Positions 1-48,368 of a stretch of DNA of 48,368 nucleotides are shown here, piece by piece. Positions within the stretch are counted from its first letter, which is position 1, and every line of letters begins with the position of its first letter. Origin of the DNA: a virus; the IMG/VR virus record IMGVR_UViG_3300044961_001112, positions 1 to 48,368 of that record, one strand, 5' to 3'. The notes under the pieces were generated by a model that saw only the letters and a list, made by a program, of their open reading frames with translations, was not told where the DNA came from and searched no databases. Position numbers and translations under genes: made by a program.

Positions 1-918
1 TCAACGCGGATGAATCTGCCCGGGCATCCAGCCCTCGGCGCGCAGCAGCCCGGCCGCGCCCTGCCAGAACAGCCGGGTGGCCTCGGCGAAGGCGCGCTCG
101 GCGGGGCCGCGCGGGTCGATCTCGCGGATGCGCAGCCCGGCGGGGATGCCATGCGCCTCGGCCAGCCAGGCGCGCGCCTCGCGCTCGCCGCCGATCGCGT
201 CCAGCAGTCCGAGGGCGAGGGCCTGGCGGCCGGACATCACGCGCCCGTCGGCCAGTTCGCGCACCCGCGCCTCGGGCAGGGCGCGGCCGGCGGCCACGCG
301 CGCGACGAACTGCGCCTGCATGTCCTCGATCACGGCGGAGAGGGCGGCGCGGCCCTCCTCGGTCAGCGGGCGGAAGGGGCTGGGCTGGTCCTTGAGCGGG
401 CCGGAGGCCAGGGTCTCGGCGCGCAGGCCGAGGCGCGCCATCAGCTCCGACACCTCGAAGGAGTGCAGGATCACGCCGATGGAGCCGGTCAGCGTCGCCT
501 CGCGCGCGAAGATGCGCTGCGCCGGCAGGGCCACCATGTAGCCGGCCGAGGCGGCGGCGCCGCCCATCACCGCGACCACGGGCTTGCCGGCCTCGCGCAC
601 GCGCTGGATCGCGGCATGGAAGGCCTCGCCCCCGGCCACGCTGCCGCCCGGGCTGTCGATGGAGACGAGCAGGGCGCGCAGCTCGGGGTCGCGCGCCGCG
701 CGGTCGAGCTCGCGCAGCAGGCGGCGGTCCTCGCCGATCGTGCCCGAGAGGGTGAGGCGGCCCACATGCGCCCCGCCCAGCCACTCGCCCGCCGCCTCGG
801 GCCGGCCGGCGAGCAGGGCGAGCAGCGCCACCACGCCCAGCACGAAGGCCCCGCGCCAGAGGGCGAGGCGGCGCTTGAGGCGGCGGCGTTCCAGCAGGAG
901 ATCGGCTTCGAGGGACAT
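1..918 (-). CDS. sppA: Signal peptide peptidase SppA, short form (host)
   Basis: Membrane-anchored S49 serine protease that cleaves leftover signal peptides within the inner membrane. A hydrophobic anchor lies at about residues 24-42. The S49 core follows, with SIDSPGGSV, then GGAAASAGYM carrying the nucleophile Ser, and GPLKDQPSPF carrying the candidate general-base Lys. At 305 residues it matches the short SppA form rather than the 600-residue enterobacterial one. The start codon gives a positively charged N-terminus (LLLERRRLKRR) before the anchor. The stop codon is the first three bases of the window, so the gene is complete. It is the only clearly chromosomal protein gene here and marks the host side of the prophage junction. 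Confidence 0.93.
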   Translation of the reverse strand: MSLEADLLLERRRLKRRLALWRGAFVLGVVALLALLAGRPEAAGEWLGGAHVGRLTLSGTIGEDRRLLRELDRAARDPELRALLVSIDSPGGSVAGGEAFHAAIQRVREAGKPVVAVMGGAAASAGYMVALPAQRIFAREATLTGSIGVILHSFEVSELMARLGLRAETLASGPLKDQPSPFRPLTEEGRAALSAVIEDMQAQFVARVAAGRALPEARVRELADGRVMSGRQALALGLLDAIGGEREARAWLAEAHGIPAGLRIREIDPRGPAERAFAEATRLFWQGAAGLLRAEGWMPGQIHPR

Positions 919-1028
919 GGGATACGCCCCTCACATAGTCGGCCCCGCGCGGGCTGCGAACCCCGCCGCGCCGGTCGCGCCCCGGTTGCGCGCGCGGCGG
1001 CGGGGCGCTAAGAGCCGCCGCGTCTGGC

Positions 1029-1070
1029 GCCGACGTAGCACAGCGGTAGTGCAACCGATTCGTAATCGGT
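1029..1070 (+). pseudogene. 5' half of a tRNA-Thr(CGU) gene; candidate attL
   Basis: The sequence reads as an acceptor 5' strand (GCCGACG), a full D arm (GCAC/GTGC), and a full anticodon arm (ACCGA, loop TTCGTAA, TCGGT). No T arm or acceptor 3' strand follows; the next bases are unrelated. A tRNA cut just after the anticodon stem, beside a tyrosine integrase gene, is the usual footprint of integration into a tRNA. The matching 3' half (variable loop, T arm, CGTCGGC, CCA) should then lie at the right end beyond this window. It differs from the intact tRNA downstream in the acceptor and anticodon stems, so it is not a recent local duplicate. Confidence 0.7.
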
Positions 1071-1136
1071 TGCTGTGGTTGAGCGGGGTCGAAAAAGGCT
1101 AGGTTTTCTGCGGGTTTCCGGGCGGTTCGTCCGGCG

Positions 1137-1170
1137 TTTGGAATCCGACTCCGGGGCCATTTGGAATCCG
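1137..1170 (+). repeat. Two direct copies of TTTGGAATCCG
   Basis: An exact 11-base direct repeat lies at 1137-1147 and 1160-1170, start-to-start spacing 23 bases. It is between the broken tRNA half and the intact tRNA, on the presumed phage side of the junction. Repeats at such positions are often arm-type binding sites for tyrosine integrases. That role is inferred from position only. Confidence 0.45.
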
Positions 1171-1225
1171 GGGCTGCGGGACTGGTGAAGTTGAGGCGGC
1201 TGGGGTATCTCCCCGGTCGTCCTGG

Positions 1226-1300
1226 GCCGGGTTAGCACAGCGGTAGTGCAATCGATTCGTAATCGATAGGTCGCGAGTTCGATTCTCGCACCCGGCACCA
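1226..1300 (+). tRNA. tRNA-Thr, anticodon CGU
   Basis: A complete cloverleaf of 75 bases including an encoded CCA. The acceptor GCCGGGT pairs with ACCCGGC. The D arm is GCAC/GTGC, the anticodon stem ATCGA/TCGAT with loop TTCGTAA, and the T arm GCGAG/CTCGC with loop TTCGATT. The anticodon CGU reads ACG threonine codons. It lies between the disrupted tRNA-Thr half and the integrase gene, in sequence that is probably phage-borne, so it may replace the host gene broken by integration. The alternative is a second chromosomal tRNA-Thr or the scar of an earlier integration. Confidence 0.95.
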
Positions 1301-1324
1301 TCCCCCTCTCTTCGTCCTGATTGG

Positions 1325-2506
1325 CTAGGGGTCCCGGGGCTCCGGCGCCGGAAGCGCCTTCGGCGGCGGCGGGAGTGCCTTGGCGGCCCGGCGCCCGCGG
1401 AGGTCTTCGCGCTTGCGGACGGCGGCCTCGGCGGCGGCGGAAGTGTTCCGGACGTAGCGATGGACGATCTGGACCGTCGTGTGGCCGGAGATCGACTGGA
1501 TCTCCTTCAGGTCTGCCCCGGCCTCTCCCATCTCGGTTAGGCCAGTGTGCCGAAGGTCCTTGAAGCGGACCTCCGCCGGGAGGCCAGCGTGCGCCCGGAT
1601 GTCGGCGACCAGGTGGGCCAGGCGGAACTCCGAAATGGCGACGCCCCGCCTGTCGGACGTGATGATGAGGGCGTCCGGGGCCCCTGGCGTCATCTTCGCC
1701 ATCTCCGCGGCCAGCGCCACCGAAGCGGGTGCCTTGATCTCCTGGCCGGTCTTCGACTGCCGGAAGACGAAGCGCTGGCCCTCGGCGTCCCAGGCGCTCC
1801 AGGTCATCTTCAAGACGTCCCCCGGGCGCTGGCAGAGATCGCGAGTCATGAGCGCGGCGAGCGCGATCGAGTGATGGCCCAGCGCCCGCGCCGCTGCGAC
1901 GAAGCGCCGGAATTCCTCCGGGCTCCAGACCCGGCCGCCGTAGGGCGTCGCCTTGAGCCCGGGCCGCGACCAGGGGTTTTCGTGGGGCGCGAGGCCCATT
2001 TTGCGCCCCCACTCGAACAGGCGCCGGCCCAGCGTGATCGCGGCGGAGGCGCGGCGCTCCCCCGTGCCCTTGGTGGCCTGCCGCGCCAGGATGTCCCGGA
2101 GGGCGAGGACGTGCTTGGGCCGGAGGTCTCGGACGAGCACCTGGCCAAGCGTGCGGTTGCCCTCCAGGGTCGTCTTCTCCAGCACGCCCAGGGCCCAGTC
2201 GTAATGGCTCCGCGTCTTCGCGCGCGAAGGGTAGTCCCGGCTCTTCTGGAAGGCGGCGATGAGGTGGGCGATGGAGCCCGGGACGACGGCCGCCGCTTGC
2301 TCCTCGCCCCGGCGCCAGGCGTCGAGCGCCCGGTTGTAGCCCTCGGCCTTGGCGACGGCCTCCGCCAGATCCCCGCCTAGAGGCGCGCGCGCGACGACGC
2401 GCGCCGCGACCGCCGCGGCGGGCGGGCAGTAGTAGTAGCGGGTCCCGGCCTTGGTCTTCCGGGCCTCCAGGTAGCGGACGACGGCCTTCATGTCGCCCAT
2501 AGTCAC
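1325..2506 (-). CDS. int: Tyrosine-type site-specific integrase
   Basis: Phage recombinase that joins attP to attB through a covalent DNA-phosphotyrosine intermediate. An N-terminal arm-binding and SAM-like core-binding region (about residues 1-180) precedes the catalytic domain. Catalytic residues are recognisable: Arg227 in CQRPGD, Arg319 and His320 in DLRHTGLTEM, His342 in SGHTT, and nucleophile Tyr351 in VHRYV. The 393-residue length is typical. The start is supported by a four-base ATGA overlap with the stop of the upstream excisionase-like gene. The 3' end points toward the candidate attL and tRNA-Thr, the standard position. It ends an operon with the RusA-like and HTH genes. Confidence 0.95.
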   Translation of the reverse strand: MTMGDMKAVVRYLEARKTKAGTRYYYCPPAAAVAARVVARAPLGGDLAEAVAKAEGYNRALDAWRRGEEQAAAVVPGSIAHLIAAFQKSRDYPSRAKTRSHYDWALGVLEKTTLEGNRTLGQVLVRDLRPKHVLALRDILARQATKGTGERRASAAITLGRRLFEWGRKMGLAPHENPWSRPGLKATPYGGRVWSPEEFRRFVAAARALGHHSIALAALMTRDLCQRPGDVLKMTWSAWDAEGQRFVFRQSKTGQEIKAPASVALAAEMAKMTPGAPDALIITSDRRGVAISEFRLAHLVADIRAHAGLPAEVRFKDLRHTGLTEMGEAGADLKEIQSISGHTTVQIVHRYVRNTSAAAEAAVRKREDLRGRRAAKALPPPPKALPAPEPRDP

Positions 2507-2772
2507 GCCGCCAATCCAAAGAGGGAGTCAACGGCGGCGGCCTGGGCGTCGGCGGACCGGCCCATCTGGGCGTCGGCCCAGGCGTCGAGGGCGGCCCGAT
2601 CCCACCGGCGGACGACGGGATGGGGCCGCGGGAAGCCTGCGGCCTCCAGGGCGGGGCGGCGCGCGCGGAAAGAGCGGACGGACAGGCCGAGCCAGGCCGC
2701 GACCTCGGGAGCGCCGAGGAAGCGGGGGGTGGGGGGAGCGGCGGACGGGGCCTGCGCGACCGGGGCGGTCAT
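2503..2772 (-). CDS. AlpA/excisionase-like helix-turn-helix protein
   Basis: Small DNA-binding protein of 89 residues. The segment FLGAPEVAAWLGLSVRSFRA is a MerR/AlpA-type winged helix-turn-helix start, followed by a second helix and the wing region FPRPHPVVRRWDRAALDAWA, as in prophage AlpA-like regulators and excisionases. It overlaps the resolvase gene and the integrase gene by four bases each (ATGA), so translation of the three is probably coupled. Position directly upstream of int suggests a recombination directionality factor. A regulator of int expression is the main alternative. Confidence 0.75.
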   Translation of the reverse strand: MTAPVAQAPSAAPPTPRFLGAPEVAAWLGLSVRSFRARRPALEAAGFPRPHPVVRRWDRAALDAWADAQMGRSADAQAAAVDSLFGLAA

Positions 2773-3296
2773 GTGCTGCCCTCAGTCTCTGGGTCCGGGG
2801 TCTGGGCCGGAGAAGCGCCGATCGGAAGAATCCGGACGAGGACGTCGGTCCCGTCCGACGCCGCCCACGCCTTGCGCGCGGAGACGGCGACGACCGCGGC
2901 GTCGTCGATGATCGGCCCGCCGTTGAGCCCGTCCAGGACCGTCTTCGCGAGGTTGTCGACGTCGGCGCCTGAGGTCATCGCCAGGCCGCCCGCGAGCGCC
3001 TGCAGGCGCCGATGCTTGGGCCAGGACGATGGGACGGCGTAGCGGAAGACGGCCTCGACCTCGACGGGCCGCGCCGAGAAGGCCGCTTCCCTGGGCCAGG
3101 CCGCCCAGGCCGCGCTCGAGACGGCGCGCTCCGCGGCGATCGTGGAGGCCGGGGTGAAGACGCGCCCCCCGGCGCCGAATCGAGGGCGCGCCTTGGGGAC
3201 CGGGCGGCCGGGGACGGTGAAGCGGACCTCTACCGGGCCCGACGTCTCGGGGCCCAGCGCCGCGTCGAGAAGGGGCGGGCGGGTCTTGCGCGGCAT
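2769..3296 (-). CDS. rusA: RusA-family Holliday junction resolvase
   Basis: Mg-dependent endonuclease that cuts four-way junctions during phage recombination and replication. After about 25 residues comes the RusA start pattern VRFTVPGRPVPKARPR. The catalytic acidic cluster is DVDNLAKTVLDGLNG followed by IIDDAAV, holding the conserved Asp residues and Lys. I chose the ATG coding MPRKTRPP, giving 175 residues; upstream in-frame sequence is low-complexity and crosses a hairpin. A GCCCCATCTCC motif ends eight bases before this ATG. It opens the rusA-xis-int operon with ATGA overlap to the next gene. Confidence 0.88.
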   Translation of the reverse strand: MPRKTRPPLLDAALGPETSGPVEVRFTVPGRPVPKARPRFGAGGRVFTPASTIAAERAVSSAAWAAWPREAAFSARPVEVEAVFRYAVPSSWPKHRRLQALAGGLAMTSGADVDNLAKTVLDGLNGGPIIDDAAVVAVSARKAWAASDGTDVLVRILPIGASPAQTPDPETEGST

Positions 3297-3303
3297 GCGG
3301 GCC

Positions 3304-3314
3304 GGAGATGGGGC
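3304..3314 (-). promoter_or_regulatory. Motif GCCCCATCTCC, copy 1
   Basis: Exact. Two bases beyond a terminator-like hairpin and tail, seven bases before the RusA start. Confidence 0.7.
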
Positions 3315-3316
3315 CC

Positions 3317-3345
3317 AGAAAGCAAGGGGGCCCCGAAGGGCCCCC
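3317..3345 (-). terminator. Terminator-like hairpin with TTCG loop
   Basis: On the minus strand GGGGGCCC-TTCG-GGGCCCCC forms an eight-base-pair stem with a stable tetraloop, followed by TTGCTTTCT. It follows the stop of the 83-residue gene and precedes the GCCCCATCTCC motif of the RusA gene. The T-rich tail is imperfect, so termination may be partial. Confidence 0.6.
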
Positions 3346-3369
3346 GGAACGCCGCGGATTGCCTTGGGC

Positions 3370-3621
3370 TTAGCCCAGGAGGGACGGCTGGCGGTCGTCC
3401 CCGGCGTCGTCCCCGGCCTCGAGGATGACGCGGGCGACGCGCGGCGTGCGGTTGCCGAGCGCGGCGAGGGAGACACCGCGGAGCATGAGCACCCCGGCGT
3501 CGGGCAGGACGATGGCGACGTCGGCGAAGGCGCGCTGGACCCGGCGGCCCGTCGCCTCCTCGACGACCTCCCGCGTCTGCAGGTTGGCGACGGCGGGCTG
3601 GGCGGTGATCTCGATCATCAT
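3370..3621 (-). CDS. Hypothetical phage protein, recombination module
   Basis: Protein of 83 residues that I do not recognise. It starts MMIEITAQPAVANLQ and has a central hydrophobic beta-rich part (VAIVLPDAGVLMLRGVSLAAL), consistent with a small folded domain, and an acidic end. The start is supported by a four-base ATGA overlap with the upstream gene and by GGAG five bases ahead. It lies downstream of the RecT and SSB-tail genes in the same minus-strand operon, so a role in phage recombination or replication is plausible but not shown. Confidence 0.75.
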   Translation of the reverse strand: MMIEITAQPAVANLQTREVVEEATGRRVQRAFADVAIVLPDAGVLMLRGVSLAALGNRTPRVARVILEAGDDAGDDRQPSLLG

Positions 3622-3944
3622 CGGGTCTCCGGGGCGAAGGGGATGTCGTCGTCGAGCGGGGCGCGCGGGGCCCCGCCACCGGTGGCGCGCCGCGCCCCCG
3701 GGAAAGGGGTCACGCTGCCCGCGGCGCCCGCCTGGGCCCCCGGGGCCCCGGAGGCGCCCTGGGCGCCGTCCTGGCGGGGTTCGGCGAGCAGCAGGCGGAC
3801 CTGCCCCTCGGCGTCGGGGAGCGGGAGCGCGTCGAGCGTGAGGGAGTAGCCCCCGGCATCGCGCGGGAAGGCCGCGCCGATCTTGAGCCAGTAGGTCTTG
3901 TCTCCCTTGCCCTTGCGCGGGGAGAGGACGTCGAGGCGGGACAT
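3618..3944 (-). CDS. Small protein with SSB-like acidic C-terminal tip
   Basis: A 108-residue protein. The N-terminal half (KTYWLKIGAAFPR, YSLTLDALPL, VRLLLAEPR) looks like a compact beta-strand domain. A Gly/Ala/Pro-rich linker follows, then DDDIPFAPE near the end. DDDIPF is the classical protein-docking tip of bacterial single-stranded DNA-binding proteins. Here it sits five residues from the C-terminus rather than at the very end. The gene is immediately downstream of recT. A single-strand-binding or recombinase-partner role is suggested by the tip and the neighbours. The core domain is too short for a canonical OB-fold SSB, so this remains inference. Confidence 0.7.
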   Translation of the reverse strand: MSRLDVLSPRKGKGDKTYWLKIGAAFPRDAGGYSLTLDALPLPDAEGQVRLLLAEPRQDGAQGASGAPGAQAGAAGSVTPFPGARRATGGGAPRAPLDDDIPFAPETR

Positions 3945-3959
3945 GGCGATGGTCTCCGG

Positions 3960-4847
3960 TTAGCGGTTGGTGCTGACGAGGGCGGCCAGGCGGCGGGACT
4001 GGCCGCGCTGCGGGGCGGGGGCGGGCTGCGGAAGGGCGCGCGGCGTCTCGCCGAGGACCTCGCCCGTGTCGGGGTCGTGCGCGATCGCCGTCGGCGTCGG
4101 GGCCAGGCCGACGACCCGGACCTCCCCGGTCTCCTCGCCGTCGCCCAGGCCGTCGGCGGAAATGGCGACAGGCCAGGTCTTCCGGGCGCGGCTGACGACC
4201 GTCTTGGCGGCCATCTGGTCGAAGTGCTGGCCCCAGACCGACTTCGCCCCGCGCCGCTGCCACTCCTCCGAGAACGTGTCCCGGATGTGCAGGATCTCCT
4301 CCAGCCGCATGACCTCCACGGTCGAGGCGCCCCCCTGCCACTGGGCGGCGCAGTAGTAAGCCACGGGCTGGCCGCGGGGCTTGGTGATCGGGGGGCGGAC
4401 TTCGAGCCGGGGGGAGGTCCCGCGGACGTAGTCGACGCCGTCGTGCTCGTGGATCGCGCCGACGTCGATGGCCAGCAGCTTGCCGGTCCGGTGCGCCAGA
4501 TCGATCCAGCCGCGGGCGCCGATCTGCAGGGTGGCCTGGTCCTTCCTCGGGACGATGTATGCCTGCCCCAGGGCCGGGTCGAGCTCGAGGCGGAGGGTGG
4601 CGGCCCGGAGGATCGCGGCGACGATGGACCCCGCCGAGCAGCGCTCGACGACATACGGGGACGAGGCCAAGGCGGCCAGGGCGGTCCGGGTGAATCGCTC
4701 CGGGCTGACGCCGAGGCCGTCGAGGGCCTGGGCGAGCTTCGCCCGCGCCTCGGGCGTGTCGAGTAGGGCGGCGACGCGCTGGAGCGGCGTCTGCGCGCGC
4801 GGCGCCGGCGCGGCGTCGGCGGGCGCGGTGGTGGTCTGATCGGACAT
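3960..4847 (-). CDS. recT: RecT-family single-strand annealing protein
   Basis: ATP-independent recombinase that anneals complementary single strands made by the partner exonuclease. RecT features include SPYVVERCSAGSIVAAILRA, then LDPALGQAYIVPR, IGARGWIDLAHRTGKL, and the C-terminal core ending in the WPVAISADGLGDGE region. Length is 295 residues with low-complexity ends, close to E. coli RecT. The ATG coding MSDQTTTAPADA follows GGAGG by ten bases. The leader is almost a copy of the leader of the exonuclease gene upstream, with a shared 16-base ribosome-binding segment, so the two are probably controlled alike. Confidence 0.93.
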   Translation of the reverse strand: MSDQTTTAPADAAPAPRAQTPLQRVAALLDTPEARAKLAQALDGLGVSPERFTRTALAALASSPYVVERCSAGSIVAAILRAATLRLELDPALGQAYIVPRKDQATLQIGARGWIDLAHRTGKLLAIDVGAIHEHDGVDYVRGTSPRLEVRPPITKPRGQPVAYYCAAQWQGGASTVEVMRLEEILHIRDTFSEEWQRRGAKSVWGQHFDQMAAKTVVSRARKTWPVAISADGLGDGEETGEVRVVGLAPTPTAIAHDPDTGEVLGETPRALPQPAPAPQRGQSRRLAALVSTNR

Positions 4848-4906
4848 CGGGATGGTCCCTCCTTGGTTGTCGAGGCCGGCCCCCGCCGGCGAAGAGGAGA
4901 TGGGGC
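4848..4906 (-). promoter_or_regulatory. recT leader: motif, hairpin, ribosome binding site
   Basis: Read on the minus strand: GCCCCATCTCC, then a hairpin GCCGGC-GGGG-GCCGGC (4875-4890), then CTCGAC, then CAAGGAGGGACCATCC (4850-4865) before the ATG. The same order of parts and the same 16-base ribosome-binding segment precede the exonuclease gene. The hairpin stem consists of two GCCGGC sites, the sequence cut by NaeI. A second hairpin (4902-4923) has the motif's GCCCC as its 3' arm. Confidence 0.6.
4896..4906 (-). promoter_or_regulatory. Motif GCCCCATCTCC, copy 2
   Basis: Exact. 48 bases before the recT start, with a hairpin between. Confidence 0.7.
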
Positions 4907-4936
4907 CCGCCGCGGCGGGCCCCGGTGGCGGCGGCG

Positions 4937-5899
4937 TTAGGGCGTGGCGCTGGGCTTGGCCGTCTTGGTCCGGACGTCGAGGCGCCGGACGGTCGACGCC
5001 TCGACGGCGTAGGCCTTGCGGTGGGAGGTCTTGGCGGTGATCGTCTGGTCCCCGACGAGGACGCGCTCGACCGGCCCGAGCGCGTGAAGGAGGCGGTGCT
5101 TGAGTTCGTCTTCCTCTTCCTTGGCGGCCTTCGCGGCCGCGCGGGCGGCGAGGAAGCGGGGGAGCAGGCGCTCGACCTCCTCCCGCGCCTCGGGCGCCAG
5201 GACGGCGGCGGGATCGGAGACGGCGTAGAGGTCCCGGATGCTGTCGGCGTCCCGGCGGAAGTCGGGTGATGGCGGGTCGTTGGCCTCGACGCTGGCCCAG
5301 AACCGGGCGACGGCATCCTCGATCGCTGCGATTGCCGTTTCGTCCCGGCGACGGACGAAGAGGTGGGCGGTGTTCCCGCCCGCCAGAACCCCGATGCAGG
5401 CCCAGGGGCGACCGGAGACGGCCAGCTGGTGCTGGACTTGAATCTCGATGTGCAGCGGCGCCTCTTCCTCGCCCTCGGACGAGATCCACTCCCGGCGGAA
5501 GACCAGGCTGTCGACGTTCTTGATCTCCAGCAGTCCCCATCCGTCTTCCGGGCGGGCGCGGCTGGCCGCCTCGAAATCGAAGCTGGCGCCCATCCGGGCG
5601 ACGCGCGGGTGGCGCATATAGACGCCGCCCAGGCTGCGGACCTCGAGGCCGTGATCCTCCGCGAGGCCTTGCGCGATCACTGGCTCCAGGCGGCTTCCCC
5701 AGCGCATGCGGTCGGTCTCTTCGAGAGCGTCGGAGAGGTGGCCGGCCTTGCGCTGCCAGACCTCCCACGCCGTGGCGTAGGGGCTGACGCCGAGAATAGC
5801 CGCGGCTTCGGTGCTGGTGATGTCCTGGCGCCGCTCCGCGAGCCAGGCCTCCCTCGAGAGGCCGGACAGGACGATGGGCGTGTGCGTGAGCGCGTTCAT
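4937..5899 (-). CDS. YqaJ-family phage exonuclease
   Basis: Lambda-exonuclease-type nuclease that resects DNA ends to give 3' single strands for RecT. The N-terminal pattern is DITSTEAAAILGVSPYATAW, where YqaJ proteins begin. Active-site segments follow: GASFDF (metal-binding Asp), LEIKN (E-x-K), and HIEIQVQHQLAV (the Gln-containing helix). Length 320 residues is normal. The C-terminal 100 residues are charged and helical. The start codon follows CAAGGAGGGACCATCC closely. The gene is upstream of recT, separated by about 90 bases that hold the motif and hairpins. Confidence 0.92.
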   Translation of the reverse strand: MNALTHTPIVLSGLSREAWLAERRQDITSTEAAAILGVSPYATAWEVWQRKAGHLSDALEETDRMRWGSRLEPVIAQGLAEDHGLEVRSLGGVYMRHPRVARMGASFDFEAASRARPEDGWGLLEIKNVDSLVFRREWISSEGEEEAPLHIEIQVQHQLAVSGRPWACIGVLAGGNTAHLFVRRRDETAIAAIEDAVARFWASVEANDPPSPDFRRDADSIRDLYAVSDPAAVLAPEAREEVERLLPRFLAARAAAKAAKEEEDELKHRLLHALGPVERVLVGDQTITAKTSHRKAYAVEASTVRRLDVRTKTAKPSATP

Positions 5900-5961
5900 G
5901 GTGGATGGTCCCTCCTTGTGGGTCGAGGCGCCGCCCCCGCGGCGCCCGGCGGAGATGGGGC
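5900..5961 (-). promoter_or_regulatory. Exonuclease leader: motif, hairpin, ribosome binding site
   Basis: On the minus strand: GCCCCATCTCC, then the hairpin GGCGCCGC-GGGG-GCGGCGCC (5927-5946, eight base pairs, four-G loop), then TCGAC and CAAGGAGGGACCATCC (5903-5918), then the ATG three bases on. It has the same architecture as the recT leader. Confidence 0.6.
5951..5961 (-). promoter_or_regulatory. Motif GCCCCATCTCC, copy 3
   Basis: Exact. Four bases after a stop codon, 51 bases before the exonuclease start, with a hairpin between. Confidence 0.7.
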
Positions 5962-5965
5962 CCGG

Positions 5966-6226
5966 CTATGCGGGCGCGGGGCAGAGGAGGCGGTCCTGGC
6001 GGACCACGATCGCCTTCTTTCTCCAGACGTATGCGGTCATCCACGGCGAAGACGGCCGTAGCCCGCGCGGCGCCAGGGACGCCGCGGCCGCGGCGTCCGC
6101 GAGGCGCTGCACGGCGGCGGGGTCGTTCCAGGTCTCCGGGGCCTGTTCGATCGCCCCGACGGCGGCCCAGAGGGCCCTCTCCTCGGCGGGAGAGGAGCCC
6201 TCCAGCGGATGGGTCATGACGATCAT
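5966..6226 (-). CDS. Hypothetical protein
   Basis: An 86-residue protein that I do not recognise. It is mostly helical by eye (EERALWAAVGAIEQAPETW, AAVQRLADAAAAASLAPRG) and ends with a basic Trp-containing stretch (AYVWRKKAIVVRQDRL). The start is fixed by an ATGA overlap with the ArdC gene and by GGAGG seven bases ahead. It is translated directly after ArdC and before the exonuclease, so it belongs to the early minus-strand operon. No function can be assigned. Confidence 0.75.
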   Translation of the reverse strand: MIVMTHPLEGSSPAEERALWAAVGAIEQAPETWNDPAAVQRLADAAAAASLAPRGLRPSSPWMTAYVWRKKAIVVRQDRLLCPAPA

Positions 6227-7182
6227 TCCGCGGCCTCCGGGACGGAAGGCGCGGCCGCGCCGGCGGCGTCGAGGAGGAAGTCGGCGGCCTTCTGAGCGGC
6301 GCTGGCGATGTTCATGATCGCCCGCGGTTGCTCCCGGAGGACTTGGAGCCACGAGGCGACGTATTGCGCGTGGTCCTGGCGCTCTTCGACGCGATAGCCC
6401 CACGTCCCGAGCAGCATGGCCGCGCCCAACTCGGCGACGATCTCCTCCACCGCATAGGCGCGGTCCCCGAACCTGCGGCCGAACTCCCGCGCCAGGCGGG
6501 GCTGGGCGCCCGTGGCGTGGACGGCTTCGTGGGCGAGAACGGACGTGATGGCCCGCTGCGAGGCGAAGGCGGCCCGGTCCGGCATGTGGATGGCGTCCGT
6601 CGAAGGCCGGTAGAAGGCACGGGACCCGCCCCAGTGCAGGGCGACACCCATCCCGCGGATGGCGTCGAGCACGCGGACGTCGGGCGCCAGGAGGTCCGTG
6701 ATCGGCCGGGGCCCGGGGGCGTAGGCGTCGGGGTCCACGCCCTCGACCTGCCCGAGGTTGAAGACCGTGAACGCCCTCGCATAGAGGCGCGCCCGCGGCG
6801 GCTTGCGCCCGTCGCCGGCGTCGCCCTCCTGGTCCTCCCAGGGCGGCGTCGCGTGGGTGGCCTTCCAGAGGACGACCCTGGTTCCGCGCTCCCCCTGGCG
6901 GACCTTCCCGCCCGCGGCGCTCCACGCTCGAACGGTCCCCCAGACCGGCGCCCCGAAGCCGCGGACGGACTGGGCGATCCCGAGCAGCAGGACGTTGAGC
7001 CCGCGGTAGGCGCGGCCCTCGACGCTGCGGTGGGTGAGCGCGGCCTGGTTCCAGGGCATCTCATACCGCCCGCCGATCGCGCCCCTCTCGATGGCGTCGG
7101 CGATCGTGCTGGCGATGTCCCGATACAGGGCTTCCCGATCGGGCTTCCCGGCGGGGGCGGTGGCGTCTTCCGTCTTCTGCAT
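6223..7182 (-). CDS. ardC: ArdC-like antirestriction protein with metallopeptidase domain
   Basis: Proteins of this family are made early after DNA entry by plasmids and phages, bind single-stranded DNA and protect the incoming element. The N-terminal domain (about residues 15-145) has the family pattern PWNQAAL, YRGLNVLLL and the Trp-rich run around VWGTVRAW. The C-terminal domain is a zincin: HEAVH at 218-222 supplies two zinc-binding His and the catalytic Glu, and a following EEIVAELGAAML helix can give the third ligand. Length 319 is typical. AGGAGG lies five bases before the chosen ATG. It is the first gene of the minus-strand early operon, fitting immediate expression. Confidence 0.9.
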   Translation of the reverse strand: MQKTEDATAPAGKPDREALYRDIASTIADAIERGAIGGRYEMPWNQAALTHRSVEGRAYRGLNVLLLGIAQSVRGFGAPVWGTVRAWSAAGGKVRQGERGTRVVLWKATHATPPWEDQEGDAGDGRKPPRARLYARAFTVFNLGQVEGVDPDAYAPGPRPITDLLAPDVRVLDAIRGMGVALHWGGSRAFYRPSTDAIHMPDRAAFASQRAITSVLAHEAVHATGAQPRLAREFGRRFGDRAYAVEEIVAELGAAMLLGTWGYRVEERQDHAQYVASWLQVLREQPRAIMNIASAAQKAADFLLDAAGAAAPSVPEAAE

Positions 7183-7190
7183 GCTGGCCT

Positions 7191-7220
7191 CCTGGGCTGG
7201 TCGTCCAGCGCCAGCCCAGG
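7191..7220. promoter_or_regulatory. 10-base inverted repeat upstream of ardC
   Basis: CCTGGGCTGG (7191-7200) and CCAGCCCAGG (7211-7220) are exact inverted repeats around a ten-base spacer. The spacer extends the pairing inward (GCTGG-TCGT-CCAGC as an alternative stem). It begins a few bases upstream of the ardC start and touches its ribosome binding site, in the gap between ardC (minus) and the rightward genes. It could be an operator for the divergent region or an RNA hairpin controlling ArdC translation. Confidence 0.5.
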
Positions 7221-7231
7221 GGCCTGTCCTC

Positions 7232-7242
7232 GCCCCATCTCC
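7232..7242 (+). promoter_or_regulatory. Motif GCCCCATCTCC, copy 4
   Basis: Exact, and the first copy on the plus strand. It lies in the divergent gap and points at the small gene at 7307. Confidence 0.7.
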
Positions 7243-7306
7243 GGCCCGTCCCCACCCCAGAGGCCGCTGTGTTCCACGCCCCCAAGAAGACGACCGACGA
7301 GGACTA

Positions 7307-7528
7307 ATGCGCGACCGGTCCGCTCTCCCGCGCGGGGGGACGACCGGCTGCAGATGCGCCGTGCACTGCGAGCGCAACGGGCGCGCTGGAGGCGAGACTC
7401 TGCCCGTGGAGGCGCCGACCTTCGCCGTGGTGGTCGAGGGGCCGATGGAGCGCCAGGCCGACGTCCTGCGGGCGCTGCGGAAGGTGCTCTCTCCGGAGGT
7501 GCGGGTCCGGTCCGGGACGACGCGCTGA
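7307..7528 (+). CDS. Small hypothetical protein
   Basis: A 73-residue protein. The N-terminal part is Cys- and basic-rich (GCRCAVHCERNG, possible metal ligands CxC and HC). The C-terminal part resembles a short alpha/beta unit (PTFAVVVEGPMERQADVLRALRKVL). No good ribosome binding site precedes the ATG; a GCCCCATCTCC motif lies 64 bases upstream. Its stop overlaps the start of the methyltransferase gene (TGATG), suggesting coupled translation. This overlap is the best support for it being real. Confidence 0.55.
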   Translation: MRDRSALPRGGTTGCRCAVHCERNGRAGGETLPVEAPTFAVVVEGPMERQADVLRALRKVLSPEVRVRSGTTR

Positions 7529-8202
7529 TGCCTGCGCTGTCGTTCGGGGACTCTATCCGCGCCCGCCGGGTCCTGGGGAAGCGGGACAACCACGACCGCT
7601 GGGCGGACGAGAAGATCCGCCTACGGCTGGCGGCGCTCCAGGCAGTCCCGTCGGCGCAGGTGCTCGACCTCTACGCCGGCGGCGGGGAGATGTGGCGCCG
7701 GGCCTGGCGGCGCGCAGACGACTATCTCGGTGTCGAGATGTCTCTGAGGAAGGTCATGCAGCACCCCGCGGGGCGGGTCCTGCACTGGGAGGCCGAGCGC
7801 GCTCTGGCGACGCTGGACCTGGCACCGTGGACCGTCTTTGACCTGGACCCCTACGGGTCTCCCTGGCCCGCGGCCCGGGTCCTGGCGCGGCGGCGCCTGG
7901 CGCCTGGCGAGCGGATCGCCATCGTCCTGACTGATGGTTCTGTCCGCCGGGCGATGATCGGCAAGGTCGAGCAGAGGCTGGCCGATCTGGCGGATGAGCC
8001 GACCTGGCAGACGGGCGCGCACTGGCGCTGGGGCGCTATCTGCCGAGCGGCGCTGGAGCGTCTGGCCGAGCGGATGGGCGGGCGGGTGGCGGAGATGGAC
8101 GAGAGCCGGATCCATCACCAGCGCTGGGGCATCTGGCACGGGATGGCCGTGATCGAGGGACTACCGTCGGCGGCGCGGCAGTGCGGACAGACGATCAATT
8201 AG
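7528..8202 (+). CDS. Trm1-like SAM-dependent methyltransferase
   Basis: Class I methyltransferase of 224 residues. Motif I is VLDLYAGGGEM (about 45-55). Motif IV is FDLDPYGSPW (104-113). The DPYGSP form is that of Trm1 tRNA guanine-N2 methyltransferases, whereas DNA amino-methyltransferases usually carry (N/D)PP(Y/F/W). This points to a tRNA or other RNA substrate, though the protein is shorter than Trm1 and lacks its C-terminal domain. It is translationally coupled to the small gene upstream, and its last 42 bases overlap the convergent Vsr gene. A DNA-modifying role linked to the neighbouring restriction genes is the alternative. Confidence 0.7.
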   Translation: MPALSFGDSIRARRVLGKRDNHDRWADEKIRLRLAALQAVPSAQVLDLYAGGGEMWRRAWRRADDYLGVEMSLRKVMQHPAGRVLHWEAERALATLDLAPWTVFDLDPYGSPWPAARVLARRRLAPGERIAIVLTDGSVRRAMIGKVEQRLADLADEPTWQTGAHWRWGAICRAALERLAERMGGRVAEMDESRIHHQRWGIWHGMAVIEGLPSAARQCGQTIN

Positions 8203-8568
8203 ACCGCCTAGATCGCCGGCCCGCACCTGGCACTCCCAGACCACCTCGACGTGCCAGCCGGCCTCCCGGAGGGCGGCCTGGGCTGCGGCGTCGCGCTCCC
8301 GATTCCGGCGCAGTTTCGGCCCCCAGTATTCGAGCCGCGACCTTGGGACGTGCCCGAGGGTGCAGCCGTGCTGATGCCAGTAGCAGCCATGCACGAAAAC
8401 CGCGGCCCGGCGCCCGCCGAGCACGATGTCGGGCTTGCCCGGTAGGTCCTTGCGGTTGAGCCGGAAGCGGAGGCCGGCCGCGTGCAGGGCGCGGCGGACC
8501 TCAATTTCCGGGGTCGTGTCGCGCGAGCGGATGCGCGCCATCAAGGCGCCCCGCTCCTCGGGGGTCAT
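8161..8568 (-). CDS. vsr: Very short patch repair endonuclease Vsr
   Basis: Nicks DNA 5' of a T in T:G mismatches that arise when 5-methylcytosine deaminates, and so protects the sites methylated by the linked C5 methyltransferase. The protein begins MTPEERGALMARIRSRDTTP, the usual Vsr start. It then has the catalytic PDIVLGGRRAAVFVHG segment with its Asp and the zinc-site segment HGCYWHQHGC. At 135 residues it is full length. It overlaps the restriction gene by ATGA, so it is the third gene of that operon. Its 3' end overlaps the convergent methyltransferase gene by 42 bases. Confidence 0.94.
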   Translation of the reverse strand: MTPEERGALMARIRSRDTTPEIEVRRALHAAGLRFRLNRKDLPGKPDIVLGGRRAAVFVHGCYWHQHGCTLGHVPRSRLEYWGPKLRRNRERDAAAQAALREAGWHVEVVWECQVRAGDLGGLIDRLSALPRRRR

Positions 8569-9485
8569 GGCGTCCGCGCGTAGGGCGGGTTCGCCGCGAC
8601 GAAGAAGACGTCGCCGTAGCCAAGGTCCTTTGCCAGGCGCGCTTCCTCGGCGGACCTGACGCGATGCGAGACGAACTCGTCCGGGGTGCAGGGTGGCAGG
8701 CCAAGACGCCGGATGAGATCGGCGTCGTATTTTCCCGAGAGGAGCAAGATACCCTCCGCGGCCAGCGGGTCCCGGGCGCCGCCGTTGAACCGGATCCGCT
8801 TCATGTAGTCCAGCTGCGCCGCGACTGCCTGCACCACGTCCCGGTGGACCTTCTTGCCCTGGACGTGCCGGAACAAGCGGGCGAGGCGGTCCGTGCCGCC
8901 GCTTCCAGCAAAAATGTCCGCGACTACGGCGTCTGGCAGAGATGCCCAGAACGGAAGCGGGTAAGACACACCTTCCAAGAGCCACCGGATTGAGGCGAAT
9001 CCAGCCGAGTTCAGGCTTTGCTTGCCGTCGCGGTTCTTCCCGGGATTGAGGTGATGCGGATGGGCGACCACGATCCCGACATAGCAACGCCCGGCTTCCT
9101 CGTCTGCGGCGGTCAGAATGCAGGGGTGGCCGTGCGCCTCGGGCGGGATCATCCAGTTCTCGCCCATCGTGTGCTTGATGTCCGTCTCGATGCCCCCGAG
9201 AAGCAGGTCCAGGACCTTGCCCTTAGGCGCCTGCAGGTAGGCCCGGAGAAGGATCTCGATGCGGGTACCGATGTAGGTCTTCTCGACCTTTTCGAGGTCC
9301 GCGTAGGCCCGGCGCCGCGTGTTGGGCGTGTCGATCACGCCGTCGATGGCGTCCCGGAACATCTGCGGGATGTCCCGCAGGATGTCCTGGATCGGACGAG
9401 CGGCCAGGATGGCCCGCTCGACCGTGGAGATCGTCTTGAAGTCGGGATGGGCCGGGCCGTAGCTGGTGGGGGGAAGCGAGCGCAT
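8565..9485 (-). CDS. NaeI-family type IIE restriction endonuclease
   Basis: Homodimeric endonuclease of the NaeI family, whose namesake recognises GCCGGC and needs a second site as effector. Catalytic residues fit NaeI spacing: Glu77 (GTRIEI), Asp93 (KVLDLL), and Asp102 with Lys104 (ETDIKHT), that is E-x15-D-x8-D-x-K as in NaeI E70, D86, D95, K97. Further family segments are NWMIPPEAHGHPC, NPGKNRDGK and, in the C-terminal effector domain, DYMKRIRFNGGARDPL. Length is 306, against about 317 for NaeI. The ATG is preceded only by a run of Gs. It lies between its methyltransferase and vsr. The recognition sequence is inferred from the family. Confidence 0.9.
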   Translation of the reverse strand: MRSLPPTSYGPAHPDFKTISTVERAILAARPIQDILRDIPQMFRDAIDGVIDTPNTRRRAYADLEKVEKTYIGTRIEILLRAYLQAPKGKVLDLLLGGIETDIKHTMGENWMIPPEAHGHPCILTAADEEAGRCYVGIVVAHPHHLNPGKNRDGKQSLNSAGFASIRWLLEGVSYPLPFWASLPDAVVADIFAGSGGTDRLARLFRHVQGKKVHRDVVQAVAAQLDYMKRIRFNGGARDPLAAEGILLLSGKYDADLIRRLGLPPCTPDEFVSHRVRSAEEARLAKDLGYGDVFFVAANPPYARTP

Positions 9486-9536
9486 CCCCCCAAGGCTACG
9501 GCATAGGCCGCGCCGAGGTGAAGCGTCCCCGCGGAG

Positions 9537-10499
9537 CTAGGCGACAATCCGGACCGTCGAGCGGGCCGCGGCCTCCATGGCCTTCCGGATCTCGCCAGCG
9601 ACCGCGCGGGCGACCGGCGGCGGGAAGGCGTTGCCGACCTGGCGGTAGGCGTGCGTCTTCTTCCCGACGAAGCGCCAGTCGTCCGGGAAGCCCTGGATCT
9701 TGGCGACCATTTGCACCGTGAGCCTCGGCATACCGACGAAGTCGGGGCCCGGCGCCTCCTCGGCGATGCTCTTGCCGTTGACCCCGAGCTCTGCCCAGGC
9801 GCGCCGCGCCCGCGTCGGGCCCAGGTCCGGGCCACCGTGCTTCTTCGAGCCGCCCACGATGGTTGGGGCGATGTCGTTGGCCCGGCGCTTCCAGGCCTCG
9901 AGGCCGCGCCAGCCGTTGGCGCCCATCATCTCGCCCAGGACCTCGCCGACCGTCGGCGGGTTGAAGGGGTTAGGCGTGGGCCAGCGGAAATGGCTGGCGA
10001 CGGTGCTCTTGAGCGCGACGAAGATCACCCGCGGCCGCAACTGGGAGACGCCGTAGTCGGAGGCGTTGAGGAGGCGCCAGTCGACGACGTAGCCCATGCC
10101 GTTGAGGCGGCGGCGGATCCTGGTCCGGTAGTCCTCGAACTTCGGATCGAGGATGCCTTTCACATTCTCAAGCATCACCGCCGGCGGCCGGACTGTGCCG
10201 ATGAACTCCATTCCGACGCCGAAGAGGTCCCGCTCGTCTGCCTCGCCGAGTTGCTGCCCGGCGATGGAGAAGGGAGGGCACGGCAAGCCGCCCGAGACCA
10301 TGTCGACGCCTTTCCACGGGGCCGCCGGGAACTCGCGGAGATCGGCCTCGTAGACGTTCCATGTTGGACGGTTGAGCTGAAGCGTCTGCACTGCGTATGG
10401 ATCGTTGTCCATGAGTGCAACGTGCTCGATGCCGGCCTGTTCGAGGCCAATGGCCTCGCCGCCGCCGCCCGCGCACAACTCGACCGTCTGGATACCCAT
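9537..10499 (-). CDS. DNA (cytosine-5) methyltransferase
   Basis: Methylates C5 of cytosine and protects host and prophage DNA from the linked NaeI-like nuclease. All main motifs are visible: I ELCAGGGGEAIGLE, IV GGLPCPPFS with catalytic Cys74, VI ENVKGI, VIII QLRPRV, and X RQVGNAFPPPVA. A target-recognition region lies between VIII and X (about 190-280). The chosen ATG (MGIQTVELC) follows GGAGGGG by three bases and gives 320 residues; a longer in-frame start exists but would run across an 11-base inverted repeat. It is the first gene of a three-gene operon with the nuclease and Vsr. Confidence 0.94.
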   Translation of the reverse strand: MGIQTVELCAGGGGEAIGLEQAGIEHVALMDNDPYAVQTLQLNRPTWNVYEADLREFPAAPWKGVDMVSGGLPCPPFSIAGQQLGEADERDLFGVGMEFIGTVRPPAVMLENVKGILDPKFEDYRTRIRRRLNGMGYVVDWRLLNASDYGVSQLRPRVIFVALKSTVASHFRWPTPNPFNPPTVGEVLGEMMGANGWRGLEAWKRRANDIAPTIVGGSKKHGGPDLGPTRARRAWAELGVNGKSIAEEAPGPDFVGMPRLTVQMVAKIQGFPDDWRFVGKKTHAYRQVGNAFPPPVARAVAGEIRKAMEAAARSTVRIVA

Positions 10500-10509
10500 G
10501 CTCCCCTCC

Positions 10510-10544
10510 ATCGTCGCCGGTTCCGCCGGCGTGCCGGCGACGAT
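10510..10544. promoter_or_regulatory. 11-base inverted repeat with two GCCGGC sites before the methyltransferase
   Basis: ATCGTCGCCGG (10510-10520) and CCGGCGACGAT (10534-10544) are perfect inverted repeats around 13 bases. Two GCCGGC sequences, the NaeI site, lie at 10525-10530 and 10533-10538. The repeat is just upstream of the methyltransferase start, where self-regulation of restriction-modification operons commonly acts. Methylation of these sites could feed back on the promoter, or the repeat could fold in the leader RNA. Confidence 0.6.
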
Positions 10545-10684
10545 TCGGCCTCCCGCTCGTGGTGGAGAGGACTCCGCGAAGGCCAGGCCGGTCAAGGCCT
10601 GGCAGAGGGATGCGCCCGACGAAGTTGGGGAAAACTTAATGACCGGTCGGCAATCCTGGCGGCATTCCAGCCCAAGGAGGCACG

Positions 10685-11473
10685 ATGGCGAACACGAAGA
10701 CGATGAAGGCCGGCGCGCCGAACAGGCGCGGCGATGAGTGGTATACCCCGCCCTGGTTGATCCGTGAGCTGGGAGGCAAGTTCGGCACGGACCCGTGCTG
10801 CCCGCGGAAGGACCACTGGACAGCGGAGACGTGCTGGACGCTCGAGGACAACGGCCTGAAGCAGGATTGGCACGGCCTGGTCTTCTGCAACCCGCCCTAT
10901 AGCAACCCCCTGCCCTGGGTCGAGAAGCTGCGCGAGCACCCTGACGGCGGGATCATGTTCGTCCCGGTCCGGCAGTCCTGGTGGTTCCAGCAGGCCGCCC
11001 TCGGATCCTGCAGCGCGTGGGCGCTTCTCGAGACGAGGATCGCGTTCTGCGGTTTGGACGGCAAGCCCGTGGGGAAGGGCTACTCGGCCGACGTCTTCGC
11101 CCTGATCTGTTGGCAGGAAGAGGCGGTCGACCGCGTCCGGCGGGCGTTCTTGCGGACCATCGACATGCTGCCCGGCGAGAAGCCAGCGCCAAAGAAGGAG
11201 CAGCTCTGGGGGCGGCTTTACTTCGAGGAGACGCCCGACGTCATGCGTCAGGCGCTCTTGATGCCGATGCGGAGCCATCCCTGGCCGGAGCTGACGCCCG
11301 AGCAGAAGGACGCCGAGGTCGAGGAAGGCCGGGTGATCCACGCGGCCCACGCCGCCAAGGTCGAGGCGAAAAGCAAGCGCGCGAACCACGCGATCTACGA
11401 CACCGAAGAGGCGAAGGCCGCCGCCGCTAAAGCGCGGGCCGGAGGCGACCAGCAGCAGAGGAGCACCCTATGA
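10685..11473 (+). CDS. dam: Phage DNA N6-adenine methyltransferase
   Basis: Phage Dam-type methyltransferase, 262 residues. It starts after AAGGAGG with a Lys-rich leader, then DEWYTPPWLIREL, the family's N-terminal signature. The catalytic motif is CNPPYSNPLPW (NPPY for amino-methylation of adenine). A conserved segment GGIMFVPVRQSWWFQ follows. The last 60 residues are charged and Ala-rich. Such enzymes modify the phage genome against restriction or mark it for packaging or replication. It is the first gene of the long rightward block after the restriction island and overlaps the next gene by ATGA. Confidence 0.9.
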   Translation: MANTKTMKAGAPNRRGDEWYTPPWLIRELGGKFGTDPCCPRKDHWTAETCWTLEDNGLKQDWHGLVFCNPPYSNPLPWVEKLREHPDGGIMFVPVRQSWWFQQAALGSCSAWALLETRIAFCGLDGKPVGKGYSADVFALICWQEEAVDRVRRAFLRTIDMLPGEKPAPKKEQLWGRLYFEETPDVMRQALLMPMRSHPWPELTPEQKDAEVEEGRVIHAAHAAKVEAKSKRANHAIYDTEEAKAAAAKARAGGDQQQRSTL

Positions 11474-11979
11474 GCAGCACCAATTTTTTGCCCGACGGCC
11501 TGCTCTTCTGGCCCGACTACCAGCGTCGGCCGAAGGGAGCCCCGATTCCCCAGGAGGGCGGCGGGAGCTTCACCTACCGCAACCAGGGGCTGCCGGTCCG
11601 AATCAAGGTCGTCAATCAAGGGCCGAAGAAGGGGGGCGAGCGTCCTTGGGACGTCTATCTCGTGTCGGGATACGAGAAGAAGGAGCGGTGCATCGCGCGC
11701 CTTGGCGCGGTCTATGCTGCCGGTCATCTTCAGGCGGCCAAGGCCTACTGGAGCAGCGTCCAGGCATCGCATCACGCCGCGCTGCCGCTGGCGGCGGCCA
11801 TGGCTAGGCATATGGGCGAAGGCTGGGCGGCGGTCCTGGACGCGGACAAGCACCGGGAGCACATTTTTAAAAGGGCCTTGGACGTGCTTGAGGGGACGCC
11901 AGGATTGGCCGAGGAGCTAGCGTCGAGATGGACGCCCGAGCACCAGCGGCGGGCCCTGGATTCATACGGCCCGACCTGA
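11470..11979 (+). CDS. Hypothetical protein downstream of dam
   Basis: A 169-residue protein that I do not recognise. The first 70 residues look like a small beta domain (FLPDGLLFWPDYQRRPKGAP, SFTYRNQGLPVRIKVV, WDVYLVSGYEKKERCIARLG). The rest is helical with a Trp-rich centre. An ATGA overlap couples it to the adenine methyltransferase gene, so it is likely a partner in the same early operon. Confidence 0.75.
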   Translation: MSSTNFLPDGLLFWPDYQRRPKGAPIPQEGGGSFTYRNQGLPVRIKVVNQGPKKGGERPWDVYLVSGYEKKERCIARLGAVYAAGHLQAAKAYWSSVQASHHAALPLAAAMARHMGEGWAAVLDADKHREHIFKRALDVLEGTPGLAEELASRWTPEHQRRALDSYGPT

Positions 11980-12071
11980 TCTGAGAGGGGGCTGGACGCC
12001 CCGCGCGCGGGAACTAGGTCGACCTCCGGCGGCCCCCACCAGGTCGCCGGAACCCGACCCAGGAGCCCGAC

Positions 12072-12422
12072 ATGCCCACCCCATCCACGCCAGATCTGCC
12101 TCTCGACGTTGCCCTCCTGCGCCTGGCCGCCGCTCTGCGGGCGGGCGACCTGGGCCGCGCCCGGGACGCCCAGGCCGAGCTCCGGCGCGTCTCCCTCGCC
12201 GGCCTCGACGCCGAGGCCCAGGCGACGCTCTACACCTGGCGCTGCCGCCCGCTGCCGGGCGGCCCGCTGCGCGGGCTGCAGGCGCGCGTCGCGGACGAGG
12301 CCGAGGCCGAGGCGTGGCCCCGGCTGACGGGCCACCAGCGCGTGCTCCTCGCCGCTGAGCGCGCGGCGGCTGGTCTTGATCCCGAGCCGCGGGGGCTGGC
12401 CGCCGAAAGGCTCGAGAACTAG
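12072..12422 (+). CDS. Hypothetical helical protein
   Basis: A 116-residue protein, Ala/Leu/Arg-rich, that looks almost fully helical (LDVALLRLAAALRAGDLGRA, QAELRRVSLAGLDAEAQATL). A good AGGAG lies seven bases before the ATG. It stands alone between the dam operon and the sigma-factor gene, with about 100 bases on each side. No family was recognised. Confidence 0.65.
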   Translation: MPTPSTPDLPLDVALLRLAAALRAGDLGRARDAQAELRRVSLAGLDAEAQATLYTWRCRPLPGGPLRGLQARVADEAEAEAWPRLTGHQRVLLAAERAAAGLDPEPRGLAAERLEN

Positions 12423-12528
12423 ATCGACCAGAGTGCCGGGCCATCAGGTCCGGCTCCACCGACGCGATCCCCGGGACGCGTCGGTCCATCCGTCCGGTCT
12501 GCGGGGGTCTTCCAAGGAGAAGCCCCAG

Positions 12529-13605
12529 ATGGCCCGGACCCGCACGATTACCCCCGACGAGATGGCCTCTCTGACCGCCGACGTCCGCGCCGGCGGGAGG
12601 CGGAAGGAGAAGGCGCTGGCGCGTCTCCTGGAGGCGCATGAGCCGATCATCCGCGTCGCCGGCTTGAAGATCGCCAAGGCCGGCGTCGAAACGGACGACG
12701 CGATGCAGACCGCGCGCCTCATGGCCTGGCGCGCGCTCCTGCGATGGGATCCCGATGCCGGGGCGTCCCCCGGGACTTGGATCGCTCACGCCCTGCGCCC
12801 AGGGAACGCGCACGAGCTGGTGCTAACGATGCGCCCGGCGCCGGTTCGTCCGCCGATGACCTCCGCCTGGAAGCAGACGGCTCGGCGCTGGAACGACATC
12901 CTCTCGGCTTTCCGTGCCGCCCGGGGCCGGGACCCCGAGCCCGCCGAGGTGGAGGTGCTCTGCCGCCGCGCCGGGCTGGATCCGGCGGTCGTCGAATCGA
13001 TCGCCCGTCTGGCGGCCCCCGCCGTGCCTCTGGACGCCCCGCTCCGCGGGCGCGAGGGGGACGAGGGCGGGGCGACCATCGCCGACACCCTGGCCGCGGA
13101 AGGCGGCGAGGAGGACGAGATCATCGGGCGGCTGGATGACGCGACCCGCCGGGCGCGCCTGGTCGAGGCGCTGGAGCGGCTGCCGGCGCGGGATGCCGAC
13201 GTCCTGCGGGCCCGCTTTGGCGTCGGCGGCGTCGGCGAGGCCCAGCAGCTCGACGCCATTGCGGCCCGGCTGGGCGTCTCGAAGGAGCGGGTCCGCCAGA
13301 TCGTGGACCGGGCGATGGTCCGCCTGCGCGCGGAGATGACCGGCCAGGCCAAGGCCGAGGCGGCGGCGTCCATCGCGACCTGGGCGCCCGCCATCGACCC
13401 CATCGACCTCGCCAAGGCGATCCAGGCCGGGCTCCCCGGGATCGGGGAAGACGCCCCCCTTCTGCGGCCCGCCGCGGCCCGCGCCCGGCCCGCCGGGCCC
13501 CCCGCGCCCCGGCGTCGCCGCGCCCGCCCCCAGGACCCTCGCCAGGCGTGTCTCCTGGCGTGGGTGGTGGCGGGGGCCGTGGGCTCCATCTCCCTGGCGG
13601 CATAG
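12529..13605 (+). CDS. Phage-encoded sigma-70-family sigma factor
   Basis: Predicted to direct RNA polymerase to a subset of promoters. Region 2 lies at about residues 30-100, with DDAMQTARLMAWRALLRWDP then the GTWIAHAL core matching the -10 recognition helix. A region-3-like helical part is at 115-165. Region 4 is at 205-268, with ALERLPARDADVLRARFGVG and the HTH LDAIAARLGVSKERVRQIVD that would read the -35 box. The start follows AAGGAG. Unusually, the protein goes on for 90 residues with a Pro/Arg-rich linker and a hydrophobic end (ACLLAWVVAGAVGSISLAA) that could bind the membrane. It is in the early-to-middle block, fitting control of later genes. Confidence 0.88.
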   Translation: MARTRTITPDEMASLTADVRAGGRRKEKALARLLEAHEPIIRVAGLKIAKAGVETDDAMQTARLMAWRALLRWDPDAGASPGTWIAHALRPGNAHELVLTMRPAPVRPPMTSAWKQTARRWNDILSAFRAARGRDPEPAEVEVLCRRAGLDPAVVESIARLAAPAVPLDAPLRGREGDEGGATIADTLAAEGGEEDEIIGRLDDATRRARLVEALERLPARDADVLRARFGVGGVGEAQQLDAIAARLGVSKERVRQIVDRAMVRLRAEMTGQAKAEAAASIATWAPAIDPIDLAKAIQAGLPGIGEDAPLLRPAAARARPAGPPAPRRRRARPQDPRQACLLAWVVAGAVGSISLAA

Positions 13606-13615
13606 GAGGCCGAGG

Positions 13616-14158
13616 ATGCCGAACCTGACCCGACACCAGCGGCTGAACCTGGCCCGAGCGCTCGAGAACGACCGGCTAAAGTCGCCCGTTGCGCTTGAGG
13701 TCCTCGATCTGATCGCGGGTGCGCCTTGGTATCTCTACCGGTGGCCGATCTACATCGCTGAAGATCGAGCGGAGGTCATCGAAACCGCCCGGCAAAAGGG
13801 CGTCTCTAGGCCTGGGGTCGTTCCCTTTCTGCTGAAGCGCCTTGGGATCGCCGAATACGTCGAGATGGTCGAGGAGCACGACGAGGAGGGCGATTCCTGG
13901 CCCGTTCTGGCCCTTTCCGAAAAGGCGCTGGCGATTGCCGCGGGAGAGGTTGAGGTGCCCAAGCGCAAGAAGGCGATCCTCTCTCGACAAGTCGAACGCG
14001 AGCAGATCGCCGAAGTTGAGGCCCGCGTGGAGAGGCTTTGGCGCGCTTGGTGCGCTGTCCCCGGGGCCGAGCCCACCACGCCCGCCCCCCCACAGCCACC
14101 CCCTGCTCCGAAGGCGCCCAGGCCGCCCGAGGATTTCTCCGGTCTGCCCGACTACTAG
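13616..14158 (+). CDS. Hypothetical protein
   Basis: A 180-residue protein with no family I recognise. It starts with a basic helical segment (LTRHQRLNLARALENDRLKS), has a hydrophobic aromatic stretch (APWYLYRWPIYIAEDRAEVI) that could fit a ligand or DNA-binding fold, a basic run KRKKAILSR and a Pro-rich tail ending SGLPDY. GGAGG lies six bases before the ATG, ten bases after the sigma gene, so the two are probably co-transcribed. It might modulate the sigma factor, but nothing shows this. Confidence 0.75.
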   Translation: MPNLTRHQRLNLARALENDRLKSPVALEVLDLIAGAPWYLYRWPIYIAEDRAEVIETARQKGVSRPGVVPFLLKRLGIAEYVEMVEEHDEEGDSWPVLALSEKALAIAAGEVEVPKRKKAILSRQVEREQIAEVEARVERLWRAWCAVPGAEPTTPAPPQPPPAPKAPRPPEDFSGLPDY

Positions 14159-14159
14159 C

Positions 14160-14170
14160 GCCCCATCTCG
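14160..14170 (+). promoter_or_regulatory. Motif variant GCCCCATCTCG, copy 5
   Basis: One mismatch in the last base. Directly after a stop codon, 102 bases before the helicase-like gene. Confidence 0.55.
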
Positions 14171-14272
14171 GGGTGGACTGGATGCCGCCGGATCCCGCCC
14201 TAGGTCACCAGTCGAGAAGAACAAAAAGGGAACTCCAGCGCGGGAACGCTGGCGGGCCCGAGGAAGGTCAAG

Positions 14273-16807
14273 ATGCAGATTTCCGCCGCGATTCCGGCGC
14301 CCGCGCGCGTGTCCTTGCCCCTGGGGATGGCCGACTGGCCGAGCGACCCGACCGAGGCCATGCTCCTGTCGTCCGCCCTCTTTGACCCCGCCTGGGAGGC
14401 TTCCGAGGCCGCGCTGGTGGCGCTGGTGGCCGAGGAGATGCCCGCGGCTCTGGCCCGGGTCCGGGCCCGGGCCGCGGCCTGGTGGAAGGACCGCCCGGCG
14501 CCCCGGGTCTTGCGCCTGCCGAACGGCGAGCGCCGCCAGACCTACCTGGCGCCCTTCCACCCGGCTCCAGAGGGCGACATCTCCATCGTCGGCGCCCGCC
14601 AGGCGGCGGCCATCCGCGCCTGGTTCAAGCGGGCCGCGGCCGAGGGGCGCCACCTCCGAGACACCGAGGGCGACGCCGACGTCGGCTTGAAGGCCCTCTT
14701 GCCCTCCCAGGTTTCCCGGGAGGCAATGATGGGCGGCCAGGGGACGGGCAAGACGACCCGGGCGCTCGAGGAGTTGGCGACCCAGGGCGAGGGCCTCATC
14801 TGGTGGCTGGCCGTCCCGACCCACCGCCTCGCCGGCGAGGCGCGCGACCGCTACGAGATGATCGCTCGTCCGACCTCGCCCCGTGCCATGGTCATTCGCG
14901 GCCGCGGCGCCGAGTCCCCGACCGAGAAGGGCGCCACGATGTGCCGGCGCAATGAGGTCGTCCAGAAGGCCCTCGACGAGGGGGTCGACGTGGAGAAGGC
15001 CATCTGCGCCGTCTGCCCGCTCCGCGACGCCTGCGAATACCTGTCGCAGATGGGCCAGGCGAAGGCCGCGGCGGCGGACCCTCACGGGGTCCTCTACATC
15101 GTCCCCCACGAGTATCTCTATCTCAACTCCTCGGTCCCCAAGCCCCACGCGCTGGTCATTGACGAGGCGATCGGCAATCCCTTCACGCTGTCCCTCTTGG
15201 CGCGGAAGGACATCTCCGACGTCCCGGCGTCGATCCGGAAGGGGAAGAGGGACCTCATCCTGGGCGACGCCGCGGGCGCCCGGCTCGAGATGACGCTGGG
15301 GGCCATCCATGCGGCCTTGGGCGAGGGGAACCGGGCCCTCCGGGCCCGGATGAAGCGGGGCCTGTCCCTGGAGGCCCTGCAGGATGCCGCCCGGACCCTG
15401 GGGCGCCTGGCCGAGCCGCCCACTGTGGCGCCGACAGAGGCCGCGGATGACGAAGCGCTGAAGAAGGCCCTGGGACGGGGCGCCACGGGGCGCGAGTGGG
15501 CTAAGAAGGTCCGCCCCCTGGTCCGGGCCATCCTCACGGAGTGGGAGATCCCCGGCGACCGAGACACCTTCCGCGGGCTCTGGATTGACCGGGACGACCG
15601 GGTGCATATCTGCCGCCTCCGGGAGGACAAGCTGCCCGAGGGGCGCCCGCTCTTGTGGCTCGACGGGACCGGGGCCCCGGAGATCTTCCAGCGGGTCATG
15701 CCCGGGGTCCGGTGCCACGTCTTCGCAGTCGACCGGAAGGGGACGGTGGTCCAGACGACTGGCAGAACCTGGAGCCGGACAAGCCTGACGGCGCGCGGCC
15801 TTGGAGATCCCCAGGCTAAGCCCCTATCGAACAAGGCAGAAGCTGACGCGCGCCGCGCCCGCGAAGCCGTCCGGGCCTGGATCGATGACAAGCCCGGGAC
15901 CTTCGTCGCCGCCTCCCAGCTGGTCCTGAAGATGATGCGGGATGAGGGGCTGAAGTCCGAAGGCGGCCACTTCGGGGCGCTTCGCGGCCTGAACGCTTGG
16001 GAGGAACTCGAGCGGGCGGTTGTCGTCGGCTATGACCAGCCGCCGGTCGACACCATCGAGGACATGGCGCGCGCACTGTCTGCCCGCGACCCGGCGCCTT
16101 TCCCGACCCTGGGGACGGAGGACAAGGACCCGCACATGGCCTGGGTCGAAGGCTACAGGGCTGGGCTCTATCGCCAGACGCGCCTGCGGCGGATGAGGGA
16201 TGGGACGGTCCGGGCCGTGGCCGTGGCCTGTCATCCCGACCCGCTGGTCGACGCCGTTTGGTGCCAGAAGCGGGACGGCGAGGTGATGCAAGCCGCCGAT
16301 CGGGTGCGCGGCGCCTACAACGAGCGGACCTTGATCTTCTTGTCGGAGGTGGCTCTGCCCATTGCCATCGACCAGGAGATCGACTCCCGCGACCTGATCG
16401 CCCTGGGCCTCCGGGCAGCCGGGAAGACGGCGGTGATGGAGGGGGTGAGCCGTCTCCAGGACATCCTGCCCCGGCATGAGGCCCTGCCCCTGGTGCCCGA
16501 GGTGATGGCCAGTCTCGAGCCCTCTGTGTGGTCTAGTGCCCTGGCGGCGAAGCTTTTTCTCCACCGCCTGGGGGGAGCGGAGGCGGCTGCCAGGAGGGCG
16601 TCCGAAAAAGGTTACGGTCCCCATATAGATTCTTACTATATGAGCACCGTAACCTTTTTTCGGGCCGCCGGGGCCCGGGGCCGGGCGTCGGTGGCGCTGG
16701 TGCGCGTCGGGGTGGATGCCCAGGCCGCCGTGGCGGCGGCGATGGGCCGCCCAGTCGAGATCTTGGGCGCCGCCGCGGCGGCCGGACCTACGCGGGCGGC
16801 TGGATAG
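14273..16807 (+). CDS. Fe-S-type helicase-like replication ATPase
   Basis: An 844-residue P-loop protein, probably the phage replication helicase or helicase-primase. Walker A is GGQGTGKT (154-161). Walker B is LVIDEA (about 294-299). Between them, Cys224, Cys245, Cys248 and Cys254 (the last three in CAVCPLRDAC) have the spacing of the iron-sulphur cluster of XPD/DinG helicases. Later segments such as LLWLDGTGAPEIFQRVMPG resemble the second helicase domain. No primase zinc finger is evident. GAGGAAGG lies seven bases before the ATG. A 62-base AT-rich nested inverted repeat lies in its 3' part, coding around YGPHIDSYYMSTVTFF. Confidence 0.75.
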   Translation: MQISAAIPAPARVSLPLGMADWPSDPTEAMLLSSALFDPAWEASEAALVALVAEEMPAALARVRARAAAWWKDRPAPRVLRLPNGERRQTYLAPFHPAPEGDISIVGARQAAAIRAWFKRAAAEGRHLRDTEGDADVGLKALLPSQVSREAMMGGQGTGKTTRALEELATQGEGLIWWLAVPTHRLAGEARDRYEMIARPTSPRAMVIRGRGAESPTEKGATMCRRNEVVQKALDEGVDVEKAICAVCPLRDACEYLSQMGQAKAAAADPHGVLYIVPHEYLYLNSSVPKPHALVIDEAIGNPFTLSLLARKDISDVPASIRKGKRDLILGDAAGARLEMTLGAIHAALGEGNRALRARMKRGLSLEALQDAARTLGRLAEPPTVAPTEAADDEALKKALGRGATGREWAKKVRPLVRAILTEWEIPGDRDTFRGLWIDRDDRVHICRLREDKLPEGRPLLWLDGTGAPEIFQRVMPGVRCHVFAVDRKGTVVQTTGRTWSRTSLTARGLGDPQAKPLSNKAEADARRAREAVRAWIDDKPGTFVAASQLVLKMMRDEGLKSEGGHFGALRGLNAWEELERAVVVGYDQPPVDTIEDMARALSARDPAPFPTLGTEDKDPHMAWVEGYRAGLYRQTRLRRMRDGTVRAVAVACHPDPLVDAVWCQKRDGEVMQAADRVRGAYNERTLIFLSEVALPIAIDQEIDSRDLIALGLRAAGKTAVMEGVSRLQDILPRHEALPLVPEVMASLEPSVWSSALAAKLFLHRLGGAEAAARRASEKGYGPHIDSYYMSTVTFFRAAGARGRASVALVRVGVDAQAAVAAAMGRPVEILGAAAAAGPTRAAG
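16602..16663. repeat. 62-base AT-rich nested inverted repeat
   Basis: The outer arms are CCGAAAAAGGTTACGGT and ACCGTAACCTTTTTTCGG, complementary apart from one extra base in the A/T run. The inner arms CATATAG (16622-16628) and CTATATG (16636-16642) close on the loop ATTCTTA. The stretch is far richer in A+T than the gene around it. It could be a replication origin element, a protein-binding palindrome, or a two-way terminator, since its stem ends in A5 and T6 tracts. Confidence 0.85.
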
Positions 16808-16898
16808 CCCTATATCCCCTCCACGCGTGGGGATGTGCTCCGGGCTCGCCTTCCGCCCGTTTAGCTGCCCTCCGCCAGCCTTCCCGGGCGCAGCTCTA

Positions 16899-16926
16899 CC
16901 CCCGGCCCCCCAAGGGCCGGGGGTTT
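16899..16926 (+). terminator. Rho-independent terminator after the helicase gene
   Basis: CCCCCGGCCC pairs with GGGCCGGGGG around CCCAA, a ten-base-pair stem followed by TTTCTG. It lies about 90 bases after the helicase-like gene's stop and just before a motif copy. Confidence 0.75.
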
Positions 16927-16942
16927 CTGCGTCTGGGCCCCG

Positions 16943-16953
16943 ACCCCATCTCC
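16943..16953 (+). promoter_or_regulatory. Motif variant ACCCCATCTCC, copy 6
   Basis: One mismatch in the first base. 16 bases after a terminator; heads the candidate small RNA. Confidence 0.6.
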
Positions 16954-17041
16954 TCGGCGTCGGGGTGGTGCCCGACCCCCAGCGTGGGGTGCTCCTTGAG
17001 TGTCGGTGGCCCCCGGGCGCTTGCGCCCGGGGGTCTTTTTT
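16954..17041 (+). ncRNA. Candidate small structured RNA
   Basis: About 85 bases lie between a near-exact motif copy (16943-16953) and a strong terminator. They can fold as GTCGGG/CCCGAC, then CCCC/GGGG around AGCGT, then the terminator stem. No plausible start codon with ribosome binding site is seen. A terminator just upstream isolates it from the helicase transcript. Start and function are inferred. Confidence 0.4.
17010..17041 (+). terminator. Strong rho-independent terminator
   Basis: CCCCCGGGCGC pairs with GCGCCCGGGGG around a tight loop, followed by TCTTTTTTT. It is the clearest terminator in the window and closes the candidate small RNA. Confidence 0.9.
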
Positions 17042-17068
17042 GGGGCGCGCGGGGCCGCCCCGCGCCGG

Positions 17069-17079
17069 CCCCCATCTCC
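17069..17079 (+). promoter_or_regulatory. Motif variant CCCCCATCTCC, copy 7
   Basis: One mismatch in the first base. After the strong terminator, five bases before the ATG of the small secreted protein. Confidence 0.65.
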
Positions 17080-17084
17080 GCGGC

Positions 17085-17303
17085 ATGCAGACCCCGGCCC
17101 TGTTCCTGGCCTTGACGCTGATCCCGGCCCCCGCGCCGGGAGCGACGCCGGGCGCGCCGGTGCCCCCTCCCCGGATCGTGGCCGGGTTCGTCGGAAGCGC
17201 CGCCGCCCAGGCCTGCCAGGCCGCCGCTGCCGACCTCGAGGCTCAAGCGCGCGCCGCCGGGATGCCGCTGCGCGCCCGGTGTCTCTGGACCGTCTCGACC
17301 TGA
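17085..17303 (+). CDS. Small secreted or periplasmic protein
   Basis: A 72-residue protein. It starts with a signal-peptide-like stretch (ALFLALTLIPAPAPGATPG), then a Pro-rich stretch, then a helix with two Cys (AAQACQAAAADLEAQARAAG, ARCLW) that could pair in the periplasm. It starts five bases after a motif copy, with no Shine-Dalgarno sequence, so translation of a leaderless or very short-leader mRNA is possible. Function unknown; a superinfection-exclusion or cell-envelope role is only a guess. Confidence 0.55.
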   Translation: MQTPALFLALTLIPAPAPGATPGAPVPPPRIVAGFVGSAAAQACQAAAADLEAQARAAGMPLRARCLWTVST

Positions 17304-17326
17304 CACCGCCGACCAGGAGCCAGCCC

Positions 17327-17839
17327 ATGACCTCCCCGACCTCCGAGACGCCCCAGGCCTCGCCGAACCTCTCCGCCGTTCTCGAGGCCCAGTCCCGCCT
17401 GGACGGCCTACTCCTCGAGTGCCTGGCTCTGCAGGCGCCGCGCCCGAGCCCTGAACTGGACGCGATGGTGGCCGAGCGCCTGGCCGTCCCGGCGGGCCTG
17501 CCCGCCGATCGCCCGTATGCCTCCGACGAGGCGGCCGCCCGCTCCCTTCTGCGGCCCCACGAGGACGTCCTGGTCGTGCCCGACGCCGGGCGATTCTGGG
17601 CCCTTGTGAGCGTCCCCCGCTTGGGCCGCCGGGATGGCGCGCCGCGGGATGTCTGGCGCCTTATTGACGGCCGTCCGGCGCGCGCCTGGGGGGATACCCC
17701 CGCGACGGCCATCTGCGGCGCGATCCTGGTGGCGCGAGTCGTCGAGGCCGCGGGGCTCTGCGCCTTCGCCGGGGCGTCCCCGGCCCTGGCCCGGGCCCTG
17801 GATTATGCGGGCGCTTGTCTGCGCTTTGGCGAGGGCTGA
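17327..17839 (+). CDS. Hypothetical protein
   Basis: A 170-residue protein that I do not recognise. The N-terminal third is helical and acidic (SAVLEAQSRLDGLLLECLAL). The centre has beta character (EDVLVVPDAGRFWALVSVPR). The last third is Ala-rich helix (ATAICGAILVARVVEAAGLC). CAGGAG lies seven bases before the ATG. It is followed three bases later by the next gene, so the two are one unit between replication and packaging modules. Confidence 0.75.
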   Translation: MTSPTSETPQASPNLSAVLEAQSRLDGLLLECLALQAPRPSPELDAMVAERLAVPAGLPADRPYASDEAAARSLLRPHEDVLVVPDAGRFWALVSVPRLGRRDGAPRDVWRLIDGRPARAWGDTPATAICGAILVARVVEAAGLCAFAGASPALARALDYAGACLRFGEG

Positions 17840-17842
17840 CCG

Positions 17843-18877
17843 ATGACGACGCCGCCCCGGCCCCAGGGGGCCGGCTCCACCGGGATCGTAGGCCTGAACT
17901 TCCTCGCCCAGGTCGAGGCCGCGCTTGAGCGCCTGGGTGGCGCCCGGAGGCTGGTTCGGGAGGCGGCGTCCCGAGCGCTCGACGACATGGTGCAGGCGGG
18001 CCGGGACCACGGGCGGAGGATGGCCCGCCAGCGCTTGGACCAGCCGGTGCCCTACACCCTCCAGGGCATGCGTTACTGGCGCTCGACCCGCGAGAACCTG
18101 ACGGCCTGGCTTTTCTTTGCGGACGCCCAAGCGGAGTATCTGAAGTGGCAGGAGCGGGGCGGCGTCCGCCGCCCGCGCAAGAAGAAGATCGCTCTGCCCG
18201 TGACTGAGGTCCGGACGCCGGAGGGGAACATGCCGCCGAATCTTCTGCGGTCTGTCGTCGCTCGGGTGCGAGAGGAGAGGAAGCGGTCGGCGCTACGCAA
18301 GGGAGCGCCCAAGCGCCGCGAGCAGTTCGCTGCGCGTGCCGCAATCGTCCGGCGAGAGATGGACCGCCGGAACCGCGTCCTGGCGATGGCTGCGGCCCAG
18401 AAGATCCGCGGACCCAACGGGCGCCTTCGGACCGATCCCGCGGTGCGGGCGGCCCAGGTCCAGCTGCGGCGCCGATCTGCCCGTCTCGAGCGACTCCTGG
18501 CGAAGCAGCAGCGGATGCTGACCCGACGCCTGGATCGGGCGGCCAAGGCCGAGACGAAGGCCCGGGCATCTGGCGTCTTCGGACCGAACGACGGCATCTT
18601 CCTCGGAGCGCCCAACGGCAAGCCGCTGGGGTACTACGAGCGCCTCGGCGGCTCCCAGGACAAAGGCCGCAAGGTCCGCCCCGTCTTCCTCCTGATCGAT
18701 CGGGCCCGGTACCGGCCGCGGCTGAACTTCGGCCCGGATACCGAGGCGTTCATGCGGGCCCGCCTGCCTGGCGCCATTCAGCGCGGCGTTCAGGCGGCAA
18801 TGCTGCGGGACCTGGCGAAGCGGACGGGCTTGTCTGAGCGTCGGGTCCAGCGCCTCCGGGCTCAGGGGCGCTTGTGA
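17843..18877 (+). CDS. Basic phage protein, possible structural or assembly factor
   Basis: A strongly basic 344-residue protein. Residues 50-130 carry QPVPYTLQGMRYWRS, WLFFADAQAEYLKWQERGGV and ALPVTEVRTPEGNMPPN. This order of a VP(F/Y)T segment, an aromatic strand, YL...GG and a GNMP turn occurs in an uncharacterised family of tailed-phage proteins encoded near structural genes. The middle (150-240) is a long Arg/Lys-rich helix, perhaps coiled coil. The end resembles an HTH (RDLAKRTGLSERRVQRLRA). It lies directly upstream of the packaging module. Assignment to morphogenesis is tentative; a nucleic-acid-binding role is equally possible. Confidence 0.7.
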   Translation: MTTPPRPQGAGSTGIVGLNFLAQVEAALERLGGARRLVREAASRALDDMVQAGRDHGRRMARQRLDQPVPYTLQGMRYWRSTRENLTAWLFFADAQAEYLKWQERGGVRRPRKKKIALPVTEVRTPEGNMPPNLLRSVVARVREERKRSALRKGAPKRREQFAARAAIVRREMDRRNRVLAMAAAQKIRGPNGRLRTDPAVRAAQVQLRRRSARLERLLAKQQRMLTRRLDRAAKAETKARASGVFGPNDGIFLGAPNGKPLGYYERLGGSQDKGRKVRPVFLLIDRARYRPRLNFGPDTEAFMRARLPGAIQRGVQAAMLRDLAKRTGLSERRVQRLRAQGRL

Positions 18878-19337
18878 GCCGCGGGACTTTGGCTGGGCTT
18901 AAGCTATGCCCCGGGAATGCCCTTTTCTGCCCCGGGGCGGGCTTGTCCGCTACCTGGATACCCGGATGCGCCGTGGCGTGCCGCGGCGGGGCGAAAAAGG
19001 GGGCAAAACCGGCCGATTCGGGCAAGCCTCGCGCCTGGCGCGGGGGTCTGGGGCGGGATGTATGCACCTGGCGCGCGTCTATGGGGATGGTATGCGTCTG
19101 GTGCATACCCCCAGGGTCGGGGCCCCTCCCGGCCGGGGGGAATCGCGGGGGTTTCGCGAGTTTGCCTTTTTCGGACATTCAATCTTTTCAACGACTTAAC
19201 GGACTCGACCCCCGCGAGAAAGGGATCAGAGGTTCGACCGGCGGCCTCTGCCGACCAAGCAAAATCAAGGGCTTAGCGCCGGCCCGGACTCGCCCCATGT
19301 CCCTCTCTGGATCGCCCGAATCCGGAAGATCAGCATT
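18878..19337. other. 460-base gap before the packaging genes, with inverted repeats
   Basis: I see no convincing gene here; open frames exist but have no family likeness, no good ribosome binding site and poor composition. The gap holds TATGCACC (19061-19068) opposite GGTGCATA (19100-19107), and a tighter pair GTATGC (19090-19095) with GCATAC (19103-19108), which look like operator half-sites. An AT-richer stretch (about 19160-19200) follows and may hold the promoter for the packaging and head operon. Neither is proven. Confidence 0.5.
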
Positions 19338-19958
19338 GTGAATGTCGTCCCGCCTCCCTCCGACGCCCCCGGCGGCCCGCCCGGCGGCGGTTCCGTCCGG
19401 CTGCTGCCGGTCACCGCCCCCGACTTGATGGCTTGGCTGGGCCTCGAGGCGTCCGACCCGTCGCGGATCCGCCAGCTGGCGGGCCAGGGGGTCGTCGTCC
19501 GGAGGTCCCACGGCAAGTATGACCTCTTCGAGTCGGTCCGGGGCTACTGCAACTGGTTGCGACGAGAGGCCAAGGCCCTCCGCGCCGGGCCTGGCATGCA
19601 CGAGGAAGAGCCCGGCGCCGGACTGTCGGGCCGCGCCCGCCGCGAAGAGATCGAAGCGGAGATCGCCGCGCTCAAGCTTGCCGCAATGCGCCGTGACCGC
19701 CTGCCCGCGGCCGAGGTCCAAGTCGCTTGGGCGTCCATCGTCGGGGCCGTACGCGCCCGTCTCCTGTCCCTCCACGCCGGCCTGGCCGGGGAGGTCGTCC
19801 GGGCGAAGGACCAGGCCGAGGCCGCGGCGCTGATCCGCCGCGCCATAGAAGGCGCGCTGGAAGAGCTGTCCCGGACGATGCCATACGACGCCGCCGCTGC
19901 GGGCGCGCCCGCGGCCCCGGGCCCCGGAGGCGGTAATGCCGAAGATCCGGAGGGCTGA
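19338..19958 (+). CDS. Terminase small subunit, Nu1-like
   Basis: DNA-recognition subunit of the packaging motor. The N-terminal part is a winged-helix domain like lambda Nu1 (LLPVTAPDLMAWLGLEASDP, then RIRQLAGQGVVVRRSHGKYD, then YCNWLRREAK). A helical linker (about 110-180) for contact with the large subunit follows, then an Ala/Gly/Pro-rich tail. At 206 residues it is near Nu1 length (181). The GTG start has no clear Shine-Dalgarno sequence; it is the best fit to the domain start. It overlaps the large-subunit gene by 23 bases. Confidence 0.85.
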   Translation: MNVVPPPSDAPGGPPGGGSVRLLPVTAPDLMAWLGLEASDPSRIRQLAGQGVVVRRSHGKYDLFESVRGYCNWLRREAKALRAGPGMHEEEPGAGLSGRARREEIEAEIAALKLAAMRRDRLPAAEVQVAWASIVGAVRARLLSLHAGLAGEVVRAKDQAEAAALIRRAIEGALEELSRTMPYDAAAAGAPAAPGPGGGNAEDPEG

Positions 19959-21984
19959 AGTCGCCGCGGCGGCGAGCCAGGCCGACGACCGCCAAGCCGT
20001 TCGGGAGATGGTGGGCCAGACGATGGCCCTGTTCCGCCCACCGCCGCCGATGACGGTCTCGGAGTGGGCGGACGCTTATCGCTACTTGAGCGCCAAGACC
20101 TCGAACCGTCCCGGCAAGTGGCGCACGGATGTCGTCCCATACCTCCGCGAGATCATGGACGCCTTCACCGCGCCTGACTGCGACGAGATTGTCGTCATGG
20201 CGGCGGCGCGCGCCGGAAAGACCTCCTCGGCGGAGAACGCGATCGGCTACTTCATCGCGCACGACCCCTGCCTTCTCTTCTTCGTTGCTCCGACCGAGGA
20301 CGACGGCGACCGCTTCGCGCGCCAGCACATCGAGGCGATGTGCGACGAGACCCCGACGCTGCGGGGCAAGATCATCCAGTCTTCGGGCAAGGACGCCGGC
20401 TCCAATGCCAAGGTGAAGGTCTTTCCCGGCGGCCTGCTGCAGCTGGGGTCTGCCAACTCTGCGGGGTCCCTGGCTGGCAAGACGGCGAAAATCGTCTTCG
20501 CAGACGAGATCGACCGCTACCCTGCCGATGTCGACGGTGAAGGCGATCCCCTGGCACTGGCGAAGAAGCGCGTCGCCGACCGGCCGCCGGGGTTCAAGAT
20601 CTACATGGCAAGCACCCCCACCACGGCGGGCACCTCCCGGATCGCCCGGGAGTTTGCCCGCTCCGACCAGCGCCGCTTCTTCGTCCCCTGCTCTCATTGC
20701 GGCCACGAGCAGCACCTGCAGATGCGCCAGGTCGTCTGGGACAAAGAAGAAGCCGAGGATGGGACGGTGCTGCGCCATCTGCCGGAGACGGCGCGCTACA
20801 TCTGCGAGGGCTGCGGCGAGGGCTGGGACGATGTGGAGCGCGTCCGGGCCGTCCGGCGCGGGCGCTGGCGTGCCACGGTGACGGCGAAGACGCCGCGCCG
20901 CCGGGGCTACCACCTGACCGCCCTGTGCTCCCCCTTCGTGTCCATGGCCCAGATCGCGTCCGAATGGCTCGAGGCCCAGGAGTCCAGGGAGACCCTGCGG
21001 ACCTTCGTGAACACCGTCGAGGGCCTCCCCTTCGAGGATCGGGGTTCCGGGGAGGAGATGACCGTCCAGCGCCTTCTGGAGCGGCGAGAGGAATACGATG
21101 CCGAGGTCCCGACGGGCGCCGCCGTTCTGACGATGGGCGTCGACTCTCAGGGCGACCGCATGGAGTACGAGGTCGTTGGATGGGGTGCCGGAGAGGAGTC
21201 CTGGTCCATCGAGGTTGGAGTCATTCCGCATAGCCCGCTGTCCCCGGAGGCCTGGCTGGCCCTGGAGGAGGTGGCGCGGCGCCCGCGCCGCCGCCGGGAC
21301 GGGACGACGGCGACCGTTTCGGCGGTTGTCGTTGACACGGGCGGCAATGCCGACGGCGTGTCCTGGCAGACGCGCGTCGCGGACGAGTGCCGCAAGCGCG
21401 CGGGCCAGCGCTGGTATGCCGTCTTCGGCGCCGCGGACAAGACGCGCCGCCTGACGCCGGTCTGGCCGGGGACGACGGCCCAGTCGGGGCGGCGCGCGGG
21501 GCGGATCTACCCGGTGGGCTCCCAGCAGGCCAAAGAAGACGCGCTGGGGGCGATCCACAACGTCCAAATCCCCGGGCCCCGGTATGCGCATTTCCCCGTC
21601 GACCTCCCCGAGGCCTGGGCGGAAGGCCTCCTGAACGAGGTCCGCCGTTGGGACAAGCGCGCCGGTGGCTTCCGCTGGAAGCCGGCCCACTCCAAGGTCC
21701 GGACCGAGCCCGCCGACTGCCGGGCCTATGCCTATGCCGCCTGGCGCGCGCTGTTCCAGACGATGCGCGTGGCGGTCGACGCGGCCCTGCGCGCCGAGGC
21801 GCTCCGCGTCGCCCGGGCGGCGGACCTGCCGCCGGTCGAGCGGGCGACGCCGGCCCGCGTCTCCACTGCGTCCATCCCCGACACTGCCGCGGCCGCGGCC
21901 CAGACGTCGAGCCTGGCGCCCCAGACGGGCCGCCGTTCCGCGGGGCGGCGCCCCGCCCGGTTCCGCATGCCCGGCGCCTGGTAA
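19936..21984 (+). CDS. Terminase large subunit, GpA family
   Basis: ATPase-nuclease that cuts concatemers and drives DNA into the prohead. The packaging ATPase lies in the first half: AAARAGKTSSAENAIGYF (Walker A variant) and KIVFADEIDRYP (Walker B with DE). A zinc-finger-like segment CSHCGHEQ...CEGCGEGW follows in the middle. The nuclease domain is C-terminal, with VLTMGVDSQGDRMEYEVVGW and AVVVDTGGNADG holding candidate metal-binding Asp residues. The 682-residue length matches lambda gpA (641). GGAGG is five bases before the ATG. A cos-type strategy as in lambda is expected from the family; the cos site was not identified. Confidence 0.95.
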   Translation: MPKIRRAEVAAAASQADDRQAVREMVGQTMALFRPPPPMTVSEWADAYRYLSAKTSNRPGKWRTDVVPYLREIMDAFTAPDCDEIVVMAAARAGKTSSAENAIGYFIAHDPCLLFFVAPTEDDGDRFARQHIEAMCDETPTLRGKIIQSSGKDAGSNAKVKVFPGGLLQLGSANSAGSLAGKTAKIVFADEIDRYPADVDGEGDPLALAKKRVADRPPGFKIYMASTPTTAGTSRIAREFARSDQRRFFVPCSHCGHEQHLQMRQVVWDKEEAEDGTVLRHLPETARYICEGCGEGWDDVERVRAVRRGRWRATVTAKTPRRRGYHLTALCSPFVSMAQIASEWLEAQESRETLRTFVNTVEGLPFEDRGSGEEMTVQRLLERREEYDAEVPTGAAVLTMGVDSQGDRMEYEVVGWGAGEESWSIEVGVIPHSPLSPEAWLALEEVARRPRRRRDGTTATVSAVVVDTGGNADGVSWQTRVADECRKRAGQRWYAVFGAADKTRRLTPVWPGTTAQSGRRAGRIYPVGSQQAKEDALGAIHNVQIPGPRYAHFPVDLPEAWAEGLLNEVRRWDKRAGGFRWKPAHSKVRTEPADCRAYAYAAWRALFQTMRVAVDAALRAEALRVARAADLPPVERATPARVSTASIPDTAAAAAQTSSLAPQTGRRSAGRRPARFRMPGAW

Positions 21985-21985
21985 T

Positions 21986-22002
21986 CGGGCCGGGACGGCC
22001 CG
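21986..22002 (+). terminator. Hairpin after the large terminase gene
   Basis: CGGGCCG-GGA-CGGCCCG immediately follows the stop codon. It has no T tract, so full termination is doubtful. A motif copy starts six bases downstream. Confidence 0.45.
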
Positions 22003-22007
22003 GCATC

Positions 22008-22018
22008 GCCCCATCTCC
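22008..22018 (+). promoter_or_regulatory. Motif GCCCCATCTCC, copy 8
   Basis: Exact. After a hairpin; 51 bases before gpW. A perfect 18-base palindrome centred on GGGCCC lies between. Confidence 0.7.
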
Positions 22019-22069
22019 GCCCAAGAGTGCCCCGGGCCCGGGGCATGCGCGCGCTGGAGAATCCTCCCG

Positions 22070-22288
22070 ATGGCCTGGACTCAGGCAGATGTGAGCGCCC
22101 TGAAGGCGGCCATGGCGACCGGCGCCAAGGCAGTGACGATCGCGGGCGAGACGACTGTCTTTCGCGACTTGGACGAGATGGAGCGCCTCCTGCGCCGCAT
22201 GGAAGCCGAGGTTGCCGCCGCTGCCGTCACGCGTAGCCCGCGCCGGTTCCGCGTCCTGCGGATCGGCGCCATCGATCGGGGGCTGTGA
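22070..22288 (+). CDS. Head-to-tail joining protein, gpW-like
   Basis: A 72-residue protein in the lambda W position, between terminase and portal. Lambda gpW has 68 residues and plugs the portal so that packaged DNA stays inside and tails can attach. The pattern WTQADVSALKAAMATGAKAV, a beta hairpin VTIAGETTVFRD, and a second helix LDEMERLLRRMEAEVAA match the gpW alpha-beta-alpha layout. Its stop overlaps the portal start. A motif copy and a perfect GC palindrome lie in the 50 bases upstream. Confidence 0.88.
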   Translation: MAWTQADVSALKAAMATGAKAVTIAGETTVFRDLDEMERLLRRMEAEVAAAAVTRSPRRFRVLRIGAIDRGL

Positions 22289-23874
22289 TGGACGCTCCCC
22301 AGGCTCCGCGCGCGACCGGCCTCCGCTTCCGCCCGGCGGGCGGCTCCCCCGTCCGCTTCCGCAACGCCGGCGGCCCGACGGCTGTCGCCAACGGCTACGA
22401 CGCCGGATCTCTGGCGTCTCGGATGGGGACGTGGGGGACGGAGATGGAGGGCCTGACCTCGCACATTCGCGGCTCGCTCTCGACGCAGAGGAAGCGGGCC
22501 TGGTCCCTCTACCGGAACTCGGCGTGGGTCCAGGCGGGGGTGGAATACCTGATCGACGCCCTGATCGGCCACGGCGTCGAGGTCCGGCCCAAGACCGCCG
22601 ACCGCGCGCTCAACCGCCAGATCGCGGAGGCCTGGGCCGCCTGGGCGACCGAAGAGGCCGACGGGACGGGGCGCGGCGACTTCCACGGCCTCTTGGCCCT
22701 GTGCCTGCGGGAGATGCTGGTGGGCGCCGACGCCTTCGTCCGTTTCCGCGCCCGGGACCCCGAGGACGGCCTGCGCGTGCCGCTCCAGCTCGAGCTCCTG
22801 TCGGGCGATTTCCTCCCCGAAAGCAAGAACGAGATCGCCCGCAACGGGAACCTCATCCGCCAGGGCGTCGAGATGGACCTCGTTGGGCGCCGGACTGCCT
22901 ACCATCTCTACCGGTCCTCGCCGCGGGCGACTAACCCGGATGGGTCCCCGATGAAGATCGAGACCGTCCGCGTCCCGGCTTCCGAGGTCCTGCACATCTT
23001 CCGGCCCCTGGAGACCAACCAGGTCCGCGGGGAACCGCCCCTGACCCGGGCCATCCTGACCGCCAAGGAGCTGGGGGAATACGTCTCCAACGAGCTGCGG
23101 CGGAAGACGGTCTCATCGGCCATCACGGGCGTCATCACGCGCGCCGCGCCCGGCGAGCCGACGGCTCTGGAGTCGGGCGCCACGGGCGACGGCGACGGCG
23201 AGGTGGCGGCGTCCGGGACCATCGATCTTTCGGTCGGGATGATCCCCGTCCTCGAGCCGGGCGAGGACATCCGCTGGCTGACTCCTGCGGATGTCGGCCC
23301 GAATTTCGCGGAGTTCCTGCGGGCCCAGCTCCGCCTGATCTCCCAGGCCATCGGGATCCCCTACGAGGCCCTGACCGGGGACTGGTCGCAGATCAATGAC
23401 CGGACCTGGCGCGCTGCCGACAACGGCTTCCGCCGGTCCATCGGCGCCTGGCAGTGGCGGGTCCTTGTGCCCCAGTTCCTGCGCCCGCTGTGGCGCCGGT
23501 GGATCGAGGTGGCCGTCCTGTCGGGTGCGGTCGTCCTTCCCCGCGGCATGACCCCGGCCCAGGTCGGCGCCGACTTTTTCTTCCCGCCCTTGGGCTACAT
23601 CAATCCCTACCAAGAGGCTCAGACGGCCCTGATCCGGATGCGCGCCGGCCTGCAGCCGCGCGCCTGGGCGCTCGCCGAAGAAGGGTACGACGCCGAGGAG
23701 GTCGACGCGGCCTACGCCGCCGAGCGCGCCCGCGAGCGGTCCCTGGGCCTGGTCTTCGACTCCGACCCGTCTCTCGTCTCGAAGTCCGGCGGCGGTCAGC
23801 CGTCCGGCTCCGCCCCCATCGATCCGGCTTCCCCCGGTCCTGCCCCATCTCCCGCGCCAACCGGAGAATCCTGA
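22288..23874 (+). CDS. Portal protein, lambda gpB family
   Basis: Forms the dodecameric ring at the capsid vertex through which DNA passes. Family patterns include RKRAWSLYRNSAWVQAGVEY, LLALCLREMLVGADAFVRFR, EVLHIFRPLETNQVRGEPPL, and the late segment GIPYEALTGDWSQINDRTWR. Length is 528, like lambda gpB (533). An in-frame GTG one codon earlier is possible; the ATG was chosen because it overlaps the gpW stop as TGATG. The last 35 residues are Gly/Ser/Pro-rich and contain a motif copy that serves the next gene. Confidence 0.95.
   Translation: MDAPQAPRATGLRFRPAGGSPVRFRNAGGPTAVANGYDAGSLASRMGTWGTEMEGLTSHIRGSLSTQRKRAWSLYRNSAWVQAGVEYLIDALIGHGVEVRPKTADRALNRQIAEAWAAWATEEADGTGRGDFHGLLALCLREMLVGADAFVRFRARDPEDGLRVPLQLELLSGDFLPESKNEIARNGNLIRQGVEMDLVGRRTAYHLYRSSPRATNPDGSPMKIETVRVPASEVLHIFRPLETNQVRGEPPLTRAILTAKELGEYVSNELRRKTVSSAITGVITRAAPGEPTALESGATGDGDGEVAASGTIDLSVGMIPVLEPGEDIRWLTPADVGPNFAEFLRAQLRLISQAIGIPYEALTGDWSQINDRTWRAADNGFRRSIGAWQWRVLVPQFLRPLWRRWIEVAVLSGAVVLPRGMTPAQVGADFFFPPLGYINPYQEAQTALIRMRAGLQPRAWALAEEGYDAEEVDAAYAAERARERSLGLVFDSDPSLVSKSGGGQPSGSAPIDPASPGPAPSPAPTGES
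23842..23852 (+). promoter_or_regulatory. Motif GCCCCATCTCC, copy 9
   Basis: Exact. Inside the 3' end of the portal gene, 21 bases before the protease start. Confidence 0.7.
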
Positions 23875-25229
23875 TGCCTGTCCGCTCCCCGCTTGCCTTC
23901 TCGCCCGCCCGCGCCGGCGACATCGAGGTCCGCCGGCCGTCGGTGCCGTATGCCCTCGTGCGCGAAGACGGGGCGCGCCGCGCCACCCTCTACGTCTATG
24001 GAGAAATCGGGGCCTGGGGAGTGACGGCGGCCAGCGTGGCAGCCGACCTGGCGCTGGTCCGGGACATTGACGTCCTGACCGTCCGGATCTCTTCCTACGG
24101 AGGCGAGGCCTTCGAGGGCCTGGCAATCCACAACCTCCTGCAGGCCCAGCCCTTCACTGTCGAGGTCGTCGTGGATGGCATCGCCGCTTCCGCGGCCAGC
24201 GTCATCGCAATGGCCGGAGACCGCGTGGTCGTCGCCGATTCCGCGATGATCATGATCCACGACCCCTGGACCTTCGCAATGGGCGGGGCGGGGGATCTGC
24301 GGAAGCAGGCCGACATCCTCGACAAGATCAAGGCCGCCCTGATCGCCACATACCGACGCAAGGCGCCTGACCTGGACGAGGCCCGCCTGGCCGCGCTGCT
24401 GTCGGAAGAGACCTGGCTGTCCGGCCCCGAGGCCGTCGCCCTGGGCCTGGCCGATGCCGTGATCGAGGACGAAGAGGCGCCGGTGGCGCCCGCGCCGTCG
24501 GCCTCCGCCCAGGGGCTCTTCCGCGCCTGCGCCTCTGTCGGCGACCGCGTGGCCGCGTCCCTGCGCGACGCCATCGCCGCGCGCGCCGCTGCCACCGCCG
24601 GGAAGCCGACCGTGGCCCCCGCGGCCGCGGTCGAGGCGCCCGCCGAGCCCGCCCCCCAGGACCCCGCCGGAGAGGACCCCGCCGCTGTCGAGCCGACGCC
24701 CGCCGAGGGCGCCGAGGAGACGGCGGCGGTGGAGGGGGCCGAGACGCCCGCTCCGGAGGCCGCTCCGGAGGCGCCCGAGGCTGCCCCTGCCCCGGAGACG
24801 CCTGCCGAGCCGGCGCCCTGCCCGGTCGAAACGGCCGAGGCTGCCGTCGCCGCCGGCGTGCCCGCCGCGGACGCCGCCCGCTTCGCCGCCTCCCTGATCG
24901 CCTCCGGCGCCAGCCGCGCGGCCATCCAGGCCCGCCTGGCGGTGCGCGCGGAGGTCGGCGCGCTCTGGTCCCGCGCGCTCCAGACCGTGCCCCATATCCG
25001 GCCCGCCGAGGCCGACGTCCTTGGCTCCGCGTCTGTCGCCGAGGCCCGAAAGGCCATCCTGAAGGCGATGGCCGCCGGGGCCGCCGACATCGACCCGCGG
25101 CCCGCGCCGCCCGCGCCGGCGGCAGAGGACCAGGCGGCCGCGCTGCTGAAGTCCGCCATCCGCGAATCCATGGCCCGGCTCTTCCCGGGTCACGTCGAGA
25201 CCCCGAGCAAGCCTGAGGAGGCCGCCTGA
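23874..25229 (+). CDS. Prohead protease, ClpP/S14 type, with scaffold-like tail
   Basis: Head maturation protease of the lambda gpC kind. The protease domain (residues 1-210) has VRISSYGGEAFEGLAIHNLL, the nucleophile Ser106 in DGIAASAAS, and His129 in MIMIHDPW, followed by the segment SEETWLSGPEAVALGLADAV. Residues 215-330 are a long Ala/Pro/Glu-rich acidic stretch, then helical segments up to 451. In lambda the scaffold Nu3 is made from the 3' end of the C gene; the tail here may serve the same role, perhaps from an internal start. The ATG overlaps the portal stop as TGATG. Confidence 0.93.
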   Translation: MPVRSPLAFSPARAGDIEVRRPSVPYALVREDGARRATLYVYGEIGAWGVTAASVAADLALVRDIDVLTVRISSYGGEAFEGLAIHNLLQAQPFTVEVVVDGIAASAASVIAMAGDRVVVADSAMIMIHDPWTFAMGGAGDLRKQADILDKIKAALIATYRRKAPDLDEARLAALLSEETWLSGPEAVALGLADAVIEDEEAPVAPAPSASAQGLFRACASVGDRVAASLRDAIAARAAATAGKPTVAPAAAVEAPAEPAPQDPAGEDPAAVEPTPAEGAEETAAVEGAETPAPEAAPEAPEAAPAPETPAEPAPCPVETAEAAVAAGVPAADAARFAASLIASGASRAAIQARLAVRAEVGALWSRALQTVPHIRPAEADVLGSASVAEARKAILKAMAAGAADIDPRPAPPAPAAEDQAAALLKSAIRESMARLFPGHVETPSKPEEAA

Positions 25230-25585
25230 TGTCCATCGTTTCTACTGCCACGGCCCCGGTCCGCGCCGAGGGCTTTTTGCTGAGCGAGGCGAACGGCACG
25301 CGTTCCCGTGAGGTCGGCACGCTGGCCGCTTCGCAGACCATCGTCCCGGGCCGTCTCCTCGGGCGCCGCACGACCGGCGGCCAGATCGCCGCTTACGACA
25401 ATGCCGCGAGCGATGGCACGGAGGCCTGCATCGGCATCGCTCTGCGCGCGGCGGTCACCGGCGCCAGTGAGACGGTCGACCTCGCTTTCATCGCGCGTGA
25501 CGCCGAGGTCCTCGGCTCCGAGCTCGTCGGCCTCGACACCGCCGGCTCCGCCGACCTCGCCGCCCTCGGCATCATCATCCGCTGA
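25229..25585 (+). CDS. Head decoration protein, gpD family
   Basis: A 118-residue protein that binds threefold sites on the expanded capsid and stabilises it. The family layout is clear: GFLLSEANGTRSREVGTLAA (start of the beta tulip), IVPGRLLGRRTTGGQIAAYD, then EACIGIALRAAVTG and the closing strands. Lambda gpD has 110 residues. The start overlaps the protease stop by one base (TGATG) with GAGGAGG just upstream. Codon use is strongly biased to preferred GC-rich codons, as expected for an abundant virion protein. Confidence 0.93.
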   Translation: MSIVSTATAPVRAEGFLLSEANGTRSREVGTLAASQTIVPGRLLGRRTTGGQIAAYDNAASDGTEACIGIALRAAVTGASETVDLAFIARDAEVLGSELVGLDTAGSADLAALGIIIR

Positions 25586-25597
25586 CGGAGACCCCCG

Positions 25598-26590
25598 ATG
25601 GACTTCAACCTCACTCCCTTCGAGCTCTCGACCCTGACGGGCGCCGTCAATCGAGTCCCCTTCCAGCCTGGCATGATTACGGCCCGCGGCTCTTTCGCGC
25701 CGCGCCCCCAGGCGACGGACACGGCGCTCTTCGACTATCGTGACGGCCAGCTCCGCGTGGTCGACCCCGTCGCGGCCTCCGCGCCAGGCGTCCGCCTGTC
25801 CCGCGACGCCGAGGACCGCCAGGTCGCCTTCGCTGTGCCGACTTACAAGATCGAGGACACCCTGCTGTTCGCCTCGATCCAGGGCCGCCGCGCCTTCGGC
25901 ATCGACGGCCCGGAGGTCGTCGAGGCCAAGCGCGATGAGCGCCTGGGCATCGCGCGCCAGACCATCGAGACCACCCGAGAGCTCTGCCGCGTCGCGGCGA
26001 TGACCCGCGGTCAGGTCCTCCGCCAGAACGGGTCGGTCATCACGGACTTCTACGCGGCCTTCGGCGTCTCCGCCCCAGCAGTCGTCACTTTCGACCCCGG
26101 CTCCACCGGCGCCCAGATCCGCAAGGCCGCCGCGGGCTACATCCGCACGCTCGTCAAGACGCTCGGCGTCGCGCCGCCGCGCGTCATCGCGCTGTGCGGC
26201 CCGGAGTACTTCGATCGGCTCGTCGGCGCCAAGGAGGTCCGTGAGACCTACCTGAACCAGCAGGCGGCCAACGAGCTGCGCGAGGGCCAGGCGTGGTCCA
26301 GCCTCAACTACGGCGGGATCCTCTGGATCGAGTACCAGGGCTGGCTGCCCAACGGCGATCCCGTGATCCCGGCGGACAAGGCCTACGTCGTGCCCGAGGG
26401 CCTGCCCGGCCACCTCGTCGAGGTCCAGGCGCCGGCGCCCTACGGCGAGACCATCAACACGCTGGCCATCCCGGTCTACGCCAAGGCCGAGCCGAGGAAG
26501 TTCAACGATGGCGTCGAGATCCAGGTCATCGCCCGCTTCCTCCCGGTGAACACCCGCCCGGAGGCCATCGTCCCTCTCTCTCTCACCTGA
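25598..26590 (+). CDS. Major capsid protein, gpE family
   Basis: HK97-fold capsid subunit of the lambda gpE type, 330 residues (gpE has 341). Family segments are LTGAVNRVPFQPGMI, the E-loop region with SAPGVRLSRDAEDRQVAFAV, and KIEDTLLFASIQGRRAFGID. The axial-domain part is VIALCGPEYFDRLVGAKEVR, and the end is VEIQVIARFLPVNTRPEAIV. GGAG lies 8-9 bases ahead of the ATG, 12 bases after the decoration gene. A strong hairpin follows the gene, so head transcripts may end or be trimmed here. Confidence 0.95.
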   Translation: MDFNLTPFELSTLTGAVNRVPFQPGMITARGSFAPRPQATDTALFDYRDGQLRVVDPVAASAPGVRLSRDAEDRQVAFAVPTYKIEDTLLFASIQGRRAFGIDGPEVVEAKRDERLGIARQTIETTRELCRVAAMTRGQVLRQNGSVITDFYAAFGVSAPAVVTFDPGSTGAQIRKAAAGYIRTLVKTLGVAPPRVIALCGPEYFDRLVGAKEVRETYLNQQAANELREGQAWSSLNYGGILWIEYQGWLPNGDPVIPADKAYVVPEGLPGHLVEVQAPAPYGETINTLAIPVYAKAEPRKFNDGVEIQVIARFLPVNTRPEAIVPLSLT

Positions 26591-26616
26591 TCGGCGGCAA
26601 GGTTGAGAGAGTAGCG

Positions 26617-26640
26617 GCGGGGCGCCTCCGGGCGCCCCGC
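26617..26640 (+). terminator. Strong hairpin after the capsid gene
   Basis: GCGGGGCGCC-TCCG-GGCGCCCCGC is a perfect ten-base-pair stem with a four-base loop, followed by TTGCGC. The weak T tract suggests partial termination or 3'-end protection of the capsid mRNA. A motif copy starts 15 bases later. Confidence 0.6.
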
Positions 26641-26654
26641 TTGCGCTCCGGGTA

Positions 26655-26665
26655 GCCCCATCTCC
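26655..26665 (+). promoter_or_regulatory. Motif GCCCCATCTCC, copy 10
   Basis: Exact. 14 bases after the capsid hairpin, five bases before the fibre ATG. Confidence 0.7.
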
Positions 26666-26670
26666 CCCGC

Positions 26671-27798
26671 ATGCCGGCGATCACCCATCCTCTCGTCAAT
26701 ATCGGCCCGGGCCCCAATCAGACGCCCGCGGACACCGCGCGCGACGCGTTCGGCAAGATCAACACGGCGATCCAGGCGCTCGACGGCGCGGTCGACGCGG
26801 CAGGCGCCGCGGCGGCCGCCGCGCAGACCTCCGCCAATACCGCCGCCGCTGCGGCCTCCGCCGCCCAGGCGACAGCCAACACGGGCGTCGCCAACGCCTC
26901 GGCCGCCCAGACGACGGCCAACACTGCCGCGGCCAATGCCTCCGCTGCGCTGGCCCAGATCGCCGCCCGCCTCGACACCATCACCGTCGACGCCGCCGTC
27001 GTCCCCAGCGGGACGGCGCTGCCGCGCGTGCCCGATGTGCTGGTCGTCATCAACACCCCGCCCGCCAGCCCTTACTGGGTCGTCTTCCCGGGCGCGCCGA
27101 ACCGGGCGCCCGCGGGGAAGCCGCTCTGGGTTGCCAACCGGGCCGCCGGGACCCTGCGGATTGGAGAAAGCACCAGCGCCGCGCCGAAGATCGAGGTGGG
27201 ATCCGGCGTCTCGGCGCTTCGCGTCTCGATGGGGGGCGGGGACTGGGAGCAGGTTGCCGTCGCCGGCGATACTATCCCCGCTTCGCAGGTCTCGGGCCTG
27301 GCCGCCGTGGCGACTTCGGGGTCGTTCAACGACCTGTCGGCCAAACCTCGGACTCTGAGGACGGCCTTGTTTCGATCGAGTGCCGTGACCGGCATTCCCT
27401 CGGCAGTCTGGCGCGCCATTGCATTCCAAACTGCTGAGGACAACGACCTTGGCGTCACCGTCTCCGAGGCCAGCCGGACCTTCACCCTTCCGGCGGGAGT
27501 TGTGAAAGTGCGCCTGACAGTGAATCTGACGACTTCAAACGTCTCTGCTTCGAACATCCGGGCGACTTTTTCTCGGAACTCTAGCGGCGTGGATACTTAC
27601 CTGAGCTTCCCCGGAAACATGATCGAATCGCGCGCGCCCGCGACCCCGGCGCACGTCACGGCCCAAACTGCCTGGATCTCTGCGTCTTCGGGTGACGTCT
27701 TTCGTGCCTTGGGATGGATGACGCAAACGGGCGGTGGGGACTTTGGCAATCCACTGCAAGAGCAGTGGCTTTTGATCGAGGGATGGTGCAATGCTTGA
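26671..27798 (+). CDS. Fibre-like protein in the head module
   Basis: A 375-residue protein of fibre design. Residues 40-100 are a run of Ala/Asn/Thr-rich heptad-like repeats (AAAAAQTSANTAA, NTAAANASAA), suggesting a trimeric coiled coil. After a globular part comes VATSGSFNDLSAKP, a short motif common before the tips of phage fibres. The end (RTLRTALFRSSAVTGI to GWCNA) looks like a beta-sandwich head, and its codons are less GC-rich than the rest. The gene lies between capsid and head-joining genes, not with the tail tip, so a head fibre is as likely as a tail fibre. The ATG is five bases after a motif copy and has no Shine-Dalgarno sequence. Confidence 0.8.
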   Translation: MPAITHPLVNIGPGPNQTPADTARDAFGKINTAIQALDGAVDAAGAAAAAAQTSANTAAAAASAAQATANTGVANASAAQTTANTAAANASAALAQIAARLDTITVDAAVVPSGTALPRVPDVLVVINTPPASPYWVVFPGAPNRAPAGKPLWVANRAAGTLRIGESTSAAPKIEVGSGVSALRVSMGGGDWEQVAVAGDTIPASQVSGLAAVATSGSFNDLSAKPRTLRTALFRSSAVTGIPSAVWRAIAFQTAEDNDLGVTVSEASRTFTLPAGVVKVRLTVNLTTSNVSASNIRATFSRNSSGVDTYLSFPGNMIESRAPATPAHVTAQTAWISASSGDVFRALGWMTQTGGGDFGNPLQEQWLLIEGWCNA

Positions 27799-28162
27799 CC
27801 TCTTCGTCGATGGCGCACGTATTTCTGTGTCCAGTGCCGCCGAGGCGGGCCGGATCAAGACGGACCTCCTTCGCCTCCAGGCCAAGACCGTTGGCGAGGA
27901 GGCGGTGCCTTCCCGATCCTTTCTCATGGCCGACGCCGCCGTCCTGGCGGTGGTCCTGCAGCAGGCGATCGGCACGATGACGCCGACGCGCGGGGCGGCG
28001 CTCCTCGCCTACCAGGCTGCGGTCCTGGCGTCCCTGGTGGCCGCCGAGAACGAGGTCCAGGCCATCGTCGCAGACGAGACCTTGAGCGAGGCAGAGAAGG
28101 TCCAGGCCATCGAGGCCGTCGCCCCGGCCTGGCCGGCGCTCCCGCCGGAGGCCACGGCATGA
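27791..28162 (+). CDS. Hypothetical protein coupled to the fibre gene
   Basis: A 123-residue protein, mainly helical (DAAVLAVVLQQAIGTM, LLAYQAAVLASLVAAENEVQ) with a short beta start (LDLFVDGARISVSSAAEA). It overlaps the fibre gene by eight bases and the joining gene by four. Small genes directly after fibre genes often encode fibre-assembly chaperones, which would fit, but there is no sequence likeness that I recognise. Confidence 0.75.
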   Translation: MLDLFVDGARISVSSAAEAGRIKTDLLRLQAKTVGEEAVPSRSFLMADAAVLAVVLQQAIGTMTPTRGAALLAYQAAVLASLVAAENEVQAIVADETLSEAEKVQAIEAVAPAWPALPPEATA

Positions 28163-28533
28163 CCCGCCACCCTCTCGCCGCCCTGTCCGCTCTGACCCAG
28201 CTGCGCGCGGTTGGCGCGCCGGCGCTCTATGCCCCGCGCGGGGCCGCGCCAGGCGCGGCGCCGATCCCAGTCCGCGTCATCCTGCGCGAGGCGACGGAGG
28301 TCCTGACCGACGGCGAGACGCCGATCGCGACCTACACGCCGACCGCCCGCATTGCCCGCGCCGATGTTCCCTCCCCCCAGGAGGGGGACCGCCTGATCGT
28401 GGGCGCGCGCGTCTGGCGCGTGCGCGAGGCCCAGGACCACCAGGGCGCCCTTTGGGTGCTCCTACTGAATGAGGCGCGCGGGACGCCTCCGGCGCCCGCT
28501 CCGGCGCCGTCGCCAGACGAGGAGGAGGATTGA
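28159..28533 (+). CDS. Head-tail joining protein, gpFII-like
   Basis: A 124-residue protein. The middle has a short beta-barrel pattern, IARADVPSPQEGDRLIVGAR then VWRVREAQDHQGALWVLLL, like the FII/attachment family that forms the interface between the portal complex and the tail. Lambda gpFII has 117 residues and occupies the same place, after the capsid gene and before the tail terminator. The N-terminal 40 residues are less conserved in such proteins. The acidic end (PSPDEEED) is low-complexity. ATGA overlap supports the start. Confidence 0.72.
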   Translation: MTRHPLAALSALTQLRAVGAPALYAPRGAAPGAAPIPVRVILREATEVLTDGETPIATYTPTARIARADVPSPQEGDRLIVGARVWRVREAQDHQGALWVLLLNEARGTPPAPAPAPSPDEEED

Positions 28534-28534
28534 T

Positions 28535-29038
28535 ATGGCCCTCGCCAAGCACTTTCGGACGGAAGTCCGCGACCGTCTGATCGCCCTCCTCGAGGCCGAC
28601 CCCGACCTGCCGCCCGTGCGCAAGCGGCCGCCCTCCGCCCTGCGCATGGAGGACCTGCCCTGCCTGATCGTCATGACCCGAGACGAGACCATCGGCTTCA
28701 AGACGGCGCCAGCTCCGCGCCGCGCCGAGCGCGCCCTGGACCTGACCGTCGAGGCCTGGGCGCCGGGGCAGATCGATCCCGACACCGGCGAGGTCGTCAA
28801 TGATCCCGAGGCCGATGCCGAAGCCATCCAAGCGCGGGTCGAGCGGCTCCTTGCCGCCGACCGCAAGCTGGGCGGCCTTGTCCATGACCTGACCCCGACG
28901 GCGATCGCGATGTCGGGCGAGGACGACGACGGCGAGGTCCCGATCGGCATGGCCGCCCTGATCCTGCGCGCGACCTACCACGTCCAGGAAGGCGCCGTGG
29001 AGGCGCCTGCGGCGCCCGCCCCGGGCCCGACCCCCTAA
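28535..29038 (+). CDS. Tail terminator/completion protein, gpU-like
   Basis: A 167-residue protein at the position of lambda Z/U. The start MALAKHFRTEVRDRLIALLE, then LPCLIVMTRDETIG, LDLTVEAWAPGQ, and PIGMAALILRATYHVQEG follow the alpha/beta layout of tail terminators that cap the tube at its final length and join it to the head. GGAGGA lies just upstream, and the previous stop is one base before the ATG. A role as tail-completion protein (gpZ-like) cannot be excluded. Confidence 0.75.
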   Translation: MALAKHFRTEVRDRLIALLEADPDLPPVRKRPPSALRMEDLPCLIVMTRDETIGFKTAPAPRRAERALDLTVEAWAPGQIDPDTGEVVNDPEADAEAIQARVERLLAADRKLGGLVHDLTPTAIAMSGEDDDGEVPIGMAALILRATYHVQEGAVEAPAAPAPGPTP

Positions 29039-29049
29039 GCGGGCGGGGC

Positions 29050-29065
29050 GGGGCAAGGCAGCCCC
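29050..29065 (+). terminator. Hairpin before the tail-tube gene
   Basis: GGGGC-AAGGCA-GCCCC lies 12 bases after the tail-terminator stop. A larger fold from GCGGGC to GCCCGC is possible. No T tract. A motif copy follows 17 bases later. Confidence 0.35.
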
Positions 29066-29081
29066 CTGGCGGGGCCCGCGC

Positions 29082-29092
29082 GCCCCATCTCC
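29082..29092 (+). promoter_or_regulatory. Motif GCCCCATCTCC, copy 11
   Basis: Exact. 58 bases before the tail-tube start; GGGGC-CTGCT-GCCCC hairpin between. Confidence 0.7.
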
Positions 29093-29150
29093 GCCGGAGA
29101 TCCCTGGGGCCTGCTGCCCCGCCTTCATCGCGTAGCCGGAGACCCCGCCC

Positions 29151-30323
29151 ATGCCCTACCAGGATGTCGTCGCCACGGACATCGCCGTCGCCCCGGAGGC
29201 CGCCTGGGGCGTGGCCCCGTCGTCCGGCTACCGCCGCATCAACCGGACCTCGTGGTCCGTCAATCTCGAGCGCGACGCGATCCGGTCGAACCGGATCCGC
29301 TTCGACCGACAGCGCCTCTTCTCCCGCCACGGCGTTGAGCGCCTCCGCGGGACTTACGAAGATGAGCTGTCCCTGGGCGGGTCCGACGCCTTCCTCGAGG
29401 CGCTGCTGTGCGGAACTTGGACGGCGCCTGTCTCGATCCTGTCGACGACCGCAGATGTCTCTGTCTCCAGCCAGCAGATCGTCTTCACGCGTGTTTCCCC
29501 TGCGTCCTGGCCCGGTGTCGCCGCCGGAGACCGCGTCTCTGCAGTGATCAACTCGGAGGCCCAGGGCCCCGGGACCGTCGTCGCTGTCAGCGGCGCCGTG
29601 CTGACGGTGCTCTTCGACGGACCGCCTAGCGTGTCTTCCACCCTCGGCGCGGAGGTCTCCGTCGAGTCGCTGGGCAAGACCTTGCAGAACGGCATCGCCA
29701 AGCGATCTCTGACCGCCCTCGTCGGCTTCGCCGACGTTTCCCCGGCAATCTGGCGGGTCCAGCGCGGCCTGGTTGTGTCCGACGGGTCCCTGACCCTGAA
29801 CCCCGGCGAGGTGGTGACCGCGCAGTTCTCGATGATCGGAAAGACCGAGGACATCGAGACGGCCCCGATCTGGGGATCGGGCGGCCCTGCCGAAGCGTCC
29901 GACGGCGACGTCCTCGTGGCCGTGGATGGCGTGCTCCGCGTGGATGGCGAGGAGGTGGCGGCCCTGACCGGCCTGACCCTGACCATCGCCGCGAACACCA
30001 ACAACGGCCGCTCCGTCGTCGGGTCCCGCTCTATCGTCAATATCTCTCGCGGGACGGGCGACGTCACCGGGACCATCTCTGCCCTCCTCGAAGACCGGCG
30101 CTGGATCGACGCGTTCCGCAACGAGGCTGAGGTCGATCTGCTGGTCCGCCTCCGTGATCGCGCCGGGAGCGGCTTCGTCCAGCTGCACCTTCCTCGGGTG
30201 AAGATCAACGGCGCCAGCATGACCGTCTCCGGCTCCGAGGAGATCATCGTCGAGGCCCCCTTCGAGGCCCTGGGGACCGCGGGCGGCTACACCGTCCGGA
30301 TCCAGTCCTCCGCCGCCCTCTAA
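29151..30323 (+). CDS. Major tail (tube) protein
   Basis: Tail tube subunit of 390 residues, close in plan to the phage tail-tube family with extra domains. It begins with a typical opening, VVATDIAVAPEAAWGVAP, then YRRINRTSWSVNLERDAIRS and RRLRGTYEDELSL-type strands. The middle has a beta-rich inserted domain (about 110-190). The C-terminal part GLTLTIAANTNNGRSVVGSR and GDVTGTISALLEDRRWIDAF is the conserved tube core. A leader with motif and hairpin precedes the start, and GGAG lies close to the ATG. A strong hairpin follows. Confidence 0.88.
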   Translation: MPYQDVVATDIAVAPEAAWGVAPSSGYRRINRTSWSVNLERDAIRSNRIRFDRQRLFSRHGVERLRGTYEDELSLGGSDAFLEALLCGTWTAPVSILSTTADVSVSSQQIVFTRVSPASWPGVAAGDRVSAVINSEAQGPGTVVAVSGAVLTVLFDGPPSVSSTLGAEVSVESLGKTLQNGIAKRSLTALVGFADVSPAIWRVQRGLVVSDGSLTLNPGEVVTAQFSMIGKTEDIETAPIWGSGGPAEASDGDVLVAVDGVLRVDGEEVAALTGLTLTIAANTNNGRSVVGSRSIVNISRGTGDVTGTISALLEDRRWIDAFRNEAEVDLLVRLRDRAGSGFVQLHLPRVKINGASMTVSGSEEIIVEAPFEALGTAGGYTVRIQSSAAL

Positions 30324-30347
30324 GCGGGGCGACGCCGACGCGGTGGT

Positions 30348-30373
30348 GCGGGGCGGCCCGAAGGCCGCCCCGC
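30348..30373 (+). terminator. Strong hairpin after the tail-tube gene
   Basis: GCGGGGCGGCC-CGAA-GGCCGCCCCGC is a perfect 11-base-pair stem with a four-base loop, followed by CTGCGTTAG. It is followed 11 bases later by a motif copy. Confidence 0.65.
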
Positions 30374-30383
30374 CTGCGTTAGG

Positions 30384-30394
30384 GCCCCATCTCC
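30384..30394 (+). promoter_or_regulatory. Motif GCCCCATCTCC, copy 12
   Basis: Exact. Ten bases after a strong hairpin, 48 bases before the G-like start; CCCCGC-GGGC-GCGGGG hairpin between. Confidence 0.7.
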
Positions 30395-30442
30395 ACCCCG
30401 CGGGCGCGGGGCCCGCCCAGACACGCTGACCAGGAGACTGCC

Positions 30443-30850
30443 GTGCTTGACCTTGCCACGCTCTCGACTGCCGCCCCCTCCGAGGAGGGCCGCTGGCTCG
30501 AGATCCGCCACCCCATCACCGGCGCGCCGATGGTCCATGAAGACGGGCGTCCGCTGCGCATTCGCGTCCGCGGGGTGGACTCCAGCACCTTTGCCAAGAT
30601 CCGGGAAGGCAAGCTGCGCCGCCTCTTCGTCGAGGGGCTGCCCGCCGAGGAGGACCCGCACAAGCGCGACGCGGCGACCCTGGCCGACCTCCTCGTCGGG
30701 TGGGAAGGCCTCGTCTGGAGGGGCGTCGACCTGCCCTTCACGCGCGCGGCCGCGGTCGAGGTTCTCACCGAGACGCCTTGGCTCCGCGAGCAGATCGAGC
30801 GCTTCGCGGGGGAGCGGGCAAATTTTCTGCCGGCGTCGTCCGCCGTCTGA
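30443..30850 (+). CDS. Tail assembly chaperone, gpG-like
   Basis: A 135-residue protein that coats the tape measure protein before tube assembly. It is the product of normal reading through the slippery site. Segments GRWLEIRHPITGAPMVHEDG and LLVGWEGLVWRGVDLPFTRA fit the small chaperone family whose members carry an N-terminal beta domain and a helical end with LTETPWLREQIERF. It starts with GTG, AGGAG six bases ahead. The position between tube and tape measure genes is diagnostic. A minority of ribosomes should shift frame near the end to make the longer product. Confidence 0.88.
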   Translation: MLDLATLSTAAPSEEGRWLEIRHPITGAPMVHEDGRPLRIRVRGVDSSTFAKIREGKLRRLFVEGLPAEEDPHKRDAATLADLLVGWEGLVWRGVDLPFTRAAAVEVLTETPWLREQIERFAGERANFLPASSAV

Positions 30851-31254
30851 TCGACCACGCGCGGGCCCAGTTCGACCTGGATCGCCCGCGCGCCGACGGG
30901 CGGACACGACGCCAGCACCTCGAAGCCGCCGCGCGCGTGAAGGGGCGCCGCATGGCGTCCCTGGAGGTGCCTCCGCTTCCCGAGGAGGCCGAGCACCTGT
31001 GGGCCTGGTTCCAGGAGCTGAACCTGGCCCGGACGGGTTCCGGATTTGGCCCCAACCCTCTGTCCTACGCGGAGATCGATGCCTGGGCCAGGCTGTCGGG
31101 CCGTGCCCCATCTCCGGTAGAGGTCCAAGCCCTTCGGGCCCTGGATGTCTCTTGGCTGGCCGCCCAGGCGCAGGCCCGCGAGGAGGCCCAGCCCAAGGGC
31201 CCGGACGCCTCCCCCACGCCCCCACCGGGGGGCCCGCGTAGGACGCCCCGCTGA
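30443..31254 (+). CDS. Frameshifted tail assembly chaperone, gpGT-like fusion
   Basis: Minus-one frameshifting at A-AAT-TTT would join the first 128 codons of the G-like gene to the reading frame running to 31254, giving about 270 residues. The second part starts SAGVVRRLIDHARAQFDLD and carries NPLSYAEIDAWARLSGR then VEVQALRALDVSWLAA, a pattern well known in the T parts of phage tail chaperones. Its own frame has no suitable start near the homologous region, which supports the fusion. The GT product binds the tape measure, and the G:GT ratio matters for tail assembly. The last bases overlap the tape measure start as TGATG. Confidence 0.85.
30820..30826 (+). other. -1 ribosomal frameshift site AAATTTT
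   Basis: The heptamer is placed in the G frame as A-AAT-TTT, the canonical X-XXY-YYZ form. Slipping back one base continues into the T-like frame with TCT GCC GGC. It is an AT-rich island in a GC-rich gene, just before the G stop codon, exactly where siphophages place this signal. Confidence 0.88.
31105..31115 (+). promoter_or_regulatory. Motif GCCCCATCTCC, copy 13
   Basis: Exact. The only copy well inside a coding region: in the T part of the chaperone, 138 bases before the tape measure start. Confidence 0.6.
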
Positions 31255-34200
31255 TGGTTGCCCGCCCGTCCGACGTCGCCGTCAAGATCACCGCCGAGGA
31301 CCAGACCGCGGCGGGCCTGCAGTCGGCGATGGCCCGGATCCAGGCCCTTGAAGCCCAGCTCCAGTCCGCCTCCGGCGGGATGAACCGCGCCGCTGCCGGC
31401 GCCCGCGGGCTCGACGGTGCCATAAGCGGGATCGTCGGGACCGTCGGGCGTCTTGGCGGCATCCTCGCCGGCCTTGGGCTGGGGGCGATCTTCGTCCAGG
31501 CCGCCCGCGACGCCCTCGCCGCGGGAATGGAGATCGAGCAGCTGACGAGGCGCTACCAGTTCCTGGCGGGGTCTGCGAAGGCCGCCCAGGAGCAGATGGC
31601 CTTCGTTGCCCGGACGTCGCAGTCGTTCGGAATGTCCGAGCAGCAGGGCCAGCAGAGCTTCGCTTCTTTCCTCGGATTGGCACGATCGGGCGTCATCAAT
31701 ACCGACAGCGCCCAGCGGCTCTTCACGGGCCTGAACGCGTTCGGGTCGCAGATGGGCGTCGGCGCCCAGGCGATGTCCCAGGCCGTCTATGGTCTTTCCC
31801 AGGCGCTGGCCTCCGGAACCGTGCGAGCCGAGGAATTCAACCAGGTTTTTGAACCACTTGGCGGCCTGGCCGCCGAGGTCGAGCGCGTCCTGCGGCTGGG
31901 CCAGGGCGAACTCCGCAAGCTGGTCAACGAGGGCAAGCTGTCTTCCGACGCTCTGCGCCAGGCGCTGATCGAGGCGCTCCGCCCCTTCGAGGGCGCGGCC
32001 GCCCAAGGCGCTACGACGCTTACTGCCGAGATGACCCGCTTCGGGAACGAGGTTCGCAACGCTGGCGCTTCTATCGTTTCCGATCTTCTCGGGCCACTGG
32101 CGTCTGCCGTTCGAGAGGCGAACAACCTTGCGCGCGTCACCTTCCGGCGTCCCCAGGAGCTGACCGATGTCGAGATCCAGGAGCGGCTCAACAGCTTGAC
32201 CGGCGTCAACCGGGCACGCCGCGAGCAGGAGCTGCGGGACATGGTGACCGGACGTCGGCCGCGTCCCGAGAACAACTGGCTCACATGGATTGGGACCTAC
32301 GGCCCCGCTGGCCTGGCTGCGCGCGGTGGCTTCAATGCCGCAGTTGCGCTTGGCTTGAACGAGCCGACCAGAAACGCAGAGATCGAGCGCCTCCAGATCG
32401 AGCAGATCACGCGGCAGAACGAGGCCGACATGGCACAGTTCAACGCGCGATTCGGCCAGGGCGAGACGACGGCCTACCAGCTGCGCCTGATCGGCGAGGT
32501 CCAGGGGACGACCCAGGTCATTCAGCGCGAGCTTGGTAAGCTTGCGGAGCGCCTGCGGACCGAGCGAGAGAGCATTGAGGAGGAATGGCGCAAGACGAAT
32601 GAAGAGCTTGCGCGCGTGGCGCGCGAAGGCGGACAGGCGGTTGAGGGCCAGGTCGAAGCGGCCCGCCGCTTGAACGATGAGCGTCGCGCCCGCGCCCTCG
32701 AGGCCTTGGAACGGCCCATCCGCGAGCGGATCGACTCCCGCATCACGGGCGCCGAGGAAGAGACAGCGGCGCTCCAGCGTCAGCTCGATGTCCTGCGAGC
32801 CTTCCCCGGGACGATGGAAGACGTTCAGCGACTCTTGGATGAAGAGGCCGCCGTCCGGCGGCTGATCGCTCAGCTTGGCCGGGAGGCGACGGATGCCGAC
32901 CGCGCGCGCGCCGCGGAGGCGGTCCGGGCGTCCCAGCAGATCCAGCAGGAGCTGCGCGCCGAGGCGGCGCTGCGGGACGCCAACCGCGAGGTCTCCGAGT
33001 CTGCCGCTGACCTGCGCCGGATTCAGAGCGCCGCCGAAGCCGCGCGGCGCGCGGGGCGCAACCCTGCCGACGCTGTGAGAGAGACGGAGGCCAGGATCCG
33101 GGACGAGCAGAGGTTCCGGCGATCCGGGATCGATCTCAACACGCCGGAGGCCGCTCGTCTACTCGACGATCTGGCTCGCATTCGTCAAGAGCGGGAGCGG
33201 CTGAACCAGTCAATCCGCGAGGGCGCTGGCGCGGCTCGTCAAGCGGCCTCCGAGGCCGAGCGCCTGGCGAAGCAGCAGGCCGAGGCGGTGCGGTCCTATG
33301 TCAGCGCCCGACAGTTTGAGGCGTCCATCCTCGAGGAGGAGATCCGGATGCTCCGCGAGCGCGGAGACATCGACCAGCCTCTCCTGGACCAGCGCCGGGC
33401 CGAGATCGAGCTGCGCCAGCAGATCGCCGACCTGCAGATGCGCGGCATCAACCTGACAGAGGAGGAGATTTCCCAAATGAGGGGCGCGACCGAGCGCCTC
33501 TCCGCCTTGAACGCTGAGCGCGAGCGGGTCCAGCGGGCCAACCGCATCCTCGACCAGCTCGACCCGGGCCGGGCCACGGGCCGCGAGGTGCGCGGCATCC
33601 GCGAGCTCCAGGAGCGAGGCGACCTGACGCCCGAGCAGGCCGCCCAGGCCATGCAGCAGTCCCAGGAGCGGCTCCTCTCGACGCTGGCATCTCAGGGCCG
33701 GGCGATCCGGATCGAGTGGGAGCAGATTGCCGACACGTTGCTCGATGCAGCGACCGGCGCTCAGTCGTTTGACGACGCCATTCGGTCAATCGCCCGGACC
33801 ATCGCCTCTCAGGGCATCCGGATTGCCATGAACAACCTGTTTGGCAATGGCTCCGGCCTGAACCTGTGGCTCAACAGATCCATGGGCCTGATCCCCGGCT
33901 CCGCGTTCGGCGGCGAGGGCGGCGGCGGTGGCGGCTTCCTGTCTGGCCTGTTCGGCGGCGGCGGATCGGGCGGCGGCTTCTTCTCGTCTCTCTTGTCGGG
34001 CATCGGCGGGCTGTTCGGCTTCGGCGGCGTGCGCGCCGAGGGCGGGCCGGTGATGGCCGGCGTGCCCTACCTTGTTGGCGAGCGTGGTCCCGAGCCTTTC
34101 GTCCCGCGCGTGCCCGGCTACGTCATCTCCGCCGAGGACGCCCGCGCGGCCCTGGCGGGCGGCGCGCGCCGCAGCGGGCGCGCCGGCGGGCCGATGGTCG

Positions 34201-34304
34201 TGGTGAACATCCAGACGCCCGACGCCTCCTCCTTCCGCGCGTCGCAGGGGCAGATCGCTGCTCGACTCGGGGACGCCGTGATGCGCGGCCAGCTCCTCCG
34301 CTGA
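31254..34304 (+). CDS. Tail tape measure protein
   Basis: A 1016-residue protein that sets tail length and leaves the tail during DNA entry. The N-terminal 270 residues contain the tape-measure core: VRAEEFNQVFEPLGGLAAEV followed by GELRKLVNEGKLSSDALRQA. A hydrophobic segment lies near residues 60-85. From about 400 to 800 the protein is long charged helix. The end has a membrane-like and Gly-rich region (FLSGLFGGGGSGGGFFSSLL) and the closing GGPVMAGVPYLVGERGPEPF typical of these proteins. The start overlaps the chaperone stop by one base. Confidence 0.95.
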   Translation: MVARPSDVAVKITAEDQTAAGLQSAMARIQALEAQLQSASGGMNRAAAGARGLDGAISGIVGTVGRLGGILAGLGLGAIFVQAARDALAAGMEIEQLTRRYQFLAGSAKAAQEQMAFVARTSQSFGMSEQQGQQSFASFLGLARSGVINTDSAQRLFTGLNAFGSQMGVGAQAMSQAVYGLSQALASGTVRAEEFNQVFEPLGGLAAEVERVLRLGQGELRKLVNEGKLSSDALRQALIEALRPFEGAAAQGATTLTAEMTRFGNEVRNAGASIVSDLLGPLASAVREANNLARVTFRRPQELTDVEIQERLNSLTGVNRARREQELRDMVTGRRPRPENNWLTWIGTYGPAGLAARGGFNAAVALGLNEPTRNAEIERLQIEQITRQNEADMAQFNARFGQGETTAYQLRLIGEVQGTTQVIQRELGKLAERLRTERESIEEEWRKTNEELARVAREGGQAVEGQVEAARRLNDERRARALEALERPIRERIDSRITGAEEETAALQRQLDVLRAFPGTMEDVQRLLDEEAAVRRLIAQLGREATDADRARAAEAVRASQQIQQELRAEAALRDANREVSESAADLRRIQSAAEAARRAGRNPADAVRETEARIRDEQRFRRSGIDLNTPEAARLLDDLARIRQERERLNQSIREGAGAARQAASEAERLAKQQAEAVRSYVSARQFEASILEEEIRMLRERGDIDQPLLDQRRAEIELRQQIADLQMRGINLTEEEISQMRGATERLSALNAERERVQRANRILDQLDPGRATGREVRGIRELQERGDLTPEQAAQAMQQSQERLLSTLASQGRAIRIEWEQIADTLLDAATGAQSFDDAIRSIARTIASQGIRIAMNNLFGNGSGLNLWLNRSMGLIPGSAFGGEGGGGGGFLSGLFGGGGSGGGFFSSLLSGIGGLFGFGGVRAEGGPVMAGVPYLVGERGPEPFVPRVPGYVISAEDARAALAGGARRSGRAGGPMVVVNIQTPDASSFRASQGQIAARLGDAVMRGQLLR

Positions 34305-34310
34305 TCTCGG

Positions 34311-34349
34311 GGCCCCGGGGCGGCCCTGGCGGGCCGTCCTGGGGCCTTT
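34311..34349 (+). terminator. Terminator-like hairpin after the tape measure gene
   Basis: GGCCCC...GCGGCCC pairs with GGGCCGTCCTGGGGCC around TGGC, with small interruptions, followed by TTTCC. A motif copy begins at 34361. Confidence 0.55.
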
Positions 34350-34360
34350 CCGGGGGTATA

Positions 34361-34371
34361 GCCCCATCTCC
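34361..34371 (+). promoter_or_regulatory. Motif GCCCCATCTCC, copy 14
   Basis: Exact. 11 bases after a terminator-like hairpin and T tract, 20 bases before the distal tail gene. Confidence 0.7.
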
Positions 34372-34391
34372 CCGGCGGAGGTTCCCCGCCC

Positions 34392-35030
34392 GTGTCTTCC
34401 TTCCTAGAGTCCCCGCGCTTCCCCGACGATCTGGCGTCCTATGGTTCTTCCGGTGGGCCCACCTGGTCGACCGAGGTCATCCAGACGGACACCGGCTTCG
34501 AATATCGCAATTCCAACTGGAGCCAGGCGCGCCACCGCTACGATGTCGCCGCGGGCGTGGCCGACCAGGAGGACTTCGTCCGGTTGAAGTCCTGGTTCTT
34601 GACGACCCGCGGCCCCGCCATCGGCTTCCGATTTCGCGATTTCGGCGATTACTCTTCGCGATCTGACGGCACGTCTCCACCGACGCCTGCCGATCAGCGG
34701 ATTGGCACGGGGAACGGGACGCAGACCTCTTTCCAGCTCGTCAAGCGCTACCCCATCGCTTCCGGCATCGAGCATGTCCGCGAGATCCGGAAGCCGGTTC
34801 CGGGAACTGTCCTCATCGCGCTCAACGGCGCGCCGCAGACGACGGGGTGGACAGTCAACACGGCGACCGGGGTCGTGACATTCTCTTCGCCGCCGGCAGC
34901 GTCCGTGATCGTCACCGCTGGTTTCGAGTTCGACGTTCCTGTCCGCTTCGCCGAGGACGCCTGGTCCTTCACCTTCGAAGATTTTGATTCTGGCTCTGCC
35001 AGCGTTCCTCTCCTCGAGATCCGGACCTGA
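34392..35030 (+). CDS. Distal tail protein, DUF2460 family (RcGTA g12-like)
   Basis: A 212-residue tail-tip ring protein. It begins SSFLESPRFPDDLASYGSSG, then GPTWSTEVIQTDTGFEYRNS and ARHRYDVAAG, and continues LKSWFLTTRGPAIGFRFRDF, all signatures of the DUF2460/TIGR02217 family. In RcGTA the homologue joins the tube to the tip complex. A beta-sandwich part follows (QTSFQLVKRYPIA, GTVLIALNGAPQ). It starts with GTG; GGAGG lies ten bases ahead. It opens the four-part tip module shared with gene transfer agents. Confidence 0.92.
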   Translation: MSSFLESPRFPDDLASYGSSGGPTWSTEVIQTDTGFEYRNSNWSQARHRYDVAAGVADQEDFVRLKSWFLTTRGPAIGFRFRDFGDYSSRSDGTSPPTPADQRIGTGNGTQTSFQLVKRYPIASGIEHVREIRKPVPGTVLIALNGAPQTTGWTVNTATGVVTFSSPPAASVIVTAGFEFDVPVRFAEDAWSFTFEDFDSGSASVPLLEIRT

Positions 35031-35043
35031 CGGGAGGCGTTGC

Positions 35044-35964
35044 ATGAAGGCCATCCCGCCCGCCCTCCAGGCCCACCTCAACGGGCCCGCGACGACCCTG
35101 GCCTGGTTGCTGCGGGTGCAGCGCCGGGACGGAGGTGTCCTGGGCTTCACCTCGCACGATCGGACCCTGGTTGTCGGCGGCGTCTCCTACCGGCCGCATA
35201 CCGGCCTGTCGCCTTCGGACATCGAGGCCCGGGCCGGCCTGGCGGTCGACAACCTCGAGATCGCGTCCATCCTGTCGGACGACGCTATCACCGAGGCGGA
35301 CTTGGCGCGCGGGCTCTACGACGACGCGCGGATTGACGTCTTCCTGGTCAATTGGACCTCCCCTTCGGACGGGGTGGCGCACATGAAGCGCGGCTTCTTC
35401 GGGCCGGTCTCACTCCGAGGAGGACGATGGACCGCCGAGGTCCGGGGGCTGCATGAGGCGCTCCAGACGCAGATCGGGCGGTGGTATACCGCGGAATGCA
35501 CGGCGACTTTCGGCGACGCCCGATGCAAGGTCAATGCCGAAGCCTTGAAGCAGACGGCCTTCGTCGCCGAGACCAACGTCGGCGGCGACCCGCTGGCGTT
35601 CAAGGCCGGCGAGGCGCTGGCCTCCGGCCTGTGGCTGGCCTCCTCGACCGTGGTCCTGGCGTCCTCCGCCGGCGGCGGCCTGGCGGGAAATCCCGGGGAC
35701 TTCTCGCTGGGCCTGGTGCGCTGGATCGCCGGGGTCAATGCCGGGACGTCGATCGAGGTGGCGGTCCACGGCGCCGAGGGCTTGATCGTCCTGCCGCTGC
35801 CGCCCGCCCGCGCCATCCAGGTAGGTGACGTCTTCGAGATCCTTCCGGGTTGCGACAAGACGCTGGGAATGTGCCGGGACCGCTGGAACAACGCCATCAA
35901 CTTCCGCGGCTTCCCCCATATCCCGGGGGGGAACAAGCTCCTGCAGTCGCCAAACGCCAGATGA
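35044..35964 (+). CDS. Tail hub protein, DUF2163 family (RcGTA g13-like)
   Basis: A 306-residue tip hub protein. It starts MKAIPPALQAHLNGPATTLA, then GFTSHDRTLVVGGVSYRPHT and GLSPSDIEARAGLAVDNLEI, the DUF2163 pattern. The C-terminal part has two Cys pairs, ECTATFGDARC (152, 161) and GCDKTLGMC (about 273, 280). Lambda gpL, the functional counterpart, binds a 4Fe-4S cluster with four Cys, so a cluster is likely here too. The end NAINFRGFPHIPGGNKLLQS is characteristic. The chosen ATG follows the previous stop by 13 bases; the start of the tip gene overlaps its stop by ATGA. Confidence 0.93.
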   Translation: MKAIPPALQAHLNGPATTLAWLLRVQRRDGGVLGFTSHDRTLVVGGVSYRPHTGLSPSDIEARAGLAVDNLEIASILSDDAITEADLARGLYDDARIDVFLVNWTSPSDGVAHMKRGFFGPVSLRGGRWTAEVRGLHEALQTQIGRWYTAECTATFGDARCKVNAEALKQTAFVAETNVGGDPLAFKAGEALASGLWLASSTVVLASSAGGGLAGNPGDFSLGLVRWIAGVNAGTSIEVAVHGAEGLIVLPLPPARAIQVGDVFEILPGCDKTLGMCRDRWNNAINFRGFPHIPGGNKLLQSPNAR

Positions 35965-38900
35965 CTTTCGATCCCGCCCCGCGCGTCACTGGCCGCCGGG
36001 CGGCCTTGGCCGAGGCCGCACGCGCCCGCGCCGTCGAGGCCGCCCGTTCCTTCGTCGGGACCCGATGGCATCACCAAGGCCGGACGCCTGGCGCCGGCCT
36101 GGATTGCGTGGGCGTGGCCGTCCTGGCGGCCCGCGCTGCGGGGCTCGAGGTTCAGGACCTCGAAGGCTACTCCCGGCGTCCCGACGGCCGTTCCCTAATG
36201 GCGACCGTGGAGGCTCAGGCAGACCGCGTGTCTGCCGACGACATCCAGCCGGGCGACGTGCTCGTCTTCCGGATTGATGTCCATCCCCAGCACGTCGGCG
36301 TGGCCGTCGGCGGCGGGCGCATGGTCCATGCCCTGGCGCAGACACGATCGGTCGTCGAGGTCGACCTGGACCAGCACTGGCGCGACCGCCTCGTCGGGGT
36401 CTACCGCCCGCGCTGGCATCGCGCGCGCCATCGCCGCTGGGCCGGGGCGGGCGCCCGCCTGGGCGCCGCCGCGGCGGGCGTGCTGGCCTTCCTCGTCTGC
36501 CTCCTGAACCCTTCCCAGGCCGATGCCGCGACCCTGGCCCTGGGCCTGGCGGGCGCCGCGATCGGCTCCGCGTTCGGCGCCGGCGCGACGGTCCTCGGCA
36601 TGTCCGCCGTGGCCTTCGGCGCGAATGTTGGGATGCTCGTCGGCGGCCTGATTGACCAGATGATCTTCCGCCCGCCGCCCCAGCGGATCGAGGGGCCGCG
36701 CCTGGAATCCCTGCGCGTCCAAGACGGCAACTACGGCGCGCCGATCCCGCGGATCTACGGCCGGTATGAGATTGCTGGTAACGCCATCTGGATGTCGGAC
36801 CTCATCGAGCGCGCGACCACCACCAGCGTCGGCGGTGGGGGCGGCAAGGGCGGCGGCCGCGGGCGTCGGGCGACTCAGACGACCTACTCATACTACGTCA
36901 ATTGCGCATTTGGCCTGACGGAAGGGCCCATCACGCGCGTCATCAAGATCACGGGCAACAACGACAAGGTCATCTACCAGGACGGCCAGCTCGTCCGGGC
37001 TGCGGCCATCGACATCTACACCGGAACCGAAGACCAGATGCCGAACGCGCTGATGCAGGCGGCGCTGGGCGCGGCGGACGTTCCGGCTTACCGCGGTCTC
37101 GCTTACGTCGTCATTCACGAGCTAGCGCTGGCGGACTTCGGCCAGCGCCCGCCAAATCTGACCTTCGAGATCGAAGGTCTGACCGGCGCCGCCGACGTCG
37201 CACTGCTTGCTTCTTCCGCTCCGAGCGGCTGGATCCGTCTCGATCAGCACCCCGTCGCCGGCGGCTTGAACGCGGGATGGCAGGGCCAGACCATCGAGCG
37301 CGTCGGCGTGGCGGACGGCGAGATCGCGGTTGCGTCTATCCGCTCTGACTCCGTCGTTCCTGTCGGGGCCTTCGTCCGGAAGACCGGCGTCTCTGCCGCG
37401 GGCGCAGACAAAGTCTTCTTTGCGCGCGGCGGCGGCGGTCCGTCTACGCGTGGATTCTGGGGGCATCTATTGTTCCGTCGCGGCGGCGAGTGGCGCATCA
37501 TAATCGCCTACGGCCCGGGGCCTGATGTCTTCTACCTCGCGACGCCTATTATCGATCTGGGGGAGGCTGGCGCGCTGGCTTTCGGGCACGCCGAAAGCTG
37601 GGGGTATGCCGCGACAATCACGCCCGGCTCTGTGCCGCGCGTGGTCTGCTGCAGAGAAAATCTGGCGACCACAAACATCAACCTCGTTCAGTCTGTCGAC
37701 TTGCCCGATCTGATCGGCTGGGCGCCCTTTGCGTTCGCAACGGTCGACGCGGCCTCTCCGAAGGCGCGGCTCCTGCTCTGGAGCGCTGGCACGATTGCTG
37801 TCGTGTCGTTTCAGAACGGTGCTCGCGTCGGAACGACCGAGTACATCGGGGGGTTCTCCGGGTTCCCGCCCTCGGACCTGCGCGCGGCGCCCCGCGGCGG
37901 GCAGTACAGCGGCCGCTGGCTCTTCGAGGACGGCGCCTCTCTGTTCTCGGTCGACCTGACCCCCGGCGCGGCCCGCCAGGACCGGGCGCCGATCTCTCTC
38001 GACGGCTTCGGCTTCCGCCTGGTTGCCGTGGCCCCGGACGAGGGCTCCGCCCTCCTCTACGGGGAGGGTGGATGGGCCAAGATCGTCCCGCTCCGCGCCG
38101 GCGACATGGGCCCCGTTTCGCCGGCCTCGCCGCTGCCCGGCGTGGGCGTCGGGAGCGCCGACGGCTGGGGCTTCGGCTTCGGCGGATCGGAGTGGACGGT
38201 CTTCGACGCCGACGGCGCGCTGGCCCAGCGCTTCCGCTTCACGTCGCCCCCCGGCCAGACGGTCGAGGGCATCGTCCGCGACCTCTGCCTGCGGGCCGGG
38301 CTGCAGACCGCGGACCTGAACCTGTCTGCCTTCAACGAGCCGATCCACGGCTACCTGGTCGACCGGCCCATGCCGACGCGCAACGCGATCGATCCGCTTC
38401 TTGCCTACGTCGGCGGCGACATCATCGAGTCCGACGGACGCTTGAAGGCCATCATCCGGACGGCGACGCCTTCGGTCGTCATCCCCGGCGCCGACCTCGG
38501 CGCGCGCGGGGCCGAGGAGGACTGGGTGCCGCCCGTCGAGCGGGAGCGGCGGTCCGACAAGGACCTGAATCGCGAGATCACGGTCGAGTATGCCGACCCG
38601 TCCCGGGCATACCAGCCCAACACCGCCGCCGCGGCCCGCATGGCGACCACCGCGACGGCGACCGCCAAGATGACCATCCCGGCGGCGATGGACGCCGCCC
38701 GCGCCAAGCGGATCGCCTATGAGCGGCTCTACGAGGGATGGGCCGCACGCGAGGTCGTCTCCATCCGCGTCCCGCTCCGCTACGCCGCGGTCGACGTCGG
38801 GGACGTGGTGGCCGTCGGGGATACGACGTTCCGCGTCGAGCGCCTGCGCGTCTCTCGCGGCGCCATCGAGATGACCGGCGTCCCCGTGGCCCCGCGCCGC

Positions 38901-39962
38901 GATTGGGACACCGCCGCCTTCGGTGGCCTGGCGGGCCAGCCGCCGACCTACCGCGGCATCGTCCCATCTGACTTCGCGCCCCTGGACCTGCCGCTCCTGA
39001 CAGATGACCTCGACGGGCCGCTCTTGTATCTCGCCTCCCGCGTCCCCGACGTCCTGGGCGCCTGGGACGGGGGGAGCCTGTTCCGGCTCCGCGAAGACAT
39101 CGGGGACTATGAGTCCGTGGCGCCGCTGCCGCCACGGACCCGATACGGGATCCTGACCAACGGCCTGGCCGCCCCGACCGCCGCCGGCGGCCTGAACGCC
39201 ATCGCCCGCGGAATGAGCGTCGAGGTCCTGATGTCGTCGGGCGAGATGGAGACGATCTCTTTCGACGCCCTCATCGGGACGGGCAATGCGGCCGCGCTGG
39301 TCCCGCCCCCGTCCGGCGGGCGTTGGAATACTTCCACGGCGGAAATCGTGCAGTTCCAGACGGCGGCCCTGATCGGCCCCGGCCGCTACCGCCTGTCGGG
39401 CTTCCTCCGCGGCCGCCGCGGGACCGAGCACGCCGCCAAGGCTTGGCCGCCGGGGACCCTGATCGTGATGCTCGACCGCGGGACGACGGGCGTCCTCGAG
39501 ATGGACCTGGGCGACGTCGGGGGACCGGACGCCATCTTCCGGCCTGTCTCCATCTACGAGACCATCGACGCCGCCGCGCCCCGCGAGGCGGCCCTGCGCT
39601 ACACCGGCGCCGCCCTGCGGCCCTATGCGCCGGCCCGGCTCCGGCGCGTGGCGATTGACGATGCGACCGGCGACCGCTCCTTCGGCTGGTTCCGCCGCGC
39701 CCGCTTGCGCGCGGGCTGGCTGTCGAACGGCGACGTTCCCCTGGACGAGACGGCCGAGGCCTACCGCGTGGAGGTCCGGATCGCGCAGACGGGCGCCGTC
39801 CTGCGGGCGGTCGAGGTGGGCGCCCCGGCCTGGACCTACGCCGCCGCCGACCGCGCCGCGGACCTGGCGGCGCTGAGCGTCGGGCAGAACCTAGAGCTAC
39901 GCGTGGCGCAGATCTCCTCGCGCGTCGGCCCGGGGATTCCGGCTGTCTTCCCGACCCCCTGA
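35961..39962 (+). CDS. NlpC/P60 peptidase fused to giant tail tip protein
   Basis: One frame of 1333 residues that joins proteins normally separate in RcGTA (g14 and g15) and lambda (K, I, J). Residues 15-150 are an NlpC/P60 cell-wall peptidase: catalytic Cys49 in GLDCVGVAVL and His111 in PQHVGVAVGGGRMVHA. Residues 161-182 are a hydrophobic helix. From about 190 the g15-like start appears, LALGLAGAAIGSAFGAGATV, then APIPRIYGRYEIAGNAIW. The middle (about 420-760) is beta-rich, lacks the TIM-barrel hydrolase of RcGTA g15 and is less GC-rich. The C-terminal third (VVSIRVPLRYAAVDVGDVVA to GWFRRARLRAGW) is again g15/J-like. It pierces the envelope and probably binds the receptor. Confidence 0.9.
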   Translation: MTFDPAPRVTGRRAALAEAARARAVEAARSFVGTRWHHQGRTPGAGLDCVGVAVLAARAAGLEVQDLEGYSRRPDGRSLMATVEAQADRVSADDIQPGDVLVFRIDVHPQHVGVAVGGGRMVHALAQTRSVVEVDLDQHWRDRLVGVYRPRWHRARHRRWAGAGARLGAAAAGVLAFLVCLLNPSQADAATLALGLAGAAIGSAFGAGATVLGMSAVAFGANVGMLVGGLIDQMIFRPPPQRIEGPRLESLRVQDGNYGAPIPRIYGRYEIAGNAIWMSDLIERATTTSVGGGGGKGGGRGRRATQTTYSYYVNCAFGLTEGPITRVIKITGNNDKVIYQDGQLVRAAAIDIYTGTEDQMPNALMQAALGAADVPAYRGLAYVVIHELALADFGQRPPNLTFEIEGLTGAADVALLASSAPSGWIRLDQHPVAGGLNAGWQGQTIERVGVADGEIAVASIRSDSVVPVGAFVRKTGVSAAGADKVFFARGGGGPSTRGFWGHLLFRRGGEWRIIIAYGPGPDVFYLATPIIDLGEAGALAFGHAESWGYAATITPGSVPRVVCCRENLATTNINLVQSVDLPDLIGWAPFAFATVDAASPKARLLLWSAGTIAVVSFQNGARVGTTEYIGGFSGFPPSDLRAAPRGGQYSGRWLFEDGASLFSVDLTPGAARQDRAPISLDGFGFRLVAVAPDEGSALLYGEGGWAKIVPLRAGDMGPVSPASPLPGVGVGSADGWGFGFGGSEWTVFDADGALAQRFRFTSPPGQTVEGIVRDLCLRAGLQTADLNLSAFNEPIHGYLVDRPMPTRNAIDPLLAYVGGDIIESDGRLKAIIRTATPSVVIPGADLGARGAEEDWVPPVERERRSDKDLNREITVEYADPSRAYQPNTAAAARMATTATATAKMTIPAAMDAARAKRIAYERLYEGWAAREVVSIRVPLRYAAVDVGDVVAVGDTTFRVERLRVSRGAIEMTGVPVAPRRDWDTAAFGGLAGQPPTYRGIVPSDFAPLDLPLLTDDLDGPLLYLASRVPDVLGAWDGGSLFRLREDIGDYESVAPLPPRTRYGILTNGLAAPTAAGGLNAIARGMSVEVLMSSGEMETISFDALIGTGNAAALVPPPSGGRWNTSTAEIVQFQTAALIGPGRYRLSGFLRGRRGTEHAAKAWPPGTLIVMLDRGTTGVLEMDLGDVGGPDAIFRPVSIYETIDAAAPREAALRYTGAALRPYAPARLRRVAIDDATGDRSFGWFRRARLRAGWLSNGDVPLDETAEAYRVEVRIAQTGAVLRAVEVGAPAWTYAAADRAADLAALSVGQNLELRVAQISSRVGPGIPAVFPTP

Positions 39963-39964
39963 CG

Positions 39965-39985
39965 CGCGGGCCAAGGCGGCCCGCG
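39965..39985 (+). terminator. Hairpin after the tail tip gene
   Basis: CGCGGGCC-AAGGC-GGCCCGCG follows the stop codon closely, then GCGTTCC. TTGACA occurs 10 bases before the next motif copy and could be a -35 box, but no such element recurs at the other copies. Confidence 0.5.
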
Positions 39986-40009
39986 GCGTTCCGGATTGAC
40001 AAGCCTCGC

Positions 40010-40020
40010 GCCCCATCTCC
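40010..40020 (+). promoter_or_regulatory. Motif GCCCCATCTCC, copy 15
   Basis: Exact. After a hairpin and a TTGACA; 21 bases before the DUF2793 gene. Confidence 0.7.
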
Positions 40021-40041
40021 GCCGCCGAGGAGATCGCGCGA

Positions 40042-40518
40042 ATGACCCAGACCCCCAACCTCGGCCTGCCCTACATCGCGCCGTCCCAGGCGCAGAAAGA
40101 AGTCGTCCATGCGGAGGGCCTGAACCGCCTCGACGCGCTCTTGCGCGGGGCCGTGCTGACCATCTCGAGCAACGACCCACCGGCGTCCCCCGCGGACGGG
40201 GACGCCCACATCGTCGGCTCCTCGCCCGTCGGCGCCTGGTCCGGCCAAGCCCGCGCCATCGCCGCTTGGTATGGCGGGTGGATCTTCATTCCGGCGCGTC
40301 TGGGGATGGAGGTCTGGAACGCCGGGGATAGCACCCGCCGCCGCTTCAACGGGACCTCGTGGATCGTTGTCGGCGGCGTCCCTGCCGCGGGCTGGGCGGC
40401 CCCGACCGGGACCCTGACCCGCGGCGCGCTCGACGCCGACGCCGCCGATCTCGCTACCACGCGCCAGACCCTGGCCGCCCTGATCGCGGACCTGCGCGCC
40501 CGCGGTCTTCTCTCGTGA
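40042..40518 (+). CDS. DUF2793 family phage tail-associated protein
   Basis: A 158-residue protein with the family opening TPNLGLPYIAPSQAQKEVVH, then HAEGLNRLDALLRGAV and PADGDAHIVGSSPVGAWSGQ. This family is common next to tail tip genes in alphaproteobacterial phages and gene transfer agents and probably belongs to the tip or fibres. RcGTA-type members are often longer, with a C-terminal extension; here the end is a short helix (TTRQTLAALIADLRARGL). A motif copy ends 21 bases before the ATG. Confidence 0.88.
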   Translation: MTQTPNLGLPYIAPSQAQKEVVHAEGLNRLDALLRGAVLTISSNDPPASPADGDAHIVGSSPVGAWSGQARAIAAWYGGWIFIPARLGMEVWNAGDSTRRRFNGTSWIVVGGVPAAGWAAPTGTLTRGALDADAADLATTRQTLAALIADLRARGLLS

Positions 40519-40574
40519 GCCGAAGCCGCCGTCTTCCCTTCCCCTCCGCTCCTCTCTCTCTAGCCGAGGCCCAG

Positions 40575-40934
40575 ATGACTCCCCCGAGCCCGACGCCCCT
40601 CCCGCCCGGAACGTCCTCCTCGGATGCTGTGCTCTTGATGCTTGGCGAGATGCGCGGACAGCTGACGATCTTGACCTCGCTCATCACAGCCGCGGACAAG
40701 TCGCGCGGCGAAATGAGAGTAGCCATCGAGGCCGACATCAACGCGCTGCGCGAGCAGATCGTGTCCGACGGCAAGGCCCGCGCGGAGGAAGCCGAGCGGC
40801 GCTTTGTCAAGATCGAGGAGCGGATCGGAAAGGTCGAGTCAAAGATGACCTGGGCCGCTGGTGCTGCGTTTCCGATCGGCTTCCTGATCGCGACCTTCGC
40901 CGACCGCGTCATCTCCTGGATCTGGCCTGCTTGA
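40575..40934 (+). CDS. Membrane-anchored coiled-coil protein, XhlA-like
   Basis: A 119-residue protein. After a Pro-rich start it has a long charged helix (ALREQIVSDGKARAEEAERR, FVKIEERIGKVESK) likely to form a coiled coil. One C-terminal membrane helix follows (WAAGAAFPIGFLIATFADRV). This order is seen in XhlA-type lysis accessory proteins and some holin-like proteins. It lies between tail and endolysin genes, which fits lysis. Only one membrane span is visible, so it is unlikely to be a canonical holin by itself. Confidence 0.65.
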   Translation: MTPPSPTPLPPGTSSSDAVLLMLGEMRGQLTILTSLITAADKSRGEMRVAIEADINALREQIVSDGKARAEEAERRFVKIEERIGKVESKMTWAAGAAFPIGFLIATFADRVISWIWPA

Positions 40935-40943
40935 TGTCTTGAT

Positions 40944-40954
40944 GCCCCATCTCC
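40944..40954 (+). promoter_or_regulatory. Motif GCCCCATCTCC, copy 16
   Basis: Exact. Nine bases after a stop codon, 121 bases before the phosphoesterase start. Confidence 0.7.
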
Positions 40955-41075
40955 GCGGCGTCTCGGCGCGGGTGCGCGACGCCCGCCCCTCCTCGTCCCC
41001 GGGCTTCGGCCCGCGCCGCGCTCCCCCGCCGCGGCGGCCCGCGTCGAGACGCTGACTGATCGAGGAGCCGACCTG

Positions 41076-42218
41076 TTGCGCGACGCCACCACCGCCGCCC
41101 ACGCCTACCCATCTACTCCTATCGCCGACATCATCGCCGCTGCCGGCGGCGTCCGCGCCGCCGCCAGGCGCCTGGGCGTCTCCGATCGTGCGGTCCGCCT
41201 GCGCCGGGACCGTGAGCGCCTGGCGGCCCTGGAGCGGGCTCCGCCGGCCCCGGCTGCGCCTGCCGCGGCGCTCGACCCCAAAGCCCTCGCTGCGGCCCTG
41301 GCGGCTGCGCTGGCGCCGGTGCTGCGGCCTGCGGCGCCTGCGATCATCATCCCCGCCGCAGAGGCCCCGGGAGCGGCCCAGGGCGGCCCTCCGCCGGCGT
41401 CTCCCCTGCCCGGGGCCCCGGAGGCCCCCGAGGAGCCCAGGACGCCCTCTCCGCGCGAGGCCGCGGCCAAGATCGATCCCAGCCGCTTGCTGGTCTTCGG
41501 GGACCTCCACGCGCCCTTCGGCCACCGCGACGCGATGGCCTTCCTCCGGGCCGTCCGGGACGCCCTGGAGCCGACGGCCGTCCTCTGCACGGGAGACGAG
41601 ATAGACGCCCAGGCGCTATCGTCCTTCGGGGCGAACCCGAACCTCCCCAGCGCCGGAGACGAACTGCGAATGGCGCGTCTCCACCTCCTCGAGCTACACG
41701 GCCTCTTCCCGACCCTCCACCTTGTCCGCTCGAATCATGGCCAGCGCCTGCAGAGGGCTGCCAGAGCCGCCGGCGTCCCCGCCGGGGCGCTGGTCTGCCC
41801 CGGGGACCTGATCTTCGGCGAGCGTCTGCCCGACGGGCGGATCGTGCGACCAAAGGGGGTGGGTCTGGGATGGACCTGGCACGCCGAGATCGAGCTGTCC
41901 CTCCCTGGCGTGGGGAGGACTGTCGTCGCCCACGACCTCGGGACGCGGCTCGACCGGATCGCGCTGGAGGAGGGCGTGAGTGTGATCCAGGGGGACCATC
42001 ACAAGCTGGCGGGGGTTCAGTGGATTCAGACCAGGACCGGGACGCGATTCACGGCCGCGGCGGGGTGCCTGATCGATCCCCGGTCCCCGGCCTTCGCTTA
42101 CGACAAGCGCGGGGCACGGAGGCCCGTCCTGGGGTGCCTGTCCGTCGAGGACGGCGTGCCCCGATTCATCCCCATGCTCCTCGACGAGCGGGGGCGTTGG
42201 ACCGGCTTCCTCCGGTAG
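41076..42218 (+). CDS. Calcineurin-like metallophosphoesterase with N-terminal HTH
   Basis: A 380-residue protein. Residues 10-50 look like a helix-turn-helix (IADIIAAAGGVRAAARRLGV, SDRAVRLRR). An Ala/Pro-rich linker follows. From about 135 there is a metallophosphoesterase domain: LLVFGDLHAPFGHRDAM (D-x-H), CTGDEIDA (GD), SNHGQR (NH), and later VAHDLG and QGDHHK supplying metal-binding His. Phage members are thought to act on nucleic acids or nucleotides. The TTG start follows GAGGAG by eight bases; a shorter form cannot be excluded. Its place between lysis genes is unusual. Confidence 0.82.
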   Translation: MRDATTAAHAYPSTPIADIIAAAGGVRAAARRLGVSDRAVRLRRDRERLAALERAPPAPAAPAAALDPKALAAALAAALAPVLRPAAPAIIIPAAEAPGAAQGGPPPASPLPGAPEAPEEPRTPSPREAAAKIDPSRLLVFGDLHAPFGHRDAMAFLRAVRDALEPTAVLCTGDEIDAQALSSFGANPNLPSAGDELRMARLHLLELHGLFPTLHLVRSNHGQRLQRAARAAGVPAGALVCPGDLIFGERLPDGRIVRPKGVGLGWTWHAEIELSLPGVGRTVVAHDLGTRLDRIALEEGVSVIQGDHHKLAGVQWIQTRTGTRFTAAAGCLIDPRSPAFAYDKRGARRPVLGCLSVEDGVPRFIPMLLDERGRWTGFLR

Positions 42219-42222
42219 CCGG

Positions 42223-42233
42223 GCCCCATCTCC
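42223..42233 (+). promoter_or_regulatory. Motif GCCCCATCTCC, copy 17
   Basis: Exact. Four bases after a stop codon, 38 bases before the endolysin start. Confidence 0.7.
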
Positions 42234-42271
42234 GGGAGGCCAGCGCCACCCGAGCCGGACGCCCATTCCCG

Positions 42272-43288
42272 ATGTCCTCGATCGCCCGCCCCCGCCCCCC
42301 GCGCAAGACGCCGCGCGCCGCGAAGACCGCCACCCCCTCGACGACGCCGGCGACTGCGCCCGCTCCGCGCGCGCCCGCCGCCCGGCAGAACGTCGACCAG
42401 ATCATCCGCGACCTGGTGCGCCGCGAGGGCGGCTTCGTCGATCATCCTTCGGACCCGGGCGGCGCCACGAACATGGGCGTGACCATCGGGACCCTGAGCC
42501 GATGGCTGGGCCGGCGCGCGACCGTCGAGGAGGTGCGAGCGCTGACCTACGAAGAGGCGGTCTCCATCTACCGCCAGGAATACTGGTCCGGGCCCGGCTT
42601 CGACCGCCTCGACACTGACCAGCGGATCGCGATCAACGCATTCGACGCCGGCGTCATGTCCGGCCCGCGGCGCGGGATCGAGATGCTCCAGCGCGCCCTT
42701 CGCGGCCTGGGGGGAACGCTCGACGTCGACGGGGCCATCGGCCCGGAGACGAATCGCGTGGCCCGGCAGGTGCAGGATCGCGTCGGCGTCGCCGCGCTCC
42801 AGAACGCCCTCTGCGACCAGCGCCAGGCCTTTTACGACGGGATCATCCAGCGCCGCCCGGCCTCCCAGGCCTTCGCCAACGGGTGGCGAAACCGGGTGAA
42901 CAAGTTCCGCATCCGCGGCGAGGTCGAGGAGGTCCGCAACGTCGAGGGCCGGCGCGTCGAGCCTGTCGCGGCCCCGCCGCCCCCCGCTCCAGAGGACGAG
43001 ATCGCCAACGCCGGCCGCGCCCTGCCGCCGCCCCCGCCGGCGCCCTCCGCTGCCCGGGATCCCGCCGTCATCGGCGGCGCGGCGACCGGCGGCCTGGCGG
43101 CCGTGTCCGCGGCCCAGGAGATCCTGGCCGCGGCGCAGTCGGCCCAGGCCGCGGCGGATGCCTTCCCGTGGCTTCGCGTCGGCCTCGCCGTCGCGGTCGT
43201 CATCGCTGCGGGCGTCCTCGCCTACGGCTTCTACCGCGCCCGCCAGGCGGCCGCCGCCGAGCGCGCGGCGGCTGCTCAGGAGATCTGA
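42272..43288 (+). CDS. GH108 endolysin with C-terminal membrane anchor
   Basis: Muramidase that degrades the cell wall at the end of the cycle. After a Pro/Ala-rich basic start (1-38) comes the GH108 (DUF847) catalytic domain: VRREGGFVDHPSDPGGATNM with catalytic Glu52, GVTIGTLSRWLGR, and the predicted peptidoglycan-binding part VDGAIGPETNRVARQVQD. Residues 240-285 are Pro-rich. Residues 300-330 form a membrane helix (RVGLAVAVVIAAGVLAYGFY), so the enzyme could be held in the membrane until the holin acts. The 338-residue length exceeds the usual 170-250. The ATG has no strong Shine-Dalgarno sequence; a motif copy ends 38 bases upstream. Confidence 0.9.
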   Translation: MSSIARPRPPRKTPRAAKTATPSTTPATAPAPRAPAARQNVDQIIRDLVRREGGFVDHPSDPGGATNMGVTIGTLSRWLGRRATVEEVRALTYEEAVSIYRQEYWSGPGFDRLDTDQRIAINAFDAGVMSGPRRGIEMLQRALRGLGGTLDVDGAIGPETNRVARQVQDRVGVAALQNALCDQRQAFYDGIIQRRPASQAFANGWRNRVNKFRIRGEVEEVRNVEGRRVEPVAAPPPPAPEDEIANAGRALPPPPPAPSAARDPAVIGGAATGGLAAVSAAQEILAAAQSAQAAADAFPWLRVGLAVAVVIAAGVLAYGFYRARQAAAAERAAAAQEI

Positions 43289-43289
43289 C

Positions 43290-43457
43290 ATGGACGGCCT
43301 CTTGTTCCTCTTCGTCGCCGGCGTCTTCGCCGGCCTCCTCGGCGCCGCTCTATGGTCCCGCGCGCGCCAGCGCGGGGCCGAGATCGACCGGGCGATCGAG
43401 GCCCTCGGAGAGGCGCGGCGCCGCTCCCTCGATGCCCGTCTAGACGCGGGCCGATGA
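43290..43457 (+). CDS. Small single-span membrane protein
   Basis: A 55-residue protein with one N-terminal membrane helix (LLFLFVAGVFAGLLGAALWS) and a charged helical tail (ARQRGAEIDRAIEALGEARR). It starts right after the endolysin stop with the junction CAGGAGATCTGACATG, which recurs exactly at the spanin pair. It may be a small holin, a holin inhibitor, or an inner-membrane spanin subunit. I cannot tell which. Confidence 0.65.
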   Translation: MDGLLFLFVAGVFAGLLGAALWSRARQRGAEIDRAIEALGEARRRSLDARLDAGR

Positions 43458-43498
43458 TCGCCCTGGCGCCCGGCCGCTGACGATTCCGCACGGGTCCC

Positions 43499-43517
43499 GG
43501 GCCGGTGCGTCCGGCCC
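43499..43517 (+). terminator. Hairpin before the second small membrane gene
   Basis: GGGCCGG-TGCGT-CCGGCCC, extendable by flanking CCC/GGG. No T tract. A divergent motif copy follows at 43522. Confidence 0.35.
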
Positions 43518-43521
43518 CCGG

Positions 43522-43532
43522 GTCCCATCTCT
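43522..43532 (+). promoter_or_regulatory. Motif variant GTCCCATCTCT, copy 18
   Basis: Two mismatches. After a hairpin, nine bases before the 85-residue membrane protein. Confidence 0.5.
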
Positions 43533-43541
43533 GGATGCGTC

Positions 43542-43799
43542 ATGCGCCGCCGAGGATTCGCCGCCCTTGCTTTTTCGCTGCGCGCCGCGCGCCGCGCGCT
43601 ACTGCGCCAGCCCGTTGCCCTGCTCCTGCCGGCCGGCCTGGCGTCGGGGGCGGGGGCCGCACGGAGCGCCGGCGCGGCCCTGGGCGCCGGCGCGCTGGCG
43701 CTGCTGGCCGCGGCGCTGGCGGTCGTGCTGTCCGAGGAGAGGCGGCGTCTGCCGCCGCCCGCCGAGACGCCGCCAGACGACGCCAGCGACCGGCGCTAG
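43542..43799 (+). CDS. Small membrane protein, holin candidate
   Basis: An 85-residue protein. The basic start (MRRRGFAALAFSLRAARRAL) is followed by one or two Ala/Gly/Leu-rich hydrophobic helices (VALLLPAGLASGAGA, AALGAGALALLAAALAVVL) and a hydrophilic tail with an acidic stretch. This size and plan fit class II holins. Its start is nine bases after a motif variant. Gene reality is supported by its place in the lysis cluster, but the composition is low-complexity. Confidence 0.55.
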   Translation: MRRRGFAALAFSLRAARRALLRQPVALLLPAGLASGAGAARSAGAALGAGALALLAAALAVVLSEERRRLPPPAETPPDDASDRR

Positions 43800-43810
43800 G
43801 CCCCATCTCC
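43800..43810 (+). promoter_or_regulatory. Motif GCCCCATCTCC, copy 19
   Basis: Exact. It begins at the first base after a stop codon and ends five bases before the next ATG. Confidence 0.7.
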
Positions 43811-43815
43811 GGGCC

Positions 43816-44007
43816 ATGCGCCTCCTTGCCCTTGCCGCCCTCTTCCTCGCCGCCGGCTTCTTCCTTGACCTGCCGTTGCTGGCCTGGGCCGCGCTCCTGA
43901 TCGCGACCCTGGGGCTGGCCGCGTCCGCGGCGTTCGGGGGCTTCGTCCTCCTGGTCCTCGCAGCCCTCCTCTTCGCCGCCACCCGCCCCCCGGAGAACCG
44001 CCGATGA
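43816..44007 (+). CDS. Small two-span membrane protein, holin candidate
   Basis: A 63-residue protein that is nearly all hydrophobic: LLALAALFLAAGFFLDLPLL, AWAALLIATLGLAASAAFGG and FVLLVLAALLFAATRP, giving two to three membrane spans and a short basic tail. This resembles small holins. The ATG lies five bases after an exact motif copy with no Shine-Dalgarno sequence. Its stop overlaps the next start by ATGA, so it is coupled to the spanin gene. Confidence 0.6.
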   Translation: MRLLALAALFLAAGFFLDLPLLAWAALLIATLGLAASAAFGGFVLLVLAALLFAATRPPENRR

Positions 44008-44294
44008 TCGCCACTGCCCTCTCCGCCGTCGCCGGCTTCGCCTCGGGCGCCTGGCGCCGGCTCCTGCCCTGGATCGCCGCCGCGGCGGTCCTCCTCGGCG
44101 TCGTCGCCCAGATCTTCCGCTCCGGGCGCCGGGCGGGCGCGGATGCCGTCCGCGCCGACGTCGCGCGCCGCGACGCCGCCGCCGCCGAGCGCGCCCGCGC
44201 CGCCGGCCAGTCCATGACCCAGGCCCAGGTCGAGGCGCGCCCCTCGACGACCGCCGCGACCGTCGCCCGGCTCCGCGACCGCCAGGAGATCTGA
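44004..44294 (+). CDS. Inner-membrane spanin-like protein (Rz-like)
   Basis: A 96-residue protein with one N-terminal membrane helix (LLPWIAAAAVLLGVVAQIF) and a charged periplasmic helix rich in Arg, Ala and Asp (GADAVRADVARRDAAAAERA). That is the plan of i-spanins, which link to an outer-membrane partner and fuse the membranes in the last step of lysis. It ends RDRQEI, directly followed by a lipoprotein gene, the usual order. It is shorter than lambda Rz (153). Confidence 0.7.
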   Translation: MIATALSAVAGFASGAWRRLLPWIAAAAVLLGVVAQIFRSGRRAGADAVRADVARRDAAAAERARAAGQSMTQAQVEARPSTTAATVARLRDRQEI

Positions 44295-44295
44295 C

Positions 44296-44568
44296 ATGCC
44301 CCGCTCCCGCCTCCTCCGCGCCCTCCTCGCCGGCGGCGCTGCCGCCGCCCTGGCGCTGGCCCTGACCGGCTGCGCGTCGTCTCTCCCGCCAGCGCCGCCC
44401 GCCGTCGTGTGCCCCGCGCTGCCGCCGCTCGACCGCGCGCTGCGGGACCGCGCCGCCGACGAGCTCGAGCGCCTCGGAGAGGGCGCCGCGCTGGGAGTCC
44501 TGACCGCCGACTACATCGCCCTACGCGCCGCCGTCCGGGCGTGCCAGTCCGCGGCCGCGGCCCGGTGA
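44296..44568 (+). CDS. Outer-membrane lipoprotein spanin-like protein (Rz1-like)
   Basis: A 90-residue lipoprotein. A signal peptide (LLRALLAGGAAAALALA) ends in the lipobox LTGC with Cys26 as the lipid anchor. A Pro-rich part follows (SLPPAPPAVVCPALPPL), as in o-spanins, then a charged helix. The ribosome binding site lies inside the last codons of the upstream gene (AGGAG, seven bases from the ATG). Together with that gene it forms the probable two-component spanin. Confidence 0.75.
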   Translation: MPRSRLLRALLAGGAAAALALALTGCASSLPPAPPAVVCPALPPLDRALRDRAADELERLGEGAALGVLTADYIALRAAVRACQSAAAAR

Positions 44569-44879
44569 GCGCCCACGAGCGCCTGGCCTACGCCTCCGCG
44601 TGCCGGGGCGTCCTCGCCGAGATTCCAGGCCTCCTCCGCGCCATCGAGGAGGAAGGGGCGCTGATAGGTGAGGTGATGGAGACGACTGCCGCGGTGACGC
44701 TAATGTCCGCCCGTCCGGCCCTGCGGGCGCTGGCGTCTCACCTGCACGAGCGGGCCCGGCGCGGCGACTGCCCGCCGCTGCGGACGCTGCACTGGCTCCG
44801 CCCCGCCAGCGGCGTCTTCTTGGTCCTCCGGGGCGGGGGAGCCCGCGCGGTCGAGATCTGCCTAGCGGACCTGCGCTGA
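44565..44879 (+). CDS. Hypothetical protein after the spanin genes
   Basis: A 104-residue protein starting with GTG in a four-base overlap with the lipoprotein stop. It is helical (SAHERLAYASACRGVLAEIP, GLLRAIEEEGALIGEVMETT) with a short beta end (GVFLVLRGGGARAVEICLAD). I do not recognise a family. The word SAHERL also occurs in the next small protein, perhaps by chance. Confidence 0.65.
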   Translation: MSAHERLAYASACRGVLAEIPGLLRAIEEEGALIGEVMETTAAVTLMSARPALRALASHLHERARRGDCPPLRTLHWLRPASGVFLVLRGGGARAVEICLADLR

Positions 44880-44899
44880 CCCCGGCATTCTGCCCCTGC

Positions 44900-45175
44900 A
44901 TGGACAAGGCCCGCTGCCTCGACGATCTGCGCGTCGCCGTCGCCCTCCTGGGCGACGACCCCGCCGCCGCGGCCGCGGCGCGGGATCGGCTCTGGGGCGC
45001 CCTGGCGGACCACGCCGAGCGCGGCGACTACGACATCGCCGCGCGGCTTGCCGTGCTGGGCGCCAAGGCCGTCCTGACCAGCGCCCACGAGCGCCTCGAG
45101 GCGCTCCGGGAGATAGATGGCCTTCACGATCTCCTGGACGACCTCGACATGCTCGACCTCTGGACGCGCCCGTAG
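44900..45175 (+). CDS. Hypothetical acidic helical protein
   Basis: A 91-residue protein, helical by eye, with an acidic end (REIDGLHDLLDDLDMLDLW). It has no clear ribosome binding site; the gap of 20 bases from the previous gene is pyrimidine-rich. It contains TSAHERLEAL, like the previous protein. A motif copy directly follows its stop, before the relaxase-like gene. Confidence 0.55.
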   Translation: MDKARCLDDLRVAVALLGDDPAAAAAARDRLWGALADHAERGDYDIAARLAVLGAKAVLTSAHERLEALREIDGLHDLLDDLDMLDLWTRP

Positions 45176-45176
45176 G

Positions 45177-45187
45177 GCCCCATCTCC
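45177..45187 (+). promoter_or_regulatory. Motif GCCCCATCTCC, copy 20
   Basis: Exact. Just after a stop codon; CGGGA-GGGG-TCCCG hairpin downstream, then the palindromes and the relaxase-like gene. Confidence 0.7.
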
Positions 45188-45234
45188 GGCGCGGGAGGGG
45201 TCCCGTATAGTTCGGACATAGACCAGACCGCCAT

Positions 45235-45260
45235 ATGACCGTCATAGGACGTCATATGAC
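45235..45260. promoter_or_regulatory. ATGAC/GTCAT palindrome cluster before the relaxase-like gene
   Basis: ATGAC-C-GTCAT (45235-45245) and the perfect palindrome GTCATATGAC (45251-45260) are separated by five bases. The stretch is AT-richer than its surroundings. Inverted repeats upstream of mob genes are typical of relaxase binding and nicking regions or of their operators. An in-frame ATG inside the first repeat is possible but less likely than the GTG downstream. Confidence 0.5.
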
Positions 45261-45303
45261 GGCCCCGCGGGCCCCCTCCTCGACGACCGAGGAGAACACC
45301 GCC

Positions 45304-46293
45304 GTGCCTGCCCAGTTCTTGCGAATCGAAACCTACGCCCTCCGCCCCGCCGGCGGCCGGTGGAGCGTCGCCCAGGTCCTGAACGAGGCCTACCGGATCG
45401 CGGGGGACTGCCCCCACGTCGCGGCCCCCGACGCCCGGGTCCTGGAGGGCCCGGCGTCCCCCGGACCCATCCTGGCGGCCTGCGAAGAGGTGGCGGGCCG
45501 GGCGCGGGACGCGCGCGGGCGCCGCGCCCGCGGCTCGACGCCCATCCTCCTGTCCGCCGTGGCGTCCTACCCCGACGCCCTCTCCGGCGCCGACGAGGAG
45601 GCACGCGGGCGGATGGCGCTCTGGCGGGATCGGGTCGTCCAGACCTGGCGGGAGTGGTGGGGCCGCCAGATGGTGGCGGTGGTCGAGCACTGGGACGAGG
45701 CCCGCTACCACCTACACGGCCTGGTCGTGGCGCCCCTGCGGGCGGGGCGCGTGGCGATGGCCGAGATCTTCCCCGCCGTCGCGGCCCGCCAGACGGCCCG
45801 GGAAACTGGCCAGTCCAAGCGCCTCCAGGACCGGGCTTACAAGACGGGCCTCCGGGCCCTCCAGGACGCCTTCCACGCGGCCGTCTCGGCTCACGTCGGC
45901 CATGCCCGCCTGGGCCCCCAGCGCCAGCGCCTGACCCGCCAGGAGTGGCGCGCCCGGCGCGCCGAGGAGGAGCGTCTGGCAGCCCGTGCGCGGTGCCTGG
46001 ACGAGCGGGAGCGGGCCATGCGGGAGATGGACGCCTACGCCGCCCTTGCCGCCGCCGAAGGCGCCCGCCGCCGCGCGGAAGACGCCGAGGAACGAGCCCG
46101 CCGTGCCGAGGAACGAGCGGCCGCCGCCGAGGCCGAGGCGGCCCGGGGACGAGAGGCCCTGGCCCTCCTCGAGCGCGCGCGGCGCGCCGCGGACGAGATC
46201 GAGGCCCTGGGCGGCTGGCGAGCGTCCCGGACCCCCGCCGAGCGCGAGGCGCGCGTCATCGACCGGCTGCGGGCGCTGTCCGCCGCCCGCTAA
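45304..46293 (+). CDS. MobV-like relaxase/mobilisation protein
   Basis: A 329-residue protein. The N-terminal half resembles MobV (Pre/Mob) relaxases, which nick plasmid DNA at oriT: FLRIETYALRPAGGRWSVAQ opens the domain, and the metal-binding motif is HWDEARYHLHG (His129, Asp131, Glu132, His136, His138), the HxDE...HxH form. The nucleophile His of motif I is not evident; VLNEAYR stands in its place. From residue 200 the protein is a long charged coiled coil (RRRAEDAEERARRAEERAAA). The GTG start after GAGGAG leaves the palindromes in the leader. A replication initiator or recombination role is an alternative. Confidence 0.65.
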   Translation: MPAQFLRIETYALRPAGGRWSVAQVLNEAYRIAGDCPHVAAPDARVLEGPASPGPILAACEEVAGRARDARGRRARGSTPILLSAVASYPDALSGADEEARGRMALWRDRVVQTWREWWGRQMVAVVEHWDEARYHLHGLVVAPLRAGRVAMAEIFPAVAARQTARETGQSKRLQDRAYKTGLRALQDAFHAAVSAHVGHARLGPQRQRLTRQEWRARRAEEERLAARARCLDERERAMREMDAYAALAAAEGARRRAEDAEERARRAEERAAAAEAEAARGREALALLERARRAADEIEALGGWRASRTPAEREARVIDRLRALSAAR

Positions 46294-46456
46294 GTCATTG
46301 ATTTATGGGATTATATCGCATTCGGTGCTCTAGTAGCGTCAATCTCCAAGCGAAACGGCCTGGGCGGGCGGCCGGCGGGCGCTACCTCCCTGTCACCGGG
46401 GCACACCACCCCGGACCGCCGGAATAGGTCCGGCGGACAGACTCAAGGAGGCCGAC
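46294..46456 (+). other. AT-richer gap, possible promoter
   Basis: The first 60 bases after the relaxase-like gene (TTGATTTATGGGATTATATC at the core) are clearly AT-richer than the window. No hairpin with T tract is obvious. It may hold a promoter for the rightmost gene block or a binding site. No motif copy is present here. Confidence 0.35.
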
Positions 46457-46819
46457 ATGGCCAAGACCGCCACTCCCCGCCCCATCCTCGACGCCGGCAT
46501 GCCCGCCCAGCGCTGGCGCATCGTCGCCTCCGGCCAGGAGATCGAGACCGGCTGGCGGAACCACGGCTACTCCCGGCACAACCGGGCTGCGAACCGCTAC
46601 GCCGCGCTGGCGATGTATCGTCGGCGCGAGCTGGACGCCGCGATCCGCGCCGACATCGCCGCCTTCGACGCCGGAGCCTGCGCGGCGGCCCTCGAGATCG
46701 TCAAGCCCGGGAACCCCTGGCGCCCGGTCGTCGAGAAGCGCGCCGCCGAGGTGATGTCCGCCCACCTCCGCCTCGCCCTGGCCGCCCGCGAGGCCTGCAC
46801 CCTCGCCCAGGCCGCCTGA
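46457..46819 (+). CDS. Hypothetical protein
   Basis: A 120-residue basic protein. A beta start (QRWRIVASGQEIETGWRNHG) precedes long helices with many Arg and Ala (RAANRYAALAMYRRRELDAA). AAGGAGG is six bases before the ATG. It opens a run of four unknown genes at the right end. No family recognised. Confidence 0.7.
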   Translation: MAKTATPRPILDAGMPAQRWRIVASGQEIETGWRNHGYSRHNRAANRYAALAMYRRRELDAAIRADIAAFDAGACAAALEIVKPGNPWRPVVEKRAAEVMSAHLRLALAAREACTLAQAA

Positions 46820-46884
46820 CCCACCCGCCCGCCCCTCCGGGGGCGGGCTCTACCCCATCCCAACCGACCCAGGAGACCCATCCC

Positions 46885-47382
46885 GTGCTGCAGTCCTTCG
46901 TCCGCTCCCAACCCTTCCCGATCGCCGCCGGCCTCGCCGAGGCCGCGGACCCGATCCACTCCCTCGCCCTCCGCGCCGCCCTGGCGGCGACCGGCGCTCC
47001 CGAGCACCGGGGACGCCTGGACGAGGGGCGCCCCTGCTACCCCTTCGACCGCGAGTCGATCATGGCCCGGATCGACCGCGCGCTCTGCGTCGGCGTCCGA
47101 CGCGCTGCCGACGGCGCCCGCCGGACCGCCCACCGCTTCGGCGAGGAGGTGGCCCGTGGGACCGCCACCCCCTACCGCGTCGAGCTCTACACCCGCGCCA
47201 TCGGACTCTGGACGCGGATCGCCGAGCGCCGCCGCGCCCGCCTCGAGCGCCACCGTGCGGTCTGGCTGGGCCTGCGCATCACCCCGGCGGGCATCCTGGC
47301 CCTGGCCGAGATCGAGCGCCGCCAGCGCCCGCGGGAGACGTGGCTGGATTGGTCCTGGACCGTCCTGGCCGATCGCCGCTGA
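46885..47382 (+). CDS. Hypothetical protein
   Basis: A 165-residue basic protein starting with GTG after AGGAG. Segments YPFDRESIMARIDRALCVGV and ELYTRAIGLWTRIAERRRAR are helical. The end resembles a short HTH-like turn (LRITPAGILALAEIERRQRP), which might bind nucleic acid. No family recognised. A GC-rich spacer of about 100 bases follows. Confidence 0.65.
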   Translation: MLQSFVRSQPFPIAAGLAEAADPIHSLALRAALAATGAPEHRGRLDEGRPCYPFDRESIMARIDRALCVGVRRAADGARRTAHRFGEEVARGTATPYRVELYTRAIGLWTRIAERRRARLERHRAVWLGLRITPAGILALAEIERRQRPRETWLDWSWTVLADRR

Positions 47383-47489
47383 CCCGGCGCCTCCCGCGCT
47401 GCCGGCCCCGGGGCCCCTGGTGGGGTGGCCGGGGTTCGGTGGTGACGGGGCGGCGAGGGGCCGCCCCCAACACCGGGAGGGATACCCCC

Positions 47490-48038
47490 ATGCACCCCAA
47501 GACTCCGACCATCCTCCTCGAAGACCTTCTCGCCGGCCAGCGCCTCGCCGGCGGCGACTGGCAGCCCGCGGCGATGTGCGCCCGCGTCGCTGTCGCCGAG
47601 CGCGACGCCCGCGCGCTGCGCGCGGCACTGGACGCCGACGCTGGCCTGGGCGTCCTCGGTGCCGCGATCCAGGGCATGACGGCCCCGTCCTGGCCCCTGC
47701 GCGCCGTCTCTGCCCTCGCCCGGGGCCTGGGGACCCCGGCGGGCGACACGGCGGCCTGGCGCCTCGAGGCCGAGGCGGACATGCGCGGCGAGGCGCCGCT
47801 GGGCCCCCGCGCCGCCCGGCTGGCCCAGGCAATGGCCCTGGCGGGGGACGGTCGTCGGGCCGTCGCCCAGGCGGCCCAGGCCGACCGCGTGGCCGCCGCC
47901 GTGGCGTCGCCCCGGGGCCAGGCCTACGACGGCGCCTTCGACGCCTTCCACGCGGAGGCGCCAGCGCGGGGGACGGTCGTCCCGTTCCCCGCCGCCCGGA
48001 CCCAGGTCCGGTGCTCCACTCACGCCGAGGAGCGCTGA
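47490..48038 (+). CDS. Hypothetical protein
   Basis: A 182-residue Ala-rich helical protein (PTILLEDLLAGQRLAGGDWQ, CARVAVAERDARALRAALDA). GGGAGG lies eight bases ahead of the ATG. It carries no recognisable motif. It is followed three bases later by the next gene, so the two are co-transcribed. Confidence 0.65.
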   Translation: MHPKTPTILLEDLLAGQRLAGGDWQPAAMCARVAVAERDARALRAALDADAGLGVLGAAIQGMTAPSWPLRAVSALARGLGTPAGDTAAWRLEAEADMRGEAPLGPRAARLAQAMALAGDGRRAVAQAAQADRVAAAVASPRGQAYDGAFDAFHAEAPARGTVVPFPAARTQVRCSTHAEER

Positions 48039-48041
48039 CCC

Positions 48042-48368
48042 ATGACCGCCGTCCCCACCGCCGCCGACCTCCTCCAGATCCTGCGGGCGTCCCCGGACGT
48101 CCGCGCCGCCGCTGCGGCGCTTCTCGGCCTGGCGCCTGCGCCGATCCCCGCTGTCCCGGAGGCGCCCGACGTTCGCCGGGCGCGGATCGCCCTCCAGCGC
48201 GCGCTGAAGGGCGCGCTGCCCGAGGCCCACCTGGATGGCGTGGGGTGCGCTTCTGGTGCCTGGCGCCTGGGCCTGGCCGTCCGCGTCCCGAAGGGGACGC
48301 CCGGCGCGTGCGGCTCCTACCTGCGGCCGACCTTCGAGGTCTCCGCGCTGGTCGAGGAGGCCCGCTGA
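48042..48368 (+). CDS. Hypothetical protein at the window end
   Basis: A 108-residue protein. A helical first half (AADLLQILRASPDVRAAAAA, ARIALQRALKGALP) precedes a beta second half (GAWRLGLAVRVPKG, YLRPTFEVSALVEEAR). The stop codon is the last three bases of the window, so it is complete. No family recognised. Confidence 0.65.
   Translation: MTAVPTAADLLQILRASPDVRAAAAALLGLAPAPIPAVPEAPDVRRARIALQRALKGALPEAHLDGVGCASGAWRLGLAVRVPKGTPGACGSYLRPTFEVSALVEEAR

What the first reader, a model, noticed from the sequence alone, without database searches (positions are those of the whole stretch)
1029..1300. Integration seems to break a tRNA-Thr, while an intact tRNA-Thr(CGU) lies beside it on the phage side
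Seen: a tRNA-Thr 5' half ends exactly after the anticodon stem, then 155 unrelated bases with an 11-base direct repeat, then a perfect tRNA-Thr with different acceptor and anticodon stems, then int. Known: integrases that use tRNA genes normally restore the gene with a phage-carried end. Inferred: here the phage may carry a whole replacement tRNA. The alternative is a scar of an older insertion next to the true target.
Basis: partly seen in the sequence, partly recalled or inferred. Interest (0 to 1): 0.65.

Follow-up and report, generated by a model that had tools for sequence, protein, structure and literature searches.

The report
Prophage breaks tRNA, brings its own
A prophage has inserted into the middle of its bacterial host's only known gene for one threonine tRNA, destroying it, and carries a complete replacement of that tRNA right behind the break; this is the recently described strategy of tRNA-dependent lysogeny, found here in a new bacterial family and repeated at the same gene by an unrelated mobile element.

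Summary
The left flank is host chromosome (93.6% identical to Rubritepida flocculans over 1070 bases). In two empty-site relatives that position holds one intact tRNA-Thr(CGU) and no second tRNA. In the window the gene is identical up to base 1070, the end of the anticodon stem, and then becomes phage DNA. The intact tRNA at 1226-1300 is not the host gene rebuilt: it is 75/75 identical to a tRNA-Thr(CGU) downstream of a probable nrdJ gene in ten other Acetobacteraceae. Related integrases at tRNA-Thr(CGU) rebuild the gene normally, with a 45-bp repeat starting in the anticodon loop; here the shared block right of the loop is only 12 bp. The right junction lies outside the record, but a relative (G303) supplies a replicate with both ends: an unrelated 25-kb integrative element split the same gene across an 11-bp core and carries the only intact tRNA-Thr(CGU) found there. 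It works like tRNA-dependent lysogeny (mycobacteriophages, 2024; one Sinorhizobium report). What may be new is expression: the phage tRNA has no recognisable promoter, but lies co-directionally behind the host tRNA's intact promoter. Function is inferred, not tested.

The parts
1..918 (-). host chromosomal gene, SppA-type signal peptide peptidase (S49); left flank of the prophage
   Evidence: PF01343; 95% protein identity to R. flocculans; DNA alignment to R. flocculans covers 1-1070
986..1015 (+). host tRNA-Thr promoter, TTGCGC (986-991), 16-bp spacer, CTAAGAGC (1008-1015), left intact by the integration
   Evidence: score 8.7 with a model trained on other Rubritepida tRNA promoters (their median 8.7-8.9); 0 of 200 shuffles reach it
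1029..1070 (+). 5' half of the host tRNA-Thr(CGU) gene, cut off after the anticodon stem
   Evidence: identical over 42 nt to the intact gene in L003 and L004
1051..1073 (+). attL core: perfect inverted repeat GCAACCGATT-CGT-AATCGGTTGC, left arm host, last bases phage; proposed core-type integrase sites
   Evidence: 10-bp arms, 100% complementary; the G303 element's attL has the same TTCGTAATCGGTTG
1059..1065 (+). TTCGTAA, anticodon loop; inferred 7-bp strand-exchange region
   Evidence: shared blocks of two standard related elements at a tRNA-Thr(CGU) begin at this loop (L116, L117)
1071..1225 (.). phage attachment arm between the broken half and the replacement tRNA
   Evidence: no similarity to the empty sites; no terminator and no tRNA-type promoter found
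1137..1147 (+). arm-type site candidate 1, TTTGGAATCCG
   Evidence: exact direct repeat; related integrases have TTCCAA repeats (same hexamer in the other orientation) beside their tRNA
1160..1170 (+). arm-type site candidate 2, TTTGGAATCCG
   Evidence: as candidate 1; start-to-start spacing 23
1226..1300 (+). phage-borne intact replacement tRNA-Thr(CGU) including CCA
   Evidence: ARAGORN, Rfam 72.7 bits, folding z = -4.3; 75/75 identical to chromosomal copies in 10 other Acetobacteraceae genomes
1325..2506 (-). tyrosine integrase, the enzyme inferred to have made the junction at 1059-1070
   Evidence: PF00589; CQR, SKTG, LRHT, SGH and Y351 motifs present by eye; relatives at tRNA-Thr(CGU) and tRNA-Lys
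2503..2772 (-). 89-aa ORF beside int, possibly the excisionase (inference from position and size only)
   Evidence: no Pfam match

Best explanation
This is a prophage using the strategy called tRNA-dependent lysogeny. Its tyrosine integrase recombines a short attP core with the anticodon stem-loop of the host tRNA-Thr(CGU) gene beside sppA. [quoted passage not shown] right junction inferred). The phage makes good the loss with a complete tRNA-Thr(CGU), of a type found in other Acetobacteraceae, placed 155 bases inside the left junction and in the same direction as the broken gene. That this tRNA is made and decodes ACG in the lysogen is inferred. Because no tRNA-type promoter is seen in front of it while the host promoter remains intact about 210 bases upstream without an intervening terminator, it is probably transcribed at least partly from the host gene's own promoter (inferred).
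For: Empty sites hold one intact gene; the window matches them to base 1070 and then stops. The intact tRNA is foreign to R. flocculans and identical to the gene of ten other genomes. R. flocculans has exactly one tRNA-Thr gene each for CGU, GGU and UGU among the 43 tRNA genes found, so the broken gene is its only CGU copy. Related integrases in G018 and G379 (32-35% identical) sit beside an intact tRNA-Thr(CGU), in G379 the sppA-linked one, and their second repeat runs from the anticodon loop to CCA, rebuilding the gene; here the identity right of the loop is 12 bp. Independent replicate G303: same sppA-linked gene split, attL GATTCGTAATC|GGTTG, attR AACC|GATTCGTAATC|AGTAGG, whole tRNA-Thr(CGU) 90 bp after the core, a tyrosine integrase with an arm-binding domain at the far end; rejoining the flanks restores one tRNA-Thr(CGU), and no other CGU tRNA-Thr was found in that genome. 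Candidate third case: a T7-like phage contig (L053/L054) with whole tRNA-Thr(CGU) near int and a tRNA-like core, TAGTGCAGCAGCTTCGTAATTAGG, 113 bp upstream (18/24 matches; shuffle maximum 16). Mechanism proved elsewhere: PMC10865867.
Against: The right junction is not in the record, so the exact attP core and the fate of the 3' half are unknown for this phage. No free attP form was found. Host tRNA-Thr(UGU) may read ACG, so the broken gene may not be strictly essential. The host of this contig is known only from 1 kb of flank and could hold another copy. The orientation of the arm-like repeats is opposite to that in the standard relatives. Expression and function were not tested.
Confidence: 0.86

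Rival explanations
1. Two events: an older element broke the host tRNA and left the 155-base scar; the present prophage then integrated in the ordinary way into the intact tRNA at 1226-1300, which would be its true attL.
For: The order intact tRNA, then convergent int, looks like an ordinary attL, and relatives L029, L039 and L067 have exactly that order.
Against: Only 24 bases separate tRNA and int and hold no repeats, whereas relatives L020, L027 and L029 have TTCCAA arm-like repeats downstream of the tRNA. The arm-like repeats here lie next to the broken half. The older element would itself have had to bring the foreign whole tRNA, so the phenomenon would only be moved to another element. 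G303 shows the same half-plus-whole order made by a different integrase.
Confidence: 0.08
2. A host with two tandem tRNA-Thr(CGU) genes, the first broken by a small deletion or insertion unrelated to the phage.
For: Both tRNAs are codirectional and 155 bases apart.
Against: Empty sites of the closest relatives hold one gene only, and the sequence after it is a different host gene, not the window's. The second tRNA belongs to a different acceptor-stem type.
Confidence: 0.03
3. Assembly chimera joining host and phage at similar sequence.
For: The record is metagenomic and ends without a right junction.
Against: The join lies at the end of the anticodon stem, at the core predicted by related integrases, and the phage side completes an inverted repeat. 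The longest exact match between the two tRNA genes is about 19 bases. The same join sequence (TTCGTAATCGGTTG) recurs in G303.
Confidence: 0.03

Closest known systems
tRNA-dependent lysogeny of mycobacteriophages and Gordonia phages (Fionnbharth, LeBron, Gaia and others; PMC10865867)
   Same: Tyrosine integrase, attB inside a host tRNA gene, short common core (8-17 bp) that does not rebuild the gene, phage-borne tRNA of the same isotype; relatives with rebuilding integrases exist.
   Different: Host family, tRNA-Thr(CGU), and geometry: in Fionnbharth the tRNA is about 2.8 kb from int, on the opposite strand, with its own strong promoter; here it lies 155 bp inside attL, co-directional with the broken gene, with no tRNA-type promoter recognised. 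Requirement for lysogeny not tested here.
Lo5R7ANS-like prophages in tRNA-Leu(UAG) of Sinorhizobium meliloti AK21 and RU11/001 (PMC11476347)
   Same: Alphaproteobacterial host; gene split in its centre; prophage carries a same-isotype tRNA resembling that of other alphaproteobacteria.
   Different: Podovirus, tRNA-Leu. In phage Lo5R7ANS the core-like GATTTAGGTTCC lies just downstream of the phage tRNA, which would put that tRNA on the attR side, not behind the host promoter (inference).
Ordinary tRNA-targeting integrases that rebuild the gene (L029/G379 and L039/G018 here)
   Same: Related integrase, tRNA-Thr(CGU), strand exchange in the anticodon loop.
   Different: Their attP carries the whole 3' half of the tRNA, so attL is a functional gene and no extra tRNA is carried.
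Lactobacillus johnsonii prophage Lj965, as cited in PMC10865867
   Same: tRNA not rebuilt; cognate tRNA in the prophage.
   Different: Not examined here; known only from that citation.

Membership tests
tRNA-dependent lysogeny (PMC10865867) | phage-encoded tyrosine integrase | tested here: met
   PF00589 E 3.3e-17; motif residues present
tRNA-dependent lysogeny (PMC10865867) | attB overlaps a host tRNA gene | tested here: met
   alignment to two empty sites breaks at base 1070 inside tRNA-Thr(CGU)
tRNA-dependent lysogeny (PMC10865867) | short common core, host tRNA not rebuilt at attL or attR | tested here: inconclusive
   attL: not rebuilt, identity right of the loop only 12 bp. attR: outside the record for this phage. 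Met at both ends in the independent G303 element, 11-bp core
tRNA-dependent lysogeny (PMC10865867) | element carries a complete tRNA of the same isotype | tested here: met
   tRNA-Thr(CGU) 1226-1300
tRNA-dependent lysogeny (PMC10865867) | the disrupted host tRNA is a single-copy, needed gene | tested here: inconclusive
   single copy in R. flocculans, but a tRNA-Thr(UGU) that may also read ACG is present; the window's own host genome is not held
tRNA-dependent lysogeny (PMC10865867) | phage tRNA required for stable lysogeny (mutants give clear plaques) | not testable with these tools
   needs cultured phage and host
tRNA-dependent lysogeny (PMC10865867) | arm-type sites flanking the attP core | tested here: inconclusive
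   two 11-bp repeats on the attL side; other side not in the record. G303 has CAGACAAC repeats near both ends
ordinary tRNA-rebuilding integration | host 5' half joined to a phage-borne 3' half giving a functional tRNA at the junction | tested here: not met
   junction at 1070 leads into unrelated sequence; ARAGORN finds no tRNA in 901-1225

The most novel reading that the evidence does not exclude
The replacement tRNA is a promoterless passenger that becomes expressed only after integration, by capturing the promoter of the very tRNA gene the phage destroys. Loss and replacement would then be coupled in a single recombination step, and the host's own tRNA control would be kept. The geometry (whole tRNA 90-155 bp behind the broken half, same direction) recurs in an unrelated mobilisable element in G303 and possibly in a T7-like phage, which would make it a convergent design used beyond phages.
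Probability: 0.35. Interest if true: 0.68.

Novelty: new member of a known kind. Interest (0 to 1): 0.52.

Why it matters
It extends tRNA-dependent lysogeny, proved so far in actinobacteriophages, to Acetobacteraceae and to tRNA-Thr(CGU), and shows a relaxase-bearing integrative element (G303) doing the same at the same host gene with an unrelated integrase. Such elements leave the bacterium dependent on the element for a tRNA, which works like an addiction module and replaces a core host gene with one of another lineage's type. The promoter-capture geometry gives a simple test of how the replacement is expressed.

Tried and rejected
Close relatives of the integrase in IMG/VR: none. Relatives of ORF 45235-46293 near the right end: none; TerL relatives L126 (100%) and L127 (86%) come from the same or a close phage but are 17-18 kb contigs that, by TerL position, should not reach the attachment region. 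Exact searches for the attP or spacer sequence in other viral contigs: none. A second copy of the 3' half or of the arm repeat inside the window: none. Sigma-70 consensus scan of 900-1420: no promoter and no terminator; a model trained on Rubritepida tRNA promoters was used instead. Family-wide scan for half plus whole tRNA-Thr(CGU): only G303 among 387 genomes, but the gap range used (about 111-171 bases between motif blocks) would have missed the window's own spacing of 175, so this is a lower bound. The idea that the intact tRNA marks an ordinary attL was rejected on spacing and repeats. Rhizobium phage P10VF was fetched by a wrong accession guess. Williams 2002 is not held in the library.

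Full report
What was checked. The window is an IMG/VR virus record of 48,368 bases. Its left end is host chromosome: an SppA-type peptidase gene (1-918, minus strand; PF01343) whose protein is 95% identical to that of Rubritepida flocculans DSM 14296. DNA identity to R. flocculans is 93.6% over bases 1-1070 and stops there. Most of the rest is a tailed phage: terminase, portal, major head, tape measure, tail and lysis genes.

The broken gene is the host's. In R. flocculans (L003) and in Roseococcus MAG SKW89 (L004) the same place, beside sppA, holds one intact tRNA-Thr(CGU), GCCGACG...CGTCGGCACCA, followed by another host gene. The window is identical to it for 42 nt, through the anticodon stem ACCGA-TTCGTAA-TCGGT, and then reads TGCTGTGG.... 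ARAGORN finds no tRNA in bases 901-1225.

The intact tRNA at 1226-1300 came from elsewhere. It scores 72.7 bits with Rfam and is 75/75 identical to a tRNA-Thr(CGU) in ten other Acetobacteraceae genomes, where it lies downstream of a gene end that I read as nrdJ by eye. R. flocculans lacks that sequence. It has 43 detected tRNA genes, with exactly one tRNA-Thr each for CGU, GGU and UGU; ACG codons are common in the phage's own genes (22 per 1000).

How ordinary relatives do it. The integrase (1325-2506) has no close relative in IMG/VR, but 30-39% relatives in Acetobacteraceae lie beside intact tRNA-Lys, tRNA-Thr(CGU) and other tRNA genes. In G379 the relative sits at the very same site, sppA then tRNA-Thr(CGU) then int. 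In G379 and G018 a second copy of the tRNA 3' part was found; the shared block begins at the anticodon loop TTCGTAA and runs to CCA, so the gene is rebuilt (in G379 that second copy is on another contig). The relatives L020, L027 and L029 carry three TTCCAA repeats each downstream of the tRNA. In the window the block right of the loop is only 12 bp. Arm-like repeats (TTTGGAATCCG twice) lie between the half gene and the whole tRNA, and only 24 bases without repeats separate the whole tRNA from int. The phage bases after the junction extend the stem into a perfect 10-bp inverted repeat, GCAACCGATT-CGT-AATCGGTTGC, as expected of core-type integrase sites around a 7-bp exchange region (inference).

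An independent replicate with both ends. Another genome of the same genus group, G303, has the sppA-linked tRNA-Thr(CGU) split by about 25 kb. attL reads ...AACT-GATTCGTAATC-GGTTGTAAG; attR reads ...GGAAACC-GATTCGTAATC-AGTAGGTC...GTCGGCACCA. The common core is 11 bp and the inferred attP is AACCGATTCGTAATCGGTT, palindromic and with the same GGTTG as in the window. Ninety bases after the core lies a whole tRNA-Thr(CGU) with different stems. Rejoining the flanks in a script restores a single tRNA-Thr(CGU). A pattern scan finds no other CGU tRNA-Thr in G303, so that bacterium appears to live on the element's tRNA. The element has a tyrosine integrase with an arm-binding domain, a relaxase and two cytosine methylases, so it looks like a mobilisable element rather than a phage. 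Its integrase is not recognisably related to the window's beyond the general family. In the G303 element and the window alike the element's tRNA has an anticodon stem different from the recombining core, which may keep the integrase from acting on it (inference).

A candidate third case. Two IMG/VR contigs of a T7-like temperate phage (L053, L054) carry a whole tRNA-Thr(CGU), in L053 between int and the RNA polymerase gene. In L053, 113 bases upstream of it lies TAGTGCAGCAGCTTCGTAATTAGG, matching the tRNA in 18 of 24 positions with correct spacing; the maximum in 30 shuffles was 16. No integrated form was seen.

Expression. A promoter model trained on R. flocculans tRNA genes other than this one scores the host promoter in front of the broken half at 8.7 (tRNA median 8.7-8.9; 0 of 200 shuffles) and the best site in the 155-base spacer at 5.3 (75 of 200 shuffles), while the same tRNA in its other hosts has a promoter scoring 9.4-9.5. 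No terminator-like site lies between. The simplest reading is that the replacement is transcribed from the captured host promoter. This is weaker than the rest: about a quarter of real tRNA genes score below 6.3 with this model, the G303 host promoter scores only 5.6, and L053 has a moderate site of its own (7.4).

Comparison with the known. The design matches tRNA-dependent lysogeny, shown genetically for mycobacteriophages Fionnbharth and others: short core of 8-17 bp, no rebuilt tRNA, same-isotype phage tRNA required for lysogeny (PMC10865867). In the alphaproteobacterium Sinorhizobium meliloti two Lo5R7ANS-like prophages split tRNA-Leu(UAG) and carry a tRNA-Leu like that of Octadecabacter (PMC11476347). 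The geometry differs: in Fionnbharth the tRNA lies about 2.8 kb from int on the opposite strand with its own promoter; in Lo5R7ANS the core-like sequence GATTTAGGTTCC lies just downstream of the phage tRNA, putting that tRNA on the attR side.

Verdict. It works like tRNA-dependent lysogeny and meets the defining features that could be tested, with two gaps: the right junction of this phage, and any experiment. It is a new member of a known kind, made more interesting by an unrelated element that does the same at the same host gene and by the possible promoter capture.

Noticed in passing
L151/L152 (G303:C23:27057-52317): A roughly 25-kb element with tyrosine integrase, relaxase and two C5 cytosine methylases splits the sppA-linked tRNA-Thr(CGU) and carries the only intact tRNA-Thr(CGU) found in that genome.
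   Followed up: yes
L053 2964-3190 (IMGVR_UViG_3300033571_003874): T7-like temperate phage with a whole tRNA-Thr(CGU) near int and a tRNA-like core 113 bp upstream; likely another user of the same strategy.
   Followed up: partly
window 1217-1224 and 1312-1319: An 8-bp direct repeat TCGTCCTG flanks the replacement tRNA; it could be a trace of how the tRNA was captured, or chance.
   Followed up: no
window 8565-10595: The prophage encodes an NaeI-like restriction endonuclease (PF09126) next to a C5 cytosine methylase (PF00145), and an ArdC-like protein (PF08401/PF18818) at 6223-7593.
   Followed up: no
L120 8569-8690 (Mesorhizobium phage Lo5R7ANS): GATTTAGGTTCC, matching a tRNA-Leu(UAG) anticodon region, lies about 20 bp after the phage tRNA-Leu, with GTGACAAA repeats on both sides; a probable attP consistent with the Sinorhizobium report.
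   Followed up: partly
L154 (G126:C8:44083-44155 and 59157-59231): Two tRNA-Thr(CGU) calls about 15 kb apart on one strand beside sppA; an intact gene plus a 3' repeat, consistent with ordinary gene-rebuilding integration at the same hot spot.
   Followed up: partly
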